Shown here: positions 1-64,000 of the stretch, one piece after another
How positions within the stretch are numbered: position 1 is the first letter of the stretch
Layout of the letters: the number at the start of each line of letters is the position of its first letter
IMG/VR virus record: IMGVR_UViG_3300023174_000045
Location: 1-64,000 of that record
Length of the DNA: 64,000 bases
Direction: 5' to 3' (one strand)
Origin: a virus
The notes under the pieces: generated by a model
Databases searched by the model: none
Seen by the model: the letters and a program-made list of their open reading frames with translations, nothing else
What the model was told of the DNA's origin: nothing
Program-made: the position numbers and the translations under genes

Positions 1-2
1 TG

Positions 3-218
3 CAGCCCGACTCGATACCCAGGATGGCTGCTTTTATATCAATTATTAGACCGGGCAAAGCACACTTGCAAAGGAAGCCCTGGTCAGAAGTGTTTGCTAG
101 TGTATGGGATGGGGATGAATCGCGTGGATATACATTTAAAAAGTCACACGCTGTGAGTTATGCGGCCTTGGTGGCCCTGCACATGAACTTGCTTAATCAA
201 GCCGGCGTACAAGTGTAA
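3..218 (+). CDS. C-terminal end of a DnaE-like DNA polymerase III alpha protein (partial)
   Basis: The reading frame is open to the left edge, so only the last 71 residues are seen. Near the end the protein carries GYTFKKSHAVSYA, which resembles the GYxFNKSHxxxYA motif of bacterial Pol III alpha (DnaE), and before it an IRPGK stretch like the IRPG segment of the palm. It stops about 20 residues after the KSH motif, far shorter than DnaE, so this could be a split or shortened version. The identification rests on one motif and is tentative. It converges with the next, minus-strand gene, overlapping it by 26 bases. Confidence 0.4.
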   Translation, partial: QPDSIPRMAAFISIIRPGKAHLQRKPWSEVFASVWDGDESRGYTFKKSHAVSYAALVALHMNLLNQAGVQV

Positions 219-570
219 TTGATTTGCGCTTGCTCTTTTTGCGGGCAATATCTATTAGGCTGCACACAGGCCCATGCAAAATTTCTAAATCTTTGTTGCT
301 GAATGTGCGTAGTGTAAATTTGAATTGATCCCATTCTCCACGCAAGAATATGTTGATGGGTATGCTGCGATTGCTTTCCCACCACCAGGTGTTGGCAAGC
401 TCTAAAAATTCCAGTTTATCTTGTTGTGCAAGCACAGCACCAAAGTCGTAGATGGTTGTAACAGCATCGTCTCTATTTTGCACCACACCCACATACTCTT
501 GACTGGCGTACACGCACAGAGTTATAAAGGGATATTTTTCCGCCAATTTTTCAAAGATGTTATTACCCAT
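193..570 (-). CDS. Hypothetical phage protein, 125 aa
   Basis: A minus-strand gene with a clean ATG, no signal peptide and no membrane segment. It has a basic C-terminus (RKKSKRK) and a tryptophan-rich middle (NTWWW). I do not recognise a family. It overlaps the end of the preceding plus-strand gene and is divergent from the virion gene at 591. Confidence 0.65.
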   Translation of the reverse strand: MGNNIFEKLAEKYPFITLCVYASQEYVGVVQNRDDAVTTIYDFGAVLAQQDKLEFLELANTWWWESNRSIPINIFLRGEWDQFKFTLRTFSNKDLEILHGPVCSLIDIARKKSKRKSITLVRRLD

Positions 571-575
571 AAATA
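568..575 (+). promoter_or_regulatory. T4-type late promoter box CATAAATA
   Basis: CATAAATA lies 15 bases before the ATG of the virion gene at 591. It matches the T4-like late consensus TATAAATA in 7 of 8 positions. Confidence 0.55.
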
Positions 576-590
576 CGTTTTGAGGATCCT

Positions 591-1670
591 ATGTATTCAA
601 CCACCATTTACTTATATCAACAAATCATTCGGGTATTATTGATTGACACCAGTGGTGGATACTTTACTGCGAGGTATGACCCAGTGTATGCAAAAACTTT
701 AACTGTTAACAAAGGCGTGGACAACGTGCTGTTGTTTGAGTTCATCAACCAAGATGAAAAACCTGTGAATATTACAGGCAGCAACTTTAAATTTAGACTG
801 CTAAACCAAGCAGGTGACAGATTGTTGATCGAAAAAGACATGATTGTACTTAGCGCCGCTTTGGGCCGAGTCAAAGTTGTGCTGGACACAGCTGATACCA
901 TCAATATTCTTGCACAACCCGGCAGCTACAGCATACAACGCACAGCCGGCAACTATGTGCAGGCAGCATTTACAGATGCCAACTCAGGTGCCAGAGCTGA
1001 CTGCAACATTGTGGACAGCATATTGCCCGAATTCATGGCCAGCCAACCTGTGACAATTCCCACAATAAATGGCAAAAATTCTTGGCCACAGCCAGGCCCA
1101 CAATCATGGCCAGACTGGGCACTGCAACCACAACCACAGTCACGCAACTATTTGACTGAGTACTATTCCAGCCACATCAACACCACTGGATCAAGCCTGA
1201 CCACCATCAAGTATGACCTGGTACACTATACAGGCACAGTCAAAGTGCAGGCTGCACAAGACTACGAAGCACTTTGGGTGGATGTCACAGAAAGTCGCGA
1301 ATACTTTGACGAAACCAGCACTCAGTATATCAATGTTGTGGGATTCCATCCCCTGCTGAGATTGGGACTGAATAACAGCCAAGGCTATGGTGCATCAGCA
1401 ACTGCCACTGTGGTTGATGGTGTGGTCACCAGTGTGTCAATTACCAATGCAGGCACAGGTTACATGGCTGCACCTTGTGTGCAATTATTGGGCAATGGTG
1501 CTGGTGCCACAGCCGTTGGTGAACCATTTGTCGGTCCCAGTGGTATTGGTGCTATTACTGTGACCAATGGTGGATCTGGATACTTGCCACTAAACTTTGG
1601 TGGCACAGAGAACCAAGCAGTCACAGTGTTGATCACAACTGGTTACGTTACCAATATCTTTTATCGTTAA
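591..1670 (+). CDS. Virion structural protein, probably baseplate or fibre
   Basis: A 359-residue protein with no catalytic motif. Its N-terminus contains a beta-rich segment (DNVLLFEFINQDEKPVNITG) of a kind seen in large marine myovirus structural proteins. The C-terminal third has two glycine-rich repeats, AGTGYMAAP and GGSGYLPL, each preceded by an SxxITNAG-like strand; this resembles fibre or baseplate repeats. The start is supported by GAGG about 8 bases upstream and by a late-promoter box. It lies between the DnaE-like fragment and primase, so virion and replication genes are mixed here. Confidence 0.6.
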   Translation: MYSTTIYLYQQIIRVLLIDTSGGYFTARYDPVYAKTLTVNKGVDNVLLFEFINQDEKPVNITGSNFKFRLLNQAGDRLLIEKDMIVLSAALGRVKVVLDTADTINILAQPGSYSIQRTAGNYVQAAFTDANSGARADCNIVDSILPEFMASQPVTIPTINGKNSWPQPGPQSWPDWALQPQPQSRNYLTEYYSSHINTTGSSLTTIKYDLVHYTGTVKVQAAQDYEALWVDVTESREYFDETSTQYINVVGFHPLLRLGLNNSQGYGASATATVVDGVVTSVSITNAGTGYMAAPCVQLLGNGAGATAVGEPFVGPSGIGAITVTNGGSGYLPLNFGGTENQAVTVLITTGYVTNIFYR

Positions 1671-1673
1671 GCA

Positions 1674-1702
1674 TTGCATTTGCGTGACAAATCTGTTACA
1701 CT
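1674..1702 (+). promoter_or_regulatory. Sigma70-type promoter of the primase gene
   Basis: TTGCAT and TACACT are separated by 17 bases. The -10 ends six bases before the primase ATG, so the transcript should begin at or next to the start codon (leaderless). Confidence 0.6.
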
Positions 1703-1708
1703 GTACAG

Positions 1709-2695
1709 ATGCTTGACATCCTTGCTTACCTACCTGCAAAAAAGAAACCCACACCTTCGGGTTGGTTGAGTTTCAATGCGGTATGCTGTCAACACAATGG
1801 CAGCACACGAGACACACGTGGCCGTGGTGGACTCAAAGCCAGTGAAGCTGGTTGGAGTTATCACTGTTTCAATTGCAGTTACACAGCCAGTTTTATCCTA
1901 GGTCGTACTGTAAGTTACAAAGCTCGAAAACTATTAGGTTGGATGGGTGTTCCAGAAGCCGAAATAGAAATGTTGAATCTAGAAAGCCTGCGGCATCGTA
2001 GCATACATGGCATCTTGGAAGATCGACAACAAACATGGAATATACTAAATGATATTTCTTTTGAAGAACGAGACTTGCCACCATATGCTGAGTTGTTGAT
2101 GCCCGAGCATGAAACATATTGGGAATACGTGCGTAGAAGACATATACCCGAAGACTTTCCTGCCATGGTGCAGATAGAAAATGACGGGGTACATTGGATT
2201 AGACCGCACGTGGTAATACCATTCACACACAATGACAAGATTGTGGGATATACCTGTAGATTTTTAGATAACCGGCAGCCCAAGTTCATCAGCGACAGTC
2301 AACCAGGATATGTGTTTGGCATAGACTTGCAACACTCAGACTGGCAGCACATGATAGTTGTGGAAGGCATATTCGATGCTCTCAGTATTGGTGGTGTGGC
2401 TGTGATGCACAACACTGTCAGCGATGCACAAGCTAGATTGATACGCAGTCTTGGTCGAGAAATAACTGTAGTACCAGACCAAGATCGGGCAGGCGTTGAA
2501 TTAATTGACCGAGCGGTGGAACTGGGCTGGGCAGTGAGCATACCAGACTGGCCTGAAGGCTGCAAAGATGTCAACGATGCTGTGATAAAGTTGGGACGAT
2601 TGGCCACCTTGCTAACTATAATGCAATCAAGAGAGACCAGTAAAATCAAAATAGAGTTAAGGAAGAAAGCACTTGTTAAAAGAATACGGACTTGA
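1709..2695 (+). CDS. DNA primase with zinc ribbon and Toprim domain
   Basis: Makes RNA primers for lagging-strand synthesis. A zinc-binding region lies near residues 26-56 (CCQH, then HCFNC). A Toprim domain follows: VVEGIFDAL near residue 216 carries the catalytic glutamate, and PDQDRAG near 255 carries the DxD metal site. At 328 residues it is close to T4 gp61 and shorter than bacterial DnaG. The gene seems leaderless: its -10 ends six bases before the ATG and no Shine-Dalgarno is present. It overlaps the helicase start by 23 bases, so the two are likely translated together as a primosome. Confidence 0.9.
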   Translation: MLDILAYLPAKKKPTPSGWLSFNAVCCQHNGSTRDTRGRGGLKASEAGWSYHCFNCSYTASFILGRTVSYKARKLLGWMGVPEAEIEMLNLESLRHRSIHGILEDRQQTWNILNDISFEERDLPPYAELLMPEHETYWEYVRRRHIPEDFPAMVQIENDGVHWIRPHVVIPFTHNDKIVGYTCRFLDNRQPKFISDSQPGYVFGIDLQHSDWQHMIVVEGIFDALSIGGVAVMHNTVSDAQARLIRSLGREITVVPDQDRAGVELIDRAVELGWAVSIPDWPEGCKDVNDAVIKLGRLATLLTIMQSRETSKIKIELRKKALVKRIRT

Positions 2696-4091
2696 CGTTC
2701 AACGATTATTTTTAGAAATGATGTTGGAAGACGCACAAAGCTACGTGCGTGTGCAGAACATCTACAACCCGCAGAACTTTGACAAGAGTTTGCGATCAGC
2801 GGCTGAGTTCATCAAAGAACATTCTGACAAGCACAAGACCTTGCCTGACCGTATGCAAATTAGTGCCACCACAGGCATAAAATTACAAGCGGTGCCCGAC
2901 TTGAACGAAGGTCACTTTGACTGGTTCATGGGCGAGTTTGAACAGTTTACCAAACGACAAGAACTTGAACGTGCTATTTTAAAAGCCGCAGACATGCTGG
3001 AAAAGGGTGACTTTGAACCCGTAGAAAAGTTAATTAAAGATGCTGTGCAAATATCATTGACCAAAGACATGGGCACAGATTACTTTGCTGATCCCAAGGC
3101 ACGTATTGAAAAATACTTTAACTCAGGTGGACAAGTATCAACAGGCTGGCCACAGCTGGACAGATTGTTGTATGGTGGATTCAGTCGCGGTGAACTCAAC
3201 ATCTTTGCTGGTGGATCAGGGTCGGGTAAGTCACTGGTTATGATGAACATTGCCTTGAACTGGCTGCAACAGGGCTTGAGCGGTGTATACATTACGCTGG
3301 AGTTGAGTGAAGAACTCACAAGTTTGCGTACAGATGCCATGCTCACAAACATGAGCACAAAAGATATTCGCAAGGACATTGACACCACAGAACTCAAAGT
3401 CAAATTGGTGGCCAAGAAGAGCGGCAACTATCAAGTCAAAGGCTTGCCAGCACAAAGCAACATCAACGACATACGTGCATACTTGAAAGAGTATCAAATA
3501 CAAACAGGCAAGCGTGTGGATTTTGTGATGATTGATTATTTGGACTTGTTGATGCCGGTCAGTGCAAAAGTTTCACCCAATGATTTGTTTGTCAAAGACA
3601 AGTATGTGAGTGAAGAACTTCGCAACTTGGCCAAAGAACTGGGATTCTTGATGGTCACAGCATCACAGTTGAACCGAAGTGCTGTGGAAGAAATTGAATT
3701 TGATCACAGTCATATTTCAGGTGGCATATCTAAAATCAACACAGCAGATAACGTGTTTGGTATCTTTACAAGCCGTGCCATGAAAGAGCGTGGCAAGTAT
3801 CAGATACAGTGTATGAAGTCTCGAAGCTCGACCGGCGTTGGTCAAAAAATTGATTTGGAGTACAACATTGAAACCATGCGCATTACTGACGAAGGCGGAG
3901 AAGATGGAGACACTTATTCAAAGAAACCATCTGCATCAATCATGGACTCAATCAAAGCCCGCAGCCAAGTTAGCCCGGCTAGTGATGACGCAAACAGCCC
4001 TCCATGGGACAGTGCGGAACCTGCCAAAGTCACAGCAGATGTTCAAAGCGCCAAACTAAAACAACTGCTGGGCAAGATCAAAACTGGATAA
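2673..4091 (+). CDS. Replicative DNA helicase, DnaB/T4 gp41 type
   Basis: Hexameric 5'-3' helicase that unwinds the fork and partners the primase. The RecA-like core has Walker A GGSGSGKS near residues 180-187, Walker B-like DFVMIDYLDLL, and the ASQLNR segment typical of DnaB-family motif 3. The C-terminal tail, after about residue 410, is polar and probably disordered. I chose the TTG start at 2673 because GGAAG lies 8-12 bases upstream; the first ATG is later in the frame. The stop overlaps the next ATG (TAATG). Confidence 0.92.
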   Translation: MLKEYGLDVQRLFLEMMLEDAQSYVRVQNIYNPQNFDKSLRSAAEFIKEHSDKHKTLPDRMQISATTGIKLQAVPDLNEGHFDWFMGEFEQFTKRQELERAILKAADMLEKGDFEPVEKLIKDAVQISLTKDMGTDYFADPKARIEKYFNSGGQVSTGWPQLDRLLYGGFSRGELNIFAGGSGSGKSLVMMNIALNWLQQGLSGVYITLELSEELTSLRTDAMLTNMSTKDIRKDIDTTELKVKLVAKKSGNYQVKGLPAQSNINDIRAYLKEYQIQTGKRVDFVMIDYLDLLMPVSAKVSPNDLFVKDKYVSEELRNLAKELGFLMVTASQLNRSAVEEIEFDHSHISGGISKINTADNVFGIFTSRAMKERGKYQIQCMKSRSSTGVGQKIDLEYNIETMRITDEGGEDGDTYSKKPSASIMDSIKARSQVSPASDDANSPPWDSAEPAKVTADVQSAKLKQLLGKIKTG

Positions 4092-5083
4092 TGAATAATT
4101 GTATTGATGCTTTTAAAAGTTTAAATGTTGTAGACTACAACGGTTCTATTCTTGTATCACCTTGTTGTATATCTCCGCCAGTTGAATTTAAAAAAACGAT
4201 AGATTTTAAAAATGTTCAATATTTAAAAAACATTAGAGATTCATGGAGCGAGGGAATTTCTCCTGAACCATGCAGTGCCTGTAAATCGGCCGAGTCCACA
4301 GGGATCAGCAGTCGTCGATTAGGTGCCAACCAATGGTATCAAGACAACGGATATGACAATAACGATGTTGAATTAGTGCGATTTGATTATTGGGTTGGTG
4401 ACACATGTAATTTACGTTGCACAATATGTTTGCCTGAATTCAGCAGTGCTTGGAAACAAGAATTAGGTGTTTCGCCTAAACTTAAGAAATCTGTTGTAAA
4501 TCATTTTTGGGAAACAATGGATTTATCAACATTAAAATGGGTGCATTTCAATGGTGGCGAACCGTTGTTGAGTAAAACGCATGTGGAATTTTTACAAGCT
4601 CTGCCCAGCAAACATCAGATACACATCAATTACAATACCAATGCAACCATACTGCCAGATCAAACATTGTTAGATCTGTGGCAGCAGTTTAAATTGGTAC
4701 AACTGGATTTTAGTATCGACGATGTTGAACATCGATTTGAATATCAACGATACCCAGCCAATTGGAATCAAGTAACAAATAATTTGCAATGGTACATCGA
4801 TCAAGCCCCACACAACTGTATGTTTGCAGTTAATACATCGGTGGGAATTTTAAATCATGCAAACTTAGACAATTTAAATAAGTGGTTAACACAAAATTTC
4901 TATGTGTCTAGATTTACTGATCCTATAGAACATAGACAACAGTTGACACAAGGAACATTTGCATTGGCTGGTGCTAAACAAAAAACAAAACAAATCAAAC
5001 GATTTTTAGATGCCTGCGACCTACGTCGCGGCACAGACTGGCGTACAACTTTTCCAGAATTAACTTGGATAGATCATGACTAG
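4091..5083 (+). CDS. Radical SAM enzyme (first of three)
   Basis: A 330-residue radical SAM protein. CNLRCTIC (CX3CX2C) near residue 105 binds the 4Fe-4S cluster that cleaves S-adenosylmethionine, and FNGGEPLLS is the SAM-binding GGE motif. The N-terminus has further cysteines (SPCCIS and CSACK), like the extra-cluster motifs of Twitch/SPASM-type peptide-modifying enzymes. The substrate is unknown. It begins at the helicase stop and overlaps the next gene by 8 bases. The DNA is visibly more AT-rich than the flanking replication genes, which suggests separate acquisition. Confidence 0.85.
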   Translation: MNNCIDAFKSLNVVDYNGSILVSPCCISPPVEFKKTIDFKNVQYLKNIRDSWSEGISPEPCSACKSAESTGISSRRLGANQWYQDNGYDNNDVELVRFDYWVGDTCNLRCTICLPEFSSAWKQELGVSPKLKKSVVNHFWETMDLSTLKWVHFNGGEPLLSKTHVEFLQALPSKHQIHINYNTNATILPDQTLLDLWQQFKLVQLDFSIDDVEHRFEYQRYPANWNQVTNNLQWYIDQAPHNCMFAVNTSVGILNHANLDNLNKWLTQNFYVSRFTDPIEHRQQLTQGTFALAGAKQKTKQIKRFLDACDLRRGTDWRTTFPELTWIDHD

Positions 5084-6152
5084 AATTGTTTCAAATTGGC
5101 GAATCAATACAAAAAATACCAAACTTGAACATATTGATCAATTTCAGCCCGGCGATATTTTTTTTGTTCCCGGCTATGTTCCGCCGTTGGTGCTAAAACA
5201 TTGGATACAAGTGTATGGTACCCCAGATTTTATTGTTTGTGATCATGCAGGCGAAGTCAATATAGATGGTTTAAAAATTTATTCAGCGCCGTTGAGGGGG
5301 TTAGCATACGCATTTGAAAAATTTGAAAAATTTAACCAAGTAGATTTGCCAAGAGAAGTAAACACAAAATTTTGTTTTAATTTTTTTATCAACAACAGCA
5401 TGGGACGAACAAACAGGCATGTGTTGCTTAAATTAGTTGAATATTTTAAACTTGAATGCTTTGACTACATTTTAAATGATACTGCAAAGTATCATGACAT
5501 GCAGTATGTAATCAATGAATTAAATGCCATTGCCAATGATAAATTTTCAGCTGACTTTAGGAATAAATTGTTAGCACCAGCAACGCTGGCCACAAAACAC
5601 AACAAAAACTTTTCTCATGATCCATTTGACGAATTGTCATCGTATAAAAGTCATATATGGAAAGATGATGTCGAATTAATTTTTAATAATAGTGCAGTAT
5701 CTTTGGTCAGTGAGTTTTGGTATGGATGGCAATTGGCGTCAGTTTTTAGTGAAAAAACTATACTTGCAATAATGGGGCTGACTTTTCCTATTTTTGTAGG
5801 GGGATACGGACATGCAAATTGTCTCAAACAAGCAGGATTAGATGTATTTGATGATGTGATTGATCACAGTTATCAATATCGTACAACTTTGATAGAACAA
5901 TGCTTTTACGCCTTCAAGGATAATTTGCACATTTTAACTGATTTGCAATTGGCTAAAAATTTGAGAGAGACACATTTAAACCGATTGTTAAAAAATCGAG
6001 ATCTGTTGTACGAACATATTTTGACCAAACATGTTTATAATGTTGTAGATACTTGGCCTGAACCGTTACGATCATCTATTAACTCTTACTGGTACTTTAT
6101 ACAAAATTTGCAAGTTGGCAAAGTTATGAGACAAGATTTTTACGCAGATTAA
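5076..6152 (+). CDS. Glycosyltransferase-like protein of a marine-phage family
   Basis: A 358-residue cytosolic protein. Its C-terminal half has FSEKTILAIMGLTFPIFVGG followed by a leucine, a glycine-aspartate and a DHSYQ segment. This is the pattern (W/FxEKT, then KPFI, then GF.TF..DESYD) seen in a phage family related to glycosyltransferases, and the gene at 43330-44565 shows it more clearly. The donor and acceptor are unknown. It overlaps the radical SAM gene upstream and shares its AT-rich composition, so the two probably form one unit. The function is inferred. Confidence 0.5.
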   Translation: MTRIVSNWRINTKNTKLEHIDQFQPGDIFFVPGYVPPLVLKHWIQVYGTPDFIVCDHAGEVNIDGLKIYSAPLRGLAYAFEKFEKFNQVDLPREVNTKFCFNFFINNSMGRTNRHVLLKLVEYFKLECFDYILNDTAKYHDMQYVINELNAIANDKFSADFRNKLLAPATLATKHNKNFSHDPFDELSSYKSHIWKDDVELIFNNSAVSLVSEFWYGWQLASVFSEKTILAIMGLTFPIFVGGYGHANCLKQAGLDVFDDVIDHSYQYRTTLIEQCFYAFKDNLHILTDLQLAKNLRETHLNRLLKNRDLLYEHILTKHVYNVVDTWPEPLRSSINSYWYFIQNLQVGKVMRQDFYAD

Positions 6153-7348
6153 GACGCAGTGGTCACAGCAGTCCAGGTAGTTGATCCATTGGTATTGACG
6201 TACATGCGATTGTTTGTTGTGGTTCCATCTGTACGCAAATACAAACTTCCTTGTGCTGCACTCAATGTTGGCGCACCAGATCCAAAGAACACGCCAAGAT
6301 TGGTAGTACTAGAAAATTTGTAACCAGCACCAGCAGTTCCGCCAGCAGGCACAGCAGTTCCGCTTAATATTGCGGCAGTGCCTGCAGACAATACGTTACC
6401 ACCAGTGATGTTGCCCGATACCGATACTGTGGTACCTGTGTGTGTGGTGGCATTGACATTGGCTCCACCTAGAACATTACCACCAGTGATGTTGCCTGTT
6501 GTAGAGAATGAAGAGGCAATCAATGTACCAATGATATTACCGCCAGTGATGTTGCCCGTGGCACTGATCAACCCTGGTGTATGTAAATTACCGCCGGTGA
6601 CATTGCCGGTGACGTTGAGAGCCGAAACAACATTGGAACTCAAACTCAGTCCAGCTGCGTTTAAGTTACCTGCTGTGATATTACCAGTATAGCTGAGGTT
6701 GCCAGAAGTAGAAACATTTCCGGCCACAGACAAATTGCCCAACATGGTCACATCATTGGTGTAATAACTCAGAGGACGATTCAAATCAAACATGGTGATA
6801 TTACTGCCGCCAGTGGTGGTCAAAAACCCAAATTCATATGTGCCAGCTTGAGCAAATGTGATCACATTGCTGGAAAAACCTTGAATGCCAGTGATGCCGT
6901 TGCTGACTGCCAAGGGCAAGGCCATGGTGCGTCCAGCTTGGTCCACAGTGATTTGAGTGCGTACCATGCCTGCTGTGCCCGCTGTAGGCCAAGTGTTGGA
7001 ATCAAATCCCAGGCTGATGTTGCCGGCCATGTAAATGCTTTGATAATGCCCTGCATTGCAATCTATGTTGATGGTGCCCGAAGTGTTGGCAATGGCCACT
7101 GTGGTGCCAGAAAATCCGCGGATTTGTGCATTGTAAATTACATTGTTGGCCAAGTTGTTGTCCAATGTAGTACCGGTCAATGCAGCCTTTAACAGGGCTT
7201 TGCTTTGTAGGTCAGTTATTTCATCGGCTGCGTATTGAAAATTTGTTTTTGTATTGGTAAAATTATCACGCATGCCTTGGGTGTTATTGCTCACGCCTGC
7301 AATAGGGTAGTTTCCGTCAATGTCGTTGGGGTTAATCTGGCTGGTCAT
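6149..7348 (-). CDS. Tail fibre or adhesin-type protein with GNITGGN repeats
   Basis: A 399-residue minus-strand protein. Residues of roughly 200-330 consist of degenerate GN(I/V)TGGN(V/L/I) repeats, a beta-solenoid-like shaft. The C-terminus (GSLYLRTDGTTTNNRMYVNTNG) resembles the end domain of many phage fibre proteins. The N-terminus (MTSQINPNDIDGNYPIAGVSNNTQGMRDNF) looks like a virion attachment segment. It is preceded by a late-promoter box and converges with the upstream gene, overlapping it by 4 bases. Confidence 0.7.
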   Translation of the reverse strand: MTSQINPNDIDGNYPIAGVSNNTQGMRDNFTNTKTNFQYAADEITDLQSKALLKAALTGTTLDNNLANNVIYNAQIRGFSGTTVAIANTSGTINIDCNAGHYQSIYMAGNISLGFDSNTWPTAGTAGMVRTQITVDQAGRTMALPLAVSNGITGIQGFSSNVITFAQAGTYEFGFLTTTGGSNITMFDLNRPLSYYTNDVTMLGNLSVAGNVSTSGNLSYTGNITAGNLNAAGLSLSSNVVSALNVTGNVTGGNLHTPGLISATGNITGGNIIGTLIASSFSTTGNITGGNVLGGANVNATTHTGTTVSVSGNITGGNVLSAGTAAILSGTAVPAGGTAGAGYKFSSTTNLGVFFGSGAPTLSAAQGSLYLRTDGTTTNNRMYVNTNGSTTWTAVTTAS

Positions 7349-7367
7349 ACTGGTTCCTTGTATTAGA

Positions 7368-7375
7368 TATTTATT
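7368..7375 (-). promoter_or_regulatory. T4-type late promoter box AATAAATA
   Basis: AATAAATA on the minus strand, 20 bases before the tail fibre ATG. Confidence 0.6.
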
Positions 7376-7389
7376 GTAACTGCGTTTCC

Positions 7390-7397
7390 GCTAAATA
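7390..7397 (+). promoter_or_regulatory. Late-promoter-like box GCTAAATA
   Basis: GCTAAATA lies 20 bases upstream of the ATG at 7418. The same variant precedes the genes at 12350 and 16819. Confidence 0.4.
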
Positions 7398-7417
7398 ATC
7401 CAAAGGCCCTTGAGCAA

Positions 7418-7666
7418 ATGCAAAAGAAGACTAAAAGTATATTAGAAGAACTGGACAGTTTGTACATAGAACGCGATCGCCAGTCGGTGATCGAAACTCG
7501 TGCCAGTAATTTGATTGAAACAGCCATTCGTTTGATGGAACAAATCGACGCTGAGTACAGCCCTGAGCAAGCAGAAAATCTGCAACGCAAACTGCTGAAT
7601 GCTATCAAACATCGTGACACCGGCAAATTCTCAAGGTCTGTAAGGAGAACTCATGCAGATCTTTGA
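7418..7666 (+). CDS. Hypothetical small acidic helical protein, 82 aa
   Basis: A charged, probably all-helical protein beginning MQKKTKSILEELDSLYIERD. I see no membrane segment and recognise no family. It heads the plus-strand operon that runs to 10621 and overlaps the next gene by 14 bases. It is preceded by a late-promoter-like box, so a virion or assembly role is plausible but unproven. Confidence 0.7.
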   Translation: MQKKTKSILEELDSLYIERDRQSVIETRASNLIETAIRLMEQIDAEYSPEQAENLQRKLLNAIKHRDTGKFSRSVRRTHADL

Positions 7667-8702
7667 AATCACACAACCTAGAAAAAAATTAGATGAGATA
7701 GACTTTGGTGCTGTCAAAGCACCTGCGGCCCGGGGTGTTGCTGCGGCTGGAGGATTTGCTTCAGCACTGGGCAAGGCCATAACTAATGCACCACTCAAAG
7801 CACTGGGAGCAAAAACTGGCGCTGATTTAGTGCCTGATCCCGATGCGGGCAAAAGCCGCGCATCCGTTGCTGCCAGAATGGATGCAGCAACCAAGGCTGC
7901 CATGCCGGTAATCACTCAACAGGCTGATCAACAACAAAAGATGTGGGCAGCCAGTGTAGCTAACATGATGAAAAAAGCCGGCGTGACCACGATGACCGAG
8001 CTAGATCCTGCTCAACTGCGCGAACCATTGATGAAACAAATTGAGACCATGGGCAAACCTTATGGACTCAGCAACTATAAAAATCTACCCAATGCAGTTG
8101 ACCCAGAAAGTTTTGGCGGTGCAGGCAAAGAAGAAGCCATGAACACAGTCGAAGCCATTGACGCTGCCATTGCGGCAATCCTGAGTCCAGATCCAAAACA
8201 ACAAACCGGTGCTCAAGCAAGAAACAACTGGATCAATTTATCCAAAGAAATTTACGCAGCCGGTCAACAGGCTCAATTTAGAGAGAAAAGTTATGCTTCA
8301 GGTCATGACCTTGCTGCACCTGAAGTTGTGGATGGATTAGCCCAGAGGCTTGACGCTGCTGGGCTGACGGCTGGCAAATTACGCTTGCCATCTGGAGTGG
8401 TTCGCCCCACCGGCGATCCGCGAGTTAACAACTTTTTGTCAGCTCTGGGATTGATTCCCAAAGCAGTCACACCTGCACCTGCGCCAAAGACAGCACCAGT
8501 TGCTGTCCCAGCACCAGTCACAGCTGAAGCGGTTGGTACTGGAATCAATGTGGCAGCGCTGGCACAAAAAGCCGCCAGCGCCAAGCTCACAGCACAAGCA
8601 TTGGGCTTGCCATCAGGCAAAGTGGCGTTGACCAATGATCCCAATATAAATGCTTTGCTTCAGGCAGTTGGCCTTGTTCCAATGCAAGCAGGCGCCAAAT
8701 GA
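7653..8702 (+). CDS. Hypothetical, probable internal or structural protein
   Basis: A 349-residue Ala/Lys/Pro-rich protein. The C-terminal part contains two copies of a motif, GLTAGKLRLPSGVV and ALGLPSGKVALTNDPN, each followed by an 'FLSALGLIP'- or 'LLQAVGLVP'-like helix. These are about 100 residues apart and joined by an Ala/Pro linker. The N-terminus (MQIFEITQPRKKLDE) resembles short leader peptides of T4 internal head proteins, with a possible LDE cleavage site. The operon position next to other late genes supports a virion role. No enzyme motif is seen. Confidence 0.6.
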   Translation: MQIFEITQPRKKLDEIDFGAVKAPAARGVAAAGGFASALGKAITNAPLKALGAKTGADLVPDPDAGKSRASVAARMDAATKAAMPVITQQADQQQKMWAASVANMMKKAGVTTMTELDPAQLREPLMKQIETMGKPYGLSNYKNLPNAVDPESFGGAGKEEAMNTVEAIDAAIAAILSPDPKQQTGAQARNNWINLSKEIYAAGQQAQFREKSYASGHDLAAPEVVDGLAQRLDAAGLTAGKLRLPSGVVRPTGDPRVNNFLSALGLIPKAVTPAPAPKTAPVAVPAPVTAEAVGTGINVAALAQKAASAKLTAQALGLPSGKVALTNDPNINALLQAVGLVPMQAGAK

Positions 8703-10621
8703 AAAGTCTACGCACACTCTTAGAAGGCGGCAATGTATTCAAAGATGCCGAAGGCCAACCACTCACAGGTCGTATCAATCAAAGCGATGTGCCTGCCACT
8801 GTGGCCTGGATTGAACAACTCACAGGCTTGCAATTCCCACGTGAACGTTGGCTGGGTAGCACAGGCAAAGCACCCACATCAGGCGACATGGATCTTGCTG
8901 TGGACACCAGTGAGATGACCAAGGACCAATTGGCCGCAAAACTCATGTCATGGATTGCCAGTCACAAACTGCCTCCTGCAGAGTGGATCAAAAAGGGCGG
9001 CGAAGTACACCTGCGCACACCCATACAGGGACGTCCTGAACTGGGCTATGTGCAAACAGACTTCATGTTCTTCCCTAACTTAGATTGGGGCACATTCTTC
9101 TACTCAGGTGGCGAAGGTTCAGCATACAAAGGCATGAACCGCAATGTGTTGATGAGCAGTATTGCCAAACAACTGGGACTCAAAGTGGGGGCCAATGGCA
9201 TGTTCAGTCGTGCCACAAATCAGTTAGTGGATGGTGGCATGGATCCAGACTATGTGGCACAGGTGTTATTGGGTCGTGAACGCACAAGAAAAGATCTCAA
9301 AAACGTAGAAAGCATTTTTGCTGCCTTGGCCAAAGACAAAGACAAAGAAGCCAAGGTCAAGGACTTTCGTGACTACTTGAACAAAGAAGGCCTGCAACAA
9401 CCAGACGCTGTGAAAGAAGATACAGACACTTATTTCTTGGCACGACTGCGTGATAGAATTGTGAACCAAGGCATGCAACCGCTGGTAGAACGTGAAACGG
9501 CCAATCCGTATCAAATCTACGAAGCTGAAGAAGCTGGAGTGGGTGGCAAGGCCAAGGGCATTGAACACCTGGAAGATTATGTTTTTCGCAATGGCTTGCC
9601 AGGTGTTACCAAAGCCTTGCAAATTGTGGCAGCGGCAGCTGATGCTCCTGCCAAGACCACCACAGTAAAATGGGACGGCAAACCTGCTGTGATATTTGGA
9701 CGCAAGCCTGACACCGGTGAGTTTGTGCTCACAGACGGATCTGGATTTGAAGCCAAGGGCTATGACGGCTTGGCAACAAGTCCACGCATGATGGCTGACA
9801 TACAGCGTACACGTTCAGGCGCTAGAGACGAGCTAATTCAATTGTATGCTGATCTGTGGCCCAAGCTGGAAGCAGCCACCCCACAAAACTTTCGTGGCTA
9901 CGTCAAAGGCGACTTGCTGTACATGTCAACACCGCCACTGGAAGCTGGCAACTATGTGTTCAAACCCAACACAGTGCAGTACAGAATCCCGGCCAAGACT
10001 TCCTTGGGTCAACGTATAGGTGCCAGTGACACAGGTATTGCCATGCATTCCATGTACGCAGATGCAGGTGATTCACGCCAGCCACTGAGTGGTGTGCGCT
10101 TCAATGACGTACCTGGTTTGTTGTTGATTGAACCCATTGGCGGCAAGGAAATTGTACCTGATGCCAACTTGATCAAGCAAATCAAATCTGTGGCCAATAG
10201 CCCAGATGGTCGTGCCATGGCCACACTGTTCAACCCTGCAGAACTGCGAGCACAACAAATCACAGATCTAGCAAAACTGTGTGTGGACTACATCAACTAC
10301 AGAATCAAAACCAGTGGCAACTTTGACAACTTGTTGCCAGGGTTTGGCGACTGGTTGCAAACCAAAGTCACTCCCAAGAAATTTGGCAACATTGTAGAAT
10401 ACTTGAACAGTCCAGCCAGCAACACAGGTGCGCTGTCAGCGGCATTTACCCTGTTCTTGCTGTTGCACGATTTAAAGCTGGACATACTGCGCCAGTTGGA
10501 TTTGAAGGATCCAGGGCACGAAGGCTGGGTCATGGCCACTGATTCGGGCTATGCCAAAGCTGTGAATAGATTTGATTTTACAGCAAGAAATGCAGCCCAA
10601 AACAATCCGCAACAGGCGTAA
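8699..10621 (+). CDS. Nucleotidyltransferase-like protein with ligase-like KWDG motif
   Basis: A 640-residue protein with two parts. Near residues 50-68 LGSTGKAPTSGDMDLAVD matches the GS...DxD pattern of Pol-beta-type nucleotidyltransferases, and VQTDFMFF could supply the third acidic residue. Near residue 323 KWDGKPAVIFGR resembles motif I (KxDG) of ATP-dependent ligases, with GYVKGDLLY near 400 as a possible motif III. Such proteins occur in T4-like marine phages as a conserved unknown family. The N-terminus MKSLRTLLEGG has an LLE-G site like T4 prohead-protease sites, so it may be packaged in the head. The activity is inferred only. Confidence 0.55.
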   Translation: MKSLRTLLEGGNVFKDAEGQPLTGRINQSDVPATVAWIEQLTGLQFPRERWLGSTGKAPTSGDMDLAVDTSEMTKDQLAAKLMSWIASHKLPPAEWIKKGGEVHLRTPIQGRPELGYVQTDFMFFPNLDWGTFFYSGGEGSAYKGMNRNVLMSSIAKQLGLKVGANGMFSRATNQLVDGGMDPDYVAQVLLGRERTRKDLKNVESIFAALAKDKDKEAKVKDFRDYLNKEGLQQPDAVKEDTDTYFLARLRDRIVNQGMQPLVERETANPYQIYEAEEAGVGGKAKGIEHLEDYVFRNGLPGVTKALQIVAAAADAPAKTTTVKWDGKPAVIFGRKPDTGEFVLTDGSGFEAKGYDGLATSPRMMADIQRTRSGARDELIQLYADLWPKLEAATPQNFRGYVKGDLLYMSTPPLEAGNYVFKPNTVQYRIPAKTSLGQRIGASDTGIAMHSMYADAGDSRQPLSGVRFNDVPGLLLIEPIGGKEIVPDANLIKQIKSVANSPDGRAMATLFNPAELRAQQITDLAKLCVDYINYRIKTSGNFDNLLPGFGDWLQTKVTPKKFGNIVEYLNSPASNTGALSAAFTLFLLLHDLKLDILRQLDLKDPGHEGWVMATDSGYAKAVNRFDFTARNAAQNNPQQA

Positions 10622-10634
10622 TTTTTACCGATTG

Positions 10635-10642
10635 TATAAATA
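10635..10642 (+). promoter_or_regulatory. T4-type late promoter TATAAATA (perfect)
   Basis: TATAAATA is an exact match to the T4 late consensus, 43 bases before the ATG at 10686. The expected transcript begins with GGTC-CACCGA-GACC, a short 5' hairpin (10651-10664), then AAAGGA before the ATG. Confidence 0.8.
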
Positions 10643-10685
10643 AAAGCAGGTCCACCGAGACCACTTAACTTTAAAGGAAAAAATC

Positions 10686-11126
10686 ATGGCACAGTTTACA
10701 AAAGTAAATGGAACTACACAACCAGTATTTGCACTGGATGTTGCAAACGGTTCAATCGCAGGTACAGCTAACGTTGCGGCCCAAGGCCCAGTGATGCTGT
10801 CTGGTCCAAAACTGGACTTCTTCTTATTGACAGCCAACGGCGCTCTTACCAATGCTGGTAACGTCAACGGTTACTTGAACAATGTGATCCAGGCTGTTCA
10901 GTCTGGTGCAGGCATTACAGGTGGCGGTGCAGGCGGTACAGTTGCTTTCTATCAAGCAGGCGCAACAGCCGGCACAATCAACTTGGCTATCTATCCAAGT
11001 GGTGCTTACACCACAGCTACTTTGGTTGCTGCTGCTCAAACAGCCAATGCCACAGGTGGTTTGAACATTGGTATCCCAACTGGTAACGTCAGCAATGCTG
11101 CCACATTCACCAGCTTGGTCAGCTAA
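10686..11126 (+). CDS. Highly expressed small virion protein, 146 aa
   Basis: A 146-residue Ala/Gly/Thr/Asn-rich protein with no charged catalytic clusters. It looks like a beta-rich head-decoration or tail-associated protein. It is a single-gene transcription unit with a perfect late promoter, a 5' hairpin leader, a strong Shine-Dalgarno (AAAGGA) and a strong terminator, the usual layout for an abundant structural protein. I do not recognise a named family. Confidence 0.7.
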   Translation: MAQFTKVNGTTQPVFALDVANGSIAGTANVAAQGPVMLSGPKLDFFLLTANGALTNAGNVNGYLNNVIQAVQSGAGITGGGAGGTVAFYQAGATAGTINLAIYPSGAYTTATLVAAAQTANATGGLNIGIPTGNVSNAATFTSLVS

Positions 11127-11147
11127 TAACTAGATAGTTGAACTCAA

Positions 11148-11179
11148 CCCTGGACGTAAAAAATCCAGGGTTTCTTTTT
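11148..11179 (+). terminator. Rho-independent terminator
   Basis: Stem CCCTGGA / TCCAGGG with a 9-base loop, followed by TTTCTTTTT. It ends the 10686-11126 unit. Confidence 0.85.
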
Positions 11180-11182
11180 GGC

Positions 11183-11190
11183 ATTAAATA
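11183..11190 (+). promoter_or_regulatory. Late-promoter-like box ATTAAATA
   Basis: ATTAAATA directly follows the terminator and precedes the probable start at 11199. It overlaps an ATG at 11190, which makes 11199 the more likely start. Confidence 0.4.
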
Positions 11191-11198
11191 TGCACATA

Positions 11199-11642
11199 AT
11201 GAAAGTCATGTGCCGCACCCTTTTTGATTGTACCCATACTGGTGTCACAGGACATTTTCGTCCCCAACAACTACCTTACACCACCAAGTCGGGTGTGAGA
11301 CTTGAAACTCCTGAACACTGGAATCTAGCTAGAAACCAACAACGCAACTGGGAGAGCATATTGCAAATCATCAGTTTGCGAACACAACCCATGAATGTGG
11401 TATTGCCCAAAAAACAACCAGACGGCTGGCACTTTGAATTTGAAGTAGAAGCCGAAGGCGTACTCAGCAGTAACATTGACAGTGACGACCTAGCAGGACT
11501 TGTGGCCGACTGCGAAGGTGTGCCCATGGTCACGGGCCTGGGCGAACTCACCCTTGATACTGCCACACTGCATGCTCAAGGCACAGATCAAAACATTTGG
11601 TTTACTGCCATAAATAAGCCATTGGAGCCCCACAATGGTTGA
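11199..11642 (+). CDS. Hypothetical phage protein, about 147 aa
   Basis: A soluble protein of mixed alpha/beta character starting MKVMCRTLFDCTHTGVTG. The frame extends upstream to a TTG at 11178 and an ATG at 11190, but both lie inside the terminator or promoter signals, so 11199 is preferred. No Shine-Dalgarno is obvious. I do not recognise a family. It overlaps the next gene by 8 bases and starts a run of coupled genes to 13617. Confidence 0.65.
   Translation: MKVMCRTLFDCTHTGVTGHFRPQQLPYTTKSGVRLETPEHWNLARNQQRNWESILQIISLRTQPMNVVLPKKQPDGWHFEFEVEAEGVLSSNIDSDDLAGLVADCEGVPMVTGLGELTLDTATLHAQGTDQNIWFTAINKPLEPHNG
11609..11616 (+). promoter_or_regulatory. Late-promoter box CATAAATA
   Basis: CATAAATA, 18 bases before the ATG at 11635, inside the end of the upstream gene. 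Confidence 0.5.
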
Positions 11643-11901
11643 TACCACTGACATCGAAAAGAAAAGCCTTGAAGCTCACGTTGAACTGTGTGCAGAACGT
11701 TACCGCATGCTGGAACTCAAAGTAGAAACAGTAGAAAAAGAAATTTCAGAAGTCAAAAGCATGGTCTCAGACGTACATGGTATTGTGCGCAACATGGGCG
11801 AAAAACGCAACGACCAACTGATTGCCTGGGGTATAGGCATCATAGGTACATTGCTGGCCGTGGTTGGTTGGCTCACAGCCCACTACATCAAGACATTATG
11901 A
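11635..11901 (+). CDS. Coiled-coil membrane protein, XhlA/holin-like
   Basis: An 88-residue protein. A charged coiled coil (about residues 8-60) is followed by one C-terminal membrane helix (LIAWGIGIIGTLLAVVGWLTA, about 64-83) and a short tail. This is the layout of XhlA-type hemolysin/holin-associated proteins and some holins. It overlaps the next gene by 4 bases (ATGA). A lysis role is inferred from architecture only; no endolysin lies nearby. Confidence 0.55.
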   Translation: MVDTTDIEKKSLEAHVELCAERYRMLELKVETVEKEISEVKSMVSDVHGIVRNMGEKRNDQLIAWGIGIIGTLLAVVGWLTAHYIKTL

Positions 11902-12353
11902 CCCGTGATCAAAAATTAGAACGATTTGCCGAGCGTGAACTCAAACGTGTGTACACCGAACTCATCATCGATGACGAGCAAGGTGGGTACGTTGCGTTTG
12001 GACGTTATCATGTAAAACCACAGCCTGCAGGATTTGCTGTGTATTATCACAGTGACGATCTTGTGAGCACATTCAGCAGTAAAAAAACTGCAATGAGCTG
12101 GTGTGTAGCAGATCATTTGCAACAGCATAAATTAGCACAAAACATTCGCATATTAGATAACAAAAAACAAACACTCACTGCTGACATCCATTGCCGTCGT
12201 GGACAAGCAGATCGTAGCACAAAACCTGAATTCCGAGAAATGGTGCGTACAAAACTTGCACCCAAAATTGAGAACCTTACACTGCTGAATCAAGAACTTG
12301 AAAAATGTTTAAATTCGGCTAAATATCTACAACTAAGAGGATTTGCCAAATGA
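11898..12353 (+). CDS. Hypothetical phage protein, 151 aa
   Basis: A soluble charged protein starting MTRDQKLERFAERELKRVYTEL. The ATGA overlap with the stop of the preceding gene fixes the start. The N-terminal half has alternating strands (GYVAFGRYHV, GFAVYYHSDDLVSTF) and the C-terminal half is helical. I recognise no family. It is coupled to the next gene by a 4-base overlap. Confidence 0.7.
   Translation: MTRDQKLERFAERELKRVYTELIIDDEQGGYVAFGRYHVKPQPAGFAVYYHSDDLVSTFSSKKTAMSWCVADHLQQHKLAQNIRILDNKKQTLTADIHCRRGQADRSTKPEFREMVRTKLAPKIENLTLLNQELEKCLNSAKYLQLRGFAK
12318..12325 (+). promoter_or_regulatory. Late-promoter-like box GCTAAATA
   Basis: GCTAAATA, 24 bases before the ATG at 12350; the sequence AAGAGGA provides the Shine-Dalgarno. 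Confidence 0.4.
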
Positions 12354-13264
12354 AATTAACCGAACTGGCCACACCAAAAAAGAGCCGCCAAGTAACCCAA
12401 GTATTTGAAAGTTACTTTGGTACTAAGATGCCTGTGAACAAGCTCACAGTGCGCGAAGCACAGGCCATGCTGAAACGTGTGCGTGGTGTGATTGCTGAAC
12501 ATCAGCGTAGCCCCAGCCGTCATACCAGTGAGCGCAATCCTGCGTATCTCAAATTGGTCATGATGGAACAAGCACTTGCTCACCGCGTGAGTGAAGACAT
12601 GGTTCCATCTACCACTCCCGCCCCTGGCGCTCAACAAAACACTGCTGCCAATGCAGCCTCAGTGATTGCAACAACAAAAGATCCTGAACTCAAAGCAGCA
12701 TTACAAAAATCTGCCAAAGGTCAGTCATTGAATCCTGATGAACAAAAACTTGTTGCTGGTGCTGCCTTGATGAAGACTGAAGCACGTTTGCGCAATGCAT
12801 ACCGTGTGTTGAGAGAATCAGAAGTACAACAAGCTCAAGTTGTTTTGGCTGCGCAAGACATGGTAGACAAAATGCAATCAATGTTGGAAGACACCACAGA
12901 GATGCAATTCAAAGAACTGCCTGCATTAGTAGATTCAATTCGCAATCAAATTGGTATTGAACAAGCCACACAATTCAACAGTGATGTCACTGCGGCATTG
13001 CAAGGTCTTGTGCAAAATTTGCAAGGTTCCAAACAACAACTGGAAACAGCACTGGGTGTTGTAACAGGCCAACCTGCACCACTTGACGCCAGCATGGCGG
13101 CCAGTGGCATGCCAGGTGCTGCCCCTGCTCCAGTACCTGGTGCTGAAGCTGGTGCTGAAATGGGCGCCGAAGTTGGTGCTGACGTTGGCGCAGACATTGG
13201 TGCTGAAATAGGTGCCGAAGAACCTGCACCAGCAGGAGCCGCGTTGGGCCGAGCACGTAGATAA
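12350..13264 (+). CDS. Hypothetical, possible prohead-core or internal protein
   Basis: A 304-residue, mostly helical protein with a Pro/Ala/Gly-rich C-terminus. A short repeat (GAEAGAEMGAEVGADVGADIGAEIG, given here only as a pattern of GA(E/D) units) spans about residues 265-290. The N-terminus MKLTELATPKK resembles internal-head-protein leaders in this genome. The helical, low-complexity make-up fits a scaffold or core protein, but no homology is claimed. It follows the previous gene with a 4-base overlap and shares one base with the next. Confidence 0.6.
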   Translation: MKLTELATPKKSRQVTQVFESYFGTKMPVNKLTVREAQAMLKRVRGVIAEHQRSPSRHTSERNPAYLKLVMMEQALAHRVSEDMVPSTTPAPGAQQNTAANAASVIATTKDPELKAALQKSAKGQSLNPDEQKLVAGAALMKTEARLRNAYRVLRESEVQQAQVVLAAQDMVDKMQSMLEDTTEMQFKELPALVDSIRNQIGIEQATQFNSDVTAALQGLVQNLQGSKQQLETALGVVTGQPAPLDASMAASGMPGAAPAPVPGAEAGAEMGAEVGADVGADIGAEIGAEEPAPAGAALGRARR

Positions 13265-13617
13265 TGAGAATCGACGAAGTCGAAAACTCAAATTCACTAG
13301 ATCCAAATAAGTTAATGGGTCTGGTGAATTTTCTTTCTGGCAGAGCCGATGACGAAAACGCACAAAAACAAATCAGCACCGACGCATTCATATCAACTGC
13401 TCAAAGTCTAGGATTCCCGGTCAACCAACGAAACGTAGTGAGTGTGGTAAGCCAGTCTCCACTGGATTCAGTATTAGAGCCAATTGACCCAAACAACCCT
13501 GGTGTGATCATGTACAAAGGCGCCAACACTGGTGCGACCCAAATGCCTGTAAACAAGGCGCAAGACATTGTGGCCGCCTCGGCCAAACAAGCTGCCGGCA
13601 AAGACCGCGGCGTATAA
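13264..13617 (+). CDS. Hypothetical phage protein, 117 aa
   Basis: A soluble 117-residue protein beginning MRIDEVENSNSLDPNKLMGL. It starts on the last base of the preceding stop (TAATG), so it is translationally coupled to it. No membrane segment or catalytic motif is visible. It closes the structural-type operon; a new promoter for iscU follows. Confidence 0.65.
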   Translation: MRIDEVENSNSLDPNKLMGLVNFLSGRADDENAQKQISTDAFISTAQSLGFPVNQRNVVSVVSQSPLDSVLEPIDPNNPGVIMYKGANTGATQMPVNKAQDIVAASAKQAAGKDRGV

Positions 13618-13626
13618 CCATTCTCA

Positions 13627-13655
13627 TTGACATCTATCAGTAAATACGCTATAAT
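13627..13655 (+). promoter_or_regulatory. Consensus sigma70 promoter (TTGACA-17-TATAAT), with late-type box inside
   Basis: A perfect TTGACA and TATAAT with 17 bases between. An AGTAAATA late-like box lies in the spacer (13639-13646). It drives iscU, 17 bases downstream of the -10, and probably the radical SAM and iscA genes. Confidence 0.8.
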
Positions 13656-13672
13656 CAGCGAAGGAATATCAC

Positions 13673-14044
13673 ATGGCCTATTCAGAAAAAGTAATTGATC
13701 ACTATGAAAATCCACGCAACGTGGGCAAATTTGAAATCGATGACACCATTGGTACAGGCATGGTAGGAGCACCAGCCTGTGGTGATGTGATGAAATTGCA
13801 AATCAAAGTCGAAAACGGAGTTATAACCGATGCCAGGTTCAAAACATACGGATGCGGAAGTGCCATTGCCTCATCCTCTCTTGTTACCGAGTGGGTTAAA
13901 GGACGAACGCTTGACGAGGCCGCAGCTCTTAAAAATTCAGAGATTGCTCAAGAACTCGCATTGCCACCAGTCAAGATTCATTGTTCTATTCTTGCTGAAG
14001 ATGCTATAAAAGCCGCAGTGGAAGATTATCGAAAGAAACACTAA
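13673..14044 (+). CDS. iscU: Iron-sulfur cluster scaffold protein IscU
   Basis: Scaffold on which IscS-derived sulfur and iron are assembled into 2Fe-2S and 4Fe-4S clusters. At 123 residues it is full length. All three cluster cysteines are present: C36 (APACGD, with Asp38), C61 (YGCGSAIASSS) and C104. The LPPVKIHCS segment recognised by the HscA chaperone is intact. It looks close to bacterial IscU, so recent host acquisition is likely. No iscS or hscAB is in the window; it would rely on the host. AAGGA precedes the ATG. It sits in an operon with a radical SAM gene and iscA. Confidence 0.96.
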   Translation: MAYSEKVIDHYENPRNVGKFEIDDTIGTGMVGAPACGDVMKLQIKVENGVITDARFKTYGCGSAIASSSLVTEWVKGRTLDEAAALKNSEIAQELALPPVKIHCSILAEDAIKAAVEDYRKKH

Positions 14045-14047
14045 TTC

Positions 14048-15745
14048 ATGGTGGATCACCGATTTCGCATATTGATCTATCATGCTGGCGGTGCAAACTC
14101 TTGGTTATATCCGGCAGTATTGCATTTAAAAACATATATTGATGTAACTTATCCTGAGCTGGCCGATCAACTTGAATGGTTAATTCCTATTCAACAAACA
14201 ATGACCAACTCAGAATTGTTGGACTATATCCATCAACATGAACCAGATGCGCTTTGCACCAGTCATTACATATGGAATCATGAATATCTAATCAATCAAC
14301 TTAGTCAAATTAGATCACAGTTGCCTGAACACATCAAAGTCATTGCTGGTGGCCCTAGCATCGACGTCAATCTTGACCCAGACTTCTTCAGCAAACATTC
14401 TTATATTGATTACGCTGTATACGGCGCAGGTGAACATGCATTTGCAGACATTATCAAAAGTTTAGTTAATAAAACACCATTGGTTGCATTTAATACATCC
14501 AATTGTGGTTGGATCAATCACAAAACTGGCTTTCCTATTGTGGCAGAGTACAAATTTGTAAAAATGATCAGCACCAGTCCCTTTACTCACAATCGAGAAT
14601 TATTTGCCGAAATGACTCGTACTTTGCTGGAACGCAATGGATCATTGCACTTGCCTTATACGTTGACCAGGGGGTGTCCGTACTCGTGTACCTTTTGTGA
14701 TTGGAACAGTGGGTTAGGAAACAAACTGTCAAGACGAAAAAATACCTATCAAGAAGAAATTGATTTGTTTCACGAATTAGGTATCAAACAAATTTATTTG
14801 TCTGACGCCAATGTTGGACAGTATGATGAAGATGTTGCTATGATAGAATATTTTGCACAAAAAAATCTGCAACACAATGCTGGATTCAAAATCAGCGGCA
14901 ACTATAGCAAACTGCGCAAAGATGTGAATTTAAAAATCTTCAACATCATGGCCGAAAGTGGATTGGTGAAAAAAACATTGAATTTTTCCATACAAGATAC
15001 CAACGAACAGATATTAAAAAATATCGATCGGCCAGATGTTGGATGGGAGACTCACGCTGCCATGGCCAACGAGCTTGTGACCAAGCATCCGCAATTGACT
15101 GTAAAAGCACAATTGATTTATGGCTTGCCTGGACAAACGCCGTCGACCTGGCGGCACACACTGCGCCAGGTCACTGAGGAAAACATACTGCCTATTGTGT
15201 TTTTAAATGAACCATTGCCGGCCAGCCCTGCCATGTACGATCCCGAATACCAACGTCAATTTCAATTTGAGTACGTAAAGTCCACACGTATTACGTATGA
15301 TACTGATTTTTATATTAGTGAAATTCCAAAAAAATGTATATCTTTTGATCAACGACAATTGGTAGAAATGACAGTGTTATCTGGAGTCTACTATGCCTTG
15401 AGTACAATAAAGTTTTTAATGATTCGACAGGCAGAGTTACATATAAACATCGAACCAATAGTTGATAATTTTTTAATCAGTTCTCAATATCACGATTCTT
15501 GTGAAAATCTTTACACCAACTGGTCTACTAAACAAAAATTCTATTTTACAAGAAATTTTTCGGGTAATCCTGTTATGTTATCTTGTGATCCTATGTCATA
15601 TGGTAGTGCGTTAGTTGTTGACAATAATTTCATTGCGTACATTGCAAAATTGCTGCCACACGATGTATCAAAAAAACTCATGCAATTAACACTGCAAGAT
15701 AATCTTAAAGATATTGTGGCCAACTTGTCCAGCGAAATTGATTAG
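14048..15745 (+). CDS. B12-binding-domain radical SAM enzyme (second of three)
   Basis: A 565-residue class-B-type radical SAM protein. The N-terminal 150 residues have a cobalamin-binding-like Rossmann domain, with IAGGPSID and YGAGEHAF typical of the B12 group. RGCPYSCTFC near residue 210 supplies the three 4Fe-4S ligands (CX3CX2C). A TIM-barrel core follows, and QLIYGLPGQT is a usual late motif. The substrate is unknown. It begins three bases after iscU and is followed by iscA 11 bases later, so the Fe-S assembly genes and their likely client form one operon. The DNA is AT-rich. Confidence 0.85.
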   Translation: MVDHRFRILIYHAGGANSWLYPAVLHLKTYIDVTYPELADQLEWLIPIQQTMTNSELLDYIHQHEPDALCTSHYIWNHEYLINQLSQIRSQLPEHIKVIAGGPSIDVNLDPDFFSKHSYIDYAVYGAGEHAFADIIKSLVNKTPLVAFNTSNCGWINHKTGFPIVAEYKFVKMISTSPFTHNRELFAEMTRTLLERNGSLHLPYTLTRGCPYSCTFCDWNSGLGNKLSRRKNTYQEEIDLFHELGIKQIYLSDANVGQYDEDVAMIEYFAQKNLQHNAGFKISGNYSKLRKDVNLKIFNIMAESGLVKKTLNFSIQDTNEQILKNIDRPDVGWETHAAMANELVTKHPQLTVKAQLIYGLPGQTPSTWRHTLRQVTEENILPIVFLNEPLPASPAMYDPEYQRQFQFEYVKSTRITYDTDFYISEIPKKCISFDQRQLVEMTVLSGVYYALSTIKFLMIRQAELHINIEPIVDNFLISSQYHDSCENLYTNWSTKQKFYFTRNFSGNPVMLSCDPMSYGSALVVDNNFIAYIAKLLPHDVSKKLMQLTLQDNLKDIVANLSSEID

Positions 15746-15751
15746 TAAATA
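15744..15751 (+). promoter_or_regulatory. Late-promoter-like box AGTAAATA
   Basis: AGTAAATA, five bases before the iscA ATG; the same variant occurs before iscU and before the gene at 60025. Confidence 0.35.
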
Positions 15752-15756
15752 TTAAC

Positions 15757-16080
15757 ATGATAACCATAACTGATCAGGCTCGAACCAAAATTCAAAAACT
15801 AGTCACTACCAAAGGCTATGCTGGCATACGACTTGGCGTAAAAACCACAGGTTGCTCAGGGCTTGCTTATGTGTTAGAATATGTTAAAAAGTATGAGCCC
15901 GATGACAGCACTATAAATTATGCCCAAAATGAATTTTGTGTGTTAGTAGACAAAAAACATGATGTGTATTTGAAAGGCACACAAGTAGACTATGTGCGCC
16001 AAGGCCTCAACGAAGGCTTTGAATTCACCAACCCCAATGAACGTGACCGCTGTGGATGCGGAGAAAGTTTTAGAGTTTAA
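15757..16080 (+). CDS. iscA: Iron-sulfur cluster carrier IscA
   Basis: A-type carrier that passes Fe-S clusters to apo-enzymes. It is 107 residues, the normal length. The three invariant cysteines are C33 (TGCSGL), C99 and C101 (CGCGESF). It is the last gene of the iscU, radical SAM, iscA unit and probably matures the phage's radical SAM proteins or host Fe-S enzymes under infection. Confidence 0.95.
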   Translation: MITITDQARTKIQKLVTTKGYAGIRLGVKTTGCSGLAYVLEYVKKYEPDDSTINYAQNEFCVLVDKKHDVYLKGTQVDYVRQGLNEGFEFTNPNERDRCGCGESFRV

Positions 16081-16082
16081 CA

Positions 16083-16799
16083 TTGTATAATCCAAAATTC
16101 AACTATCAACCCATTCCCCGGGAAAACGTCAATGGCCGCAGACTGTATGCCACTCCAGATGGCAACCGGTTGCCATCAGTTACTACAATCTTAGAAGCTA
16201 CCAAAAGCGAGGAAAGCAAAAAGGCCTTGCAGAACTGGCGCAACAGCATTGGTGCTGAAAAAGCACAGGCCATCACAACAGAAGCAGCCAACCGTGGCAC
16301 ACGTATGCACACGTATCTTGAACAGTATGTTCGAGAAGGCGCTATTAAAGAACGTGGTACAAATCCGTTCTCATGGGCCAGTCATGCCATGGCACACAAG
16401 GTTGTGGAGCATGGCTTAAAGAACGTGTCAGAATTCTGGGGTATCGAAGTTCCGTTGTATTTCCCCAAGGTATACGCAGGCACCACAGATGGTGCAGGCA
16501 TACATTTGAATGATCAAGCCATCTTGGACTACAAGCAAACCAACAAGCCCAAAAAACGTGAGTGGATTGATGACTACTTTGTGCAGTTGTGCGCCTATGC
16601 AGAAGCACACAACGAACTGCATGGTACAAAGATCAAAAAAGGCGTAGTTTTGATGTGTGTCAAGCCCACACTAGATGCGCAAATGAACATGGTCACGCAG
16701 CCAGAATATCAGGAATTTGTGCTAGAAGGTCGGGAGTTTGAAAAGTATCGCAACTTGTGGTGGAAAAAGGTCGAACAGTATTACTTGCTAAATATGTGA
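16083..16799 (+). CDS. PD-(D/E)XK family exonuclease
   Basis: A 238-residue nuclease of the Cas4/RecB-like type found in many marine myoviruses. The core DGAGIHLNDQAILDYKQTN carries the catalytic Asp and the D-x-K of the PD-(D/E)XK fold, and QLCAYAEAHN matches the QxxxY motif of RecB-type nucleases. It is likely used in recombination or host-DNA processing. The only start near the N-terminus is TTG at 16083, three bases after the iscA stop; the Shine-Dalgarno is weak. An internal start is less likely because VNGRRLYATPDG is a conserved-looking beginning. Confidence 0.78.
   Translation: MYNPKFNYQPIPRENVNGRRLYATPDGNRLPSVTTILEATKSEESKKALQNWRNSIGAEKAQAITTEAANRGTRMHTYLEQYVREGAIKERGTNPFSWASHAMAHKVVEHGLKNVSEFWGIEVPLYFPKVYAGTTDGAGIHLNDQAILDYKQTNKPKKREWIDDYFVQLCAYAEAHNELHGTKIKKGVVLMCVKPTLDAQMNMVTQPEYQEFVLEGREFEKYRNLWWKKVEQYYLLNM
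16787..16794 (+). promoter_or_regulatory. Late-promoter-like box GCTAAATA
   Basis: GCTAAATA, 24 bases before the GTG of the tail spike gene. Confidence 0.4.
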
Positions 16800-16818
16800 T
16801 ACCCTAAGGAATCACACT

Positions 16819-18558
16819 GTGGCAATCGTACAAATATCAAGAATCACCAACCGCAAAGGTCTAGCAGTAGACCTACCGCAACCTTTAGCCGGCGCTGAAC
16901 TGGGATGGGTTGTCGACGAGCGCAGATTGTTCATTGGCAACGGCACACTGGAAGAAGGTGCTCCTGTTGTAGGCAACACAGAAGTTCTCACTGAATTTTC
17001 AGATATTTTGAGTTTCGCTGACCAGTACACCTACCAAGGCACAGCAGCAGGGTACATTGTGCAAACTGGCCCAACACCAGGATCTCCTGTCACACAAAGC
17101 CTTCAAAACAGATTGGACAGTTTTGTTGTGGTCACAGACTTTGGGGCCACTGGCGATGGTGTCACAGACGACACTGCTGCCATCAATCGTGCATTGTATC
17201 AATTGTACTGTGTGCAAAACAACACACAAACACGCCGTGGATTGTTTTTTCCAGCAGGTACTTACATTGTAACTGATACTATCAACGTTCCAAGTTTTGC
17301 CAAGTTATACGGTGAAGGACTTGAAGGGTCTATTATTAGTTTTAATGTACAGAATTGGGCAGCCAACACTGCATACGCATCTGGAGTATTGGTATACAAC
17401 ACATCCAACACCACATATTATCGAAGCATCGCCACAGTTCCAGCCACTGGAATTTCTGTAACCGACACTCTATATTGGACAGCGACCACTTTGCCCACTT
17501 ATGTCATGCGCACGGCAGACAGCATGCAACAAACTGGTGCCAACATTGCCACCAATGGTGCCACACCACCACAAAACATTGATGTGTCAGAGATCAGCAT
17601 TGTTACCAACAAATCAAATCATGGCATGCTGGTAGAGAAAGCCAATCAATGTTATTTCAATGTAAACATTGCTGGTACGTTGACCACTGCTGATCTTACC
17701 ACCACTGCCAACGCCACAGTTGCAGTGGAATTCAGTAGCACAGCAAGTTTACCATGCACTCAAATTGAATTCAACGGTTTTGCATTTTCTGGATTTACAT
17801 ATGGCGTGAATACTGCCCAACAAATTAAAAGCGCACTCTTTACCGGTGGTTCATTTGACACATTGTATCAAGGCATATTGTTGGGTGGCGCCAGTCTCAG
17901 CAACGGCGGGGCACAAGGTGTTCGCATTACCAACAACATATTCGACAACATCTACGAAGAAGGTGTTTATTTTTATGGTGTGGGCATGAACGCCACAGGA
18001 TATAATATTTTTTATGACGTGGGCAATCACTTCAATGGTGCAGGTAATCCAGCATCCGCAGTGATGACCATTGATTCGGCCAGCAATGTCAGCATGGGAG
18101 ACATGTTCCAACGCAGCCTAGCACAGGCCGCTGTATATCCCAGAATAAAATTATACAACATAGCTACCAGTACCATTCCTGCTGCCATTGCCATTGACAA
18201 TTCTGCTCAAATACAAATGGGAAGTTTCATTAGAGAAACTGGTCAACAAGCCACCATCACTGCCGGTGCTACCAACACCACATTATTCACAGTGAATACT
18301 GTGTTTATCAAAGCATTCAAGATGGAGTATACCATTGTGGTAGATACATCAGTGCGCACAGGCACCATGACCATTGTCAACGATCCAGACGACTCAGCAG
18401 GAGACACGTTGCAGTCCGTGGACGATTACGTAGAAAATTCTACAACAGATGTCACACTGTCAGTCACAGACGTTGATGGTACCATCACAGTATCTTATGC
18501 CGCTGGTCGTGCTGGTTTAATTTATTACAGTTTGACACATCTAGGACGTAGCACTTAA
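16819..18558 (+). CDS. Tail spike with pectate-lyase-type beta-helix
   Basis: A 579-residue adsorption protein. The N-terminal 80 residues (ending near LSFADQYTYQG) form a virion-binding part. Then VVTDFGATGDGVTDDTAAINRAL is the hallmark entry (about residues 95-115) of the Pectate_lyase_3 beta-helix seen in polysaccharide-degrading spikes. The C-terminal 100 residues are Thr/Val-rich and may trimerise. The GTG start is supported by AAGGA at the correct distance. It likely binds or cleaves host surface glycan. Confidence 0.82.
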   Translation: MAIVQISRITNRKGLAVDLPQPLAGAELGWVVDERRLFIGNGTLEEGAPVVGNTEVLTEFSDILSFADQYTYQGTAAGYIVQTGPTPGSPVTQSLQNRLDSFVVVTDFGATGDGVTDDTAAINRALYQLYCVQNNTQTRRGLFFPAGTYIVTDTINVPSFAKLYGEGLEGSIISFNVQNWAANTAYASGVLVYNTSNTTYYRSIATVPATGISVTDTLYWTATTLPTYVMRTADSMQQTGANIATNGATPPQNIDVSEISIVTNKSNHGMLVEKANQCYFNVNIAGTLTTADLTTTANATVAVEFSSTASLPCTQIEFNGFAFSGFTYGVNTAQQIKSALFTGGSFDTLYQGILLGGASLSNGGAQGVRITNNIFDNIYEEGVYFYGVGMNATGYNIFYDVGNHFNGAGNPASAVMTIDSASNVSMGDMFQRSLAQAAVYPRIKLYNIATSTIPAAIAIDNSAQIQMGSFIRETGQQATITAGATNTTLFTVNTVFIKAFKMEYTIVVDTSVRTGTMTIVNDPDDSAGDTLQSVDDYVENSTTDVTLSVTDVDGTITVSYAAGRAGLIYYSLTHLGRST

Positions 18559-18564
18559 CAATCA

Positions 18565-18990
18565 ATGTGGCCTAGAAACTTCAGTGAGCGGCTGGAGAGT
18601 TGGGCACAGTTAAGACAGCAATGTCAGACACTGGACTCAGAGCCTGCTTTAATCAAAATCAACGCCTGGTGGTTCCAGACTCCTTGGACTGCCTATCATT
18701 TGCACTGGGACGACCAGGCAGATTGGCCTGATCCTTGGCAATTATTGGGAGACGACCAATATTGTCCGGTTGCAAGAGGGCTGGGAATACTGTATACTAT
18801 TGCTATGCTAGACCGTGAAGACTTGCAGGATGCCTGCATGATCGAGTATCAAAGCGACAATTTAGTCCTGGTCAACAAAGAGAAATATATACTGAATTGG
18901 GATCCAGATCAAGTGTTAAATATCAGCCTGGGGCGATCAAAACCCAGGCGGCGTGTCAGTCAAGAAGAAATAAAACAAAAAATTCGTTAG
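18565..18990 (+). CDS. Hypothetical phage protein, 141 aa
   Basis: A tryptophan-rich soluble protein (MWPRNFSERLESW, NAWWFQTPWTAYHLHWDD). It lies between the tail spike and nrdA. The C-terminus is basic (SKPRRR, then EIKQKIR). I do not recognise the family, though proteins of this type occur in marine T4-like phages. There are six bases between its stop and the nrdA ATG, and AGGAAGAG serves nrdA. Confidence 0.65.
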   Translation: MWPRNFSERLESWAQLRQQCQTLDSEPALIKINAWWFQTPWTAYHLHWDDQADWPDPWQLLGDDQYCPVARGLGILYTIAMLDREDLQDACMIEYQSDNLVLVNKEKYILNWDPDQVLNISLGRSKPRRRVSQEEIKQKIR

Positions 18991-18996
18991 GAAGAG

Positions 18997-21312
18997 ATGA
19001 AAAGCATTACAGTTGTAAAGCGCAGTGGCCTTCGTGAGCCGCTGGCATTGGAGAAATGGCAAACCCAAATTGCCAAAGTATGCGCAGGCATAGCAGATGT
19101 TAGCCAGAGCATGGTAGAGATCAAAGCACAGTTGCACTTTTATGATGGTATTACCACTAAAGAAATTGATGGTATTACCCTACGTGCCATTGTGGACTTG
19201 ATTGACGTAGAGTCCAACCCTGATGTTGGGCACACCAACTATCAGTACGTGGCAGGCAAACAGCGACTATCAATGCTACGCAAAGATGTCTATGGCAGTT
19301 ATGATCCTCCCCACTTGTACGAGATCGTAAAGACCAATGTGGCCACTGGCTTGTACACTCCTGAACTCCTGGAGTGGTACTCAGAGGACGACTGGAACAA
19401 GATGAACGACATGATTGATCATGCCAAGGATGAGTCATACAGTTATGCCGCAGTAGAACAGTTGATTGAAAAATACCTAGTAAAGAATCGTAGCACAGGA
19501 CAAACATATGAAACTCCGCAAGTTAGATACATGGTGGCAGCGGCCACTGTATTCCACAAAGAAGAACCTAACACAGCTCGCATGCGCTATATCAAAGAAT
19601 ACTACACAGCAGCCAGCGACGGACTTTTCACTCTGGCAACACCTGTGTTGGCTGGGCTTGGTACTCCTACTAAGCAGTTTAGCAGTTGTGTTCTTATTAG
19701 ATCAGACGATGACCTGGATAGTATATTTGCCAGCGGTGAGATGATGGCCAAGTATGCGAGCAAACGTGCTGGCATTGGTTTAGAGATAGGACGACTGCGT
19801 CCACTAGGCAGTCCTATTCGTGGTGGCGAAATCATGCACACCGGCATGATTCCTTTTTTGAAAAAGTGGTTTGGTGATTTACGTAGTTGTAGTCAAGGAG
19901 GTATTCGCAATGCAAGTGCTACTGTTTTCTATCCTATTTGGCACCTTCAGTTTGATGATCTTATTGTGCTTAAAAATAACCAAGGCACAGAAGAGACTCG
20001 AGTCAGACACATGGACTACGGTGTGGTCCTTTCGGCGTTCTTCTGGAGACGTTTCAAGAACAAAGAGAACATAACATTCTTTGATCCCAACCAAGTACCT
20101 GATCTGTATGAAGCCTTTTATAGCAACACTGCGCTGTTTGAGGAACTGTATGTAAAATACGAAAAAGATCCTACCTTGCGTAAGAAAACCATGAACGCAG
20201 AAGATGTGTTCAAGTCAGGCATCTTGAAAGAACGCACTGACACTGGACGCATTTATCTTGTGTTCATTGACAATGTAATGAACCAAGGCCCATTCAATCC
20301 TGAATATCATACCATTTACCAGAGTAACCTTTGCTGTGAAATACTTCTTCCTACTAAACCCTTTAAACGTCTGGATGACCGTGATGGTCGTATCGCTCTT
20401 TGCACACTGGGCTCAATCAACTGGGGTGCGTTCCGTAATCCAGAAGACATGCGTCGTGCTTGCCGCATACTTCAGCGTAGCCTGTGTAACATTCTTGACT
20501 ATCAAGACTTTCTCTCCATCCAGTCTCAACTCTCAAACGACGAGATCCAGCCCTTGGGCATTGGAATCACAAACCTCGCCTACTGGCACGCCAAACGCAG
20601 CCTCCGGTACGGAGAACAAGACGCCTTGGCTGAAGTCAAGGCGTGGATGGAACATCAAGCCTACTACTTAACCGAAGCCACAGTAGAACTGGCCTGTGAA
20701 CGTGGTCCATGTTTGGACAGTGCAAAGACACGTTATGGACAAGGTGTTTTTCCTTGGGAACTACGTGCTCAAGGTGTAAATGAACTCACAGACTTTGCTC
20801 CAGAACTTGACTGGGAAACTCTGCGTACAAATATGAAACAGTATGGTGTACGCAATGCCACACTGATGGCGGTGGCACCTGTAGAGTCTAGTAGCGTTGT
20901 TATCAACTCAACCAATGGCATTGAAATGCCCATGAGCTTGATCTCAGTCAAAGAAAGCAAGGCAGGTAGCCTTACACAAGTTGTACCCGAGTATCACAGA
21001 CTCAAAAACAAGTATCAAATGATGTGGCAACAAAAAGATTGCGTGGGATATTTGAAAACAGCCGCTGTGTTGGCAGCCTACATTGATCAGTCAATTTCTA
21101 CAAACACTTTCTACAATCCTGCACACTGGCCAGATCGCAAAGTACCTACCACCTTGATTGCCAAGAACTTGATGCAAGCACATCACTGGGGCATCAAGAC
21201 ATTTTACTACAGCCTAATCAACAAACAAGGTGCCCGAGCAGACAAAGAAACTGCACCATTGGAAGTCATAGACTTTGATGATGCGGAAGACTGCGAATCT
21301 TGTAAACTGTAA
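18997..21312 (+). CDS. nrdA: Ribonucleotide reductase class Ia, alpha subunit NrdA
   Basis: Converts ribonucleoside diphosphates to deoxynucleotides. It is 771 residues, full length. An ATP-cone lies at the N-terminus (VVKRSG). Active-site signatures are present: FSSCV (redox cysteine), NLCCEI (Asn, thiyl Cys, Glu), LCTLGS (second redox cysteine), TFYYS (radical-transfer tyrosines) and a C-terminal CESCKL thioredoxin/glutaredoxin shuttle pair. A PRMT-like methyltransferase gene separates it from nrdB by a 2-base gap and a 4-base overlap, so the three are one operon, with a phage glutaredoxin downstream. Confidence 0.97.
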   Translation: MKSITVVKRSGLREPLALEKWQTQIAKVCAGIADVSQSMVEIKAQLHFYDGITTKEIDGITLRAIVDLIDVESNPDVGHTNYQYVAGKQRLSMLRKDVYGSYDPPHLYEIVKTNVATGLYTPELLEWYSEDDWNKMNDMIDHAKDESYSYAAVEQLIEKYLVKNRSTGQTYETPQVRYMVAAATVFHKEEPNTARMRYIKEYYTAASDGLFTLATPVLAGLGTPTKQFSSCVLIRSDDDLDSIFASGEMMAKYASKRAGIGLEIGRLRPLGSPIRGGEIMHTGMIPFLKKWFGDLRSCSQGGIRNASATVFYPIWHLQFDDLIVLKNNQGTEETRVRHMDYGVVLSAFFWRRFKNKENITFFDPNQVPDLYEAFYSNTALFEELYVKYEKDPTLRKKTMNAEDVFKSGILKERTDTGRIYLVFIDNVMNQGPFNPEYHTIYQSNLCCEILLPTKPFKRLDDRDGRIALCTLGSINWGAFRNPEDMRRACRILQRSLCNILDYQDFLSIQSQLSNDEIQPLGIGITNLAYWHAKRSLRYGEQDALAEVKAWMEHQAYYLTEATVELACERGPCLDSAKTRYGQGVFPWELRAQGVNELTDFAPELDWETLRTNMKQYGVRNATLMAVAPVESSSVVINSTNGIEMPMSLISVKESKAGSLTQVVPEYHRLKNKYQMMWQQKDCVGYLKTAAVLAAYIDQSISTNTFYNPAHWPDRKVPTTLIAKNLMQAHHWGIKTFYYSLINKQGARADKETAPLEVIDFDDAEDCESCKL

Positions 21313-21314
21313 TC

Positions 21315-22229
21315 ATGGACTTTTTAGATCGCGTTGATTTTGAAAATCACGATGGGGTATATCTCTCCATGTTAAATGATGTCTCACGAAATCATTTTTA
21401 TGATCAAATGTTAACTGAAGTTCGAGATCATGATTGTGTGGAAATCGGATTTGGTACTGGGTTGCTGAGCATGTTGGCCTTGAAGCATGGTGCCCGTAGC
21501 ATTGTGGCCTACGAGTCGGATCCTGATCGTTATCGCCTGGGTTGCGAAGTAATCAAAGTACTAAAACTACAAGATCGCGTCACCTTGATCAATCAACGCT
21601 ATGATCATACCTGTGAACATGAGCAAGAGGTAGTGTTCACTGAAACTGTGGATGACAACATCTGGGGCGAAGGTTTATACAACAGTTTGCCTAGACAGCC
21701 AGGTAAAAGATTTTTGCCAGGGCAGTATTTTTTAGAAATATATGCTGTACCAATATCCGCAGCCATTGCCAATGGTTTGATTCAAGCACATGAAGAAAAT
21801 TATTTCTCTCCAGGAGTAGATGTTGATCCCGGGTTTGTGTCATATGTCAACTTGTTGCTGTCAAAAAAATACAACAAACCCGTCAAATCAAAGGTAGGGT
21901 TGCCCAAGGGTGTGACAGAACTAACACCTATGTCGACCTACATAGACTGGACCAACAACAACACTTATGCCGGTCGATATATGGTTGATGCCAACGCATC
22001 TTTTGTGGATCAACCTATTCGTCAACTGCAAGTTGACACAGTCAAGCAGCCAGTGTTGATTGTACCCAGAGCAGGCATGCAACACGGTAGTGAACGTCTT
22101 TACTTGGATACCGGGCATTGGAAACCATCAGCAAATCCTGCTGTGATAAATGCACCCAATAGCCGAGTAATAGTGGAACATGATTTCCGCACTGGAAAAA
22201 TAACATATAAAATAGAGGAGTTAAAATGA
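21315..22229 (+). CDS. PRMT-like class I SAM-dependent methyltransferase
   Basis: A 304-residue methyltransferase. SAM-binding motif I is VEIGFGTGLLSMLALKHGA (near residue 42) and the post-I acidic position is YESD. FTETVDDNIWGEGLYN resembles the double-E loop of protein arginine methyltransferases, so a protein or peptide substrate is possible. It is placed exactly between nrdA and nrdB, which is unusual. A role in modifying RNR or a host protein cannot be told from sequence. The start is two bases after the nrdA stop, and the end overlaps nrdB by 4 bases. Confidence 0.7.
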   Translation: MDFLDRVDFENHDGVYLSMLNDVSRNHFYDQMLTEVRDHDCVEIGFGTGLLSMLALKHGARSIVAYESDPDRYRLGCEVIKVLKLQDRVTLINQRYDHTCEHEQEVVFTETVDDNIWGEGLYNSLPRQPGKRFLPGQYFLEIYAVPISAAIANGLIQAHEENYFSPGVDVDPGFVSYVNLLLSKKYNKPVKSKVGLPKGVTELTPMSTYIDWTNNNTYAGRYMVDANASFVDQPIRQLQVDTVKQPVLIVPRAGMQHGSERLYLDTGHWKPSANPAVINAPNSRVIVEHDFRTGKITYKIEELK

Positions 22230-23326
22230 GCCAAGCACAATACAACCTAGCCACCAAAACAGATTACTTACATCGCAAAATGTTTCTTGACCCAGCAGGT
22301 CCAGTCACAATTCAACGATTTGAAGAAGTCAAGTACAACAAACTTGTCAAGTTCGAACAAGAGGCACGTGGCTTTTTTTGGATTCCTGAAGAAGTGTCTT
22401 TGACCAAAGATGCCAACGACTTCAAGGAAGCAAGCGACACTGTGAAGCATATCTTTACATCAAACTTGTTGCGTCAAACAGCCTTGGACAGTTTGCAAGG
22501 ACGTGGTCCTGCACAGGTGTTTACTCCTGTGGTGGGCATTCCTGAACTGGAAGCCTTGATGTACAACTGGAGTTTCTTTGAAACCAACATCCACAGCCGC
22601 AGTTACAGTCACATCATTCGCAACATCTACAACGTGCCCAAGGATGTGTTCAACACTATCCATGACACCAAAGAGATTGTGGACATGGCATCAAGTGTGG
22701 GCAACTACTATGATCACTTGCACATGGTCAACTGTGAAAAGGAACTAGAAGTTCCTGTTAAAGAATCAGCACACATCAAAGCAATTTGGTTGGCACTGAA
22801 TGCGTCATATGCACTGGAAGCATTCCGCTTCATGGTGAGTTTTGCCACGTCATTGGCCATGGTTGAGAATCGCATCTTTATTGGCAATGGCAACATCATT
22901 AGTCTGATCCTGCAAGATGAAATCTTGCACAAGGACTGGACTGCTTGGATCATCAATCAAGTTGTGAAAGAAGATCCACGCTTTGCCGCAGCCAAAGCAG
23001 AATGTGAAGCTGAAGTGTATCAAATGTACCTGGATGTGATACGTGAAGAAAAGGCCTGGGCAGACTACTTGTTCCAGAAAGGTCCTGTGATTGGACTCAA
23101 TGCACAGATTCTCAAAGACTTTGTGGATTACACAGCAGTGGGCGCACTCAAAGAAATTGGTATCAAGTATCAAGAACCTGCACCACGTAGCACACCCATA
23201 CCTTGGTTCATGAAGCATGTGGACACAAGCAAGAAACAGTCGGCTCTTCAGGAAACAGAGAGTACCAATTATGTTTTGGGAGTTATGTCGGAAGAGTTAG
23301 ATTACGATGATTTACCTGATCTTTGA
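22226..23326 (+). CDS. nrdB: Ribonucleotide reductase class Ia, beta subunit NrdB
   Basis: Carries the diiron-tyrosyl radical cofactor for NrdA. It is 366 residues. [19 protein letters not shown] holds iron ligands Glu and His and the radical tyrosine (RSY). EILHKDW gives the second Glu/His pair. The acidic C-terminus (DYDDLPDL) is the NrdA docking tail. GAGG precedes the ATG. The last 44 bases overlap an antisense GIY-YIG endonuclease gene. Confidence 0.96.
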
Positions 23327-23843
23327 TCAATGACCATCCTTTAACTGATTTTTGACGAGGATTAACACCAAATAATGAATGAACATTGACTTTACAAAGA
23401 TTATATTTTGTATATAATTCACATTTGGTGCAATATTCAACAGCACCAGTGGCATGTTGAAAGCCATGTATAGTATGATCATATTGTCCATTCTGTTCTC
23501 CTTTAGTTTTACTCACTCGTCCTTTCATTTTAGATCGTTGTGCTTCTTTCTGAGTTTGGGTTCTAATTATTCCAGCAGAACCTTCGCCACCATCAGTTAA
23601 ATTTCTCAATATGCCAGTACCATTATCTTTACGGCCATACCAGCGTATCAGTCTTCTTTCAAGTGCTAACGCACCAATATCACTTAAATTTTGTTCAACT
23701 AAAACAATGCGAGATCTATCTTTGGGGACAGAAATGATTTTTTGATTTGTCCAGGCACGATATCCTTTGCCTTTACCAATATAATACGGAGTTCCATCTT
23801 TGCGCAAATATGCATAGACGTAAAAGTTTGTTGTTAAATACAT
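23283..23843 (-). CDS. GIY-YIG homing-type endonuclease
   Basis: A free-standing endonuclease of the T4 Seg type. [25 protein letters not shown] contains the GIY-YIG pair (YVY...YIG) and the following Arg; a Glu-containing helix ([11 protein letters not shown]) follows. A later cysteine-containing part ([14 protein letters not shown]) could bind zinc. The chosen start (MYLTT) has GGAGG 9 bases upstream; an in-frame ATG at 23864 is possible. It is antisense to nrdB and overlaps its 3' end, and it is AT-rich compared with nrd genes, as expected for an invading gene. Confidence 0.85.
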
Positions 23844-23848
23844 GGCTG

Positions 23849-23864
23849 ATGCCCTCCACGGCAT
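23849..23864 (-). promoter_or_regulatory. Hairpin enclosing the endonuclease Shine-Dalgarno
   Basis: On the minus strand ATGCC-GTGGAG-GGCAT can fold with the GGAGG ribosome site in the loop and stem. T4 homing endonucleases such as I-TevI use similar hairpins to block translation from early read-through RNA. The stem has only 5 bp, so this is tentative. Confidence 0.3.
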
Positions 23865-23924
23865 TAGAGTAGTTGGGAATTTCCGTTCCGCGAACTACAC
23901 CTATATTTATATAAAAGGAAAAAT

Positions 23925-24152
23925 ATGTATAAACCCAATCCTGCAATAAGAGATTCTGAAGACTTTCAGAACATTCGCACTGTGATGCAAAAGTTTGAAC
24001 GCATTAAAGAAAAGAATCGCTGCTTGCGAGTGCAATTTTTAGACTGGTTGTCAGTGAAAATGCACACCTGGGCAGATGGTGTCAAAGCCATGTCGGATCG
24101 TATCGATTCACCATGTATTATTAAAATTGAACCCAAAGGAAAACAAAAATGA
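23925..24152 (+). CDS. Hypothetical phage protein, 75 aa
   Basis: A short basic protein (MYKPNPAIRDSEDFQNIRTVM...). AAGGAAAAAT precedes the ATG. It overlaps the glutaredoxin start by 4 bases, so the two are coupled. No family recognised. Confidence 0.65.
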   Translation: MYKPNPAIRDSEDFQNIRTVMQKFERIKEKNRCLRVQFLDWLSVKMHTWADGVKAMSDRIDSPCIIKIEPKGKQK

Positions 24153-24370
24153 AAGCCATAGTATGGAGCAAAGACCAATGTGCCTTTTGCGAACAAGCCA
24201 AGGCCTTGTTGGAAAGTCGGGGCATTGAATACGAAGTCCGCAACATCATGCATGACTGGACACGTGAACAATTATTAGAAGCAGTGCCCACTGCAAGATC
24301 AGTACCGCAGATCTTCTTGGATGAAGAATACGTGGGTGGATTTCAAGAACTGCGCCAAAGGTTGCAATAA
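24149..24370 (+). CDS. Glutaredoxin
   Basis: A 73-residue thiol-disulfide protein. The active site is CAFC (residues 11-14) and the cis-proline motif is SVPQIF, followed by the GG-containing VGGFQEL. It probably re-reduces the phage RNR, whose genes lie just upstream. The start overlaps the stop of the preceding gene and its own stop shares a base with the next ATG (TAATG). Confidence 0.93.
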   Translation: MKAIVWSKDQCAFCEQAKALLESRGIEYEVRNIMHDWTREQLLEAVPTARSVPQIFLDEEYVGGFQELRQRLQ

Positions 24371-24975
24371 TGACACAGTTCACATCTGACTGGTTCACCA
24401 ATGCACTGGTAAATTTTGAATACATTAAAAATTATCTCAGAGACACACAACCAATCAATGATATTCTTGAAATTGGCAGTCACGAAGGACGCAGTACTTG
24501 TTGGATGTTGGAAAACATGCTGACTGATACAGGCACAATTACTTGCGTAGATCCATTTGCTGACCGTCCTGTCACCGCATTCAGTTACGACACCATCCCA
24601 GAAGATCGCAGTATAGAACAACGTTTTAGATCCAACACAGCAGAATTCAAAAAGCCCAACCAAACTTTGGAAGTGCATGCCAACTTGAGTTTTTTTGCCT
24701 TGGCAGAATTGATTGTGCAAAAACGACAATATGATTTCATCTATGTAGATGGCAGTCACAGTGCTGACGATGTGTTGGCAGATGCAGTGATGTGTTTTGG
24801 CATGTTGCGTCCCGGAGGTGTGATGTTGTTTGATGATTATCTATGGGAAGATGGTGTTCAGGTTTACTTAGGGCGTCCCAAACAAAGCATAGATGCCTTT
24901 GTAAACATGTTCTATCACAGGCTCAAGTTGGGCCTGGTAAATTATCAGTTGGCAATAGTTAAAAAGGAAATATAA
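24370..24975 (+). CDS. Class I SAM-dependent methyltransferase (Methyltransf_24-like)
   Basis: A 201-residue methyltransferase. ILEIGSHEGRSTCWML is motif I, TCVDPF is the post-I acidic position, and YDFIYVDGSHSADDVLADA followed by RPGGVMLFDDYLW match the O-methyltransferase/Methyltransf_24 pattern. The likely substrate is a small molecule or sugar; it is not identifiable. Coupled by single-base overlaps to the genes on both sides. Confidence 0.75.
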   Translation: MTQFTSDWFTNALVNFEYIKNYLRDTQPINDILEIGSHEGRSTCWMLENMLTDTGTITCVDPFADRPVTAFSYDTIPEDRSIEQRFRSNTAEFKKPNQTLEVHANLSFFALAELIVQKRQYDFIYVDGSHSADDVLADAVMCFGMLRPGGVMLFDDYLWEDGVQVYLGRPKQSIDAFVNMFYHRLKLGLVNYQLAIVKKEI

Positions 24976-25271
24976 TGATTGAAGCAGGAAAAACATACAC
25001 CTTGCGCATGGGCTATGGTGAAGAGATTGTGGCAAAAATTACATCATTTGACAGCAGTACTTACACGCTGAGCAAGCCTGTAGCAGTGGTGCCCGGGCAA
25101 CAGGGTATACAGTTGATGAACTCATTGTTTACCGCAGATCCCGAGTCGGATGTCACGGTAAATATATCTAGCGTGGCCATGATCGCCCCTGTGCGTGAAG
25201 ACGTTGGGGACAGTTATTTGGAAGCCACAACAGGTATCAAGCCTGTGCGCAGTAAAATTTTAATGGGATAA
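24975..25271 (+). CDS. Hypothetical small beta-rich protein, 98 aa
   Basis: The N-terminal half is a beta-rich unit (TYTLRMGYGEEIVAKI, STYTLSKPVAVV). It stands directly before the PAAR spike-tip gene, which suggests a baseplate or virion role. No family recognised. Confidence 0.6.
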   Translation: MIEAGKTYTLRMGYGEEIVAKITSFDSSTYTLSKPVAVVPGQQGIQLMNSLFTADPESDVTVNISSVAMIAPVREDVGDSYLEATTGIKPVRSKILMG

Positions 25272-25272
25272 C

Positions 25273-25557
25273 ATGCCAGCAGTACAACGACAAGGAGATC
25301 CAAACTCATCAGGAGGAGTTAACTCTTCGGGCATAGCATCTGTGCGAGTAAATGGGCGTCCTGTGGTCGTGCCTGGGATCTCAGTCTCGCCACATCCTTG
25401 TTGTGGTGGCGACGGCTGCGGCGTACATTGTTCAGCAGTGACCTCAGGCGGTTCAGGATCAGTACGTGCTGGTGGTCGCCCTGTCATACGAGACGGCGAT
25501 TCGGACACTTGTGGACATCCTAGGGTAGCTGGCAGCACCACGGTGAGGGTAGCATAA
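25273..25557 (+). CDS. PAAR-repeat spike-tip protein
   Basis: A 94-residue protein that caps the central tail spike (T4 gp5.4 equivalent). It has repeated PAAR-type elements: GDPNSSGGVNSSG, VRVNGRPVVVPG, then VRAGGRPVIRDGD and a final CGHPRVAGS. The Cys/His residues (HPCC, CGVHC, CGHP) could bind the metal at the tip. It is followed without gap by two virion-type genes. Confidence 0.85.
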   Translation: MPAVQRQGDPNSSGGVNSSGIASVRVNGRPVVVPGISVSPHPCCGGDGCGVHCSAVTSGGSGSVRAGGRPVIRDGDSDTCGHPRVAGSTTVRVA

Positions 25558-26711
25558 TGGCCGAATCCATAGCAACACCACTGCAACTCACAGCAGGTCT
25601 AGGATTCTACGCAGGCAATGCTATCACGGCCAACACCGACTTGTCCAATAACATTTCCAGTTACAATGCATTGGCTCCTATTGCCAATTTGTTGTACACA
25701 ATCAATGCGGCTGCCAGCAATGTCAGTCTCAGCATTGGTGCTGGCACGTTGGCCAACTTGAAAACACTGGGTGCCAATGTGTCAGGCAACTATTGTCCTG
25801 CCCTGGGCGATTCAGTTCCTAGCAATATATCATGGACCGTGGGCAACGCTGGTTATGCCTCTACCATTACCACATCGGCCAGCACGTATTTGGGCTCAGG
25901 AGACTTTAGCAAATTTGCACAGGCATTTGGTGCCGCACAAGGTTACATCAGTTTTACCAACGGAATTATCAACAGTGCAGTCAATGCCAACAGCACTGAT
26001 TATCTTGGTCCAACATTTACCAACATGGACAATTTGATCACTGGGGATCTTGCACAGGTTAATTTGGCATTGGGTGCTCTTGGTGCTGACCTTGCACTGT
26101 GTGGAGATTTATTTGCCTTGGACAACATTGAACAATTTGGAACTCCGGCCGCATTGCTACAACAACTTGCAATCAAAGGCAACATGTTGAATGGTACCAC
26201 ACCGTGTGTGACCACGGCACTGAAAGCTCAAGGCCTAACTGATGCGGCCATTGCAGCCTTGGTCAACAACGATGTTCAAAGTTTGTACAAACCCAACGGA
26301 TTGACTCCAAATCAATTCGACACTTTACAAAAAGCCGCTTATCCAGCATTGACCAATGTTAGAGGTGATTGTTTGCAAAATGTGTTGGACATTTTGGATT
26401 GTACTTTGCCCAACATTGAAACCATGGCTGACTTGTTGGATCCTGTGATGATTTTCCCCACCAGTTATTCCAGTCTCACATTGCCCACGCCCGACGGGCC
26501 TGTGCTGATCTACAACGTAGATGGCAGTGTCAACAGTGCAGTTGAACCCATATTAAATTCAGGTGCATTGACCCCAGTTGGATGTGACCAATTGGCAAAA
26601 ATCATACCTGCGGCCAACGCCGCGGCCAATCGTGCTTTGCAAATTGCATTCCAACAGGTCAAAGGTATCAGTAATACCACAGTACCAAAATTGGCAGCTA
26701 TATTACAATGA
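25557..26711 (+). CDS. Virion protein, probably baseplate-associated
   Basis: A 384-residue Ala/Asn/Leu-rich protein with few charges and no enzyme motif. It starts on the last base of the PAAR stop and overlaps the next gene by 4 bases. Its place immediately after the spike tip suggests a baseplate component. This kind of protein is common in marine T4-like phages but I cannot name it. Confidence 0.6.
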   Translation: MAESIATPLQLTAGLGFYAGNAITANTDLSNNISSYNALAPIANLLYTINAAASNVSLSIGAGTLANLKTLGANVSGNYCPALGDSVPSNISWTVGNAGYASTITTSASTYLGSGDFSKFAQAFGAAQGYISFTNGIINSAVNANSTDYLGPTFTNMDNLITGDLAQVNLALGALGADLALCGDLFALDNIEQFGTPAALLQQLAIKGNMLNGTTPCVTTALKAQGLTDAAIAALVNNDVQSLYKPNGLTPNQFDTLQKAAYPALTNVRGDCLQNVLDILDCTLPNIETMADLLDPVMIFPTSYSSLTLPTPDGPVLIYNVDGSVNSAVEPILNSGALTPVGCDQLAKIIPAANAAANRALQIAFQQVKGISNTTVPKLAAILQ

Positions 26712-27553
26712 CCACCATCACACAAACAGCCGCAGAAACCGCAGCCTATTCACAAAAAATGGGCACACTAAAAGGTCTAGACCTAGCGGCCAATACTACC
26801 ACACCTATACCTGCCGCAGTGGCCACATACTATGCCACCAACATAGCCAAAGGATCAGGGCCCAATGGCACATACTTGACCACAGACTTTTTTGGATCAG
26901 CCGCTGGCATTCCTTACAACACAGATTTGACCACAGTGATCAGCACTATCAATGCTCAACTCACTGCTGGCACACTCACAGCACTCAATACCATATACTC
27001 ACAAATGAAAAGTGTAGTAACATCAGCCTATGGCGCACCACCCACAGTTGTAATACCATCAGGTCCTGCGGCCGGTACCTATGCCACATATGATGCAGCC
27101 ATTGCAGCCTTGGTCACTGCGGCTGACGCGGCCATTGGCACAGCCATCACCGCCATGGGCACTGCTACCACAACACTGAACACTGCCTGGACTGAAATGG
27201 TTCAGCACAGTGTGAACGAAAGTACTTTTCAAACTCAGGCCAGTATTGACTACGCCACGCTCACAGCTGGTGCACAGTTGCCTATCACTGCATTTATCCC
27301 TGCACTGGGTGGGTACGGCCAAGAAACACAAACTGGCATGGCAGCACAGTTTTTAGAAAGCATTGCCAACACCGCCAATGAATATGGTCAGGCCATGGTA
27401 GGTGCGTTACGTGAAGGACGCAACACCGCAGGACTCAACGCTGCCGGACTAATACCTGACAACGATGTGCCTAGCCAACCCAATGCAGTGCCACCGCAGG
27501 CCACACTCAGCAACTCAGAATACACAGTGGCCGAAGCCCGGGCACAAGTGTAA
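26708..27553 (+). CDS. Virion protein, probably baseplate-associated
   Basis: A 281-residue Ala/Thr-rich protein. The middle (about residues 118-165) is an Ala/Thr-rich helical stretch, and the C-terminal 60 residues are more polar with several prolines. It shares composition with the preceding gene and is coupled to it, so both probably belong to the same structure. Confidence 0.6.
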   Translation: MTTITQTAAETAAYSQKMGTLKGLDLAANTTTPIPAAVATYYATNIAKGSGPNGTYLTTDFFGSAAGIPYNTDLTTVISTINAQLTAGTLTALNTIYSQMKSVVTSAYGAPPTVVIPSGPAAGTYATYDAAIAALVTAADAAIGTAITAMGTATTTLNTAWTEMVQHSVNESTFQTQASIDYATLTAGAQLPITAFIPALGGYGQETQTGMAAQFLESIANTANEYGQAMVGALREGRNTAGLNAAGLIPDNDVPSQPNAVPPQATLSNSEYTVAEARAQV

Positions 27554-27557
27554 AAAA

Positions 27558-27577
27558 GTAGTACTTTTGTAGTACTT
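27558..27577 (+). repeat. Tandem 11-bp repeat GTAGTACTT directly before a promoter
   Basis: GTAGTACTTTT is followed at once by GTAGTACTTG; the second copy runs into the -35 box. A related pair lies at 56923-56944. Confidence 0.55.
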
Positions 27578-27604
27578 GACCAATAATTCCCAAAATGCTA
27601 TAAT
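27576..27604 (+). promoter_or_regulatory. Sigma70 promoter of the TTGACC family
   Basis: TTGACC, 17 bases, TATAAT. The spacer AATAATTCCCAAAATGC is nearly identical to those at 28073 and 56952. The -10 ends six bases before an ATG. Confidence 0.8.
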
Positions 27605-27610
27605 AACAGC

Positions 27611-27754
27611 ATGAACCGGGTAAACCAATTTAAACAAAAAGTATTACTAGCATACTATCGTACTAAGTTCACGGTGGTGGAATTGCTGGTGATTGCAATG
27701 CTGATATTTTGGTTGACCAAAAATTCCATTTTGTATATAATAGAGTTATTGTAG
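27611..27754 (+). CDS. Small single-span membrane protein, 47 aa
   Basis: Translation gives MNRVNQFKQKVLLAYYRTKF, then a hydrophobic stretch VVELLVIAMLIFWL (about residues 22-35) and a short tail. The gene begins six bases after a strong -10, so its mRNA is probably leaderless; there is no Shine-Dalgarno. The next promoter (27713) lies inside this gene. The function is unknown. Confidence 0.5.
   Translation: MNRVNQFKQKVLLAYYRTKFTVVELLVIAMLIFWLTKNSILYIIELL
27713..27741 (+). promoter_or_regulatory. Sigma70 promoter of the TTGACC family
   Basis: TTGACC, 17 bases, TATAAT, inside the 3' part of the 47-aa gene; it serves the gene at 27772. Confidence 0.75.
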
Positions 27755-27771
27755 TAAAAAAGGAGCCAAAG

Positions 27772-28047
27772 ATGTATTACATTGTTTCTAGAGGTACTGG
27801 GATGATTGTCACAGATGGTCCCAACAGAACCCGTGCTTACAAAACTTTTGGTGCGGCCCGTGCAACACGGACTCGCCTGTGCAACAAAGCAGGGTGGAGC
27901 GTGGACCAACTCAGCATCATTGCCACCAGGTATTACACACCCAAGATGGTTGTGCGTACCAATCTCATGACTGGCAAAGAATTCCTGGAAGATGTCAACA
28001 CCCCCAACTGTTGCTCGCCAGCCAGCGAAACTTTTTGGAGCATGTAA
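27772..28047 (+). CDS. Hypothetical phage protein, 91 aa
   Basis: A small basic protein starting MYYIVSRGTGMIVTDGPNR with a strong AAAGGAGC ribosome site. It contains a Cys pair near the C-terminus (NCC). No family recognised. Monocistronic, with its own promoter and another promoter after it. Confidence 0.7.
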   Translation: MYYIVSRGTGMIVTDGPNRTRAYKTFGAARATRTRLCNKAGWSVDQLSIIATRYYTPKMVVRTNLMTGKEFLEDVNTPNCCSPASETFWSM

Positions 28048-28072
28048 TACTTGAGTATTACCGTTTTGGTGG

Positions 28073-28101
28073 TTGACCAATAATTACCAAAATGCTATAA
28101 T
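28073..28101 (+). promoter_or_regulatory. Sigma70 promoter of the TTGACC family
   Basis: TTGACC, 17 bases (AATAATTACCAAAATGC), TATAAT. The spacer differs from the promoter at 27576 by one base. Followed by TATGGACATATTGTAAC and AAAGGAGC. Confidence 0.85.
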
Positions 28102-28131
28102 ATGGACATATTGTAACAAAAGGAGCCTGAG

Positions 28132-28413
28132 ATGACATACGCAACAATCCAAGAAATTAACACTGCCATCATGTTTGGCAATTTTACAAACGATCAACTC
28201 ACCAGCATTGTGAATGCGGTGCAGTATGCTCGTGCCCAGTTAGGCAAGCAAAAGATCCGCACATTCACCAAAGGTGACACAGTCAAATTCCACAGCACCA
28301 AACGTGGTGTCACTGTCACAGGCACAGTAACCAAGGTTGCCATCAAGTATGTCACAGTCAAAGACGGTGTTATGCTGTGGAAAGTTCCTGCTAACATGTT
28401 GGAGGCCGCATAA
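28132..28413 (+). CDS. Hypothetical phage protein with SH3/KOW-like half, 93 aa
   Basis: The N-terminal half is helical (QEINTAIMFGNFTNDQLTSI). The C-terminal half is beta-rich with KGDTVKFHSTKRGVTVTGTVTKV, which looks like an SH3/KOW-type barrel. A good ribosome site (AAAGGAGC) precedes it. The stop overlaps the next ATG (TAATG). Confidence 0.7.
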   Translation: MTYATIQEINTAIMFGNFTNDQLTSIVNAVQYARAQLGKQKIRTFTKGDTVKFHSTKRGVTVTGTVTKVAIKYVTVKDGVMLWKVPANMLEAA

Positions 28414-28550
28414 TGAAAGTGGTATACAACAACGTCTTAGGTGGTTGGTACATTGTGCGTGGCGCACATCAAACACCCATCAGTGGCAGATTTGACAGCA
28501 AAGAATCTGCTCTAGCACATCTGCGCAGACGCAATCCTTTGCATTACTAA
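28413..28550 (+). CDS. Small hypothetical protein, 45 aa
   Basis: Translation gives MKVVYNNVLGGWYIVRGAH..., ending RRRNPLHY. It begins on the stop of the previous gene. The WYIVRG and SKESALAHL pattern (a strand, then a helix) looks like a small domain. Function unknown. Confidence 0.5.
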   Translation: MKVVYNNVLGGWYIVRGAHQTPISGRFDSKESALAHLRRRNPLHY

Positions 28551-28562
28551 CAGGAGAGAAAC

Positions 28563-28988
28563 ATGGGACTTGACATGTACGCATACGTGGCCGCCCGAGC
28601 AGGCCAACAAGAAGAATTTTACGAAGGCTCTGAGTGGGATCCAGATCATAAAGAGCACCGCAATCCCAATGTCAACCGGCCAAGAGAAATTGCATATTGG
28701 CGCAAACATCCCAACCTACACGGCTGGATGGCTGAACTGTGGATGGTGCGTGAAACTGGTGGCGAAGGCGATGTTGACAAGTTCAATGGTGTTGAACTAG
28801 AACTCACTGCCGAGGACTTAGATGACTTGGAGTATGCAGTACAAAACGATCAACTGCCCGCAACGTCAGGATTCTTTTTTGGCGACGGTGCGGATGATTA
28901 CTACAAGCCCAGTGATCTAAAATTTATTCAAGAAGCCCGAGCAGAAATGTTCTTGGGACTAAAAGTATTCTACAACAGTTCATGGTAA
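28563..28988 (+). CDS. Hypothetical protein, MGLDMYAY family, 141 aa
   Basis: A 141-residue acidic protein. The opening MGLDMYAYVA and the segments REIAYWRKHPNLHGWM and GFFFGDGADDYY are shared by a widespread phage and bacterial family of unknown function. AGGAGAG precedes the ATG. It ends just before the DNA ligase. Confidence 0.75.
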   Translation: MGLDMYAYVAARAGQQEEFYEGSEWDPDHKEHRNPNVNRPREIAYWRKHPNLHGWMAELWMVRETGGEGDVDKFNGVELELTAEDLDDLEYAVQNDQLPATSGFFFGDGADDYYKPSDLKFIQEARAEMFLGLKVFYNSSW

Positions 28989-28991
28989 CAC

Positions 28992-28999
28992 TGTAAATA
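28992..28999 (+). promoter_or_regulatory. Late-promoter-like box TGTAAATA
   Basis: TGTAAATA lies immediately before the ligase ATG. If used, transcripts would begin inside the first codons, so it may not be functional for the full-length protein. Confidence 0.3.
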
Positions 29000-29000
29000 T

Positions 29001-30377
29001 ATGCATGACATCGATTTCACACACAAACAATTCAACGGTATTCCTGTGGCGGCTGATTGGATAAGAGATCTTGAAAGTTCTGACAGCCGCCTGCACAAGG
29101 AAAAGGTGATTGAAAAAGCCTTGATGGCCTCAAAGTTGGGCAGTGCCAATGCACAGTGTTTCTTGTTCAACTGCTACCAAGCATACAATCCTTTCTACAC
29201 ATTCCATGTCAAACAAGTGCCTGAGAGCAGTGGCATTGAACACGCACCCAATCCTTGGCCTGTGTTTTGGGGCTTGCTGGAAGGCCTGCGCACAAGAACA
29301 TTCACTGGACATCGTGCCAGAGATGCTATTGTGGAATGCATGAAGCAGTTTGACAGTTTAGAGTGGAACAATCTCTGCAGACGTGTTATCACCAAAGACC
29401 TGAGATGCGGCATCAGTGAGAAAACACTGAACAAAGTACTAGGTAACACAGAGTGGAAGATTCCTGTGTTTACTTGCCAACTGGCACAAGATTCTACAGA
29501 CCAACCAAAGAAACTCAAAGGCATTAAACGCCTAGAGTGCAAACTGGATGGTGTGCGTGTGTTGGCAGTGGTGCAAGGCACAGATGTCACGCTGTACAGT
29601 CGCAATGGCAAACAGTTTGAAAACTTTCCGCAGATTGTGCAAGCCATTGAAGACAATCGCAAGGCATTGGGCGTACCAAACCACACCAGCTATAGTTTTG
29701 TGCTAGATGGCGAGATTGTGGGCGAGAGTTTCCAGAAGCTGATGAAACAAGCACACCGCAAATCGGATGCTGTCACAGACGGCATGGTGTATCACGTGTT
29801 TGATATCATACCGTTTGACAGTTTTATCGAAGGTCACTACAACGCACAACAACACAAACGCATTGAAATGTTGGAACGTGTACGTGCCAAATTGCCTGCG
29901 GATGGTCCCATCCAAATCATGAACGGACTTGAAGTGGACCTGGACACAGCCCAAGGACATGACATCATGCAACGCTATGCCGAAGCCGCTGTGGAAGGTG
30001 GCTTTGAAGGCATCATGATCAAGAGCATGGACGCACCCTATTTGTGCAAACGCACTGATTACTGGATGAAATGGAAACCCACAATCACAGTTGACCTGAG
30101 CATTGTGGGATTTGAAGAAGGTACTGGTCGCAATCTAAACCGACTGGGTGCTATAATCTGTGAAGGAGATGACAATGGACGACATATACGAGTCAATGTT
30201 GGTAGTGGTTTGTCTGATAGCGATCGTGATGAGTATTGGCACAGCAGGGACACTCTTCTTGGTCACTTGGTGGAAGTGCAAGCTGATGCAGTTACGCAAA
30301 ACCAAGACGGATCATACAGCCTGAGATTCCCAAGATTTTTACGTTTCAGAGATTTTGAAGCCGGCGAAAAAGTATGA
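29001..30377 (+). CDS. ATP-dependent DNA ligase, T4 gp30 type
   Basis: Seals nicks in phage DNA. It is 458 residues. Motif I ECKLDGVR (near residue 179) carries the lysine that is adenylylated; YSRNGK is motif Ia; FVLDGEIVG is motif III; GFEGIMIK is motif IV and YWMKWKP is motif V. No Shine-Dalgarno is visible near the ATG at 29001, so start usage is slightly uncertain. It overlaps the next gene by 4 bases. Confidence 0.95.
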   Translation: MHDIDFTHKQFNGIPVAADWIRDLESSDSRLHKEKVIEKALMASKLGSANAQCFLFNCYQAYNPFYTFHVKQVPESSGIEHAPNPWPVFWGLLEGLRTRTFTGHRARDAIVECMKQFDSLEWNNLCRRVITKDLRCGISEKTLNKVLGNTEWKIPVFTCQLAQDSTDQPKKLKGIKRLECKLDGVRVLAVVQGTDVTLYSRNGKQFENFPQIVQAIEDNRKALGVPNHTSYSFVLDGEIVGESFQKLMKQAHRKSDAVTDGMVYHVFDIIPFDSFIEGHYNAQQHKRIEMLERVRAKLPADGPIQIMNGLEVDLDTAQGHDIMQRYAEAAVEGGFEGIMIKSMDAPYLCKRTDYWMKWKPTITVDLSIVGFEEGTGRNLNRLGAIICEGDDNGRHIRVNVGSGLSDSDRDEYWHSRDTLLGHLVEVQADAVTQNQDGSYSLRFPRFLRFRDFEAGEKV

Positions 30378-30646
30378 TTCATATTAGATTTGGATTGAGC
30401 AATCCTTGGGGTCGGCCCTTTGAGAACCTGTGGAATAGATCAGGACCAATTGCCCGCTACACGGCCTGGGAAGCAGAACTACTGCAAACCAGCCAATTGA
30501 TAGGATTTGAATTCAGTTACACTCGACGTCAAAGCCATGCTGGTCTGACTGTGGAACTGGCCGTGTTGGGTCGTAGTTTGTCCTTTATGATATACGACAC
30601 TCGACACTGGGATTACAAAACCAGCACCTGGGAGAAATATGACTAA
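30374..30646 (+). CDS. Hypothetical phage protein, 90 aa
   Basis: A soluble Trp/Arg-rich protein starting MIHIRFGLSNPWGRPFENLW. A similar opening is common in small proteins of marine myoviruses. No function known. Coupled to ligase by ATGA and overlaps the next gene by 8 bases. Confidence 0.7.
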   Translation: MIHIRFGLSNPWGRPFENLWNRSGPIARYTAWEAELLQTSQLIGFEFSYTRRQSHAGLTVELAVLGRSLSFMIYDTRHWDYKTSTWEKYD

Positions 30647-31535
30647 GAAATTTAATACAGCAGGAAGATTGTTCACATTTGGAAGCAGTGATACTCGGTA
30701 TTATTGGCCAACGTGGGCCGACATCATTGGGACCTGTTGGAATACCTTTGAAAATTGGGGAAAAATAGGCGTAGGTAATCTATATATTTTTAACTCTATA
30801 ATTGAGTGCGATGCTAGAAACAATTTCAATGAAAACGACACAATTATAATTCATTGGGCACCGATAGCACGTATTGATTATTATCAATACAACGATTGGG
30901 GCACGGTGATTAATAAATTTCCAACAAAAAATCAACCAGATTATCCAGCATCTTGCATCAAGGGCTATGAAATTATAAACTATGCATACATCCGAGCAAT
31001 TGATGTTTTCCTAAAATCAAAAAAAGTTGAATTTAACATGTGGAGACCAGCGGGCTCCGAAACGGAAATTACAAAATTTTATTCGTCAGGCATTGATAAT
31101 TTAGAAGAAATCAAATTCATTACCAAACATTCAATACAGAATACTCCAAAAAATTTAAAAGAATCGATGTTTGCGATGTTCAAAGATGATGTCAATAACT
31201 TACAAAAAAAATTATACAACAGGCTTGCCGGCCCATCTTGGCCACCTTTAGAAGATATACTGAATAATTCTTACAGTGCTACTACTGCTATTCAAATTGA
31301 AATAGATGAATTTTTAAAAATTTTAGAAGACGATAAAAATGTAAATTCTTTAAAGTTCAAGCATGACCTTCACCCCGGCCCATTGGGATTCCTTGAACTT
31401 TTAAAAAGTTCAGATTATTTCAAAGATTTAGAAATACCAGACACCACAATTCAGTGGGTAAAAGATCTTGATCAAAAATTAAATCAAGGCGAAAAAATTA
31501 ATTTTAAACCTAATATTCCCAAAGATCGATTATAA
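30639..31535 (+). CDS. SGNH/GDSL hydrolase-like protein
   Basis: A 298-residue protein. LFTFGSSDTRYYWPTWADII resembles block I of SGNH hydrolases, where the serine after G would be the nucleophile. NWGKIGVGN resembles block II, and DLHPGPLGFLELL (about residues 245-257) supplies the Asp and His of block V. Such enzymes remove acyl or other esters from lipids or glycans. The gene is AT-rich compared with ligase and may have a separate origin. The catalytic assignment is inferred. Confidence 0.5.
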   Translation: MTKKFNTAGRLFTFGSSDTRYYWPTWADIIGTCWNTFENWGKIGVGNLYIFNSIIECDARNNFNENDTIIIHWAPIARIDYYQYNDWGTVINKFPTKNQPDYPASCIKGYEIINYAYIRAIDVFLKSKKVEFNMWRPAGSETEITKFYSSGIDNLEEIKFITKHSIQNTPKNLKESMFAMFKDDVNNLQKKLYNRLAGPSWPPLEDILNNSYSATTAIQIEIDEFLKILEDDKNVNSLKFKHDLHPGPLGFLELLKSSDYFKDLEIPDTTIQWVKDLDQKLNQGEKINFKPNIPKDRL

Positions 31536-31552
31536 ACACTAATGGTGTATCT

Positions 31553-32020
31553 ATGACCAAGAAAATCTATTACGAAAAACGTGGACGTAGGTATGTGCCT
31601 GTGTCAGAATACGATAGTGAATACCTGGACAGTTTCTCTAAGGGCACACACATTGTGATGTGCTACCCAGGCGGTCAAAGCCGCCGATACAACATCGATC
31701 CCAACTACGCCGCAATGATTGCCGCAGGGCGTGTTGCTGAAGATGCTATCTGTCGAGCCATATCCAAATCTAGCGAAATGCGTCCGCAACGAACTCCTCT
31801 CACTCTAGGACAACAACGGGCCTGGAAAAAGTTAGCCAAAGAGTTTGGCGATGATTTGGCCACACTGAGTCTGGGCTGTGCCAGAGATCATGCCGAAGCC
31901 GGCGTACAGGCCATGCAAGCGGAAGCGGACAAACTGCTAACCAATCCCGCTGTGCGGCTGGCCTACGAGCAGTTTCTCCTGGTGTGCGAATTAACTAAAA
32001 AACAAGTTGACAACGCCTGA
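31553..32020 (+). CDS. Hypothetical phage protein, 155 aa
   Basis: A soluble protein beginning MTKKIYYEKRGRRYVPVSEYD. The first part looks like a short beta domain and the second is helical (RAWKKLAKEFGDDLATLSLG). No catalytic motif recognised. Its last codons hold the -35 box of the next promoter. Confidence 0.65.
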   Translation: MTKKIYYEKRGRRYVPVSEYDSEYLDSFSKGTHIVMCYPGGQSRRYNIDPNYAAMIAAGRVAEDAICRAISKSSEMRPQRTPLTLGQQRAWKKLAKEFGDDLATLSLGCARDHAEAGVQAMQAEADKLLTNPAVRLAYEQFLLVCELTKKQVDNA

Positions 32021-32035
32021 CTTTTACAGTATAAT
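32007..32035 (+). promoter_or_regulatory. Consensus sigma70 promoter (TTGACA-17-TATAAT)
   Basis: Perfect -35 and -10 with 17-base spacing. It directs a transcript with an unusually long leader of about 190 bases before the ATG at 32235. Confidence 0.85.
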
Positions 32036-32041
32036 TACTGT

Positions 32042-32220
32042 GCATGACCAGGGAGATTGGGTGGCTTAATGGGCATGGTAGGAAGAGATCTTTAACCGGT
32101 CCTGCTGTGTGCCGTGGCATCAGAAGCAGAAATCCCGTAGGATGAGACACTGGCTAGATCTGGCAACAGATCAAAACACTGGCTGGTACCCAGTGGAGTA
32201 TGCCTTGTAGATAAAAACAG
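32042..32220 (+). ncRNA. Candidate structured leader or small RNA
   Basis: No convincing reading frame. It contains a perfect 6-bp hairpin with a GNRA tetraloop (GATCTG-GCAA-CAGATC, 32157-32172), followed by a second hairpin (CACTGG-CTGGTAC-CCAGTG, 32177-32195). The word ACACTGGCT occurs twice, 29 bases apart, at the two stems. A perfect sigma70 promoter stands at its left edge. It could be a cis-acting leader of the gene at 32235 or an independent RNA. No known RNA family was recognised, and it is not a tRNA. Confidence 0.4.
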
Positions 32221-32234
32221 TGAGAAGGATAGCA

Positions 32235-32552
32235 ATGTCTGTTGAAATTGAAACCTCTGCGTTGAGCACGTTTGAATCCCTTGACTCTCTTAGATCAACG
32301 CCCTTGGTCATGCACCGTATTCAGATCGAGTTGCGTACTGTCAAAGACTGGTATGCAGTAATACGTGAACTCAATCAAATTGTTGGCGTCAACAATTGGA
32401 AGGGCCAACATCATGTCAAACGCCGATTGGAAAATCTGATCTGGGACGATAGCAAGACCATATGGGTTTGGTTTGATGTGCCTGATGAGAAGATTGCCAC
32501 ATGGTTGGCAGTTAAACTAGCCGTCACTGTCCGTATAACACCCAATAAATAA
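32235..32552 (+). CDS. Hypothetical phage protein, 105 aa
   Basis: A soluble protein with AGAAGGA upstream of ATG 32235; the frame also has a GTG at 32220. Residues 28-60 (HRIQIELRTVKDWYAVIRELN) alternate strand and helix, with a Trp-rich middle (IWVWFDVPDEKIATWLAVKL). No family recognised. Confidence 0.65.
   Translation: MSVEIETSALSTFESLDSLRSTPLVMHRIQIELRTVKDWYAVIRELNQIVGVNNWKGQHHVKRRLENLIWDDSKTIWVWFDVPDEKIATWLAVKLAVTVRITPNK
32544..32551 (+). promoter_or_regulatory. Late promoter box AATAAATA
   Basis: AATAAATA, five bases before the ATG at 32557, overlapping the previous stop. Confidence 0.45.
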
Positions 32553-32556
32553 ATCT

Positions 32557-34065
32557 ATGTTCCTCAGTTATTTTACATTGTTAACCGCTCTTTCATTGAG
32601 CGTGGTTGCGGCCTGGTACAGTATACTAGGCCTTACTGCTATTTTTGCCTCAGCAGTGATACCTATTATTATTATGGGATCCATCTTGGAAGTGGCCAAA
32701 GTCACCGTCACAGTATGGTTGCACGAATACTGGCACCGTTGTAGACTGTTGATGAAAATATACCTGGTGCCAGCAGTGGGCATGCTTATGGTGATCACAT
32801 CAATGGGCATTTTTGGTTTTTTAAGCAAAGCACACAGTGATCAAAATTTAATCAGCGGTGACGCACAAAGCAAGATTGCAATATATGATGAAAAAATCAA
32901 AACCCAAAAGGATAATATTGAAGCAAACCGTAAGGCACTTAAACAGATGGATGAGGGCGTGGACTCTGTATTGGGCCGCTCAACAGATGAAAAAGGTGCC
33001 GACAAAGCTGTGGCTCTGCGAAAAGCCCAGCAGAAAGAGCGTGTTAGACTTCAAAATGAAATACTACAGTCGCAGAAGTCCATTGCGGAACTTAACGAAG
33101 CCCGTGCGCCTATTGCCGCCGAGGTACGTAAAGTCGAAGCAGAAGTTGGGCCAATTAAGTATATCGCGGCGTTCATCTACGGAGACAACCCAGACGCCAA
33201 TCTACTAGAACGTGCTGTACGTTGGGTCATCATCATACTTGTGGTGGTGTTTGATCCACTGGCCATCATGATGGTGCTGGCCGCCACAGAGAGCATGAAG
33301 TGGGAACGTGATGCACGTCGTCAACTGGCCTATGAGCCCGATGATGGGGCATTGACAGAGCAACAACTTGAACAACTACGTGCAACAGCAGAACTACCCA
33401 CAGGTGAGGCCATTGAAACCAGTTCATTGTTTGACAAAGACCCTCCCAAGGATCCGCATCCGCCAGGCTGGATGTATGATGAACTACAAACAAACGCACT
33501 CAGCGAAGAGGACGTGGAACAAGTCATTGCTGAATTTGATCAAGTACGACACACCGAACCCACTGTGTTTAACAATGATTATCTGAAAGAGCTCGACAAG
33601 CCCACAGTTGAATACCAAATACTCGAAGATGTCGATGAAGACCTCGACGACAACGATCCATTAAAAGCCGCAATTAAACAATGGAAAGATGAGAACCCCG
33701 ACGGAACCCTCAAGGAAGAACGATATAAACTTGCTCGTGGAAAAATTGATGAACTACCTTGGATGCGTTTGTTAGCAGACAATGACGATCTGGGCAGAGA
33801 ACCATTGACAGGATTTGGCATTGCTTTCCCGGAACAAGCTGTCAAGGGAGACACATTCATGCGTGTGGATCGCATGCCCAGTGTGCTGTACAAGTACAAT
33901 GGTCAGAACTGGATTATTGTGGACAAAACTTTAACAGATAACTACACATACGATGATGCGTATATCGAGCATTTGATCACACAACTGACATCTGGAGAAT
34001 ACGATCCAGACATGTTGAGTGATGCTGAAGCTGATGCTATTGCTCGTCGTGTAAAACCAATTTAA
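32557..34065 (+). CDS. Membrane protein with coiled coil, 502 aa
   Basis: The N-terminus has three membrane segments (about residues 5-25, 29-50 and 65-90), then a coiled coil of about 100 residues (DEKIKTQKDNIEANRKALKQM onward), then a strong membrane helix (AVRWVIIILVVVFDPLAIMMVLAA). The last 230 residues are acidic and soluble. Such proteins recur in large marine myoviruses without a known role; attack on or remodelling of the host membrane is only a guess. It ends two bases before clpX. Confidence 0.7.
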   Translation: MFLSYFTLLTALSLSVVAAWYSILGLTAIFASAVIPIIIMGSILEVAKVTVTVWLHEYWHRCRLLMKIYLVPAVGMLMVITSMGIFGFLSKAHSDQNLISGDAQSKIAIYDEKIKTQKDNIEANRKALKQMDEGVDSVLGRSTDEKGADKAVALRKAQQKERVRLQNEILQSQKSIAELNEARAPIAAEVRKVEAEVGPIKYIAAFIYGDNPDANLLERAVRWVIIILVVVFDPLAIMMVLAATESMKWERDARRQLAYEPDDGALTEQQLEQLRATAELPTGEAIETSSLFDKDPPKDPHPPGWMYDELQTNALSEEDVEQVIAEFDQVRHTEPTVFNNDYLKELDKPTVEYQILEDVDEDLDDNDPLKAAIKQWKDENPDGTLKEERYKLARGKIDELPWMRLLADNDDLGREPLTGFGIAFPEQAVKGDTFMRVDRMPSVLYKYNGQNWIIVDKTLTDNYTYDDAYIEHLITQLTSGEYDPDMLSDAEADAIARRVKPI

Positions 34066-34067
34066 AT

Positions 34068-35276
34068 ATGAAATCACCTGAAACCCTAGACAACTGTAGT
34101 TTCTGCGGCAAACACAAAGATTCAGTGGCCAAACTTATTGTGGGCAATGAAGTCTCAATTTGCAACGAGTGTGTGGACCTGTGTCAGACCTTGCTAGTAG
34201 AAGAACTTCCCGAAAAATCAAAAGAAGTCACAGACGACACCCTGGATCCCAGAGCCATCAAAGATCACCTAGATCAGTATGTGATTGGACAGGATCATGC
34301 CAAAATGGTGCTGAGTGTGGCCATTGCCAATCATTACAAACGCATAGCCAATGCTGATGCCAACATAGAAATTGAAAAAGCCAACATCCTCATGCTTGGC
34401 CCAACAGGCTCGGGCAAAACATTGTTGGCACGTACTGTGGCACGTTATTTGGATGTACCATTTGTCATAGCTGATGCCACCAGTTTGACCGAAGCAGGGT
34501 ATGTGGGCGATGATGTGGAGAGCCTGATCACCAGACTGTACACAGCCGCAGGCAGTGATGTGGCCAAGACACAACGTGGTATTGTGTTTGTGGATGAAAT
34601 TGACAAGATCAGCCGACGCAGTGAGAGTGCCAGTATCACCCGAGATGTGTCGGGAGAAGGTGTGCAACAGGCCTTACTCAAGTTGGTCGAAGGAACCAAG
34701 TGCAGAATCACTCCACAAGGTGGCCGCAAGCATCCTTCAGGTGAGACAGTGGAAATTGACACAGCCAACATACTGTTCATTGCCGGTGGTGCATTTGTGG
34801 GCCTAGACAACATTGTCAAAAGCCGGATAAAAGGCACCAGCATAGGATTCAACGCCAAGGTGGGCAATGACAAGACCGCGCACTTAGATCAAACCACTCC
34901 CGAAGACTTGATCAAGTTTGGTATGATACCTGAGTTTGTGGGACGTTTCCCCAGCTGGGTTGCATTGGAAGAACTCACCAAAGAAGATTTGATACGCATC
35001 TTGCAAGAAGTCAAACACAGTTATGTGAGCCAGTACAAATGGCTGTTTCAACGAGATCAAGTTGAACTCAAGTTCAGCACCGACAGTCTGGAATTGATTG
35101 CAGAACGCACCATTGCCAGTAAAACTGGCGCACGTGGTCTGCATTCAGAATTGGAACGTGTGTTGTTGCCCCATATGTATAACCTAGCTCGTTACCGCAA
35201 TCACGGAATCAAAACGGTTTCTATTGACACCCAACAGGTAAATATTCCCAAGGAGCTCAAAGAAATAAATGAATAA
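34068..35276 (+). CDS. clpX: ATP-dependent protease unfoldase ClpX
   Basis: Hexameric AAA+ unfoldase that feeds proteins to ClpP. It is 402 residues, near full length. The zinc-binding domain has C10-C13 and C32-C35. Walker A is GPTGSGKT (111-118), the pore loop is GYVGDD (144-149) and Walker B is FVDEID. IGF at 259-261 is the loop that docks on ClpP, so it can probably bind a ClpP ring. It could redirect the host protease or work with the phage ClpP proteins at 51974 and 54193. It overlaps the bS21 gene by 8 bases. Confidence 0.97.
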
Positions 35277-35493
35277 GTCGCATGCTAGATCAGTGTTGGT
35301 ACAAGACAACAACATAGAAAAAGCTCTTCGCAAATTCAAGAAAAAAGTTCAGAATTCTGGGGTATTAGAAGATCTCAGGGCACGTGAATTTTACATCAAA
35401 CCCACCACAGCTCGTAAACTCAAACACAGTGCCGCAAAAAATCGTTGGCGCAAAAAACTTGAAAGTCAACAACTCCCTCCCCGCACACACTGA
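35269..35493 (+). CDS. rpsU: Ribosomal protein bS21 homologue
   Basis: A 74-residue homologue of the small-subunit protein that sits near the anti-Shine-Dalgarno region and assists initiation. The match is in VQDNNIEKALRKFKKKV, then SGVLEDLRAREFYIKPT, the bS21 core, followed by a basic tail. Phage bS21 is thought to favour phage mRNAs by replacing host bS21 in ribosomes. It starts inside the end of clpX and its stop shares a base with the next gene. Confidence 0.9.
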   Translation: MNKSHARSVLVQDNNIEKALRKFKKKVQNSGVLEDLRAREFYIKPTTARKLKHSAAKNRWRKKLESQQLPPRTH

Positions 35494-35729
35494 TGTACAT
35501 TGAGTTTGATTTGTCGGGAATTAAAACCAGTGGTGAATTTTTATTGTTACGCAAAGAATTACTGGAGTGGGGCAAACGATACAGCATCGAATATCGTGAA
35601 AAAACTATCAAACGCACACATCGTGTGACTTTTGACCAAGACGAAAATTATTCTTTTTGGGCAATAACTTGGAATCCACACTATAATTTCCAATATCGCA
35701 TTGTGTCTGACCTAAATAACAAAATATAA
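35493..35729 (+). CDS. Hypothetical phage protein, 78 aa
   Basis: A small aromatic-rich protein (ENYSFWAITWNPHYNFQYRI). It is coupled to bS21 by a one-base overlap. No family recognised. Confidence 0.6.
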   Translation: MYIEFDLSGIKTSGEFLLLRKELLEWGKRYSIEYREKTIKRTHRVTFDQDENYSFWAITWNPHYNFQYRIVSDLNNKI

Positions 35730-35745
35730 TTCTGGGTTGTGTTAT

Positions 35746-35753
35746 AATAAATA
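35746..35753 (+). promoter_or_regulatory. Late promoter box AATAAATA, overlapping a TATAAT
   Basis: AATAAATA is 67 bases before the hsp20 ATG and overlaps TATAAT (35743-35748), so either promoter class may serve this gene. Confidence 0.55.
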
Positions 35754-35758
35754 CTGAT

Positions 35759-35816
35759 GTAGTGCCCATGGTGGGGCTACAATTCAAAATGTCATCTTGC
35801 TTAATAAAGGAGAAAA
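35759..35816 (+). promoter_or_regulatory. ROSE-like RNA-thermometer leader of hsp20
   Basis: TTGCT (35797-35801) can pair with AGGA (35808-35811) across a 6-base TAATAA loop, leaving the middle G bulged; TC before and GA after extend the stem by two pairs. This is the U(U/C)GCU / Shine-Dalgarno arrangement of ROSE thermometers, which control small heat-shock genes in proteobacteria. A separate hairpin (GTAG...CTAC, 35759-35780) lies upstream. The RBS would be hidden at low and open at high temperature. Inferred; no folding energy was computed. Confidence 0.6.
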
Positions 35817-35819
35817 CAA

Positions 35820-36278
35820 ATGACAAAAACTCTAACCCTTCGCAGTTTCGATCTTCCCGCACTTCACAAATTTGGTATTGGTTTTGATAACATGTTTGAT
35901 GAGATCATGCGTGTCAACGCTCAACAAAGCAACAGCAACTATCCACCTTATGACATTGTGCAAATCAACGATGATGAGTACATGATCTCAGTGGCTGTGG
36001 CCGGCTTTGGAGCAGATGACCTCACAGTGACCAAGGACAAGAAAACCTTGATCATTGAAGGCAAGCACAGCCGTGAGACGGTGGACAACGAAGACGCCAC
36101 TGCAAAATATTTGCACAAAGGCATAAGCGAACGCAGTTTCCGTAGAGAGTTTACATTAGCCGACTATGTAGAGATCAGCAATGCTCATCTTGAACTGGGC
36201 ATACTCAGCGTACATTTAAAACGCGAAGTACCCGAACAAGACAAGCCAAAGACCATTGCAATTACCTACAAAGAGTAA
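35820..36278 (+). CDS. Small heat-shock protein Hsp20 (IbpA-like)
   Basis: ATP-independent holdase that binds unfolding proteins. It is 152 residues. The alpha-crystallin domain spans about residues 42-140 (PPYDIVQINDDEYMISVAVAGF, then AHLELGILSVHLKREVPE), and the C-terminal IAI (about 146-148) is the IxI motif used for assembly. Hsp20 is common in cyanophages. It follows a leader with a ROSE-like hairpin and lies between clpX/bS21 and clpS. Confidence 0.93.
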   Translation: MTKTLTLRSFDLPALHKFGIGFDNMFDEIMRVNAQQSNSNYPPYDIVQINDDEYMISVAVAGFGADDLTVTKDKKTLIIEGKHSRETVDNEDATAKYLHKGISERSFRREFTLADYVEISNAHLELGILSVHLKREVPEQDKPKTIAITYKE

Positions 36279-36283
36279 TATAA

Positions 36284-36315
36284 TGTAAATACAGTGACAG
36301 CAATCCTGCTGTCAC
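36284..36315 (+). promoter_or_regulatory. Late-like box TGTAAATA followed by a 9-bp hairpin
   Basis: TGTAAATA (36284-36291) is followed by GTGACAGCA-ATCC-TGCTGTCAC, a perfect 9-bp hairpin (36294-36315) with no T-run. It would lie at the 5' end of a clpS transcript and could protect the mRNA or control it; it may also slow transcripts from hsp20. Confidence 0.45.
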
Positions 36316-36343
36316 TAATTGAGTAGCAAAGCAAGGAATAGAA

Positions 36344-36655
36344 ATGGCACACAGCGATACCCGCACACGAATCAAACCATCAGAGGCCGTAATAGAGCCG
36401 CCTATGTTTAAAGTTATCTACTTGAACGATAACCAAACCACAATGGAATTTGTTGTGGACAGCCTGGTCGAATATTTTGACTACACACCGGCCACTGCCG
36501 AACAAATCACCATAGACATTCATCAAGCAGGACAAGCCACAGTGGCAGTGTTGCCTTACGAAGTTGCCGAACAAAAAGGCATCGAAGTCACAATCAGCGC
36601 AAGATCACAAAGTTTTCCACTGCAAATCAAGCTGGAACCTGAAACTGTAAATTAA
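36344..36655 (+). CDS. clpS: ClpS-type adaptor (N-end rule)
   Basis: A 103-residue protein. The substrate-binding residues of ClpS are retained: N28-D29 (YLNDNQTTMEF), and H60 (DIHQAG). ClpS delivers proteins with N-end-rule residues to ClpAP. No clpA is in the window, so it may act with host ClpA and steer degradation. It overlaps the minus-strand gene at its 3' end by 4 bases. Confidence 0.9.
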   Translation: MAHSDTRTRIKPSEAVIEPPMFKVIYLNDNQTTMEFVVDSLVEYFDYTPATAEQITIDIHQAGQATVAVLPYEVAEQKGIEVTISARSQSFPLQIKLEPETVN

Positions 36656-37440
36656 TCGTCTACAACAATGCGCAAGGGATGGTATACATGTTGTTTCCAC
36701 TCAGTATCACCTCGACCTCTGCAGTTGTTGACAAACCGCACACCTTGACGTATTTGATCCACTGATCCATGATAGTGACCAAAACACCAGGTGTGCAATT
36801 TCTTCTCTGTGTCTGCACTCAAGGCCTGCATCATAAAACTGTTGCCCATGGTATTGAATCTTAGAGTTTCTGCCAATCCGATGTCGTGTGCAACCAAACT
36901 TGCATTGGGCACCGTGTGCGTGACACACACAATCTTGTTGACGTCATTGTGAGTTTGCAGACGTTTCACACTGCCAATCATGTAAGTACTGTCGGTTCGG
37001 GCCATGCGTCCCACAGTTTTGGCCACGGTGCCGTTGACCTTGGCATAATCTTGAAACCAAAGCGATGACTGCTCTGCATCAATACTGAGATCGAAATCAT
37101 AAGTCCACCAACCATTTGTGCCTATGATTGCTACCCCGTCAACCACTGCAACATTGTCTTGCAAGTATACCACATTGGGTATTCTTCTTATTTTTTTAGC
37201 AAGATCTGCATAACTGCTGTTTAAATCGTTAAGATAATATCTGTGTTCGTCATTGCCGTCTACGTAAAACACCGCCTGATAACATTGTCCAAGATGCCTT
37301 AACGAATCAACAACCACTGTGCGGTCACGTGCAATATCACCAGCTACAACGCAATAAGGACTGGTGGCCAGGCCTGACCAATCAAATCCGGGCCAGGTTT
37401 CAGTGTGTAAATCAGAAATTAAATCAAACGCAAAACTCAT
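36652..37440 (-). CDS. Calcineurin-like metallophosphoesterase
   Basis: A 262-residue phosphoesterase. Motifs are FDLISDLHTE (Asp, His), VAGDIA (Asp), VDGNDEH (Asn), VTHT and FGHYHG (His pair). It is unrelated in detail to PlcP upstream; its substrate is unknown. It lies in the minus-strand block but is separated from it by the plus-strand gene at 37465. Confidence 0.82.
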   Translation of the reverse strand: MSFAFDLISDLHTETWPGFDWSGLATSPYCVVAGDIARDRTVVVDSLRHLGQCYQAVFYVDGNDEHRYYLNDLNSSYADLAKKIRRIPNVVYLQDNVAVVDGVAIIGTNGWWTYDFDLSIDAEQSSLWFQDYAKVNGTVAKTVGRMARTDSTYMIGSVKRLQTHNDVNKIVCVTHTVPNASLVAHDIGLAETLRFNTMGNSFMMQALSADTEKKLHTWCFGHYHGSVDQIRQGVRFVNNCRGRGDTEWKQHVYHPLRIVVDD

Positions 37441-37464
37441 GATACATATTTAAAAGGAAAATGT

Positions 37465-37821
37465 ATGAACATTATATTTGGAGACGCATTAGATAAACTG
37501 CCAGACAACTATACAGTGTTGGAATTAGATACATTTGTATTTCCTCCCAACAGCGACAAACGCACCAGTTATTGTGTGATTGAAAAAGTTCCGCTTACTG
37601 ACTTCCCTTTGATGGAGGCATACATCAAAGTTCACACTGACATGATGCAGGCCTATAGAGATCAAAATTGGGAGTATTGTCTGCATGCCATCAAAGGGCT
37701 GATAGGACATTGGAATGGAGAGTTAGACAGTTTTTATTCTAACTTGTTGCAACGTGTGGAAAAATATCAAGCCAATCCACCAGGTGACTACTGGACTGGC
37801 TACATCGACAAGACGGTTTAA
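37465..37821 (+). CDS. Hypothetical phage protein, 118 aa
   Basis: A soluble protein preceded by AAAAGGAAA. The opening MNIIFGDALDKLPDNYTVLELDTF and a later FYSNLLQRVEKYQ are seen in a family of small proteins from T4-like marine phages. Function unknown. It converges with the next minus-strand gene (4-base overlap). Confidence 0.7.
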   Translation: MNIIFGDALDKLPDNYTVLELDTFVFPPNSDKRTSYCVIEKVPLTDFPLMEAYIKVHTDMMQAYRDQNWEYCLHAIKGLIGHWNGELDSFYSNLLQRVEKYQANPPGDYWTGYIDKTV

Positions 37822-38108
37822 ATTTCAGGTTTGCTTGAAGTTTCGCCGGCACCCAACACGCAGGCCATGCTGGCGTCATATTCAATCATGGTCCATGATC
37901 GTTTTTCCCGGTTGACCAACAGTGTGATATGTGTGCCTGTGTTGGTTTTGCCCACCCATAATGGTGTTTCTTGAAAGTTAATTGAAAAATAACTCATCAC
38001 GCTTTGTGCGTCAGAACATTTGATCTGCTTTTGCATGTCGACAATTTGTTGGGCGTGGGCTATAGAGCTGATTAGGCAGAATAACAACGCCACTGCTGTG
38101 TTTTTCAT
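37818..38108 (-). CDS. Secreted protein with signal peptide, 96 aa
   Basis: MKNTAVALLFCLISSIAHA is a Sec signal peptide with a probable cut before QQ. The mature part is short and has two cysteines that could pair. The start has AGGAGAAG upstream, and a late box precedes it, so it may be transcribed separately from agt. Function unknown. Confidence 0.65.
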   Translation of the reverse strand: MKNTAVALLFCLISSIAHAQQIVDMQKQIKCSDAQSVMSYFSINFQETPLWVGKTNTGTHITLLVNREKRSWTMIEYDASMACVLGAGETSSKPEI

Positions 38109-38127
38109 AGTGGCTTCTCCTGTGTGA

Positions 38128-38135
38128 TATTTATT
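38128..38135 (-). promoter_or_regulatory. Late promoter box AATAAATA
   Basis: Minus-strand AATAAATA, 20 bases before the ATG of the secreted 96-aa protein, overlapping the 3' end of agt. Confidence 0.55.
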
Positions 38136-39132
38136 ACACAACAGGTACCAGATTGTCTCTAAAAATTTCCCATGCTGTTTGCCATGACCAGCGTTGACTG
38201 CCGTCCCACACACGATGTCTGGGCAAGAACAAGCAATCGGTGACAGCTTGTTTCAAGTAAGGATTCATGCATCCTGTGATGCCTTCGTCTATGACATCCA
38301 GTGGTCCTGTAGCAGGATAAGCAGCCACTGGAGTTCCGCAGGCCATGGCTTCAATCATCACAATGCCAAATGTTTCCCACTGACTGGGAAACACAAATAC
38401 ATCTGCTAGGTTGTAGTAGTAGGCTAGATCAGCACCAGTTTTGAATCCCACATACTCTACGTCTGGATAACGTGATTGCAATTCTGCACGATACGGTCCA
38501 TCGCCTACCAAAATCTTGCGTGAGTTGGGATAGCTCATGCCGCAGAAATCATCCAAGTTCTTTTCTTTGCTGACTCTGCTGACACACACCAAGACAGTCT
38601 TATCATTGGGCAAGCGTTCTCTGGGATAAAATATTTCACGGTCTACACCGCGAGTCCATGGCACAATGTCGCCGTCAAATCCATGCTCACGTAACTCTTG
38701 CACCATAGTTTCGGTTGTAGTCAACACCTTACCGCTATGCTTATGAAACCAACGCACTAGAGGCCAAGTAATGGCTTCAGGTATGCCAAACAGTTTTCTA
38801 AGTCCTTCTGGAAATTTAGTATGATAAGCAGTGTTGTAGCGATAATGATGTTTGTCAAGATATTGTCTAACACGCAGACCAACAGGACCTTCTGTGGCGA
38901 TGTGGATATGATCCGGACGGATCTCCTCAAGTATCGCGCCCACATTCCGGGGAATGGCAATCTTGACTTGGTGGTAGCCAGGGCAATCAAAGTAGCGGAA
39001 CCGCCCGGGATCAAGATATACAACACGATAGTTGTCCAGAATCGCATGCGCCTCAATATTTTTATAGGTTGTAACCACGCCATTGATTTGATCCGGTAAG
39101 TTGTCTGTAACGATCAAGATTGTTTTTGACAT
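38134..39132 (-). CDS. Glycosyltransferase family 4, Agt-like (glycolipid synthesis)
   Basis: A 332-residue retaining glycosyltransferase with a GT-B fold. The donor site has CVSRVSKEKNLDDF and PSQWETFGIVMIEAMACGTPVAA, the E(x7)E region. The N-terminus (TDNLPDQINGVVTTYKNI) and HTKFPEGLRKLF match bacterial glycolipid-forming GT4 enzymes. In phosphate-limited bacteria such a gene (agt) pairs with plcP: PlcP releases diacylglycerol from phospholipids and Agt adds a sugar to it. Here it follows plcP by 33 bases on the same strand. The sugar donor cannot be read from sequence. Confidence 0.75.
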   Translation of the reverse strand: MSKTILIVTDNLPDQINGVVTTYKNIEAHAILDNYRVVYLDPGRFRYFDCPGYHQVKIAIPRNVGAILEEIRPDHIHIATEGPVGLRVRQYLDKHHYRYNTAYHTKFPEGLRKLFGIPEAITWPLVRWFHKHSGKVLTTTETMVQELREHGFDGDIVPWTRGVDREIFYPRERLPNDKTVLVCVSRVSKEKNLDDFCGMSYPNSRKILVGDGPYRAELQSRYPDVEYVGFKTGADLAYYYNLADVFVFPSQWETFGIVMIEAMACGTPVAAYPATGPLDVIDEGITGCMNPYLKQAVTDCLFLPRHRVWDGSQRWSWQTAWEIFRDNLVPVV

Positions 39133-39165
39133 TGCCCTGTTACCTTGAATGTTTTAAACTTTAAA

Positions 39166-40038
39166 TCATATTTCATAGTCGCCAGCACCTGCTCGCAACT
39201 GATTTGATTTGGGAAAACTAATTCTATTCTTCCGGGTTGATCTTGCGGGTTCGTTGTGTGTACTGCTATCAATATCATCAACCACATTGTCGCTCTCCTG
39301 TGTCCAAGTTACAATTTCCCATGTGCCATCATGCCGCTCTACCAAGGCTGTGCATGACTCTACCCAGTCACCGTCATTCATGTACACAATGCCATCTATA
39401 TCTTTGATTTCTGCGTGATGTATGTGTCCACAGATCACACCGTCAAATCCACGTTTCTTGCAGTATTGAGCAAGATTGTGTTCAAAGTGAAATATAAAGT
39501 CTACTGCTTTTTTGACCCGATGTTTAAGGAACAGGCTAAGGCTAAAGTACCCAAAACCGAAACGATGACGAATCCAATTGATCCGAGTATTGAGGCCAAG
39601 AATGAAATCATATGCTTTGTCTCCTAACATTGCCAACCACGGCGCCAGTCTAGTAATACCGTCAAATAAATCTCCATGCACTACTAGATAGTGTCGGCCG
39701 TCTGCACCTATATGCTCTGTTTGATTTACCAATTCAATTATGCCAAACCCAATGCCATAGTGCATGAAAGGTCTTAAAAACTCGTCATGATTACCAGCCA
39801 CATATACAACCCTAGTACCACGCTTGCTATGGCCCAGAACGCGGCGGATGACATTGGTGTGACTTTGTTTCCATCGCCACTTGTTTTGTTTGATTTTCCA
39901 GGCATCTATTATGTCTCCTACAAGATATAGTGTTTCGCAGGTGTTGTGTTTGAGAAAGTTGTTGAGTTTGTCAGCCTGGCAGTCTTTGGTGCCAAGATGA
40001 ACATCGCTGATAAAAATACTGCGATAAGTTTTTTGCAT
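39166..40038 (-). CDS. PlcP-like metallophosphoesterase (phospholipase C for lipid remodelling)
   Basis: A 290-residue calcineurin-type enzyme. Metal ligands are D12 and H14 (ISDVHLG), D42 (VGDIIDAW), N83-H84-D85 (AGNHDE), H121 (VVHGDLFDG) and H204/H206 (CGHIHHAE). This family is often labelled UDP-2,3-diacylglucosamine hydrolase (LpxH-like), but the length, the GDIIDAW motif, the adjacent Agt-type gene and the Pho box point to PlcP, which hydrolyses phosphatidylglycerol or -ethanolamine to diacylglycerol. The start directly follows a TTAAAT -10, so the mRNA may be leaderless. LpxH cannot be fully excluded. Confidence 0.75.
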   Translation of the reverse strand: MQKTYRSIFISDVHLGTKDCQADKLNNFLKHNTCETLYLVGDIIDAWKIKQNKWRWKQSHTNVIRRVLGHSKRGTRVVYVAGNHDEFLRPFMHYGIGFGIIELVNQTEHIGADGRHYLVVHGDLFDGITRLAPWLAMLGDKAYDFILGLNTRINWIRHRFGFGYFSLSLFLKHRVKKAVDFIFHFEHNLAQYCKKRGFDGVICGHIHHAEIKDIDGIVYMNDGDWVESCTALVERHDGTWEIVTWTQESDNVVDDIDSSTHNEPARSTRKNRISFPKSNQLRAGAGDYEI

Positions 40039-40043
40039 GTATT

Positions 40044-40077
40044 ATTTAAATCTATATGTGTTACAGTAACATTACAA
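40044..40077 (-). promoter_or_regulatory. PhoB-type promoter of plcP (Pho box plus -10)
   Basis: On the minus strand TTGTAAT-GTTA-CTGTAAC (40060-40077) is a Pho box of two 7-bp repeats 4 bases apart. Exactly 10 bases later is TTAAAT (40044-40049), followed by AATAC and the ATG. Same geometry as pstS. Confidence 0.75.
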
Positions 40078-40092
40078 ACTGCCATCACATAA

Positions 40093-40764
40093 ATGTGTAA
40101 TATGTTGGCACATAAATACCCAGTGAAACCCACCATAGCCCTGTTCATATACGATCCCAAATGCTCAGTCCAATGCGGAAATGGCATGATACAGGCATTG
40201 AGTCCCTACTACAACTTCAAACTGTTCTCAAAGAATCGTGTGGAGAATGTGTTCTTTGATGATGTGGACATGGTTGCTGTGCCCGGGGGCATAGGTGACG
40301 CAGATGTCTTTAAACAACTGTTCAAAAATAATGGCGACCGTGTGCGTAAATTTATTGCTGACGGGGGCAGGTACCTGGGCATTTGCATGGGTGCGTACTG
40401 GGCAGGAAGCCACTATCTCAATGTATTACAAGATGTAGATGCTGTGCAATACTTGAAACGTCCAGGTGCAGACACACGCAGACCGCATGCCAAAAACATG
40501 TCTATTACCTGGCGCGGCCGACCTGATCACATGTTCTGGTATGATGGATGTGCTCTAGTAGGAGACAACACCAAGTTTGAAACTGTGTCAACTTATGTCA
40601 ACGGTGATGCCATGGCCATCATACAAAACAGAATTGGTTTGATAGGATGTCATCCTGAAGCAGATAAATTTTGGTATGATGGCTATTCCTGGATGCGCCG
40701 ACATTGGACCGGTAATCGTCATGCAGAACTGGTAGAGTTTACCGACCAAATCATGCGGTCATAA
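40093..40764 (+). CDS. Class I glutamine-amidotransferase-like protein (BPL_N type)
   Basis: A 223-residue protein of the GATase-1 fold. GGRYLGICMGAYWAG carries the nucleophile elbow Cys and GCHPEAD a following His-Pro-Glu, as in the BPL_N (biotin-protein-ligase N-terminal) group, whose function is uncertain. It is divergent from plcP and shares its upstream region, including the Pho box. The exact start is unclear: ATG 40093, ATG 40102 or GTG 40123 (MKPTIALF-type opening) are possible; a late-like CATAAATA (40111-40118) falls between them. Confidence 0.7.
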   Translation: MCNMLAHKYPVKPTIALFIYDPKCSVQCGNGMIQALSPYYNFKLFSKNRVENVFFDDVDMVAVPGGIGDADVFKQLFKNNGDRVRKFIADGGRYLGICMGAYWAGSHYLNVLQDVDAVQYLKRPGADTRRPHAKNMSITWRGRPDHMFWYDGCALVGDNTKFETVSTYVNGDAMAIIQNRIGLIGCHPEADKFWYDGYSWMRRHWTGNRHAELVEFTDQIMRS

Positions 40765-40787
40765 AAAAAAGGCCCTTCTGGGCCTTT
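40760..40787 (-). terminator. Terminator of the porin gene
   Basis: Read on the minus strand: AAAGGCCC-AGAA-GGGCCTTT followed by TTTTT. It stops porin transcription and may also stop the convergent gene at 40093. Confidence 0.88.
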
Positions 40788-40839
40788 AGTACTGGTTACG
40801 AGTTCCAGTGCCGCTCTATCGTTGCGGTCGATTTTTCTA

Positions 40840-41976
40840 TTAGAAGCGATGTTGGATACCAACTGCCACAGCATTCTGCTTGTATTTGCTGTCGCTGAAA
40901 GTTGATGTGTCCTGGCTGGGAACCCAACGATCATACACAGTAAACGGAGCAGTAGCACCTGATGCACGAGTTGCAACCACATAGTCGGCAAACACTTGTG
41001 TGCGCTTGCTGAAATCATAAGTCACGCCAACAGCAGTCATTTTGACATTGTTAATGCCAGCAGTGACTTTGTCTTTGACCATGTAGTAACCGCCATTTAC
41101 GCCAAGATTGGCATTGACTTTGTACTTGGCGCCAACAAATGTTGTTTCAGCATCAGTCTTGCCATCGGCCTTGGTTGAGCTGGCATAGTAGTTGGTTTGT
41201 GCTGTGGGATTGTCAGTCTTAGCATAGCCTGCATTTACAGTTAATGCAGGCGTAACATCATATTTCACAGCATACAAATCAATCTTTTCACTGATAACTG
41301 AACTGCTCAAACGCACTTCTTCGTGTGTGTATGCCAAGTCCAACGGGCCTGCGGTGTAACGAACACCTACGTTGGTACCAGATTTATAAGCAGTGTCATC
41401 GGGCTGGTTGCCAAATGCTTTGGCGTAGTCAAACTTGAAACCGCTGTAGTCTTTGCTGGACCAGCGAACCATGTTGTCAAAGCGGCTCACACCTGAACCT
41501 GAGTAGAAACCAGCATAACGAGCAATGGGTTTCATACCACCAAAGTTCCAGTTGCCACGGCTATCAAATTCATCTAGCACGTTGTACAAAAAGTTTTTGC
41601 CACGACCCAATTTGACTTCACCAAAGCTGCCGCTGAGGCCCACATTGGCTTCGCGGTCAAACAACACAGTACCATTGGTGCCTGTGCCTGCTGAGTCTTT
41701 GCCAGCAGCGCCAGTGCGCAAACTCATGTTGCCTTCCAATTGGAAATTGGCTTTCAAACCATCACCAAGGTCTTCTGAACCTTTGATACCAAAGCGATTG
41801 CTGTTGTGAGCTTGGTCTGCAACACCAGTGAAATCACTGTTACTGCTGGTAAAGCCACTGCCACTGACAATGCCAGCGCCAACCACACCATACACTTGTG
41901 TGTTGTTTTGTGCTTGAGCAGTGCCAGCAACGCCGACAGCAACCAATGCCGCAATTAAAATATTCTTAAATTTCAT
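40840..41976 (-). CDS. Outer-membrane porin, betaproteobacterial type
   Basis: A trimeric 16-strand-type porin (378 residues) with a 23-residue signal peptide ending GTAQA-Q. The first mature strand (NNTQVYGVVGAG), the FGIKGSEDLGDGLKANFQLE and the FDREANVGLSGSFGEVKLGR segments match Gram-negative porins of Burkholderiales, and it ends in a terminal Phe (GIQHRF), the outer-membrane assembly signal. AAGGAGA precedes the start. It lies downstream of pstS and has its own promoter. Finding a full-length host porin in a phage is unusual. Confidence 0.93.
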   Translation of the reverse strand: MKFKNILIAALVAVGVAGTAQAQNNTQVYGVVGAGIVSGSGFTSSNSDFTGVADQAHNSNRFGIKGSEDLGDGLKANFQLEGNMSLRTGAAGKDSAGTGTNGTVLFDREANVGLSGSFGEVKLGRGKNFLYNVLDEFDSRGNWNFGGMKPIARYAGFYSGSGVSRFDNMVRWSSKDYSGFKFDYAKAFGNQPDDTAYKSGTNVGVRYTAGPLDLAYTHEEVRLSSSVISEKIDLYAVKYDVTPALTVNAGYAKTDNPTAQTNYYASSTKADGKTDAETTFVGAKYKVNANLGVNGGYYMVKDKVTAGINNVKMTAVGVTYDFSKRTQVFADYVVATRASGATAPFTVYDRWVPSQDTSTFSDSKYKQNAVAVGIQHRF

Positions 41977-42006
41977 AGTTTCTCCTTTGTAAATTACTAT
42001 GGGTTT

Positions 42007-42035
42007 ATTATATAGTATTTCTACTAACAATACAA
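42007..42035 (-). promoter_or_regulatory. Sigma70 promoter of the porin gene
   Basis: Minus strand TTGTAT, 17 bases, TATAAT, placed between the pstS stop and the porin ATG. No Pho box is visible here. Confidence 0.7.
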
Positions 42036-43052
42036 CTATTTCTTGACCTGTGTCCAAACTTCGCTACGAATGCGATCCGTAACAGCTTTTGGCAATGGCA
42101 CATAGTCAAGATCTGCAGCCATTTTACCACCGTTTACAAAACTCCAGTCAAAGAATTTGATGACTTCTTGACCAGTCTTTGCATTTTTGGGTTCACGATA
42201 CATCAGCACAAACACAGCACCTGTGATGGGCCATGATTGCGCACCCTTTTGATTTACCAAACTGATGCCCATGCCCGGAACACTGAACCAATCAGCACCG
42301 GCAGCCGCTGCCGCAAATGTCAGATCATCGGGCTCGACCCATTTGCCGTCGCGATTTTGCAAACGTGCATAGCTGATTTTGTTTTTCTTGGCATAAGCAT
42401 ATTCTACGTAGCCAATGGAATTTTTGATACGTGTTACATTGGCAGCAACACCTTCATTGCCTTTGCCGCCCACACTGCTGGTGGCAGGCCATTTCACAGC
42501 GGCGCCTTTGCCAACTTCGTCTTTCCACAGTGGGCTGACTTCAGTCAAGTAGTCTGTGAAAATAAATGTTGTACCTGACCCATCCGCACGATGCACCACT
42601 GTGATGGGTTCGGCAGGCAATTTAACCTTGGGGTTCAAGTCTTGGATACGCTTGTCGTTCCACGTCACAATGTGTCCCACAAAGATCTTGGCCAGTACTT
42701 CACCGGTCAACTGCAACTCGCCAGGTTTGATGCCTTCTACATTGATGATTGGCACCACGCCGCCCAGCACAGCAGGAAACTGGATCAAGCCAGCGGCTGT
42801 TAATTCATCACCTTTCATGGGTGCATCACTGGCACCAAAATCCACTGTACCTGCTTTGATTTGCTTGATGCCGCCGGAACTACCAATGCTTTGATAGTTT
42901 AGTTGCACATCAGATTTTTCTCTGTAAGCTTCTGACCATTTAGAGAACATGGGAAAGGCAAATGTTGAACCTGCCCCTGTGATTGTTTCTGCATTTGCTT
43001 GTGGACTCATCAAGTACAATGATGCCGCAATTATTACCAAGATTTTTTTCAT
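42036..43052 (-). CDS. pstS: Phosphate-binding protein PstS
   Basis: Periplasmic component of the high-affinity phosphate ABC transporter. It is 338 residues with a signal peptide (MKKILVIIAASLYLMSPQANA). The phosphate-binding loops are GAGSTFAFP, SIGSSGGI, DFGASDAP and ADGSGTT. Phages of cyanobacteria and SAR11 carry pstS too, where it boosts phosphate uptake of the infected cell. It would need the host PstCAB. AAAGGA precedes the ATG, and a PhoB-type promoter is upstream. Confidence 0.96.
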   Translation of the reverse strand: MKKILVIIAASLYLMSPQANAETITGAGSTFAFPMFSKWSEAYREKSDVQLNYQSIGSSGGIKQIKAGTVDFGASDAPMKGDELTAAGLIQFPAVLGGVVPIINVEGIKPGELQLTGEVLAKIFVGHIVTWNDKRIQDLNPKVKLPAEPITVVHRADGSGTTFIFTDYLTEVSPLWKDEVGKGAAVKWPATSSVGGKGNEGVAANVTRIKNSIGYVEYAYAKKNKISYARLQNRDGKWVEPDDLTFAAAAAGADWFSVPGMGISLVNQKGAQSWPITGAVFVLMYREPKNAKTGQEVIKFFDWSFVNGGKMAADLDYVPLPKAVTDRIRSEVWTQVKK

Positions 43053-43088
43053 GTGTTTGTTCCTTTGTGAATGTGCGATGCACAAATT

Positions 43089-43122
43089 ATTTAAACACAA
43101 AGATGTTACAGTAGTATTACAG
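43089..43122 (-). promoter_or_regulatory. PhoB-type promoter of pstS (Pho box plus -10)
   Basis: On the minus strand CTGTAAT-ACTA-CTGTAAC (43105-43122) is a clear Pho box; 10 bases later is TTAAAT (43089-43094). The box overlaps the last codons of the small gene upstream (43117-43269). Confidence 0.82.
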
Positions 43123-43269
43123 TGATTTGACTTTTTTCTTCTTTTTGTCTGGGCCAGAGGCTTTGGCTTCTTCCAGCATGCGTTCTGTAGCTGGGGTATT
43201 TTGGGGAGGATGATATACGTGGGGTTTTTGGGGTTCGTTTCGTCGCGGTGCTCGTTTAAACCAACTCAT
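43117..43269 (-). CDS. Small basic hypothetical protein, 50 aa
   Basis: Translation gives MSWFKRAPRRNEPQKPHVYH, then PATERMLEEAKASGPDKKKKKVKSL. This MSWFKRxPR...ERMLEEAK..GP..KKK layout is seen in small proteins of T4-like phages. AAAGGAAG precedes the start. Its stop falls inside the pstS Pho box, so it anchors the host-like block to phage sequence. Confidence 0.65.
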   Translation of the reverse strand: MSWFKRAPRRNEPQKPHVYHPPQNTPATERMLEEAKASGPDKKKKKVKSL

Positions 43270-43329
43270 ATGTGCTTCCTTTGCAGGTTAAAATACTTAT
43301 GGAATGAAAGAAATTTATATAACAATAGA

Positions 43330-44565
43330 TTATTTTTTGAGCAGTATCTCATGAATTTTTCTTAGATGTTTCCCAGTTCGATTTTGATCCATAATAGTCA
43401 TGGCATGATCTAAATTTGTTTTGTATTCTTGTATTACTTGATCAAAAAACTTGTTAAAAAAATGTTGTCGATTGTGTTGGCAAATTCTGTCAAGATCAAT
43501 CATGAGTTGTTGTTTTGTTGATGTGTCAAGTTGGCTGATTCTTTGCATTTCTTTAACTATGGCCTGTAATCTCAAGTGCGGCTCAGTTATTGAATCATAT
43601 GACTCATTGATATAGTCTGAGAATGTTTCAAAACCATAGTTTCTAAGATATTGCAAACTGCCTGGAGTGGCTGCCAATATAAAAGGTTTGCCACAGGCAA
43701 TGGGCCTTAAAGTTTTTTCTGTGAGATGCCACCGTTGATCATCAAACACAGTTTCTAATACTATTTCAATGGCTGACTCGCTGTAGTCCGTTGAGTTGTA
43801 ATCCGCACTGTATGAACTGTCAGTGGTGTTGCTTGGCAAATAGGTGTGTAAGTCAACACTGGTTATGCGTAAATTGTTGTTGACAAAGGCATGATTACGA
43901 TAGTCTACTTGATTGTCAGTGATACTAAAGCTGGTATTTGCACAGGTTTGCAGTCCATGATTGCACAACAGTTCAGTAAAAAACAAACGATATTCTCTAG
44001 TGCCACTCCATGCTCGATTATAAATTAAAAAATCTTTTTTTATTTTATGCCAGCTGAAACCAAGACTTGGATCATGCTCAGCATATCTAAACCAATCTTG
44101 AGAGATCACAGCATGGCTCCAGTAGTAAACAGGTACAAATCCATGTTTGGCAAATACCTCAACATTGGCGCTGTTTTGTTCTGAGTGCAACAACAATGTG
44201 AGATCGTATTGATTGATACAAGCTGTGAGTGATCGCAAATATTGATCGGCAGTGTATTCAAGCACTGCATCATCAGTTAACCAATCAGGATTGTAGCCTT
44301 CTATTCTGGTGGCACTATTTTGATTCAAATAGTTGTTTTTGGTTTGAGTTTTGATTTGTTCTCTGGTGTAGTAGTTCCAAATCAAGGGTTCTTGATCATG
44401 GCAGATCATTGGTGCATCAGTCACCGTTTGCCGCCCAAAATAAATGGTCAGTTGATTTAAATCTTCAAGTTTTCTTGAGCCGTGTGGCGCCCAGCGATAA
44501 ATTATTAGATCGTGGTTGACAATGTCCGCCAAGTAATGATATAATCTGTCTAAGGGAACGCTCAT
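43330..44565 (-). CDS. Glycosyltransferase-like protein of a marine-phage family
   Basis: A 411-residue protein. The C-terminal half has WHLTEKTLRPIACGKPFILAA, GSLQYLRNYGFETFSDY and NESYD, the diagnostic pattern also present in the gene at 5076. The mid-part resembles nucleotide-sugar enzymes but no donor motif is certain. I prefer the start MSVPLDR at 44565; an in-frame ATG at 44640 lies inside the divergent UDP-glucose dehydrogenase gene. The start codons of the two divergent genes touch (CATATG). Confidence 0.6.
   Translation of the reverse strand: MSVPLDRLYHYLADIVNHDLIIYRWAPHGSRKLEDLNQLTIYFGRQTVTDAPMICHDQEPLIWNYYTREQIKTQTKNNYLNQNSATRIEGYNPDWLTDDAVLEYTADQYLRSLTACINQYDLTLLLHSEQNSANVEVFAKHGFVPVYYWSHAVISQDWFRYAEHDPSLGFSWHKIKKDFLIYNRAWSGTREYRLFFTELLCNHGLQTCANTSFSITDNQVDYRNHAFVNNNLRITSVDLHTYLPSNTTDSSYSADYNSTDYSESAIEIVLETVFDDQRWHLTEKTLRPIACGKPFILAATPGSLQYLRNYGFETFSDYINESYDSITEPHLRLQAIVKEMQRISQLDTSTKQQLMIDLDRICQHNRQHFFNKFFDQVIQEYKTNLDHAMTIMDQNRTGKHLRKIHEILLKK
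44516..44545 (+). promoter_or_regulatory. Sigma70 promoter (TTGACA-18-TATAAT)
   Basis: TTGACA and TATAAT, 18 bases apart, lying in the first codons of the divergent gene and driving the dehydrogenase gene at 44566. Confidence 0.65.
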
Positions 44566-45819
44566 ATGAAGAAAAAAATTGGGTTTATTGGAATTGGTAA
44601 ATTGGGCCTTGATTGTGCTGAAGTCATGGCCGAAAAACACGAAGTGCGCGGTTACGATATTTACCCACGAGTCAGTAGCTCAGTAAAAGTTTGCGACATT
44701 GATGAACTTGTAAACAAAAGTGAATGGATCTTTATTGCTGTGCCCACACCACATGCCAAAGGTTACGATGGCAGTGCGCCCAGCAGTCATTTAGAACCCA
44801 GAGACTTCGAATATGATGCTGTGATCGATGCCATCAACAACGTGAACAAATACGCCAAAACTTCTAAAAAAGTTGTGTTGATCAGTACTGTGCTGCCAGG
44901 CACCACACGCAAAAAGTTTGTTCCACTGCTAGATAAAAAACATCAGTTCTTGTACAACCCTTATTTGATTGCCATGGGGTCAGTGAAGTGGGACATGGTC
45001 AATCCTGAAATGGTCATGATTGGTACCGAAGACGGCAATCCCAATGCATTGGCTGGCGAGTTGATTGACTTGTACAAAACCATGATGCAAAACGATCCAC
45101 GTTATGAAATTGGCACCTGGGATGAGTGTGAAGCCATCAAGATCTTCTACAACACATTCATTTCAGCCAAGATTGGTCTTGTTAACATGGTTCAAGACTT
45201 TGCACTCAAAATTGGCAACATCAATGTTGATGTGGTCACTGACGCTCTCAGCAAGAGTACCATGCGCATCATGGGACCAAAATACATGACAGCAGGCATG
45301 GGCGATGCAGGTGCTTGTCATCCCCGAGACAACATTGCCCTGCGCTGGTTGGCCAAGGAATACAAAATTGGTTACGACTTGTTTGACACTGTGATGACTG
45401 CTAGAGAAGCACAAGCCAAGAACATGGCACTGTTTTTGATATATCATGCAAACAATCATGCAGTGGGAAAAGTTTTGCCCATTGTGATTCACGGCAAAGC
45501 GTACAAACCTGACGTTGAATACTGCATTGGATCCTACAGCACATTGGTAGGCCATACCATCAAAGAAATGGGTTATCATCTCATGTATGTGGATCCATTG
45601 GCTGATGACAGAACTGATGTGGTTGACTTAGTAGGCGTGCCAGCAGTTTATTTGTGGGCGCACAATCGCAAGATCACTTATGACTACACCGGTGATCAAG
45701 AAGAAACCACAGCCTATTGTCACATACTGCCGGGCAGTGTGATTGTTGATCCATGGCGCACACTTGAGCCAATCGAAGGCATTGATGTAATTCATTATGG
45801 TGACACACGCGGTTGTTAA
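44566..45819 (+). CDS. UDP-glucose/GDP-mannose dehydrogenase family enzyme
   Basis: A 417-residue NAD-dependent four-electron dehydrogenase that oxidises a nucleotide sugar to its uronic acid. The N-terminal Rossmann motif is GFIGIGKLGL; STVLPGTT follows. The catalytic cysteine sits in GAGACHPRDNIA, equivalent to the usual GGSCFPKD. Substrate unknown. It likely feeds a surface or lipid glycan change with the glycosyltransferase-like gene next door. It overlaps the next gene by 23 bases. Confidence 0.85.
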   Translation: MKKKIGFIGIGKLGLDCAEVMAEKHEVRGYDIYPRVSSSVKVCDIDELVNKSEWIFIAVPTPHAKGYDGSAPSSHLEPRDFEYDAVIDAINNVNKYAKTSKKVVLISTVLPGTTRKKFVPLLDKKHQFLYNPYLIAMGSVKWDMVNPEMVMIGTEDGNPNALAGELIDLYKTMMQNDPRYEIGTWDECEAIKIFYNTFISAKIGLVNMVQDFALKIGNINVDVVTDALSKSTMRIMGPKYMTAGMGDAGACHPRDNIALRWLAKEYKIGYDLFDTVMTAREAQAKNMALFLIYHANNHAVGKVLPIVIHGKAYKPDVEYCIGSYSTLVGHTIKEMGYHLMYVDPLADDRTDVVDLVGVPAVYLWAHNRKITYDYTGDQEETTAYCHILPGSVIVDPWRTLEPIEGIDVIHYGDTRGC

Positions 45820-46315
45820 GTCACATATCCCCAAGTTCTGGGATGATGAATTCAAGGACCTGGTATATGTCAACGAATCATTCAATGACAATGTCAACGT
45901 TGAACGTTGGTTGGCGCAAGGCTATGCCAACAAGTTCACTGGATCCATGTGTGACATGCGGTATCCACAGCCTAGTTGGAATCATTTGTTTGTGAAAATA
46001 TTTGAACAGCAAGGCTGGCAAGACGTGGGTACTAGCTATTATAGAATGAGCACTGGAACAATCCTCCCCACACATCAGGACTTGTATCTGCGTTATATTG
46101 ATGTGTTCAAGTTACACGGACAAGAACAACGCATACGCAGAGCTGTGGTATTCTTGGAAGATTGGCAACCGGGGCATTATGCAGAATACATGAATCGGCC
46201 CTACACAGCTTGGCAAGCAGGCAATGTAGTGGAGTGGCCTTATGACACCCCGCATATGGCAGCCAACCTGGGACCAACTCCAAGATACACACTACAAATA
46301 ACAGGATGGGTATGA
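45797..46315 (+). CDS. 2OG-Fe(II) oxygenase-like or Asp/Asn-hydroxylase-like protein
   Basis: A 172-residue cupin-type protein. THQDLY provides an HxD metal pair, the later DTPHMAANLG a second His, and PRYTLQITG an Arg that could bind 2-oxoglutarate. Similar proteins are frequent in marine myoviruses next to sugar and lipid genes. The substrate is unknown. It overlaps the dehydrogenase and is linked to the next gene by a 4-base overlap. Confidence 0.6.
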   Translation: MVTHAVVKSHIPKFWDDEFKDLVYVNESFNDNVNVERWLAQGYANKFTGSMCDMRYPQPSWNHLFVKIFEQQGWQDVGTSYYRMSTGTILPTHQDLYLRYIDVFKLHGQEQRIRRAVVFLEDWQPGHYAEYMNRPYTAWQAGNVVEWPYDTPHMAANLGPTPRYTLQITGWV

Positions 46316-47229
46316 TTTCAACATACAACGAGTGGGATCCACTGAAACGAATTGTGGTAGGTCGAGCAGACACGGCCAATTGGCCCATCAACGATCCTGT
46401 GTTCAAGAACGAGGGCGATAAAACCACTTGGAAAGAAACACCTGTGCCGTCAGGACCTGTAGACCAATGGATCATTGACGAAGCCAACGAAGACCTTGAA
46501 ATATTGACTCAAACTTTGCAAGGTCTAGGTGTAGTAGTCGAACGTCCAGATCCTTGTCTAAACTTTCAAACACATGACGGACTCAGTGCCTACTGCCCCC
46601 GAGACCGCTTGTTGGTGTATGGTTCAACCATTGTGAACCCTGTGATGATGTACCCTTGCCGGGACATGGAAGCACAGTGCTACTATGACATCATTGATGA
46701 AGCTGAACACTATTTGCACATGCCCAGACACGAAGGCATGGTGCTGGAAGCAGCCAATGTGTGCAGACTCAATGACTCATGGTTGGTGCTGGAGAGCTCA
46801 GGATGCAACGCCGCTGCCTTGGCCTGGCTACGTGTGCAGTTTCCAGATGTCAAGATAGAATCTTGCAATTTCTATGCTGGCGTACATATTGATTCAACCA
46901 TTGTACCCATACGTGAAGGGCTTGTGCTGTTAAATGGTACTAGAGTAAATGAATCCAACTGTCCCAAAGTATTTGAGAACTGGGACAAGATCTATGTGGA
47001 TGATGTTGTGGCACAAGGATTCCACAATTATCCATATGCATCAAAATGGGTGGGCATGAACATGCTGGCTGTGAGTCCCGATACTGTGATCATGGATCGG
47101 AACCAAACCAACCTAATTGCCCAGCTAGAACAACGAAACTTCACAGTGATTCCGTTGGAATTGCGCCACAGTCGCACCTTGGGTGGAGGTTTTCACTGTG
47201 TTACCTTGGATTTGGTGCGATCAAATTAG
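46312..47229 (+). CDS. Amidinotransferase-family protein
   Basis: A 305-residue protein of the glycine amidinotransferase/arginine-deiminase superfamily. It begins MISTYNEWDPLKRIVVG; GVHIDSTI gives the catalytic His and GGGFHCVTLD the catalytic Cys. It may transfer an amidino group from arginine to an unknown amine. ATG 46306 is also possible, but ATG 46312 overlaps the preceding stop in the usual ATGA form. Amidinotransferases of this kind are found in marine phages. Confidence 0.8.
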   Translation: MISTYNEWDPLKRIVVGRADTANWPINDPVFKNEGDKTTWKETPVPSGPVDQWIIDEANEDLEILTQTLQGLGVVVERPDPCLNFQTHDGLSAYCPRDRLLVYGSTIVNPVMMYPCRDMEAQCYYDIIDEAEHYLHMPRHEGMVLEAANVCRLNDSWLVLESSGCNAAALAWLRVQFPDVKIESCNFYAGVHIDSTIVPIREGLVLLNGTRVNESNCPKVFENWDKIYVDDVVAQGFHNYPYASKWVGMNMLAVSPDTVIMDRNQTNLIAQLEQRNFTVIPLELRHSRTLGGGFHCVTLDLVRSN

Positions 47230-47258
47230 TTGACCAATAAACACAATTCATGTATACT
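47230..47258 (+). promoter_or_regulatory. Sigma70 promoter of the TTGACC family
   Basis: TTGACC, 17 bases, TATACT. Its -10 ends six bases before the uvdE ATG, so the message is probably leaderless. Confidence 0.7.
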
Positions 47259-47264
47259 ACACAC

Positions 47265-48293
47265 ATGAACACACCTCGAATTGGCTTTTGTTGCAAATGG
47301 CTCAATGACCCCAGTGAAACTGGCGGCATGAAGGTCAATGCAAAGGACCGTGACTTAAACGGCAGATCAACCACCATGCGATGGCTGCGAGAACACGCAG
47401 ATGAAGCCGAGCAACGTCAGTGGGACATTATGAACCACAATGCTGCCGCGGCTGTACGACTGATTGAACGTGTGGGCACACTGCCACCTGAACGGCGCAT
47501 GGTACGTCTGGGTAGCGAAATGCTACAAGGCTACACTGAACCAAGCTGGATTGACTGGTGGCAACGACCAGAGATCCAAGAACACTGTGCAAAGATCTTT
47601 GCTCCTGTAGGTGAAGCCGCAAGACGACTGGGTGTGCGTATATCTTTCCATCCCGGACAGTTCTGTGTACTGGCCAGTGAGTCAGATGAAATTGTTCAAC
47701 GCAGTATTTTAGAATTTGAATATCATGTGGACATGGCTCGTTGGATGGGCTTTGGTGCTGGCTGGCATGATCATGGTTTTAAAATTAATGTGCATTTGTC
47801 AGGCAAAGGCGGGCCTGCCAAGTTCCTACGCACTCTGGGCAAACTTACCCCAGAAGCAAGGAACTTAATCGCTATTGAGAATGATGAGATAAGCAATGGT
47901 TTGGACGTTACTCTTGCTGTGGCTGATAGTGTGGCTCTTACTCTGGATATTCATCACCATTGGATCAACACCGGAGAATATATTCAACCCATGGATCCAC
48001 GTGCTCAACGGGTTGTTGAGTCTTGGCGTGGTGTGCGCCCTGTTTGTCACTACAGTGTTAGCCGTGAAGATGTTGTTATGGGACACAGTACCTTTGTTAG
48101 ACCCGACTTATCAGCACTACTCAGTCAAGGTTACAAGAAACAAAAGCTAAGAGCACATTCTGATTTTATGTGGAACACTGCTGTGAATGACTGGGCTTTG
48201 CAATTTGCTGGTCAGTGGGACATACAGGTCGAAGCCAAAGGCAAAAATCTTGCCAGCGAAATGTTATACAACCAATGGAAAGCCAATGCCTGA
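47265..48293 (+). CDS. UV damage endonuclease (UvdE/UvsE)
   Basis: A 342-residue TIM-barrel endonuclease that nicks DNA 5' to UV photoproducts. It begins PRIGFCCKW; ISFHPGQFCVL, KINVHLSGKGG, IAIENDE, LTLDIHHHWIN and HYSVSRE carry the metal-binding His, Glu and Asp residues of the family. The ATG at 47265 follows a strong promoter with no leader or Shine-Dalgarno. It overlaps the following gene by 8 bases. Confidence 0.9.
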   Translation: MNTPRIGFCCKWLNDPSETGGMKVNAKDRDLNGRSTTMRWLREHADEAEQRQWDIMNHNAAAAVRLIERVGTLPPERRMVRLGSEMLQGYTEPSWIDWWQRPEIQEHCAKIFAPVGEAARRLGVRISFHPGQFCVLASESDEIVQRSILEFEYHVDMARWMGFGAGWHDHGFKINVHLSGKGGPAKFLRTLGKLTPEARNLIAIENDEISNGLDVTLAVADSVALTLDIHHHWINTGEYIQPMDPRAQRVVESWRGVRPVCHYSVSREDVVMGHSTFVRPDLSALLSQGYKKQKLRAHSDFMWNTAVNDWALQFAGQWDIQVEAKGKNLASEMLYNQWKANA

Positions 48294-48576
48294 TATTTTA
48301 ACTGGAATTTTTAAATGGATACAAGATGATTATCGCACTAATCGCTTTAGGTTTGTTGTTGAGCTCTTGGCTTGGTCTATCAGTATTGGCTGCTCAATTA
48401 CCATGGCACTCACCGTACCAACCCCTCCTCTTTTGTACATGTATCCTGTGTGGATCAGTGGTTGTGCCATGTATGCTTGGGCTGCCTACTCTCGAAAGAG
48501 TTTTGGCATGCTGGCCAACTATATCTTGTTGACAACAATAGATTCAGTTGGCCTAGCCCGGATGCTGTTAAACTGA
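48286..48576 (+). CDS. Small membrane protein, 96 aa
   Basis: Two or three membrane segments (about residues 22-42, 46-66 and 74-94). It opens with MPDILTGIFKWIQDDYRTN. No family recognised. It overlaps uvdE and converges with the next gene by 9 bases. Confidence 0.6.
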   Translation: MPDILTGIFKWIQDDYRTNRFRFVVELLAWSISIGCSITMALTVPTPPLLYMYPVWISGCAMYAWAAYSRKSFGMLANYILLTTIDSVGLARMLLN

Positions 48577-48909
48577 TTTCTTTTTGGCAGGTGCTTTTTT
48601 AGCGGCAGCTGGTTTGGCTGCCGTTTTCTTGGCAGCTGGCTTTTTAGCAGGTGCTTGTTCCACAACTGGTGCAGGTGCTTCTACACGATTTTCACTGCCT
48701 GTAGGCTCTGCGGGTGCCACTGGTGCAACATCGGCAACTTTGACGTGAATTTTGCCCTCACCGACTTCACCGCCGGGAAATGGCCAAGAAGTTTTTGGCT
48801 TGGTTGCGGCGTCCAAAGGATGTGACCCATCAGACTTTTCTTTGTTCATGGTTTGGTATGCCCAATATCCTGCAACGCCCAAAACTGCAATAATGATGAT
48901 AATTTCCAT
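48568..48909 (-). CDS. Membrane-anchored protein with histone H1-like Lys/Ala/Pro tail
   Basis: A 113-residue protein. An N-terminal membrane anchor (EIIIIIAVLGVAGYWAY) is followed by a linker and a C-terminal tail of PAKKPAAKK-type repeats (about residues 85-113), like histone H1 or AlgP. It could hold DNA near the membrane, but this is a guess. The minus-strand late box ACTAAATA lies before it. Confidence 0.65.
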   Translation of the reverse strand: MEIIIIIAVLGVAGYWAYQTMNKEKSDGSHPLDAATKPKTSWPFPGGEVGEGKIHVKVADVAPVAPAEPTGSENRVEAPAPVVEQAPAKKPAAKKTAAKPAAAKKAPAKKKSV

Positions 48910-48966
48910 TGTAAATCTCCTATGAAATATTTAGTAGTCATTTACTAAAAAAGAATAAAAAAAATG

Positions 48967-48995
48967 TTGCACTGCCAGGTAAATAATGCTACAAT
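48967..48995 (+). promoter_or_regulatory. Sigma70 promoter with leader hairpin
   Basis: TTGCAC, 17 bases, TACAAT. About 10 bases downstream a leader hairpin (CAAGA...TCTTG enclosing CCGC/GCGG) occupies 49004-49029, before an AAGGAGA ribosome site. Confidence 0.65.
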
Positions 48996-49059
48996 AGATC
49001 AACAAGATGCCGCATGGGGCGGGTCTTGTATCTAGTAACTCGCTGTCAAGGAGAACACG

Positions 49060-49365
49060 GTGATCAAGCAAGCAAGTCTAACCATAGACACAATACAAAA
49101 TGGTAAAAAACAGTTTATCGACAAGTACATTGACAATCCAATCTTGAACAAAGCCTGGCACAATTTTGTGGCCAAACAAACGGCTTTTTGTCAAGCCGCA
49201 CTGGAAACTCAATTGGAAATGGTTTCTGAAGTCAGCAAAACGCTGATGGACACCAAAGTACGCAAATTGGTAAACCCATTCAACATTGACTGGTTCGATG
49301 CTGGCTGGGAAGCACTGGTTCAACAAAGCATAGCCGAAACAAACAAGGAGAAAAAACATGTTTAA
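49060..49365 (+). CDS. Helical phasin-like protein, 101 aa
   Basis: GTG start with AAGGAGA upstream. The protein is amphipathic and helical (FCQAALETQLEMVSEVSKTLMD) with a Trp-containing C-terminus. It overlaps the next gene, which has a similar character. Phasins coat polyhydroxyalkanoate granules and are of this size, and some phages encode them; resemblance here is by composition only. Confidence 0.45.
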   Translation: MIKQASLTIDTIQNGKKQFIDKYIDNPILNKAWHNFVAKQTAFCQAALETQLEMVSEVSKTLMDTKVRKLVNPFNIDWFDAGWEALVQQSIAETNKEKKHV

Positions 49366-49621
49366 TTCTGTAATCGACACTGTGCAAACTGCACAAAAAA
49401 CTTTCATCAATACCGTTGTCACCAACGAAGAAATCGCCAAGCCCATGATCCGCATGATCGATGCACAAAGCGAAACTGCCAAATTGACTGCCAAGGCCAT
49501 TTTGGACATCACCACCACCATGGCATCGGCCACCACTGAAAAAGTGCAGGAAGCAATGAAGTTCGACTTCACCAAATTTGCTGACACATTCAAGCCAGCA
49601 ACTGCCACTGCCAAAAAGTAA
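49358..49621 (+). CDS. Helical phasin-like protein, 87 aa
   Basis: An all-helical protein (MFNSVIDTVQTAQKTFINTVV, then AQSETAKLTAKAILDITTTMA) ending in KPATATAKK, a tail common in PhaP-type phasins. Preceded by AAGGAGA. Together with the upstream gene it forms one transcript ended by a strong terminator. Identification is tentative. Confidence 0.5.
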   Translation: MFNSVIDTVQTAQKTFINTVVTNEEIAKPMIRMIDAQSETAKLTAKAILDITTTMASATTEKVQEAMKFDFTKFADTFKPATATAKK

Positions 49622-49642
49622 TACTCAAGTACTACTTTTGAT

Positions 49643-49666
49643 AACCCTGCTGAGTGCAGGGTTTTT
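49643..49666 (+). terminator. Rho-independent terminator
   Basis: AACCCTGC-TGAGT-GCAGGGTT followed by TTT; the next promoter (TTGACC) begins at once at 49668. Confidence 0.88.
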
Positions 49667-49667
49667 C

Positions 49668-49696
49668 TTGACCAGAATTTGCCGATCTGCTATAAT
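49668..49696 (+). promoter_or_regulatory. Sigma70 promoter of the TTGACC family
   Basis: TTGACC, 17 bases (AGAATTTGCCGATCTGC), TATAAT. Confidence 0.82.
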
Positions 49697-49726
49697 TTGG
49701 ACATGAAAACAAAAAAGGAGAACAAA

Positions 49727-49939
49727 GTGGAAGCATTCGTAACAGTAGCAGACATGATAGCGGCATTGAGTGCATTGCCCCCAGACGCACAATTAGTAGT
49801 GACCGAAAGCGGTTATTACAGTTATGGTGAGTTGTCCCGTTTATGCTTGCCCGAAGCTTACACCATGGACGGAGACGAGGATGACATTCCCCGTGGCACC
49901 GTGGTGTATCGCATTGGTCACAGCCACCAAAGTTATTGA
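49727..49939 (+). CDS. Hypothetical phage protein, 70 aa
   Basis: I place the start at GTG 49727, since AAAAGGAG lies 7 bases upstream. An ATG at 49703, six bases after the -10, is also in frame and could give a leaderless product. The protein (MIAALSALPPDAQLVV...GDEDDIPRGTVVYRIG) is of a type found in many phages but has no known function. Confidence 0.65.
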   Translation: MEAFVTVADMIAALSALPPDAQLVVTESGYYSYGELSRLCLPEAYTMDGDEDDIPRGTVVYRIGHSHQSY

Positions 49940-49943
49940 TTGG

Positions 49944-49972
49944 TTGACTAGTAATCGCCAATCTGCTATAAT
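49944..49972 (+). promoter_or_regulatory. Sigma70 promoter of the TTGACC family
   Basis: TTGACT, 17 bases, TATAAT; the -10 ends six bases before the ATG at 49979. Confidence 0.78.
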
Positions 49973-49978
49973 TACATC

Positions 49979-50128
49979 ATGAAAACACTCAGCTTCACTC
50001 TACAACTTCCTCGCCAGCGCCGTCGTGCGGTGGAGTTGTACAGCCGTGACACTCCGTTCAAGCCAAAAGTTGAACGGTCAAAGACAGTGTACAACCGCAA
50101 AGCCAAACATCGGAACCGTGATGAATAA
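49979..50128 (+). CDS. Small very basic protein, 49 aa
   Basis: Translation gives MKTLSFTLQLPRQRRRAVELYSRD, then KPKVERSKTVYNRKAKHRN. About one third of residues are Lys or Arg. A nucleic-acid-binding role is possible. It is leaderless in layout and overlaps the first lipoprotein gene by 8 bases. Confidence 0.5.
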   Translation: MKTLSFTLQLPRQRRRAVELYSRDTPFKPKVERSKTVYNRKAKHRNRDE

Positions 50129-50369
50129 ACTTTTAGCAGTGTTATTGACTGTGACTGTGGTTGGCTGTGCAAGTCAACCATATCGTCCACCCCTGGACAT
50201 CAGTACAATACCCAATGACTGCGGCAACAGAAATTCTATCACGGCCTGGCTGGAACGTCAGGCCGCCATCCCACCACAACCCATGGAATCCAATGAAGAC
50301 TACACAAGAAGTCGTGGACAAATTCGCTCGCGTATTTGGAGTCTGCGTTATACTTGTCAGCCTGTGTAG
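50121..50369 (+). CDS. Small lipoprotein, 82 aa
   Basis: Signal peptide MNKLLAVLLTVTVVGC with a lipobox (VVGC), so the mature protein is anchored by its N-terminal Cys in the inner or outer membrane. The mature part has two more cysteines. It overlaps a second lipoprotein gene in another frame by 77 bases. Confidence 0.65.
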   Translation: MNKLLAVLLTVTVVGCASQPYRPPLDISTIPNDCGNRNSITAWLERQAAIPPQPMESNEDYTRSRGQIRSRIWSLRYTCQPV

Positions 50370-50595
50370 CGGATGTGCCACAGGTACACCAGCGGCGCGG
50401 CCTATGCTGGCTGAGGATCTCAATCATTTTCAAGTCGATTGTCGAATCAAAGATCAACAACGAGCTTTTTTAGAAAGCATGCGACTCACTCGAGAGGATG
50501 TGTTTTTTAACCGGATGAATGTTTTTGAAGAAAAATACGGAGACGTTAATTCAAAAGTCAACTTCTATTTGTTTCACCTGAGGTACTGCCCATGA
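50293..50595 (+). CDS. Small lipoprotein overlapping the previous gene, 100 aa
   Basis: The start ATG 50293 lies inside the preceding lipoprotein gene in a different frame. A hydrophobic stretch (FGVCVILVSLC) leads to the lipobox LCSGC. The mature part is charged with a Cys near each end. The nested layout recalls Rz/Rz1 spanin pairs, but here both members carry a lipobox. Confidence 0.6.
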   Translation: MKTTQEVVDKFARVFGVCVILVSLCSGCATGTPAARPMLAEDLNHFQVDCRIKDQQRAFLESMRLTREDVFFNRMNVFEEKYGDVNSKVNFYLFHLRYCP

Positions 50596-51152
50596 AAAGA
50601 TTACTAGCCCTTGCACTTATTCCTGCCACTGTGCTGGCCGGTGAATGTGTGCTACAAGATCGCACAGTGAGTCGTTCAGCTGTGACCATCTCAGAACGTA
50701 GCAAGATCACACCTGAGGTTGTGCCCAGCATCAACAACGGCAAGACATGCATGGTGTCATTCCGTGTGCGCATTGGCTCAGACTGGCACAGTGCGCATGG
50801 CGAATATGAGTGGGCAGGTGACCGTCCCCGAGAAGAAGCCTGTGCTGTGGCGGTGAGTCGTGCCGAAGATGAAGTACGTGCTCGAGTGGGTCGAACTCAA
50901 ACTGTGAGTGAAAAGACCATGATATGCAGTGATCGTCCAGACTTGGATGCATTGCGTAGCACCAATCCAGGAACCATTGCTGAACTGCATCAGTTCAGAC
51001 CGCATCCAGACTTCCCTCGAGAATTTTGGCACAATGGTGCACCTTGTAGATATTTTTTGGACAGTGCATACATTCGGACGGATGTGCGTACCTTTCAAGG
51101 AGTGATTTGCAAAGTACACGACTCAAAATGGGTTGTGGTGGATAAATGGTAG
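50592..51152 (+). CDS. Secreted protein with signal peptide, 186 aa
   Basis: MKRLLALALIPATVLA is a Sec signal. The mature protein has six cysteines, likely in disulfides, and an acidic middle. It follows the lipoproteins with a 4-base overlap, so it belongs to the same envelope-targeted operon. No family recognised. Confidence 0.6.
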   Translation: MKRLLALALIPATVLAGECVLQDRTVSRSAVTISERSKITPEVVPSINNGKTCMVSFRVRIGSDWHSAHGEYEWAGDRPREEACAVAVSRAEDEVRARVGRTQTVSEKTMICSDRPDLDALRSTNPGTIAELHQFRPHPDFPREFWHNGAPCRYFLDSAYIRTDVRTFQGVICKVHDSKWVVVDKW

Positions 51153-51181
51153 TTGACCAATTATTCACTTTGTGTTAAACT
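51153..51181 (+). promoter_or_regulatory. Sigma70 promoter of the TTGACC family
   Basis: TTGACC, 17 bases, TAAACT, before the lipoprotein gene at 51213. Confidence 0.6.
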
Positions 51182-51212
51182 TGTGTTATTGTAAACTGTT
51201 CAAAGGAACATC

Positions 51213-51923
51213 ATGAAAAAAGTATTTGCGATTTTGCCCTTGGTAGCGCTTGTGGCGTGTAGTTCAATCAAGCCTGCACCTATTGGCCAGGCCCCAGTAG
51301 TCAGTGCTCCGGTGGTATTGCCCACAGAGCAATACGACAATCGTGTGGCAGTGGCACAGGTCAATCGGGAAGCACAGGTCAATCAATCTATCACACAGGC
51401 TCCTGCGTGGATGACCAAATTGCCAGAAAGCAATTCAGCAGTCTACGCCAATGGCTCGGCAGTGAGCTCAGACATGAGCATGGCTGACTACAAGGCCAAG
51501 TTATTTGCATTTGGCAAGATCTGTATGGCAGCCGGTGGTAAGGTCAGTCAGCAGGCCAAAGTGTTCATGCAAGACACCACAGAAGCCAGCATGGAAATTT
51601 CTGAATTGGCCATCAAGTCAATGTGTCCAAGTGTAGACATCACAGGTGTGGAAATCAAAGAGATCAAACGCATTGCTGAGGGCGGTAGATTCCGCAGTTA
51701 TGCATTGGTTGTATTGCCCACAGGCGACGCCAATGTACTGCAACGCCGCAAAGATGTGCTCAAGCTGAAAGATCGTGCTGATCAACGCAGTGTAGAGGTG
51801 TTCAAAGAAATGGACAAGAATGCTGAGCCAGCGCCGGTAAAAACCACACCAAGTGTGCAGTTGTATCCTGACACAATTTCCTCCCCAGGAGAACGTGTTG
51901 TGATCAAGGAAACGCTGAACTAA
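51213..51923 (+). CDS. Lipoprotein with LPP20-like domain, 236 aa
   Basis: Signal peptide MKKVFAILPLVALVAC with lipobox LVAC. The region from APAWMTKLP to AKLFAFGKICMAAGGKV (about residues 66-112) resembles the LPP20/FlgP-type lipoprotein domain of Gram-negative bacteria. The C-terminus is Pro-rich. AAAGGA precedes the ATG. A phage-encoded envelope lipoprotein may block superinfection; this is inference. Confidence 0.65.
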   Translation: MKKVFAILPLVALVACSSIKPAPIGQAPVVSAPVVLPTEQYDNRVAVAQVNREAQVNQSITQAPAWMTKLPESNSAVYANGSAVSSDMSMADYKAKLFAFGKICMAAGGKVSQQAKVFMQDTTEASMEISELAIKSMCPSVDITGVEIKEIKRIAEGGRFRSYALVVLPTGDANVLQRRKDVLKLKDRADQRSVEVFKEMDKNAEPAPVKTTPSVQLYPDTISSPGERVVIKETLN

Positions 51924-51932
51924 TAAACGGCG

Positions 51933-51940
51933 TATAAATA
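51933..51940 (+). promoter_or_regulatory. T4-type late promoter TATAAATA (perfect)
   Basis: TATAAATA abuts the terminator stem of the upstream gene and lies 33 bases before the ClpP-like ATG. Confidence 0.75.
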
Positions 51941-51963
51941 AAAGCGGCTTTCGGGCCGCTTTT
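51940..51963 (+). terminator. Rho-independent terminator
   Basis: AAAAGCGGC-TTTCGG-GCCGCTTTT; ends the lipoprotein gene. The hairpin also forms the 5' end of the transcript expected from the late promoter just upstream. Confidence 0.8.
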
Positions 51964-51973
51964 CTCACCTTAT

Positions 51974-52543
51974 ATGAACACAGAAAACGAAACAATCCAA
52001 ACTCACAGCCAGGCTCTGCAAGAAAATGGCATGTATGTTTTCATGGGCGAAGTCAACAACGAAAACATCGCACCCATTGTGGAATGGATCTTGCACGAAA
52101 ACTTTGTGGTCAAAAAGAAACGCAAAGAATTGCTGTTGATGATTTGCTCGGAAGGTGGTGACATGGGTGCTGCCTTTGCCCTGATAGATGTCATGCGTAG
52201 CAGTCTCATACCTGTCAAAACAGTGGGGCTAGGCATGATAGCCAGCGCAGGCCTGTTGATCTTTATTTCTGGCACTCCAGGACGCAGGGTGCTCACACCC
52301 AATACGTCAATACTGAGCCATCAATTCTCCTGGAGCAATGAAGGCAAGGCACATGAACTGTTTGCCACCATGCGAGAGTTTGAACTCACCCAACAACGCA
52401 TGTTGGCGCACTATCAACTGTGTACAGGATTATCGGAAGATGAAATTAGGAAGAACTTGTTGCCACCACATGACATTTGGCTATCGGCAATAGAAGCCAT
52501 GGGTCTCAAAGTGTGTGACCACATTTCAGAACTTGTACGTTAA
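51974..52543 (+). CDS. ClpP-like serine protease (second ClpP-fold protein)
   Basis: A 189-residue member of the ClpP/crotonase fold. The catalytic Ser is in GMIASAG (S91), the His in LSHQFS (H116), and the Asp in HDIWLSAIEA (D167), which lines up with the [10 protein letters not shown] of the true ClpP at 54193. ICSEGGDMGAAFALIDVM is the oxyanion GG region. It differs widely from ClpP in the handle region. It could form a mixed ring with ClpP or be an independent peptidase. It converges with the minus-strand gene at its end. Confidence 0.82.
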   Translation: MNTENETIQTHSQALQENGMYVFMGEVNNENIAPIVEWILHENFVVKKKRKELLLMICSEGGDMGAAFALIDVMRSSLIPVKTVGLGMIASAGLLIFISGTPGRRVLTPNTSILSHQFSWSNEGKAHELFATMREFELTQQRMLAHYQLCTGLSEDEIRKNLLPPHDIWLSAIEAMGLKVCDHISELVR

Positions 52544-54141
52544 CTGCCGCGGCGTTCTCTGCCCAGTACTTCGGCAGTCATCTGTGGCTGTGTGGGTTTT
52601 CTAGCTGCCTTCACACCTGGACCAGTTAATCTACCAGCAGGCGCTTCAGCCGGAGTAACAGGGGATGCCGGGGCAGGCGCCGCGGCAACAGGAGTTTGCA
52701 CTACACCCAATGGAGCAGGAGGTTTTACTGTAGTTGTTGCTAGTTTATCTAAAAAAGTGCCGCCCTCGATAATTGTTCTAACTACATTACCAGCTGGACT
52801 AAAATAACTTCTTGCTTTGAATAGCAAATTGTCTTTGACATTTTTGATAGGTTGACCATTTATGCTACCAGTGACTTGGATACCAAGACCATTAGCAGTA
52901 GGCTCACCAAAAAGATCAACCTTCTGTAACGCATCGGTAAGTTTAGAATCAATTCTAAGCAATTCGTAACCGGGACTTCCGGGACTGGTGAGTAATTTAA
53001 CAACGTCGATGGTTTCGCTCTGGCCGGTTTCAGGATTGAAGTTATTAGAATATCTAATCAGTCCATTGGAAATACTTGTTACTAATTCTTTTTCTTTTTG
53101 TACACTAGCACCGCCAGTTAATTTCAGTATCTTGGGAATAACTAATGTGGACCAAATTCCTTGTAATGCTTTCATATGGGATTCATTATCAGTACCCCAC
53201 ATTGTTTGATATTTAGATACATCTACGCCAAATACGGTTTTGAAAAAATTGACTTGTTTTTGCCAATCATGCCCACTAGCTTGTCCAAGTTGACTTGGCC
53301 CAGTTTTAGCACTAATAAGATTGACACGTTCGCCATCTATGCTCATGACCAAATCGGCCTTTGTGCCTTTTTGATCACTAATACCATCACAAACAACTTC
53401 AATCATGTTGGTATTTGGATCATTGGCTGTTTTTTCAATACCAGCATCAATTTTTTGTGCATTGTTGGCATATTCCAAAGCTGATAAAATTGTTCCTTTA
53501 ATGTCATCGGGCAATGCATTTGCGTCAGACATGAAATTCATAAATTCTCTAACACTGCGACCTGGTGCCAAAACAGTAATTGTTACTTCATCCGCTTTGC
53601 CGTTGCCATGAACAAATGGACTAGACCATGACATTTCTAAACTATTTCCCACTTCGCCTTTTTTATTAAATGATTGGTCAACTGTCATCTGATTGGACAA
53701 TAATACAAAATCATTGAAATCAGCAACATCACCACCAACAAAAAATCTTGCACCAGCAGCAACTCCCAATGCAATTTCTCCAATGTCTCCAATGTTATAA
53801 TCTTGTTCAACCCCTTTGACTTCTTTGCCTTTGTCAATCAAGGTCAACGGAATTGCAGTACCATCTTTGGTTATTAATTTAGGAAAGTCCTGGATATCCA
53901 TGTAACCACTTTTATTTTTGGTATCTTTGTACTGCGCCAACAACTGTTTTAATTCACGGGCTACAGATTTTTTAAATATTGCAGCCTCGCCATATTTTGC
54001 ATGGGCACTTCCCACAAGAGGGACAGGTTTGTCATTTGAAATCAAATCTATTAAATTTTGCAAATATTGCGGGCGTAATTTAGATGGTTGAAGAGACGCT
54101 TCAGCCAGTACATTATCGAGTAAATTGAGTAAATCGCGCAT
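52540..54141 (-). CDS. Large protein with nuclease-like core and head-targeting-like N-terminus
   Basis: A 533-residue protein. The core [23 protein letters not shown] has the D...(S)xK layout of PD-(D/E)XK nucleases. The N-terminus [16 protein letters not shown] has an LAE-A site, which matches the T4 capsid-targeting and prohead-protease signal of internal proteins. The C-terminal 100 residues are Pro/Ala-rich and disordered. I infer an internal head protein, perhaps a nuclease ejected into the host; no activity is proven. Confidence 0.5.
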
Positions 54142-54169
54142 TGGTGTTTTCCAAGAATTATGCTATACT
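54141..54169 (+). promoter_or_regulatory. Sigma70-type promoter of clpP
   Basis: TTGGTG, 17 bases, TATACT, with the clpP GTG 24 bases further and AAGGAGA between. Confidence 0.6.
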
Positions 54170-54192
54170 TATGCAATCAACAAGGAGACCCT

Positions 54193-54777
54193 GTGCCAAA
54201 TTTAGTACCCATAGTTTTAGAACACACCATGAAAGGTGAACGCAGTTACGATATCTACAGCAGATTATTACGAGATAGAGTGATCATCATGGACGGCGAA
54301 GTCAACTCAGCTACCAGCAGTTTGATCACTGCACAGTTGTTGTTTTTAGAGGCAGACAATCCGGACAAAGCCATCAGCTTGTACATCAACAGTCCGGGCG
54401 GCAGTGTCACAGCAGGCATGGCCATTTACGACACCATGAACTTTATCAAACCAGACATTCACACCATTGTGATGGGACAGGCTGCTTCGATGGGTAGCCT
54501 ATTGGCCACAGCAGGTACCAAGGGGCATCGTTACATACTGCCCAATGCCCGACACATGATTCACCAACCCTTGGGCGGAGCATCAGGACAGGCCACTGAT
54601 GTGGAAATTCAAGCCCGAGAACTGTTGCGTTGGAAAAAGGTATTGACTGATATCTATGTACAGCATACCGGCCGGGACTTTGAAACCCTGCGCACTGACA
54701 TGGAACGTGACAACTTCATGACTGCACAGGAAGCAGTTGACTATGGCCTAGCCGACAAGGTCATAGACAAACGTTAA
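54193..54777 (+). CDS. clpP: ATP-dependent Clp protease proteolytic subunit ClpP
   Basis: The 14-mer serine protease core used by ClpX and ClpA. It is 194 residues from the GTG at 54193, which has AAGGAGA upstream. The triad is S99 (GQAASMGS), H124 (RHMIHQP) and D173 (ERDNFMTA). The opening [22 protein letters not shown] is the ClpP N-terminal loop that contacts the ATPase. There is no long propeptide. With clpX and a second ClpP-like gene it suggests a phage Clp protease. Confidence 0.96.
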
Positions 54778-55250
54778 TCTATGGGCCAGATCCAGCCCAT
54801 GTTTTCCAGTTGATGTATCCAGGAAAACACAGGAGCATCAAACTTCAACTGCCATCTGCCATTCCACCCCAGATGTGTTTCCCCGGCTTGAACAGGATTC
54901 GGTCGGGGATTTTGCTGACTGTACCAGGGTTCAGGAAACACAGGCTCATACGTGGCCAGCCAGTTAAAACGCGGCAAGTGTATGCCATTGATTCGCACAG
55001 CACCAATGGTGATGTATTTGTCCAAGCCCTGATCAGGCACACAGTCAGCATCAGTTTTGTTCAGCAGATCCACAAACACTGAATGTGTCCCAGGTGTTAG
55101 ATCAAATGCAAATCTCAAGGTACACAGTTGACTCAAGGTAATGTGATTGATCACTGTGTTGTCATGACCATATGCAATACGTGGAGCATCCTGATGATAC
55201 GTGGGAACAACATCTATTTCAATGTCAGTTTGATATTTTTTCATATCCAT
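54774..55250 (-). CDS. Hypothetical phage protein, 158 aa
   Basis: A soluble beta-rich protein starting [23 protein letters not shown]. The C-terminus has several Trp and Pro residues ([15 protein letters not shown]). Overlaps the radical SAM gene upstream by 26 bases, so it is part of that operon and could bind or present the substrate of the enzyme. No family recognised. Confidence 0.6.
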
Positions 55251-56586
55251 ATTGATCTAAAAAGTTGCCCCATTCAGGATAGTAATCTTTGGCATTGAGA
55301 TTGCACAATTTATCCCATTTGTTTAACCAACCAACCAGTTCTACTTTGAGTGCTTCGGCATTGGGCAATTCGGGAATCTGAATCATTTTGTACACACTGT
55401 TGAGTTCATTGTAGAGATTCAGTGCATTCTTTCCGTGCTCTCTTGACTGCGGCATGTCTGGATGTTGGTCTTGTTTGATATATTCAGCCAACTTGCTCAA
55501 CACACGCTCGTATTCAGCAAAGTAACTTTGTCTGATCGTCAAGGGCAATGCAGCCGCACGTAAGTATGCAGGATTCCAACAAGTATTGTTTTCTGTCACA
55601 ATGTTGTTGTCAAACATCCATTCAGTCAGGGCAGGGAATGTAGGCACTGTGAGTGCTGTGATGGTAGGTTTCAAACACACGCAGAATGTTTCACTTTGGT
55701 GCGACAAGAACGAACGAATGTTGTTCCAATACAGTTCTTTGTCTAGTCCTTGGCGAATGTAGAAGTTGTTGTCAGACACAGACTCAATGCTGATGTCGAT
55801 GTCTGCACGGAAGAATTTGGCAAACTTTTCAGCAATCTCCCGGCTGTATATGGTGCCATTGGTGATCAGGCTCACAGCAAAGTCAGTGCGGTTGTTTTGA
55901 ATAAAGAAATCCAAGAACTCTTCCAGTTTTGGACTCATAAAAGGCTCGCCGCCCATGAAGTGAACACTGCGTAGGTTCTTCATGCCCAGCAGTTCATTCA
56001 GGAACCGTTGCCAAACTTCTTCGTCGTCCATCCAGTTCATTCTGGTATGGTAATCTTCTTTGCTGAGTATGCCCCAGATTTTGTATTTGGTTGCAATCTG
56101 TGTGCTGTAACTGGGATTGCAATGTTTGCAGTAGAGATTGCATTCGTTGCCCATGTCAATGTGCAGGTCCACAGGCATGCCATCATAGTGTTCATCCAGG
56201 GCCTGGCCAGATTGCTCGCTGACAAACACATCATGGTGTGGACTTTGTTCAAAACTTTGCTGGAAGTTTTGCTGTGTGAATATCACACTGCGCCAATTTT
56301 GTGTGTTGCGATAACTGTCGTTGCCATACTGCTCGTCTTGATAGCAACCGGCACATTCGGCCAAGGGTTGATCGGCCAGCATGGACTCACGGTATCGTTT
56401 CATCTTTTCACCACGGTACCAGTCACGAATGCTGGTGGTTTTGATATTGGGTTTGATTGATTCGGGTTGTTTTGCGTAGCCATCAAACACCGGCGCTCGC
56501 TCACTGCAACACAGTCCATAACTACCGTCATGGTAAAGTTGCATGTGGAACCAAGGCACATTACAGAATATTTTGGGATTTGGCAT
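55225..56586 (-). CDS. Radical SAM enzyme with Twitch-type domain (third of three)
   Basis: A 453-residue enzyme. ECNLYCKHCNP near residue 148 is the CX3CX2C cluster motif and FMGGEPFMS the SAM-binding motif. The N-terminus has FCNVPW, GLCCSE and ECAGCY cysteines, which resemble an auxiliary-cluster region. Similar proteins occur in T4-like marine phages. Substrate unknown. A late box precedes it. Confidence 0.87.
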   Translation of the reverse strand: MPNPKIFCNVPWFHMQLYHDGSYGLCCSERAPVFDGYAKQPESIKPNIKTTSIRDWYRGEKMKRYRESMLADQPLAECAGCYQDEQYGNDSYRNTQNWRSVIFTQQNFQQSFEQSPHHDVFVSEQSGQALDEHYDGMPVDLHIDMGNECNLYCKHCNPSYSTQIATKYKIWGILSKEDYHTRMNWMDDEEVWQRFLNELLGMKNLRSVHFMGGEPFMSPKLEEFLDFFIQNNRTDFAVSLITNGTIYSREIAEKFAKFFRADIDISIESVSDNNFYIRQGLDKELYWNNIRSFLSHQSETFCVCLKPTITALTVPTFPALTEWMFDNNIVTENNTCWNPAYLRAAALPLTIRQSYFAEYERVLSKLAEYIKQDQHPDMPQSREHGKNALNLYNELNSVYKMIQIPELPNAEALKVELVGWLNKWDKLCNLNAKDYYPEWGNFLDQYGYEKISN

Positions 56587-56592
56587 TAATAA

Positions 56593-56600
56593 TATTTATT
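56593..56600 (-). promoter_or_regulatory. Late promoter box AATAAATA
   Basis: Minus-strand AATAAATA, 7 bases before the radical SAM ATG at 56586. Confidence 0.5.
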
Positions 56601-56624
56601 GCTACATGCCTGAGTCAGTGTAAA

Positions 56625-56717
56625 TCAGTAATAGTAGCGATAACCACTGCGATATGCCTGTGCTTGACGTTCGCGATTTTTGATCATTGCCTCATAAATG
56701 GCTCGAAGATATTTCAC
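56625..56717 (-). CDS. Very small protein, 30 aa
   Basis: The GTG start overlaps the stop of the preceding gene (GTGTGA), a usual coupling in this genome. Translation gives MKYLRAIYEAMIKNRERQAQ and ends YRSGYRYYY. Short Arg/Tyr-rich peptides like this occur in phage operons. Function unknown. Confidence 0.4.
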   Translation of the reverse strand: MKYLRAIYEAMIKNRERQAQAYRSGYRYYY

Positions 56718-56875
56718 ACTAGACCTCTTTGTTGGTCTTGAAAGTACTGACGTTCCCAGTGTTCCACATCAGCGGCATTTTGCGGATTGCGACTGGCAAT
56801 GTAACGTTCCAGTCTGCTTTGGTAATCGCTGTCCGGGAACATTTCGGCCAGGCGTTCTAGTAGTTTTTCTAACAT
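56714..56875 (-). CDS. Small hypothetical protein, 53 aa
   Basis: MLEKLLERLAEMFPDSDYQSRLERYIAS, then PQNAADVEHWERQY. The protein is helical and acidic. CAAGGAAA precedes the ATG and the late box GATAAATA lies upstream. Related small proteins occur in phages and bacteria. Confidence 0.6.
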   Translation of the reverse strand: MLEKLLERLAEMFPDSDYQSRLERYIASRNPQNAADVEHWERQYFQDQQRGLV

Positions 56876-56898
56876 GGTTTTTCCTTGATTTGCACTGA

Positions 56899-56906
56899 TA
56901 TTTATC
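56899..56906 (-). promoter_or_regulatory. Late promoter box GATAAATA
   Basis: Minus-strand GATAAATA, 24 bases before the ATG at 56875. Confidence 0.5.
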
Positions 56907-56922
56907 TCATGGTTTCTACTGA

Positions 56923-56944
56923 GTACTACTTTGGTACTACTTTT
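56923..56944 (+). repeat. Tandem 11-bp repeat GTACTACTTTG / GTACTACTTTT
   Basis: Two head-to-tail copies 8 bases before a TTGACC promoter; related to the pair at 27558. May be an operator or activator site. Confidence 0.55.
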
Positions 56945-56951
56945 GGGGTGG

Positions 56952-56980
56952 TTGACCAATAATTCGCCAAATGCTATAAT
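56952..56980 (+). promoter_or_regulatory. Sigma70 promoter of the TTGACC family
   Basis: TTGACC, 17 bases (AATAATTCGCCAAATGC), TATAAT. Confidence 0.85.
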
Positions 56981-57009
56981 TGTGGCATACAAACAAAGAA
57001 AGGTAATTT

Positions 57010-57234
57010 ATGAATCTCAAAGTCAAAGCAGCCGCAATCGTAGCAGGTATTCTTGCATTTACTATTGTTGCACAAGGTGTGATTGCAGTGGCCGCAGAAA
57101 CATACGGGGGTCAGGCAGTTGTTAATACTTTTGTAGGCGGTATACTTTTGTTTTTGATCTATCAAATGTATACTATGGTATTAGCAACTTTGGAACGCAA
57201 CAAAGAAATTGAAAAATTGGCAAAAAAGGATTGA
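57010..57234 (+). CDS. Small membrane protein, 74 aa
   Basis: Two membrane helices (AAAIVAGILAFTIVAQGVIAV and VVNTFVGGILLFLIYQMYTMV), then a charged tail (RNKEIEKLAKKD). AAAGG precedes the ATG. The layout would fit a holin or inner-membrane regulator; no evidence decides. Its last codons flow into the next promoter. Confidence 0.65.
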   Translation: MNLKVKAAAIVAGILAFTIVAQGVIAVAAETYGGQAVVNTFVGGILLFLIYQMYTMVLATLERNKEIEKLAKKD

Positions 57235-57259
57235 CCAGAAATTGCCCAAATGCTATAAT
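57231..57259 (+). promoter_or_regulatory. Sigma70 promoter of the TTGACC family
   Basis: TTGACC, 17 bases (AGAAATTGCCCAAATGC), TATAAT. The sequence after the -10 (ATGGACATATTGTAACAAAAGGAG) is the same as after the promoter at 28073. Confidence 0.85.
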
Positions 57260-57288
57260 ATGGACATATTGTAACAAAAGGAGTTGAG

Positions 57289-57558
57289 ATGCGTAAACAG
57301 CGACTGATACAAGGCTTGAACAACAGCCAAAAAATCCGTTTTATTGTGGACAATGTTGGCATGTACTGCCGAATCTCAGACGTTGAGAATTTTGCTACCT
57401 ACTCTGCCCAGCAGGCAGTGATCACAGCTCTGCAAAATCTGCAGGCTCAACGTGAGCTGGCGTTTGCCATGTGCCGACAACAGCCCACTGGCTGGGGCAC
57501 CAACAGCATTTTTGCCGGCAAGCAACACAATGTTCAAGTTGATTTACTCAAGGACTAA
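57289..57558 (+). CDS. Hypothetical phage protein, 89 aa
   Basis: A basic helical protein (MRKQRLIQGLNNSQKIRFIV). AAAAGGAG precedes the ATG. No family recognised. The next gene starts two bases after its stop. Confidence 0.65.
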   Translation: MRKQRLIQGLNNSQKIRFIVDNVGMYCRISDVENFATYSAQQAVITALQNLQAQRELAFAMCRQQPTGWGTNSIFAGKQHNVQVDLLKD

Positions 57559-57560
57559 TT

Positions 57561-57722
57561 ATGGAAAACAATTCAATCCGTTGGGAATGGACACAACCAT
57601 ACACTGCCTGGCAGCCCATGGCCAATTATGCTCACACACACAATGAGACAATTGAGCAAGCACTTGAAACCGAAGATCTTGTTGAGGCTCGTGCCGTACT
57701 AGCAAGGATCATGGCCAAATGA
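57561..57722 (+). CDS. Small hypothetical protein, 53 aa
   Basis: Translation gives MENNSIRWEWTQPYTAWQPM, then a helix (ETIEQALETEDLVEARAVLARI). It sits between and overlaps its neighbours in the operon (ATGA with the next gene). Function unknown. Confidence 0.5.
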   Translation: MENNSIRWEWTQPYTAWQPMANYAHTHNETIEQALETEDLVEARAVLARIMAK

Positions 57723-58069
57723 AATGGTTTGCTGAAACTACAGAATGGGCTGATGCCAAAAGTGACAACCACATCTACTTGTTGGACGACAGCAAGAGCA
57801 AGATGTATGCGTATGTCCGACATGGTCGCGGCCTGCCCCAAAAGTTCAGCAAACCCATTCGCATTGACATTCGTGGACGCAAGTTCAAACTCAATCCCGA
57901 GCAGTTCAAAATTGACGTTGAGGCCGAAGTGCCAGAAGGGCGTGTGATTGAAGTGCAAGGCAGCAAGGGTGACGTTTATCGAGTAACCGAACTACGTGGT
58001 GAATACTCATGCACTTGCTCAGGCTTCAAGTTCCGTGGTGATTGTAAACATGTCAAAGGTGTACAATGA
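57719..58069 (+). CDS. SWIM-type zinc-finger protein, 116 aa
   Basis: The C-terminus YSCTCSGFKFRGDCKHVKG matches the CxCx(n)CxH SWIM zinc finger, a DNA- or protein-binding motif. The front half is beta-rich and basic. It overlaps both neighbours by 4 bases. Probably binds nucleic acid. Confidence 0.7.
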   Translation: MKWFAETTEWADAKSDNHIYLLDDSKSKMYAYVRHGRGLPQKFSKPIRIDIRGRKFKLNPEQFKIDVEAEVPEGRVIEVQGSKGDVYRVTELRGEYSCTCSGFKFRGDCKHVKGVQ

Positions 58070-58410
58070 TAGATTGGCGAACCAAAGACCTGCGAAACAT
58101 GGGTATGGAATTGTCCTTGGAAACGCAAGAAGCCATTGAGAACTATTTGCTTCGGGGATGGGCTCCTGGCGGCTATTTGGAAAGTATGCTGGCACACGAT
58201 TATGAACGTGCGTTTGCCTGTGCAGACACTGCCAATCGACAGACCATCTGGGCATTACAGCGTTGGATTTCGGAATCGGCACCACCACAGTGCCACGGCA
58301 GTTATGAGGCTGTTGGCATGTGGCGTGATGATGTTGGCTATTGCAGAACGGATTATATACGCAAAATTGAGCAGGCAGCAATTTGGCGCAAATTAAGCAC
58401 AGTTGCCTAA
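58066..58410 (+). CDS. Hypothetical phage protein, 114 aa
   Basis: A soluble protein beginning MIDWRTKDLRNMGMELSLETQEAIENYLLRGWAPGGYLESML. The opening matches a common phage family (phage protein with 'ENYLLRGWxPGGFLxSML'). Function unknown. It ends its operon. Confidence 0.7.
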   Translation: MIDWRTKDLRNMGMELSLETQEAIENYLLRGWAPGGYLESMLAHDYERAFACADTANRQTIWALQRWISESAPPQCHGSYEAVGMWRDDVGYCRTDYIRKIEQAAIWRKLSTVA

Positions 58411-58455
58411 AACAACCAAAAAACCCGGGAAATATACTGGGTTTGTATAGTACTC

Positions 58456-58488
58456 CTTAAATATTTGTCCACAAACTAAGAAGTTTGT
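58456..58488 (+). promoter_or_regulatory. Late promoter box with 5' hairpin
   Basis: CTTAAATA (58456-58463) is followed by ACAAACT-AAGA-AGTTTGT (58471-58488), a hairpin at the expected 5' end of the mRNA, then TTTTT and AAAGGAG. It may stabilise an abundant late message; as a T-run follows, partial termination is also possible. Confidence 0.5.
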
Positions 58489-58505
58489 TTTTAAAGGAGT
58501 CTTAA

Positions 58506-58736
58506 ATGGACAAAGCGTTTGAAATGGCCTCAGGCCTGTTGGGTCACGTAGTTGACCTTGGTATTAAGTTGATTGCAGTTGGTGTTGTGCTCCAAATCTT
58601 GTTTGGTGCCGCAGTGCCTTTCTTGGCAATTGATGTTGTTTCCAGCATAGTCAAATTGGTAACTGCACTAGGCAGCCAAGGTTTGGTTGGCTTGGTTTCA
58701 ATTGCAGTGATCTATTGGGCCTTCAACAAGAAATAA
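58506..58736 (+). CDS. Small abundant membrane protein, 76 aa
   Basis: Two hydrophobic helices (LGIKLIAVGVVLQILFGAAVPFLAI and GLVGLVSIAVIYWAF) and a short KK end. It has its own promoter, strong ribosome site and terminator, as expected for an abundant product. It might be a holin or virion membrane protein; nothing decides. Confidence 0.65.
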   Translation: MDKAFEMASGLLGHVVDLGIKLIAVGVVLQILFGAAVPFLAIDVVSSIVKLVTALGSQGLVGLVSIAVIYWAFNKK

Positions 58737-58755
58737 ATTTCTTGCCGGACTCATA

Positions 58756-58779
58756 AAAAACCACCCTAGGGTGGTTTTT
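58756..58779. terminator. Bidirectional terminator
   Basis: The palindrome AAAAACCACCC-TA-GGGTGGTTTTT ends both the plus-strand gene at 58506 and the minus-strand gene at 58786. Confidence 0.88.
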
Positions 58780-58785
58780 CTTTGG

Positions 58786-59013
58786 TTACGCCGCGTCTAC
58801 GAACTTTTTAAGTTCTTCGGCCTTGGCCACAATATCCGTGCTGGACGGAAAATCAGGCAAGGTTGGGAACGGATGACTTTCCCGGTTGGCATCAGTTAAC
58901 TTGGAATGGTATTCCTGTAACTTGGCTTCGCGGGTTTGGTAAATTGGCGTTTGAAGAATTTCTTTGGCCAGGTTCAGAAGTTCGAGACGGATCTCGTAAG
59001 GTGTTTTGCTCAT
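58786..59013 (-). CDS. Hypothetical phage protein, 75 aa
   Basis: Starts MSKTPYEIRLELLNLAKEIL, an opening shared by small proteins of many T4-like marine phages. AAAGGAG precedes the start and the late box ACTAAATA (59072-59079) lies upstream. The protein is helical and acidic. Function unknown. Confidence 0.7.
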   Translation of the reverse strand: MSKTPYEIRLELLNLAKEILQTPIYQTREAKLQEYHSKLTDANRESHPFPTLPDFPSSTDIVAKAEELKKFVDAA

Positions 59014-59071
59014 ATTTTTCTCCTTTGTGTGTATGTGTGTCTAACACGAGCTGTGACTTTCATCACAATAA

Positions 59072-59079
59072 TATTTAGT
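59072..59079 (-). promoter_or_regulatory. Late-promoter-like box ACTAAATA
   Basis: Minus-strand ACTAAATA before the gene at 59013; the same variant precedes the gene ending at 48909. Confidence 0.4.
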
Positions 59080-59105
59080 CTGGCAAAACTGATACTCAAA
59101 ATTTG

Positions 59106-59134
59106 TTGCATTGTAATACAAACCCGTGTATACT
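59106..59134 (+). promoter_or_regulatory. Sigma70 promoter
   Basis: TTGCAT, 17 bases, TATACT, before the gene at 59185. Confidence 0.65.
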
Positions 59135-59184
59135 TGTGGAATGCTGTGATGCAACAGCTAATTTTTTATTTAAAGGAGTATTTT

Positions 59185-59454
59185 ATGATGCATTTCAATC
59201 CCGAAACCAAGACCTACAAACTGTTCCATGCCTTGTACAATGGCGAAACAGTGACTGCCAGCCAAGCTGAAAAGCGTTTTGGCATCAAGAACATCAGCGC
59301 TGAAGTCAGCCGTGTTCGCCAAGCTGGTTATGCAGTTTATGCCAACAGCCGCAAAGCTGGCAATGGCGTTAAAGTCACAGAGTATGTGATTGGCAAACCC
59401 AGCCGCAAATTGGTTGCCGCTGGTTACAAAGCAATGGCACTTGGTTTGGTCTAA
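59185..59454 (+). CDS. Helix-turn-helix-like protein, 89 aa
   Basis: AAAGGAG precedes ATG 59185 (a second ATG follows at once). KLFHALYNGETVTASQAEKRFGIKN, then SAEVSRVRQAGYAVYANSR, has the spacing of a winged-helix DNA-binding domain, ending in a basic tail. It may regulate phage promoters. It is monocistronic, with its own promoter and terminator. Confidence 0.6.
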   Translation: MMHFNPETKTYKLFHALYNGETVTASQAEKRFGIKNISAEVSRVRQAGYAVYANSRKAGNGVKVTEYVIGKPSRKLVAAGYKAMALGLV

Positions 59455-59492
59455 ACCAACTCGCTGTCCAATTCACACTGGACACACATGAC

Positions 59493-59520
59493 AAAAGCCC
59501 TACAACTGGTAGGGCTTTTT
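59493..59520 (+). terminator. Rho-independent terminator
   Basis: AAAAGCCCTAC-AACTG-GTAGGGCTTTTT; followed directly by a TTGACC promoter. Confidence 0.88.
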
Positions 59521-59521
59521 C

Positions 59522-59550
59522 TTGACCGATAATTCTGTATCGTGTATAAT
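59522..59550 (+). promoter_or_regulatory. Sigma70 promoter of the TTGACC family
   Basis: TTGACC, 17 bases, TATAAT, five bases before the ATG at 59556. Confidence 0.8.
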
Positions 59551-59555
59551 ACACT

Positions 59556-60014
59556 ATGATTAAAGAACTCTTCCAACGTTGGGATCGGCACCGTGTGATC
59601 ATGGACCGTGTGAATGGCGAACCTTATTTGGAACGCTACTACGTGTTTCTTAAGGATAGAAAACGATTCCCATTCAACATCTTTGTGCATAAATTTTTGA
59701 AGTCGGATCCAGACGATGTGCATGATCATCCCTGGCCTTACTTTACTATTATATTGAAGGGTGGTTACTGGGAATGGATTCCGGTGTTTAACACACGTGG
59801 TCAAAAGATACACGAGTATTGTGTGTGGCGCAAGCCCGGCAGTTTTAGATGGGCCAGTGCCAACACCTATCACAGAATTGAATTGGATCCAGCAGTGACA
59901 TGTTGGACACTGTTCATGCCCGGCATCAAACAACGCGACTGGGGCTTCCTGGTCAAGAACAAGTGGGTGCAGTGGCAAGAATACTTGACCATGCGCCGAA
60001 GTCAATCAACCTGA
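59556..60014 (+). CDS. Cupin-fold (RmlC-like) phage protein, 152 aa
   Basis: A beta-rich protein. DVHDHPWPYFTIILKGGYWEW holds the His residues of a cupin metal site, and ASANTYHRIELD a further His. This family (with a closing CWTLFMPG..RDWGF) is common in phages; its function is unknown but sugar or small-molecule binding is likely. The gene seems leaderless. Confidence 0.7.
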   Translation: MIKELFQRWDRHRVIMDRVNGEPYLERYYVFLKDRKRFPFNIFVHKFLKSDPDDVHDHPWPYFTIILKGGYWEWIPVFNTRGQKIHEYCVWRKPGSFRWASANTYHRIELDPAVTCWTLFMPGIKQRDWGFLVKNKWVQWQEYLTMRRSQST

Positions 60015-60015
60015 A

Positions 60016-60023
60016 AGTAAATA
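60016..60023 (+). promoter_or_regulatory. Late-promoter-like box AGTAAATA
   Basis: AGTAAATA just after the cupin stop and one base before the ATG at 60025. Confidence 0.3.
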
Positions 60024-60024
60024 T

Positions 60025-60432
60025 ATGACAGACATAGGACAGTTTCTCATGGAATTCGGTGACTTTTTAATTTGGTTTGGACTGATATACTTTGCAGTTA
60101 CCATAGCATTTGGCCTGCTGGAAGCCTGGTTGATACACCGGTTTTCTCAAGAACTCACTGAAGAATTGTCTTCAGTGGGGCAGGCCTTGGATGAAGAACG
60201 GCTGATTGCACTCACAGTGGAACACGAGCATGATCAATATTTCTGTTATAATAGTGTCACCAACGACTTTGTTTGTCAAGGGCGTGATTTGAAGGAAATA
60301 CGTGAACGGTTTCGTGAGAGGTATCCCAACAAGGATGCGGCCATTTATGATGGTGACAAGACAGCAGTGGCCACGCTGAAATCGCAACTCAAAGAATTAA
60401 AGAAACAAAATGAAAATAGCATTGGTATCTGA
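60025..60432 (+). CDS. Membrane-anchored hypothetical protein, 135 aa
   Basis: One N-terminal membrane segment (FLIWFGLIYFAVTIAFGLLEAWLI, about residues 13-36), then a charged soluble part. It overlaps the following phosphoesterase gene by 23 bases. Function unknown. Confidence 0.6.
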   Translation: MTDIGQFLMEFGDFLIWFGLIYFAVTIAFGLLEAWLIHRFSQELTEELSSVGQALDEERLIALTVEHEHDQYFCYNSVTNDFVCQGRDLKEIRERFRERYPNKDAAIYDGDKTAVATLKSQLKELKKQNENSIGI

Positions 60433-61237
60433 CGTACACCTAGAGTTTGGTGACCTAGACTTTGACAACGACAGCGGCGCTGACGTCCTAATCCTGGGTG
60501 GTGACATTTGCATTGCCAACGATATGACGCAACGTGATCTTTACAACACCATGGGTGAAGAATATCGCAGTAACCGATTTCATGCGTTCTTCCAACGATG
60601 CAGTGAGAGATTTCCGCATGTGATTTTCATTGTGGGCAATCACGAACACTATCATGGTGACTTTGCCAAGACTGTGCCGCACTTCAAAGATGTCCTGAGA
60701 TATTTGCCCAACTTGCACATACTTGAAAAAGAAACTTTTGTGCTGGATGACATCACATTCATTGGTGGCACATTATGGACTGACATGAATAAGCGTAGTG
60801 TTCGTACCTTGCATGAGATTTCACGCATGATGAATGATTTTCGTTGTGTAGACAATACGGCCAAAGACAATGATCAATGGGGCAGTCGGTTTACCACCAC
60901 AGATGCTGCCAATGACCATGATGCCATGTTGGCATTTGTTCGAACCACTGTGGAGTCCAATCCTGCCGGACGCTATGTTGTGGTAGGGCATCATGCACCC
61001 AGCAGGCTCAGCACCCATCCAAAATATGCCCATGAGGCCATAATGAATGGTGGGTACAGTAGTGAACTGGATGACTTTATTTTGGATCACCCACAGATCA
61101 AGTTATGGACACACGGGCACACGCACGAGGACTTTGACTACCGAATTGGGTCATGTCGAATCTTGTGCAACCCAAGAGGTTATGTCAACTATGAAGAAAG
61201 GGCAGATACATGGCGCCTGGTCACAGTGGAAGTATAA
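60410..61237 (+). CDS. Calcineurin-like metallophosphoesterase
   Basis: A 275-residue phosphoesterase. Motifs are LVSDVHLEFG (Asp, His), LGGDIC (Asp), IVGNHEHY (Asn, His), VVVGHHAP (His) and WTHGHTHEDFD (His pair). It belongs to a phage and bacterial family of unknown substrate, distinct from the PlcP-like enzyme. The ATG lies inside the end of the previous gene. Confidence 0.85.
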   Translation: MKIALVSDVHLEFGDLDFDNDSGADVLILGGDICIANDMTQRDLYNTMGEEYRSNRFHAFFQRCSERFPHVIFIVGNHEHYHGDFAKTVPHFKDVLRYLPNLHILEKETFVLDDITFIGGTLWTDMNKRSVRTLHEISRMMNDFRCVDNTAKDNDQWGSRFTTTDAANDHDAMLAFVRTTVESNPAGRYVVVGHHAPSRLSTHPKYAHEAIMNGGYSSELDDFILDHPQIKLWTHGHTHEDFDYRIGSCRILCNPRGYVNYEERADTWRLVTVEV

Positions 61238-61245
61238 AAAACTGG

Positions 61246-61274
61246 TTGCGTTATTCGGGATTTTGTGTTATAAT
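61246..61274 (+). promoter_or_regulatory. Sigma70 promoter before a candidate ncRNA
   Basis: TTGCGT, 17 bases, TATAAT. Predicted transcription start near 61281. Confidence 0.7.
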
Positions 61275-61280
61275 AAAGGG

Positions 61281-61383
61281 AAATCCTTGTCATTGGAGTT
61301 TGTTGCCCTGGGCACGCCGAGAACCCAATGACGGATGGCCCAGTCCCAACGAACGCACGTGGAGTGTGGGTTGGATCTTTTTA
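61281..61383 (+). ncRNA. Candidate structured small RNA with terminator
   Basis: About 100 bases with no convincing reading frame. A perfect 8-bp stem joins GTCATTGG (61289-61296) to CCAATGAC (61325-61332), enclosing a small TGCC-CTG-GGCA hairpin. A second hairpin pairs CCAAC (61346-61350) with GTTGG (61370-61374), with an inner CGCAC/GTGTG stem, and is followed by CTTTTT, like a terminator. A promoter stands directly before it. No known RNA family recognised. Confidence 0.55.
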
Positions 61384-61402
61384 ACCTTGAGAATATGGAT
61401 TG

Positions 61403-61612
61403 ATGATGGAAGCTGGTAAAACAAAAACTCGTTTTGACATGGAACAAGAGATCATGCAGGCATGGCAAGTGCTGGATGATATCAAAATGTTGAGCGCCCG
61501 TGAAGGCACCGAAAAGGAAGACTGGGACGCAGTAGTCCGACTGTATCAAATTCGTTTTGAAACTTTGTTTGAAACATTTGAACAACTGATCAAAGCCGGC
61601 ACCATTCTTTGA
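61403..61612 (+). CDS. Hypothetical phage protein, 69 aa
   Basis: A helical acidic protein (MMEAGKTKTRFDMEQEIMQAWQVL). ATG 61403 and 61406 and TTG 61400 are all in frame; no strong Shine-Dalgarno chooses. Its stop overlaps the next ATG (TGATG). This opening is frequent in small proteins of marine phages. Confidence 0.65.
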   Translation: MMEAGKTKTRFDMEQEIMQAWQVLDDIKMLSAREGTEKEDWDAVVRLYQIRFETLFETFEQLIKAGTIL

Positions 61613-62151
61613 TGTTTACAGAATCCATTGACACTGATCGATTTGTTTTGAGAGTGCCAAGATCCACTGATGGTGTGGCAGTGTATGCGGCTGTGGCAGA
61701 TGTAATTAAACAACTTCGCACATGGCCAGAATCATGGCCTTGGGCCAAGCAGGCACAAAGCCTGGCAGTTTCTACAGCATATTGTGAACGAGCACGTGAG
61801 AATTTTGAACGTGAACAACAATGGAGCCTGTTTGTGTTTGATCGACTCACTAAACAGGTGGTTGGCAATTTAGAATTTCACACTCTACACACAGAGTTGA
61901 ACATGTGGGAACTGGGGTTTTGGACCCGAACATCGCTGCAACGTTGTGGCTTGATGTATGAGTCAATGATTGCATTGTTTGACTGGATGAAACAACACAA
62001 TCCTGACATCGAAATGCTGACCAAACACAACATCAACAATGGTGCCAGTATGCAAATAATGGAAAAAGTGGGATTCAAGTCAGTTGGCGAATATGTGTTT
62101 GACTCAGTGGCATACAAAATGTATTCCAGCAATCCAAGAGGAGTTGAATGA
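61612..62151 (+). CDS. GNAT acetyltransferase, RimJ/RimL-like
   Basis: A 179-residue N-acetyltransferase. It begins FTESIDTDRFVLRVPRSTDG. VVGNLEFH and MWELGFWTRTSLQRCGLMYESM span the acetyl-CoA site (the usual R-x-x-G pattern appears as QRCG) and NNGASMQIMEKVGFKSVGE is the RimJ/L end motif. It may acetylate a protein N-terminus or antibiotic; the target is unknown. Confidence 0.8.
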   Translation: MFTESIDTDRFVLRVPRSTDGVAVYAAVADVIKQLRTWPESWPWAKQAQSLAVSTAYCERARENFEREQQWSLFVFDRLTKQVVGNLEFHTLHTELNMWELGFWTRTSLQRCGLMYESMIALFDWMKQHNPDIEMLTKHNINNGASMQIMEKVGFKSVGEYVFDSVAYKMYSSNPRGVE

Positions 62152-62390
62152 TGATTAGTGCAGTATTATTTGTCGTTGCCTTAATAGGATGGGGGTGGCT
62201 GGTGTTTGGAAATCATTTCACATGGCTGGAACGCCGCCGAGAACTATGCAGTATTGGTGACCATTGGTTGACCAATAAGGGATTTACTTGGCATAACAAG
62301 CACGGTGAATACTTTAGCGAGCATCATTGCAGAGCTTGCGATTACATGAAGGTACACAATGAGCCCAGAGCAACAGATCCGAGTACATGA
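62148..62390 (+). CDS. Small membrane-anchored protein with His/Cys cluster, 80 aa
   Basis: ATGATG start overlapping the preceding stop. One N-terminal membrane helix (ISAVLFVVALIGWGWLVF), then a His/Cys-containing tail (CSIGDHW, HHCRACDYMKVH) that could bind metal. It overlaps the next gene by 32 bases. Confidence 0.6.
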   Translation: MMISAVLFVVALIGWGWLVFGNHFTWLERRRELCSIGDHWLTNKGFTWHNKHGEYFSEHHCRACDYMKVHNEPRATDPST

Positions 62391-62592
62391 AGAATGGTGC
62401 CGACTGCGAGTAGAGGCCGCTGAGGCTGATCGTGACTATGCACTGGGCTTGGCCGGTGCCGCACATTTGGAATTGATGCAAGCCTTGAAATATGGATTCA
62501 ATCCTGCCTCAGCACACAGCACACTGATCAGCATTGGCAAGTTGAGTCCAAGACTAAATCAAATAAGAGAAGAATATGAACGAAAAGTTTAA
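62359..62592 (+). CDS. Hypothetical phage protein, 77 aa
   Basis: Helical protein (MSPEQQIRVHEEWCRLRVEAAEADR). Overlaps the genes on both sides (32 and 17 bases). No family recognised. Confidence 0.6.
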   Translation: MSPEQQIRVHEEWCRLRVEAAEADRDYALGLAGAAHLELMQALKYGFNPASAHSTLISIGKLSPRLNQIREEYERKV

Positions 62593-62815
62593 ACAGTTGG
62601 CCCTCGAGGCCAAGATGGCGACTGCGGACTTTGATGTAGGCAGTTACTATGTGGCCACACCAGATCGGATGCAGAAACTTTGCGAATTGATTGTGCGGGA
62701 ATGTGCCAAAGCCTGTATCAATATGGGCAATGACTATGAAATAAAATCTGCTGGTCAGTATCAAGCAGAAATGTTTGCTTTTGCGATTAAAAAACATTTT
62801 GGAGTTGAACAATGA
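62576..62815 (+). CDS. Hypothetical phage protein, 79 aa
   Basis: MNEKFKQLALEAKMATAD, then a Cys-containing helix (CELIVRECAKACINMG) and a C-terminal HFGVEQ. The MNxKxKQLAxxA...LIVRECxxxC pattern is common to small proteins of T4-like marine phages. Coupled to the next gene by ATGA. Confidence 0.7.
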   Translation: MNEKFKQLALEAKMATADFDVGSYYVATPDRMQKLCELIVRECAKACINMGNDYEIKSAGQYQAEMFAFAIKKHFGVEQ

Positions 62816-63537
62816 AAATTTACATCAGCGGATATAGAGATCATTGGATCTCACCTTACACCATGCTGGACTATGTGTTCTTCTGGACTGACTGGTCCAA
62901 GTGTGCTCGTTGGACTGTGGAACAAAGTCTTGAAGATCATCGTAGAGAAAAATCTCAGTTTGTGGAACGTCCAGACTGGTGTGAAAAGTGGAGTGACCGT
63001 CTTACACCCATCAGCCGGGGCATCATGTGGGTACTGGATCGTGTGCATCCGCCCATCAACTACATCAAGATTGACCGCTACGATACCTGGAGCATGGACC
63101 ATACATTGAGTCCAATTATCTTGCCCATGCTGAAACAACTCAAAGAAAAAAAGCATGGCGCACCGTTTGTGGATGACGAGGATGTGCCTGAAGAACTGAA
63201 GTCAACATCTGCACCGCCCAAAGAAAATGACTGGGACACTGATGCCAATCACTTTGCTCGTTGGGACTGGGTCATGGATGAAATGATCTTTGCGTTTGAG
63301 TGCAAGGTAGATGACTCCTGGGAAGAAGCGTTTCGTTCAGGCGAACATGACCTGCTTTGGATACCAGTAGACAAAGAAGGCAATGAAGTGCCCAAAGGTG
63401 AACACAAATACTATCAAATGGGCAAAGGTCCCAAAGATACCTACCAGTGCGATTACGAAGGAATGAAAGTGGTAGAAACTCGCATCCAAAACGGCTTCCG
63501 CTTGTTTGGAAAATATTTTTCTTCGCTCTGGGACTGA
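62812..63537 (+). CDS. Hypothetical phage protein, 241 aa
   Basis: A Trp/Asp-rich soluble protein starting MKIYISGYRDHWISPYTMLD. A frequent family of large marine myoviruses (opening MKIYIxGYRxHWISPY) with no known activity. It ends KYFSSLWD and overlaps the next gene (TGATG). Confidence 0.75.
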   Translation: MKIYISGYRDHWISPYTMLDYVFFWTDWSKCARWTVEQSLEDHRREKSQFVERPDWCEKWSDRLTPISRGIMWVLDRVHPPINYIKIDRYDTWSMDHTLSPIILPMLKQLKEKKHGAPFVDDEDVPEELKSTSAPPKENDWDTDANHFARWDWVMDEMIFAFECKVDDSWEEAFRSGEHDLLWIPVDKEGNEVPKGEHKYYQMGKGPKDTYQCDYEGMKVVETRIQNGFRLFGKYFSSLWD

Positions 63538-63809
63538 TGCTCGGTCACAACTACAACGATCACAGAGCCAGTTTAGGCTATTCAATTAAAAGTCTAAAAG
63601 AAGCGGATCAGGCATTTCATTCTCGAGCTAAGTGGGCCGTGGAGTTTGCATGGTGGCCACACCGCTGTGAAATCACTAGAAAAATTATTTGGTTGCAACA
63701 TGCTTACCGTGGTTGTGTTAGGTGGTCTGATGGCTGGGCCACACCTGATTATCGTTGGCATGATCGCCATGAACATTTGATTTGGGTATTAAAAGGACCA
63801 TATGGGTAA
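63537..63809 (+). CDS. Hypothetical phage protein, 90 aa
   Basis: A basic His/Trp-rich protein (MLGHNYNDHRASLGYSIKSL). The ATG at 63537 overlaps the preceding TGA. Overlaps the next gene by 8 bases. No family recognised. Confidence 0.6.
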   Translation: MLGHNYNDHRASLGYSIKSLKEADQAFHSRAKWAVEFAWWPHRCEITRKIIWLQHAYRGCVRWSDGWATPDYRWHDRHEHLIWVLKGPYG

Positions 63810-64000
63810 TGATGCGTTTGAAAACATGACAGCAGACTTGATGAACATGGCCGAAGGAGTAGAACGTCAGCACAGCATTACTGAAGCAGCCTACGAGGCT
63901 TGGCGACTGGAATTCACGTTTGATGGCATTCGAGGTCTTAGATACGGACAGAGTTTTTGCAATCATTTCGACATAACAGATTACGTGCTGTTTTACAAAA
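63802..64000 (+). CDS. Hypothetical protein, runs off the right edge (partial)
   Basis: Translation gives MGNDAFENMTADLMNMAEGV, then a helical part and FDGIRGLRYGQSFCNHFD. AAAAGGA lies 5 bases upstream. At least 66 residues; the C-terminus is outside the window. No function assigned. Confidence 0.6.
   Translation, partial: MGNDAFENMTADLMNMAEGVERQHSITEAAYEAWRLEFTFDGIRGLRYGQSFCNHFDITDYVLFYK

Follow-up and report, generated by a model that had tools for sequence, protein, structure and literature searches.

A divergent ROSE-like leader before hsp20 and other chaperone-type genes of phages

Is the translation of a viral small heat-shock gene governed by an RNA thermometer in its leader? The question is raised by the hsp20 gene of the window studied here, which covers the first 64 kb of a virus (phage) record of 225,080 bases. 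Bacterial thermometers before groES or dnaK are known. In Pseudomonas, a two-hairpin ROSE element represses ibpA at 25 °C and permits its expression at 42 °C; the part that melts is hairpin II, which is sufficient for the response, and hairpin I remains folded (PMC3669281). Variation between UU and UC in the motif is given in the ROSE literature (PMC3669281; PMC11182007). Phage RNA thermometers are on record for lambda cIII, SPbeta blyA and a Caudoviricetes sigma70, which the present leader would resemble in being carried by a phage genome; in the available parts of these sources, none is described as ROSE and none is placed on a chaperone gene, and blyA is a fourU element, unlike the window leader (PMC11182007, PMC10586365). 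A phage ROSE element was not found in the open-access papers searched (subscription papers were not covered). We read the hsp20 leader as a short two-hairpin ROSE-type translational switch, with a probability of roughly 80%.

The gene stands in a cluster of clpX, the S21 gene, hsp20 and clpS (34068-36655), which together with clpP and a clpP-like gene further on makes up a near-complete viral Clp set. Its product is 38% identical to E. coli IbpA. Ninety bases separate hsp20 from the end (35729) of a 78-aa reading frame, and the two-hairpin leader (35758-35825) lies before the gene (Table 1). The place of the promoter-like element is occupied by TATAATAAATA or TATAAATA in nearly all related loci; that TATAATAAATA acts as a promoter is inferred.

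Table 1. Features of the hsp20 locus, of the second copy of the element and of neighbouring genes in the window.
Feature	Position	Strand	Basis or remark
clpX	34068-35276		phage proteostasis gene
ribosomal protein S21 gene	35269-35493		
TATAATAAATA, sigma70 -10-like / T4-late-like promoter element, directly 5' of leader	35743-35753	+	sequence
hairpin I, UGUAGU-(G bulge)-CCCA-UGG-UGGG-GCUACA	35758-35781	+	fold and compensatory changes
UGUCAU, 5' arm of hairpin II lower stem, pairs with AUGACA (hsp20 start)	35790-35795	+	fold
UUGCU, ROSE motif (anti-Shine-Dalgarno), G35799 bulged	35797-35801	+	sequence
TAATAA, six bases between TTGCT and AGGAG	35802-35807		sequence
AGGAG, Shine-Dalgarno, 3' arm of hairpin II upper stem	35808-35812	+	sequence, fold
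hsp20, regulated gene, 152 aa, ATG at 35820	35820-36278	+	Pfam HSP20 E 4.9e-17; PHROG 432 Hsp20 E 7.8e-40
clpS	36344-36655		phage proteostasis gene
second copy, whole element	49002-49068	+	R2 43.1 bits, E 3.0e-7 (whole phage record)
second copy hairpin I, ACAAGAU-G-CCGC..GCGG-GUCUUGU	49002-49029	+	R2, ROSE_3
second copy UCGCU-GUCA-AGGAG, ROSE motif and Shine-Dalgarno	49040-49053	+	sequence, within R2 match
small phasin-like gene, GTG start, after second copy	49060-49365	+	ORF; aligned with phage phasin-like proteins
phasin-like paralogue, downstream	49358-49621		
clpP-type genes	51974-52543 and 54160-54777		

After hairpin I and a spacer, positions 35790-35825 read UGUCAUC-UUGCU-UAAUAA-AGGAG-AAAACAA-AUGACA. 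The earlier note had placed TTGCT six bases before AGGA in the hsp20 leader, which is exact (35797-35812), and had proposed that the two pair around a bulged G. The minimum-energy fold at 37 °C agrees, with UCUU-(G bulge)-CUU on AAGGAGA and UGUCA on UGACA; the pairing is longer than claimed and includes the start codon. Predicted hairpin II covers this codon by GUCAU with AUGAC, and the first five to six bases of hsp20 form the 3' arm of its lower stem.

The folding energy of the leader is ordinary in comparison with shuffled sequences (z -1.55 for the whole leader, -1.01 for hairpin II), and ViennaRNA did not predict the Rfam ROSE structure for the E. coli ibpA control. For both reasons, single-sequence folding was not used as proof, and the view that the leader is more than chance rests on comparison and conservation instead. 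The non-canonical pairs of ROSE elements escape nearest-neighbour rules. Other identities were considered and rejected: hairpin I has no U tract after it and a promoter-like element before it, which does not fit a terminator of the upstream gene; no UUUU lies opposite the Shine-Dalgarno sequence of the hsp20 leader, as a fourU thermometer would have; and Rfam RF02980 freshwater-2 scores 22.3 bits against a cut-off of 49.9, mostly from the shared UAAAGGAGAAAACAAAUG (ribosome-site sequence).

The covariance search with Rfam ROSE models, named in the earlier note as a check, failed for the window hsp20 leader and succeeded in part for its relatives. This leader gave no Rfam ROSE match at E up to 10, so that the refuting outcome named in the earlier note, a lack of any ROSE score, literally applies to this one leader; sister phage leaders scored 24-38 bits with RF02523 ROSE_3 (best 38.2) over the full model length, below the gathering cut-off of 43 bits. 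Neither RF00435 ROSE nor RF01832 ROSE_2 matched in the window, and ROSE_2 matched none of the phage leaders scanned; the E. coli ibpA control reached 100.4 bits with ROSE_2, above the cut-off. The sole leader above the ROSE_3 cut-off was Pseudomonas-like (L361, 69.2 bits); its record, Pseudomonas phage Y7, is unverified and resembles host ibpA, so it was not counted as phage. At E up to 10, ROSE_3 had matches in 13 of 14 control genomes, and for this reason only its strong matches were used. ROSE_3 gave no match in Burkholderiales, where the controls were likewise silent.

The features of the ROSE class are nevertheless met although the Rfam cut-offs for ROSE_2 and ROSE_3 are not: the 3'-most hairpin pairs U(U/C)GCU imperfectly, and with a bulged G, to the Shine-Dalgarno sequence, a 5' hairpin precedes the sensing one within the range of two to four hairpins (hairpin I covaries), and the element occupies the 5' UTR of a heat-shock gene (hsp20; dnaK and groES in relatives). 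Judged from its sequence, the hsp20 leader is therefore filed as a divergent ROSE-like element, in which thermosensing is inferred. The ROSE-like arrangement proposed in the earlier note is thus supported by anatomy, motif, gene context and comparative evidence, its temperature response being unproven; the proposal was right in kind because the structure covaries, the sister leaders score and one phage-leader model covers all.

Like the short ROSE of Pseudomonas ibpA (PMC3669281; RF02523 ROSE_3), the phage leader has two hairpins, the first of them stable, before a small heat-shock gene, and in the second one U(U/C)GCU faces the Shine-Dalgarno sequence. However, the start codon is unpaired in Pseudomonas and paired in the window phage leader, and the phage element falls below the Rfam cut-off and occurs in front of dnaK, groES and phasin-like genes as well. 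The E. coli ibpA ROSE (RF01832 ROSE_2) agrees in motif, position and gene family, but its fold is more complex and its sequence different. The Synechocystis hsp17 thermometer (PMC4477652) similarly has an internal bulge between the start-codon stem and the ribosome-site stem, whereas it is a single hairpin with UCCU in place of U(U/C)GCU. ROSE-G (PMC12857270) shares the bulged G in the anti-Shine-Dalgarno strand and differs in having CUGCU, a second bulged G and a place upstream of ABC transporter genes.

Viral contigs were scanned twice for hsp20 and once by pattern, which yielded 153 distinct leaders; the direct leader listings are independent of the covariance model. The order of the parts and both hairpins are kept in nearly all of about 150 distinct leaders of related phages, with length varying in the inter-hairpin spacer and in the loop before AGGAG. 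One record (L138) has an hsp20 without the element, which instead precedes its dnaK, 2 kb upstream. In the window and its relatives, T(T/C)GCT-N1-12-AGG was found before 130 of 505 distinct Shine-Dalgarno-bearing start contexts, of which 115 belonged to hsp20 (113 classed by script and two by eye), 7 to dnaK and 8 to others, and these 8 are set against roughly 380 other starts in all. Five of the 8 are an unrelated stem after hsp20, TGGCAGC..GCTGCCA. This stem is conserved between hsp20 and the next gene, mostly clpS (L008 ~2971-3011, L020, L045, L068, L125), and is probably a terminator that mimics the ROSE motif by chance. Further matches of the pattern scan (L148, L159, L164, L167, L195, L201, L214, L216, L217) were judged by eye to be chance.

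Covariation was assessed in alignment A2, which holds the 105 elements in 96 loci found by model R1 (built from 15 leaders), and in A5, which holds 50 bacterial and cultured-phage leaders, none used in building the model. Because A2, A5 and A6 were aligned by fitting to the model structure, they are biased in its favour. In the 105 aligned elements, 99.1% of hairpin I cells are paired and compensatory double changes occur at 9 of 10 pairs; in A5, compensatory changes are again present at 9 of 10. The Shine-Dalgarno helix is 97.3% paired in A2, where the only standard changes are U-G to C-G and C-G to U-G (UUGCU/UCGCU), and 98.7% paired in A5 (UG 30, CG 20). Double-changed cells number 188 in A2 as against 37 in shuffles, and 163 against 54 in A5, and with slid partners the pairing in A2 drops from 96% to 41-50%. 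The sequence of the element, its conserved structure, its covariation, its gene context and its distribution are matters of observation.

The start-codon stem has double changes at three of its four pairs in A2 and is only 65% paired in A5, which makes it mainly a trait of the freshwater phage group; it is weak or absent in dnaK, bacterial and cyanophage leaders. Among 119 distinct hsp20 elements, 115 have a lower-stem helix of at least 5 bp, and this stem tracks the coding sequence, with GUCAU/AUGAC in hsp20, UAGUC(A)/(U)GACUA when codon 2 is ACT, and GUAAAC/GUUUAC in 9 of 25 phasin-like genes. The 5' arms of hsp20 elements form 5.23 bp with hsp20 starts versus 3.76 with phasin-like starts, and phasin-like arms form 4.09 with their own starts versus 2.54 with those of hsp20; no gene-matched preference was seen for dnaK arms in the same comparison. 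The association between the AGUC arm and the ACT codon (Fisher p 0.037, uncorrected for relatedness) is weak alone.

The element is far more widespread than the earlier note said. Model R2, built from phage leaders and run over 49 phage records, gave at least one match in every record, usually two or three, and found the hsp20 element by position in 48 (the exception, L138, has it at dnaK). The window phage holds a second copy, and the best ROSE_3 match in its whole record (49001-49065, 24 bits, E 9.5e-4) is this copy rather than the hsp20 leader. In most of the 49 records, the second element precedes a phasin-like gene of about 90 aa, and in the remaining ones it stands before dnaK or at a groES-linked place. 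The phasin label is weak: Phasin_2 matches 5 of 13 family members, at best with E 0.0017 and under the cut-off, and the family search gave no match for the phasin-like proteins of the window. Phages carrying DnaK and Hsp20 are already known (PMC12619734); a phage dnaK with its own ROSE-like leader (624-638 aa) lies about 2 kb upstream of hsp20 in L078, L079, L093, L137, L138, L172, L197, L204 and L207. A ROSE-like element also precedes a phage groES (L270 1034-1099, minus strand), and in L032 (280-760) it is followed by a 14-codon frame, then by groES and groEL.

For the window phage, transcription would start near the foot of hairpin I. This stem is stable and covaries, and it probably aids the folding of the message and protects the 5' end. 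In the cold, hairpin II would be closed, with U(U/C)GCU held imperfectly on the Shine-Dalgarno sequence around the bulged G and, in the window phage group, with GUCAU additionally closing the start codon. Upon warming, hairpin II would open, the ribosome would bind and the chaperone would be made, hairpin I remaining folded. The transcript start, the melting range, the temperature-dependent translation and any benefit during infection are inferred. The predicted cost of opening the stretch from Shine-Dalgarno to AUG is 11.4 kcal/mol at 10 °C, 9.45 at 20, 6.0 at 37 and 5.1 at 42, which ranks from 0.94 to 0.88 among the window's other starts across temperatures (0.91 at 20 °C); control starts too become easier to open with heat. 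The Shine-Dalgarno sequence alone is predicted to be easy to open (rank 0.16-0.28), which suggests that, in the model, the start-codon stem matters for closure. Since the hairpin resembles bacterial thermometers and recurs before phage chaperone genes, viruses probably sense temperature by this RNA, on which there is no temperature experiment.

The same leader could mainly be a protein-sensing operator, in which Hsp20 represses its own translation until it is titrated by unfolded proteins. Temperature would then act via protein unfolding and not RNA melting, although both may combine. Such control exists in E. coli, where IbpA binds the 5' UTR of its own mRNA and represses translation, which requires Arg93 and, at position 34, an aromatic residue (PMC10474464). 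In alignment with IbpA, both positions are conserved in the window Hsp20, as is Arg97; in 149 of 149 phage Hsp20 proteins (136 by pattern, 13 by eye), the R93 position is an arginine and the Y34 region has YPP, and the conserved bulged G of hairpin I is not required by pairing alone. However, an R93-type arginine is broadly conserved in proteobacterial small heat-shock proteins (PMC10474464), the occurrence of the element before dnaK, groES and phasin-like genes would demand binding in trans, and there are no binding data. We consider the operator unlikely as the main function, and, by analogy with IbpA, Hsp20 self-repression may be a layer added to thermosensing.

It is more doubtful still that the leader has no role in temperature and merely combines a 5' stem against RNase with a constitutive start site of low efficiency. 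The location of hairpin I near the presumed 5' end and the ordinary folding energy of the whole leader would suit this, but it would leave unexplained why U(U/C)GCU is near-invariant, why the lower stem is gene-specific and why the element is restricted to chaperone-type genes. Chance complementarity, or shared ancestry without selection, hardly deserves credit: a 5-base anti-Shine-Dalgarno match alone is common, yet the motif is rare before other starts, and the paired parts stay and covary while the spacers, loops and promoters have diverged. Covariation rules it out for the group taken together.

The two-hairpin ROSE-type switch would also extend beyond hsp20. Because the element precedes phasin-like, dnaK or groES genes too, one switch before the phasin-like gene of the window phage and before dnaK or groES in its relatives would amount to a shared post-transcriptional control of chaperone-type genes in phages. 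More broadly, we are inclined to think, with less assurance than for the hsp20 leader itself, that phages carry a small post-transcriptional heat-shock regulon, in which one ROSE-type switch before hsp20, dnaK, groES and a phasin-like gene, and also before the hsp20 of T4-like cyanophages and of pelagiphages, lets temperature directly gate the supply of viral chaperones while infection proceeds in lakes and oceans. Should the switch be functional, viral chaperone production would respond directly to the temperature of the water, a prediction open to immediate test in cultured phages, and there would be a regulatory explanation for a gene that many phages hold. How a thermometer can be moved from one gene to another is also illustrated by the start-codon stem, which is matched to its gene, and by the occurrence of the element at dnaK, groES and phasin-like genes.

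Carriers of the element include cultured marine phages of several genera and uncultured freshwater phages, some of them over 300 kb. With the phage-leader model, the hsp20 leader of Methylophilales phage Melnitz scores 56.7 bits, followed by the cyanophages Synechococcus S-SM2 (45.3), Syn1 (42.7) and ACG-2014f (41.2), lake phage DSL-LC03 (36.6), Pelagibacter Mosig (36.1), Sinorhizobium Phosso (29.8), Prochlorococcus P-SSM2 (28.7) and others down to 22; the hsp20 of S-TIM5 (L362) gave no match with this model. In most of the cultured-phage leaders matched, the ROSE motif can be recognised by eye. Leaders of T4-like cyanophages and other phages (L357, L358, L363, L367-L378) share hairpin I, whose loop is often UUCG, and show U(C/U)GC on the 5' side of the Shine-Dalgarno sequence.

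The same model finds the two-hairpin element in hsp20 leaders of SAR11 and other bacterial contigs (L336 1411-1479, L364-L366, L309-L344), including that of the SAR11 isolate HIMB114 (47.8 bits). It has exactly one match in 17 of 40 Pelagibacterales genomes and a match in 1 of 120 Burkholderiales genomes. Any Rfam ROSE match was seen at only 3 of 16 SAR11 and other bacterial hsp20 loci scanned, below the cut-off. As bacterial and cultured-phage hsp20 leaders both carry it, the element probably came with bacterial small heat-shock protein genes or was shared with them. The window phage also encodes a Porin_4 outer-membrane porin (40840-42057, minus strand) and a PstS-like phosphate-binding protein (42036-43100, minus strand; identified by reading only), which suggests a betaproteobacterial host.

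Follow-up and report, generated by a model that had tools for sequence, protein, structure and literature searches.

Phosphate genes at the locus

The window analyzed here covers the opening 64 kb of a virus record of 225,080 nt (G000), which belongs to a large freshwater bacteriophage. On its minus strand, a pstS gene (42036-43052) with a Shine-Dalgarno-like AAAGGA ahead of its ATG encodes a periplasmic phosphate-binding protein; it is identified by PstS equivalog models, and the best PDB matches of the product are PstS structures. Downstream of pstS on the same strand is a gene for a Gram-negative porin (40840-41976). The porin gene may be reached by read-through from pstS, or it may have a promoter of its own, since a TATAAT lies upstream of it at 42012-42007. 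Beyond the porin gene we found a plcP-like gene for a calcineurin-type phosphoesterase (39166-40038, minus strand), in which the metal-site motifs SDVHLG, GDIID, GNHD, HGD and GHIHH are kept, as judged by eye. The name PlcP reflects a family-level calcineurin-type match that no specific model confirms, and relatives of the gene occur in only five records of the phage collection.

The plcP-like gene is followed by a GT4 glycosyltransferase gene (38134-39132, minus strand), whose product we propose as a lipid glycosyltransferase partner. A phosphoesterase gene followed by a glycosyltransferase gene was found in 59 of the 115 viral loci with room downstream. PlcP phospholipase runs a lipid-remodelling pathway under phosphate starvation (PMC9457565), and the pairing seen in these sequences fits such a role.

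The PstS relatives belong to Burkholderiales (up to 67% identity), among them freshwater Limnohabitans and Comamonadaceae, and point to freshwater Burkholderiales as the predicted host lineage. For the DNA polymerase of G000, the nearest counterparts are the enzymes of Sinorhizobium phage Phosso, Agrobacterium phage Atu_ph07 and further jumbo phages. By megablast, the region has no match among isolated phages.

Two promoters of identical design

Direct reading of the minus strand places a Pho box, TTGTAATGTTACTGTAAC, at 40060-40077 in the plcP promoter: TTGTAAT and CTGTAAC are separated by GTTA, and the ten bases acatatagat then lead to TTAAAT (whole promoter, 40077-40044). In the pstS promoter (43122-43089), the box CTGTAATACTACTGTAAC at 43105-43122 consists of CTGTAAT, ACTA and CTGTAAC, and the bases atctttgtgt again put TTAAAT exactly 10 bp beyond it. 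The earlier note had described these sequences and their identical geometry, and both are borne out to the base, as is the placement of the sites before two phosphate genes, a pstS equivalog and a PlcP-like phosphoesterase. The TTAAAT that it named downstream is present in both promoters, but it is one register off: the conserved element is TAAATA (40048-40043 and 43093-43088), preceded by one free base. The full -10 element, of late type, is NTAAATA, here TTAAATA at 40043-40049 and 43088-43094. In the plcP promoter this element stands 4 nt before the ATG, and the mRNA of the gene is probably leaderless.

Under a first-order Markov model of the whole 225,080-nt record, YTGTAAY-N4-CTGTAAY occurs twice against 0.02 expected, and the box followed by N11 and TAAATA occurs twice against 7e-5 expected, both times ahead of phosphate genes. 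This rules out a chance origin for the two promoters, which the earlier note had judged improbable from the repeated layout. A weight matrix (PWM) built from the boxes of related phages, with G000 left out of training, ranks the two sites first and second in the genome (26.1 and 24.7 bits); the next site scores 13.9, so the equal-scoring boxes elsewhere that would have spoken against the reading do not exist. A matrix trained on host boxes, by contrast, leaves both sites outside its top ten in the genome, because host boxes favor TGTCA. When up to three mismatches were allowed, the window held 19 matches where 13 are expected by chance; in the absence of an excess at this relaxed level, the signal is confined to the two exact sites.

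Both sites contain two TGTMAY repeats at an 11-bp period, and the box takes the place of the -35 element about 10 bp ahead of the -10. The genes behind the boxes are phosphate genes, pstS and plcP here, joined in relatives by genes for PhoX and a Na/Pi cotransporter. The -10 itself is not of the sigma70 type, being TAAATA rather than the TAGACT-like element of the host, and we therefore class the two promoters as hybrids and not as plain Pho promoters.

The design recurs in related phages

Among 130 viral loci retrieved by PstS, PlcP or porin, we detected 46 strict boxes. NTAAATA follows at exactly 10 bp in 32 of these, at 20 bp in 11 and at 21 bp in one, and is missing from two. One such locus (L141) has the hybrid promoter directly ahead of its porin gene, and a gene for PhoX alkaline phosphatase (PF05787, 1.6e-122) has one at the longer spacing. 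In close relatives, the two TGTAA cores and TAAATA are invariant, as are a few other bases, while flanks and spacer diverge.

A gene-blind scan of IMG/VR for box-N{4,32}-TAAATA removes the bias of gene selection. Since related contigs are not independent and the counts are those among the matches listed, formal P-values for the scans come out overstated. Among the 80 distinct matches listed, 43 have N=11, 12 have N=21 and five have N=22, compared with about 0.8 for each other spacing. The labelled genes at N=11 among these matches are plcP (18) and pstS (13); the scan further places the hybrid promoter before a Na/Pi cotransporter gene. A control scan for box-TATAAT produced neither a comparable spacing peak nor clustering at phosphate genes among the matches listed. 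With the canonical TGTCAY box in front of TAAATA, 19 of the 75 matches listed fall at N=11, with pstS (10) and plcP (5) behind them, and one locus carries three 11-bp box units in tandem. The Pho-box reading of the earlier note thus gains from a geometry conserved in dozens of related phages, into which the canonical TGTCAY swaps at the same spacing and before the same genes. The preferred distances of 10 and 20-21 bp are one helical turn apart, which suggests that the bound protein and the polymerase touch each other on a single face of the helix.

TAAATA is the -10 element of the phage late genes

In G000, TAAATA within 60 nt upstream of genes is found 36 times in sense and twice in antisense orientation, and relatives are similarly skewed (36:3 in G010, 60:6 in G012, 33:1 in G003). 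The G000 copies stand before genes for an endolysin, tail-fibre, tail-spike-like and virion proteins and a Clp-type protease, among others. Upstream of these ordinary TAAATA promoters, information averages 0.01-0.07 bits per base, with no -35 motif. A second class of G000 promoters, TTGAC-N-TATAAT, lies mostly ahead of small genes and, from its sequence, looks like early promoters served by host sigma70.

T4 late promoters have a TATA box one helical turn ahead of the start and no -35 motif, and their sigma is gp55, which lacks sigma region 4 (PMC2988020). Phage Aeh1 departs from T4 at the -13/-12 pair, leaving TAAATA alone in common (PMC2988020). The G000 elements share with this class the TAAATA core at -10, the enrichment on the sense strand and the virion and lysis genes behind; its lack of -35 conservation is seen in the ordinary TAAATA promoters but not in the two Pho-box phosphate promoters.

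Four relatives with the hybrid promoter (G003, G008, G012 and G013) encode a protein of the gp55 family (about 280-320 aa), and the sole PDB match of the gp55-like profile is T4 gp55 (4e-8). An AlphaFold model of this protein had a mean pLDDT of 51 and was left unused. Searches of G000 with PHROG 234/12791 and a local profile did not find gp55, nor was it found in the close relative G010, and the T4 gp45 and gp23 families had no PHROG match in G000. G000 has no recognizable large terminase, present in G010, and is therefore probably a fragment. With the terminase also missing, we read the absence of gp55 from G000 as incompleteness, and for G000 itself we infer the gp55 link by analogy with its relatives.

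Host promoters and the likely ligand of the boxes

We compared 28 distinct pstS promoters, most of them from Burkholderiales: the usual arrangement is a Pho box followed after 10 bp by a TAGACT-like -10, and TAAATA occurs in none of the 28. The phage promoters thus place the box as the host does and pair it with a -10 of phage type. The proposal in the earlier note that these genes are switched on separately from the phage program is not supported by this comparison, since their -10 is the phage's own late element.

No PhoB/OmpR-type DNA-binding domain (PF00486) is present in 11 phage records, G000 among them. This rules out a phage-encoded PhoB in those records, and host PhoB is the likely ligand of the boxes. 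Phosphate genes carried by a phage that has no PhoB of its own are the pattern of phage auxiliary phosphate genes under host PhoB. Boxes in the G000 clade read TGTAAY, where TGTCAY prevails among hosts; that the two forms interchange in other phages softens this mismatch.

Alternative explanations

The sites could be plain host-type Pho promoters, used early and outside the phage program by PhoB and host sigma70, with TTAAAT as a weak -10. Their boxes do sit where host Pho boxes sit, the pstS of cyanophages is under PhoBR control (PMC10976474), and the base ahead of TAAATA in the hybrids is most often T (24/31), so that TTAAAT agrees with TATAAT at four of six bases. We nevertheless consider this explanation unlikely. 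In phages, almost every strict box has TAAATA 10 or 20 bp behind it, which the 28 host promoters never have; TAAATA also marks late genes in the same phages, and the TATAAT control lacks a comparable peak or phosphate-gene clustering among its matches listed. Moreover, the A at -11 matters most to sigma70, and TTAAAT does not have it.

The clade's use of TGTAAY where hosts more commonly have TGTCAY would also be compatible with repeats that only resemble Pho boxes and bind an unrecognized phage activator or another host regulator. We regard this as improbable, since direct TGTMAY repeats of 11 bp, phosphate-specific genes, interchange with TGTCAY and a three-unit tandem are hallmarks of PhoB, and the 11 phage records lack a PhoB/OmpR-type domain. 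Least credible to us is that the boxes are functionless relics that arrived with captured host genes. The kinship of the phage PstS to that of Burkholderiales, at up to 67% identity, would agree with capture, but the -10 is of phage type, TGTAA, TGTAA and TAAATA are invariant among relatives whose flanks and spacer diverge, and unrelated phosphate genes in diverse phages have the identical design ahead of them.

A proposed role for hybrid late promoters

Taken on their sequences, the phosphate genes resemble late genes to which an input from PhoB has been added, and we think it probable that host PhoB acts as the gate on phage late promoters at pstS and plcP. We further propose, with confidence that is about even, that host PhoB directly activates polymerase carrying a gp55-type late sigma by supplying the missing -35 contact, making the viral phosphate regulon an AND gate. 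The Pho box would lie at about -40 to -23, the -35 position, and TAAATA at about -11 to -6. As infection advances to its late stage, host RNA polymerase would be guided to TAAATA by a gp55-like sigma of the phage. No -35 contact would exist at ordinary late promoters, and phosphorylated host PhoB would provide one at pstS and plcP on a fixed helical face. Because this upstream contact is missing from other late promoters, strong transcription of pstS and plcP would be expected only when the late program and phosphate starvation coincide.

PstS, and perhaps the porin, would increase phosphate uptake while the phage multiplies; PlcP would free phosphate from membrane phospholipids, and the glycosyltransferase would make a replacement lipid. 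On phosphate-starved hosts, lysis is delayed in phages lacking PstS but not in cyanophages that bear it (PMC10976474). By analogy, this escape suggests why such genes pay.

A point against the model is the activating contact between PhoB and polymerase: E. coli PhoB normally contacts region 4 of sigma70, a region that gp55 does not have. The beta flap, the alpha CTD or a gp33 analogue are candidates for the surface that PhoB would touch. Also set against the model are the missing gp55 in G000 and G010, the TGTAAY boxes facing host TGTCAY, and the ranking by the host matrix.

If the model is true, widespread uncultured phages run a viral phosphate regulon comprising pstS, plcP, phoX and a Na/Pi transporter. 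The signature TGTMAY-N4-YTGTMAY-N11-TAAATA could serve to find phosphate-responsive viral genes in metagenomes with no need for gene identity, and plcP behind hybrid promoters points to phage-driven recycling of membrane lipids in aquatic bacteria. The design also poses the mechanistic problem of how PhoB acts with a polymerase that lacks sigma region 4.

Comparison with known systems

Phosphate-acquisition genes are widely reported in phages (PMC10987575). Control of such genes by host PhoBR is described for P-SSM2 (Zeng & Chisholm 2012, as cited in PMC10976474 and PMC5931967), and in S-PM2d, PhoB-binding sites were demonstrated by EMSA and the phage pstS is under host PhoBR control (PMC10976474). 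Host PhoB control of phage phosphate genes is therefore known. For the fixed-spacing hybrid of Pho box and late promoter, we found no report in the literature searched, chiefly outside subscription journals, nor, within the same scope, any account of plcP as an auxiliary gene of viruses. The cyanophage work established the use of host PhoB by phages; it left unshown how this is wired into a lytic program with its own late promoters. The hybrid offers a concrete answer, in which the late -10 is retained and a host activator site is added at one fixed helical phase.

As in G000, where the link is predicted, cyanophages place pstS and other genes under host PhoB and need no PhoB of their own. They differ in their hosts and in the consensus of their Pho box, whereas the G000-type box is fixed to a late -10 and the G000-type gene set includes plcP and phoX. 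By eye, the box-10-TAAATA layout was not seen in the pstS promoters of S-SM1, S-SM2 and P-SSM7. Pelagibacter phage Mosig, whose pstS and plcP are divergent, has both TTAAC repeats and TAAATA, but these do not stand at 10-bp spacing.

PlcP remodelling in phosphate-starved bacteria (PMC9457565) likewise couples a PlcP-type gene, in G000 followed by a glycosyltransferase gene, to a promoter of the phosphate-starvation type (predicted here). In G000 the gene is encoded by a phage.

The pstS promoters of Burkholderiales share with those of G000 the tandem TGTMAY units at an 11-bp period, which occupy the place of the -35 some 10 bp ahead of the -10; they diverge at the -10 itself, TAGACT-like with TAAATA in 0/28 in the host and TAAATA in the phage. 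Late promoters of the T4 type (gp55/gp33/gp45) resemble those of G000 in TAAATA at -10, in ordinary copies without a -35, in the late genes that they serve and in the gp55-family sigma of relatives. They have no sequence-specific upstream activator site, in contrast to the subset of G000 promoters in which a Pho box spans -40 to -23.

Genes behind and beside the proposed hybrid promoter

Outside the window genes pstS (42036-43052, minus strand) and plcP-like (39166-40038, minus), the hybrid promoter, in which a predicted host PhoB site (Pho box) lies about 10 bp before a T4-type late -10 element (TAAATA), was found repeatedly before three uncharacterized gene families in viral loci, with members at L267 2615-3556, L258 2241-3236 and L239 1218-1655. 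These are a family marked by the sequence MRLEDLA and a membrane-protein family that carries a VIANDSVQTLGTW motif, both lacking a Pfam match, and a family with weak likeness to the malonyl-CoA decarboxylase C-terminal domain. We regard all three as candidate sources of new phosphate-starvation functions.

A host-type outer-membrane porin gene (40840-41976, minus) is encoded between pstS and plcP, an unusual cargo for a phage. The porin is approximately 68-74% identical across nine related viral loci, lies 160-220 nt downstream of pstS where both are seen and, in locus L141, has its own box-10-TAAATA promoter. It might play a role in phosphate entry. On the opposite strand, a gene at 40093-40764 (plus) starts 16 nt past the plcP Pho box; it weakly matches the glutamine-amidotransferase-like N-terminal domain of biotin-protein ligase, and 60 of 248 viral loci contain sequence resembling this gene.

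The phoH-like gene of the full 225,080-nt record (97359-98093, minus) has a TAAATA element 31 nt upstream and no upstream Pho box, and thus at least one "Pho" gene of this phage is not wired to PhoB.

Spacing of late promoters

Across the whole record, the distance from TAAATA to the start codon is bimodal: 3-8 nt in a short class (n = 19), with a Shine-Dalgarno sequence in one gene, and 12-50 nt in a long class (n = 31), where 24 sites are accompanied by a Shine-Dalgarno sequence. The same bimodality appears in all four records compared (G000, the present one, and the related phages G003, G010 and G012). plcP belongs to the short class and pstS to the long. Judging from this sequence pattern, short-class late mRNAs are probably leaderless; example sites in G000 are 15746, 32546, 40043, 64463, 77981 and 112394.

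Early-looking promoter cassettes (TTGACC-...-GCTATAATATGGACATATTGTAACAAA) are dispersed in near-identical copies upstream of small genes, at 28096 and 57254 in the window and at 70283, 70843, 71368 and 178687 beyond it.

Comparison with cultured phages

In the cyanophage S-PM2d, the predicted Pho box of gene S-PM2d130 ends in CTTAAATA (PMC10976474 Table 2); PhoB binding was absent and the gene was not phosphate-responsive (PMC10976474). This ending looks like a late -10, and searches for Pho boxes in cyanobacteria may catch late promoters. In the cultured Pelagibacter phage Mosig EXVC030M (L327), pstS and plcP are divergent, and the TTAAC direct repeats and TAAATA elements between them (2335-2500) possibly represent a SAR11-type version of the Pho-box/late-promoter arrangement.
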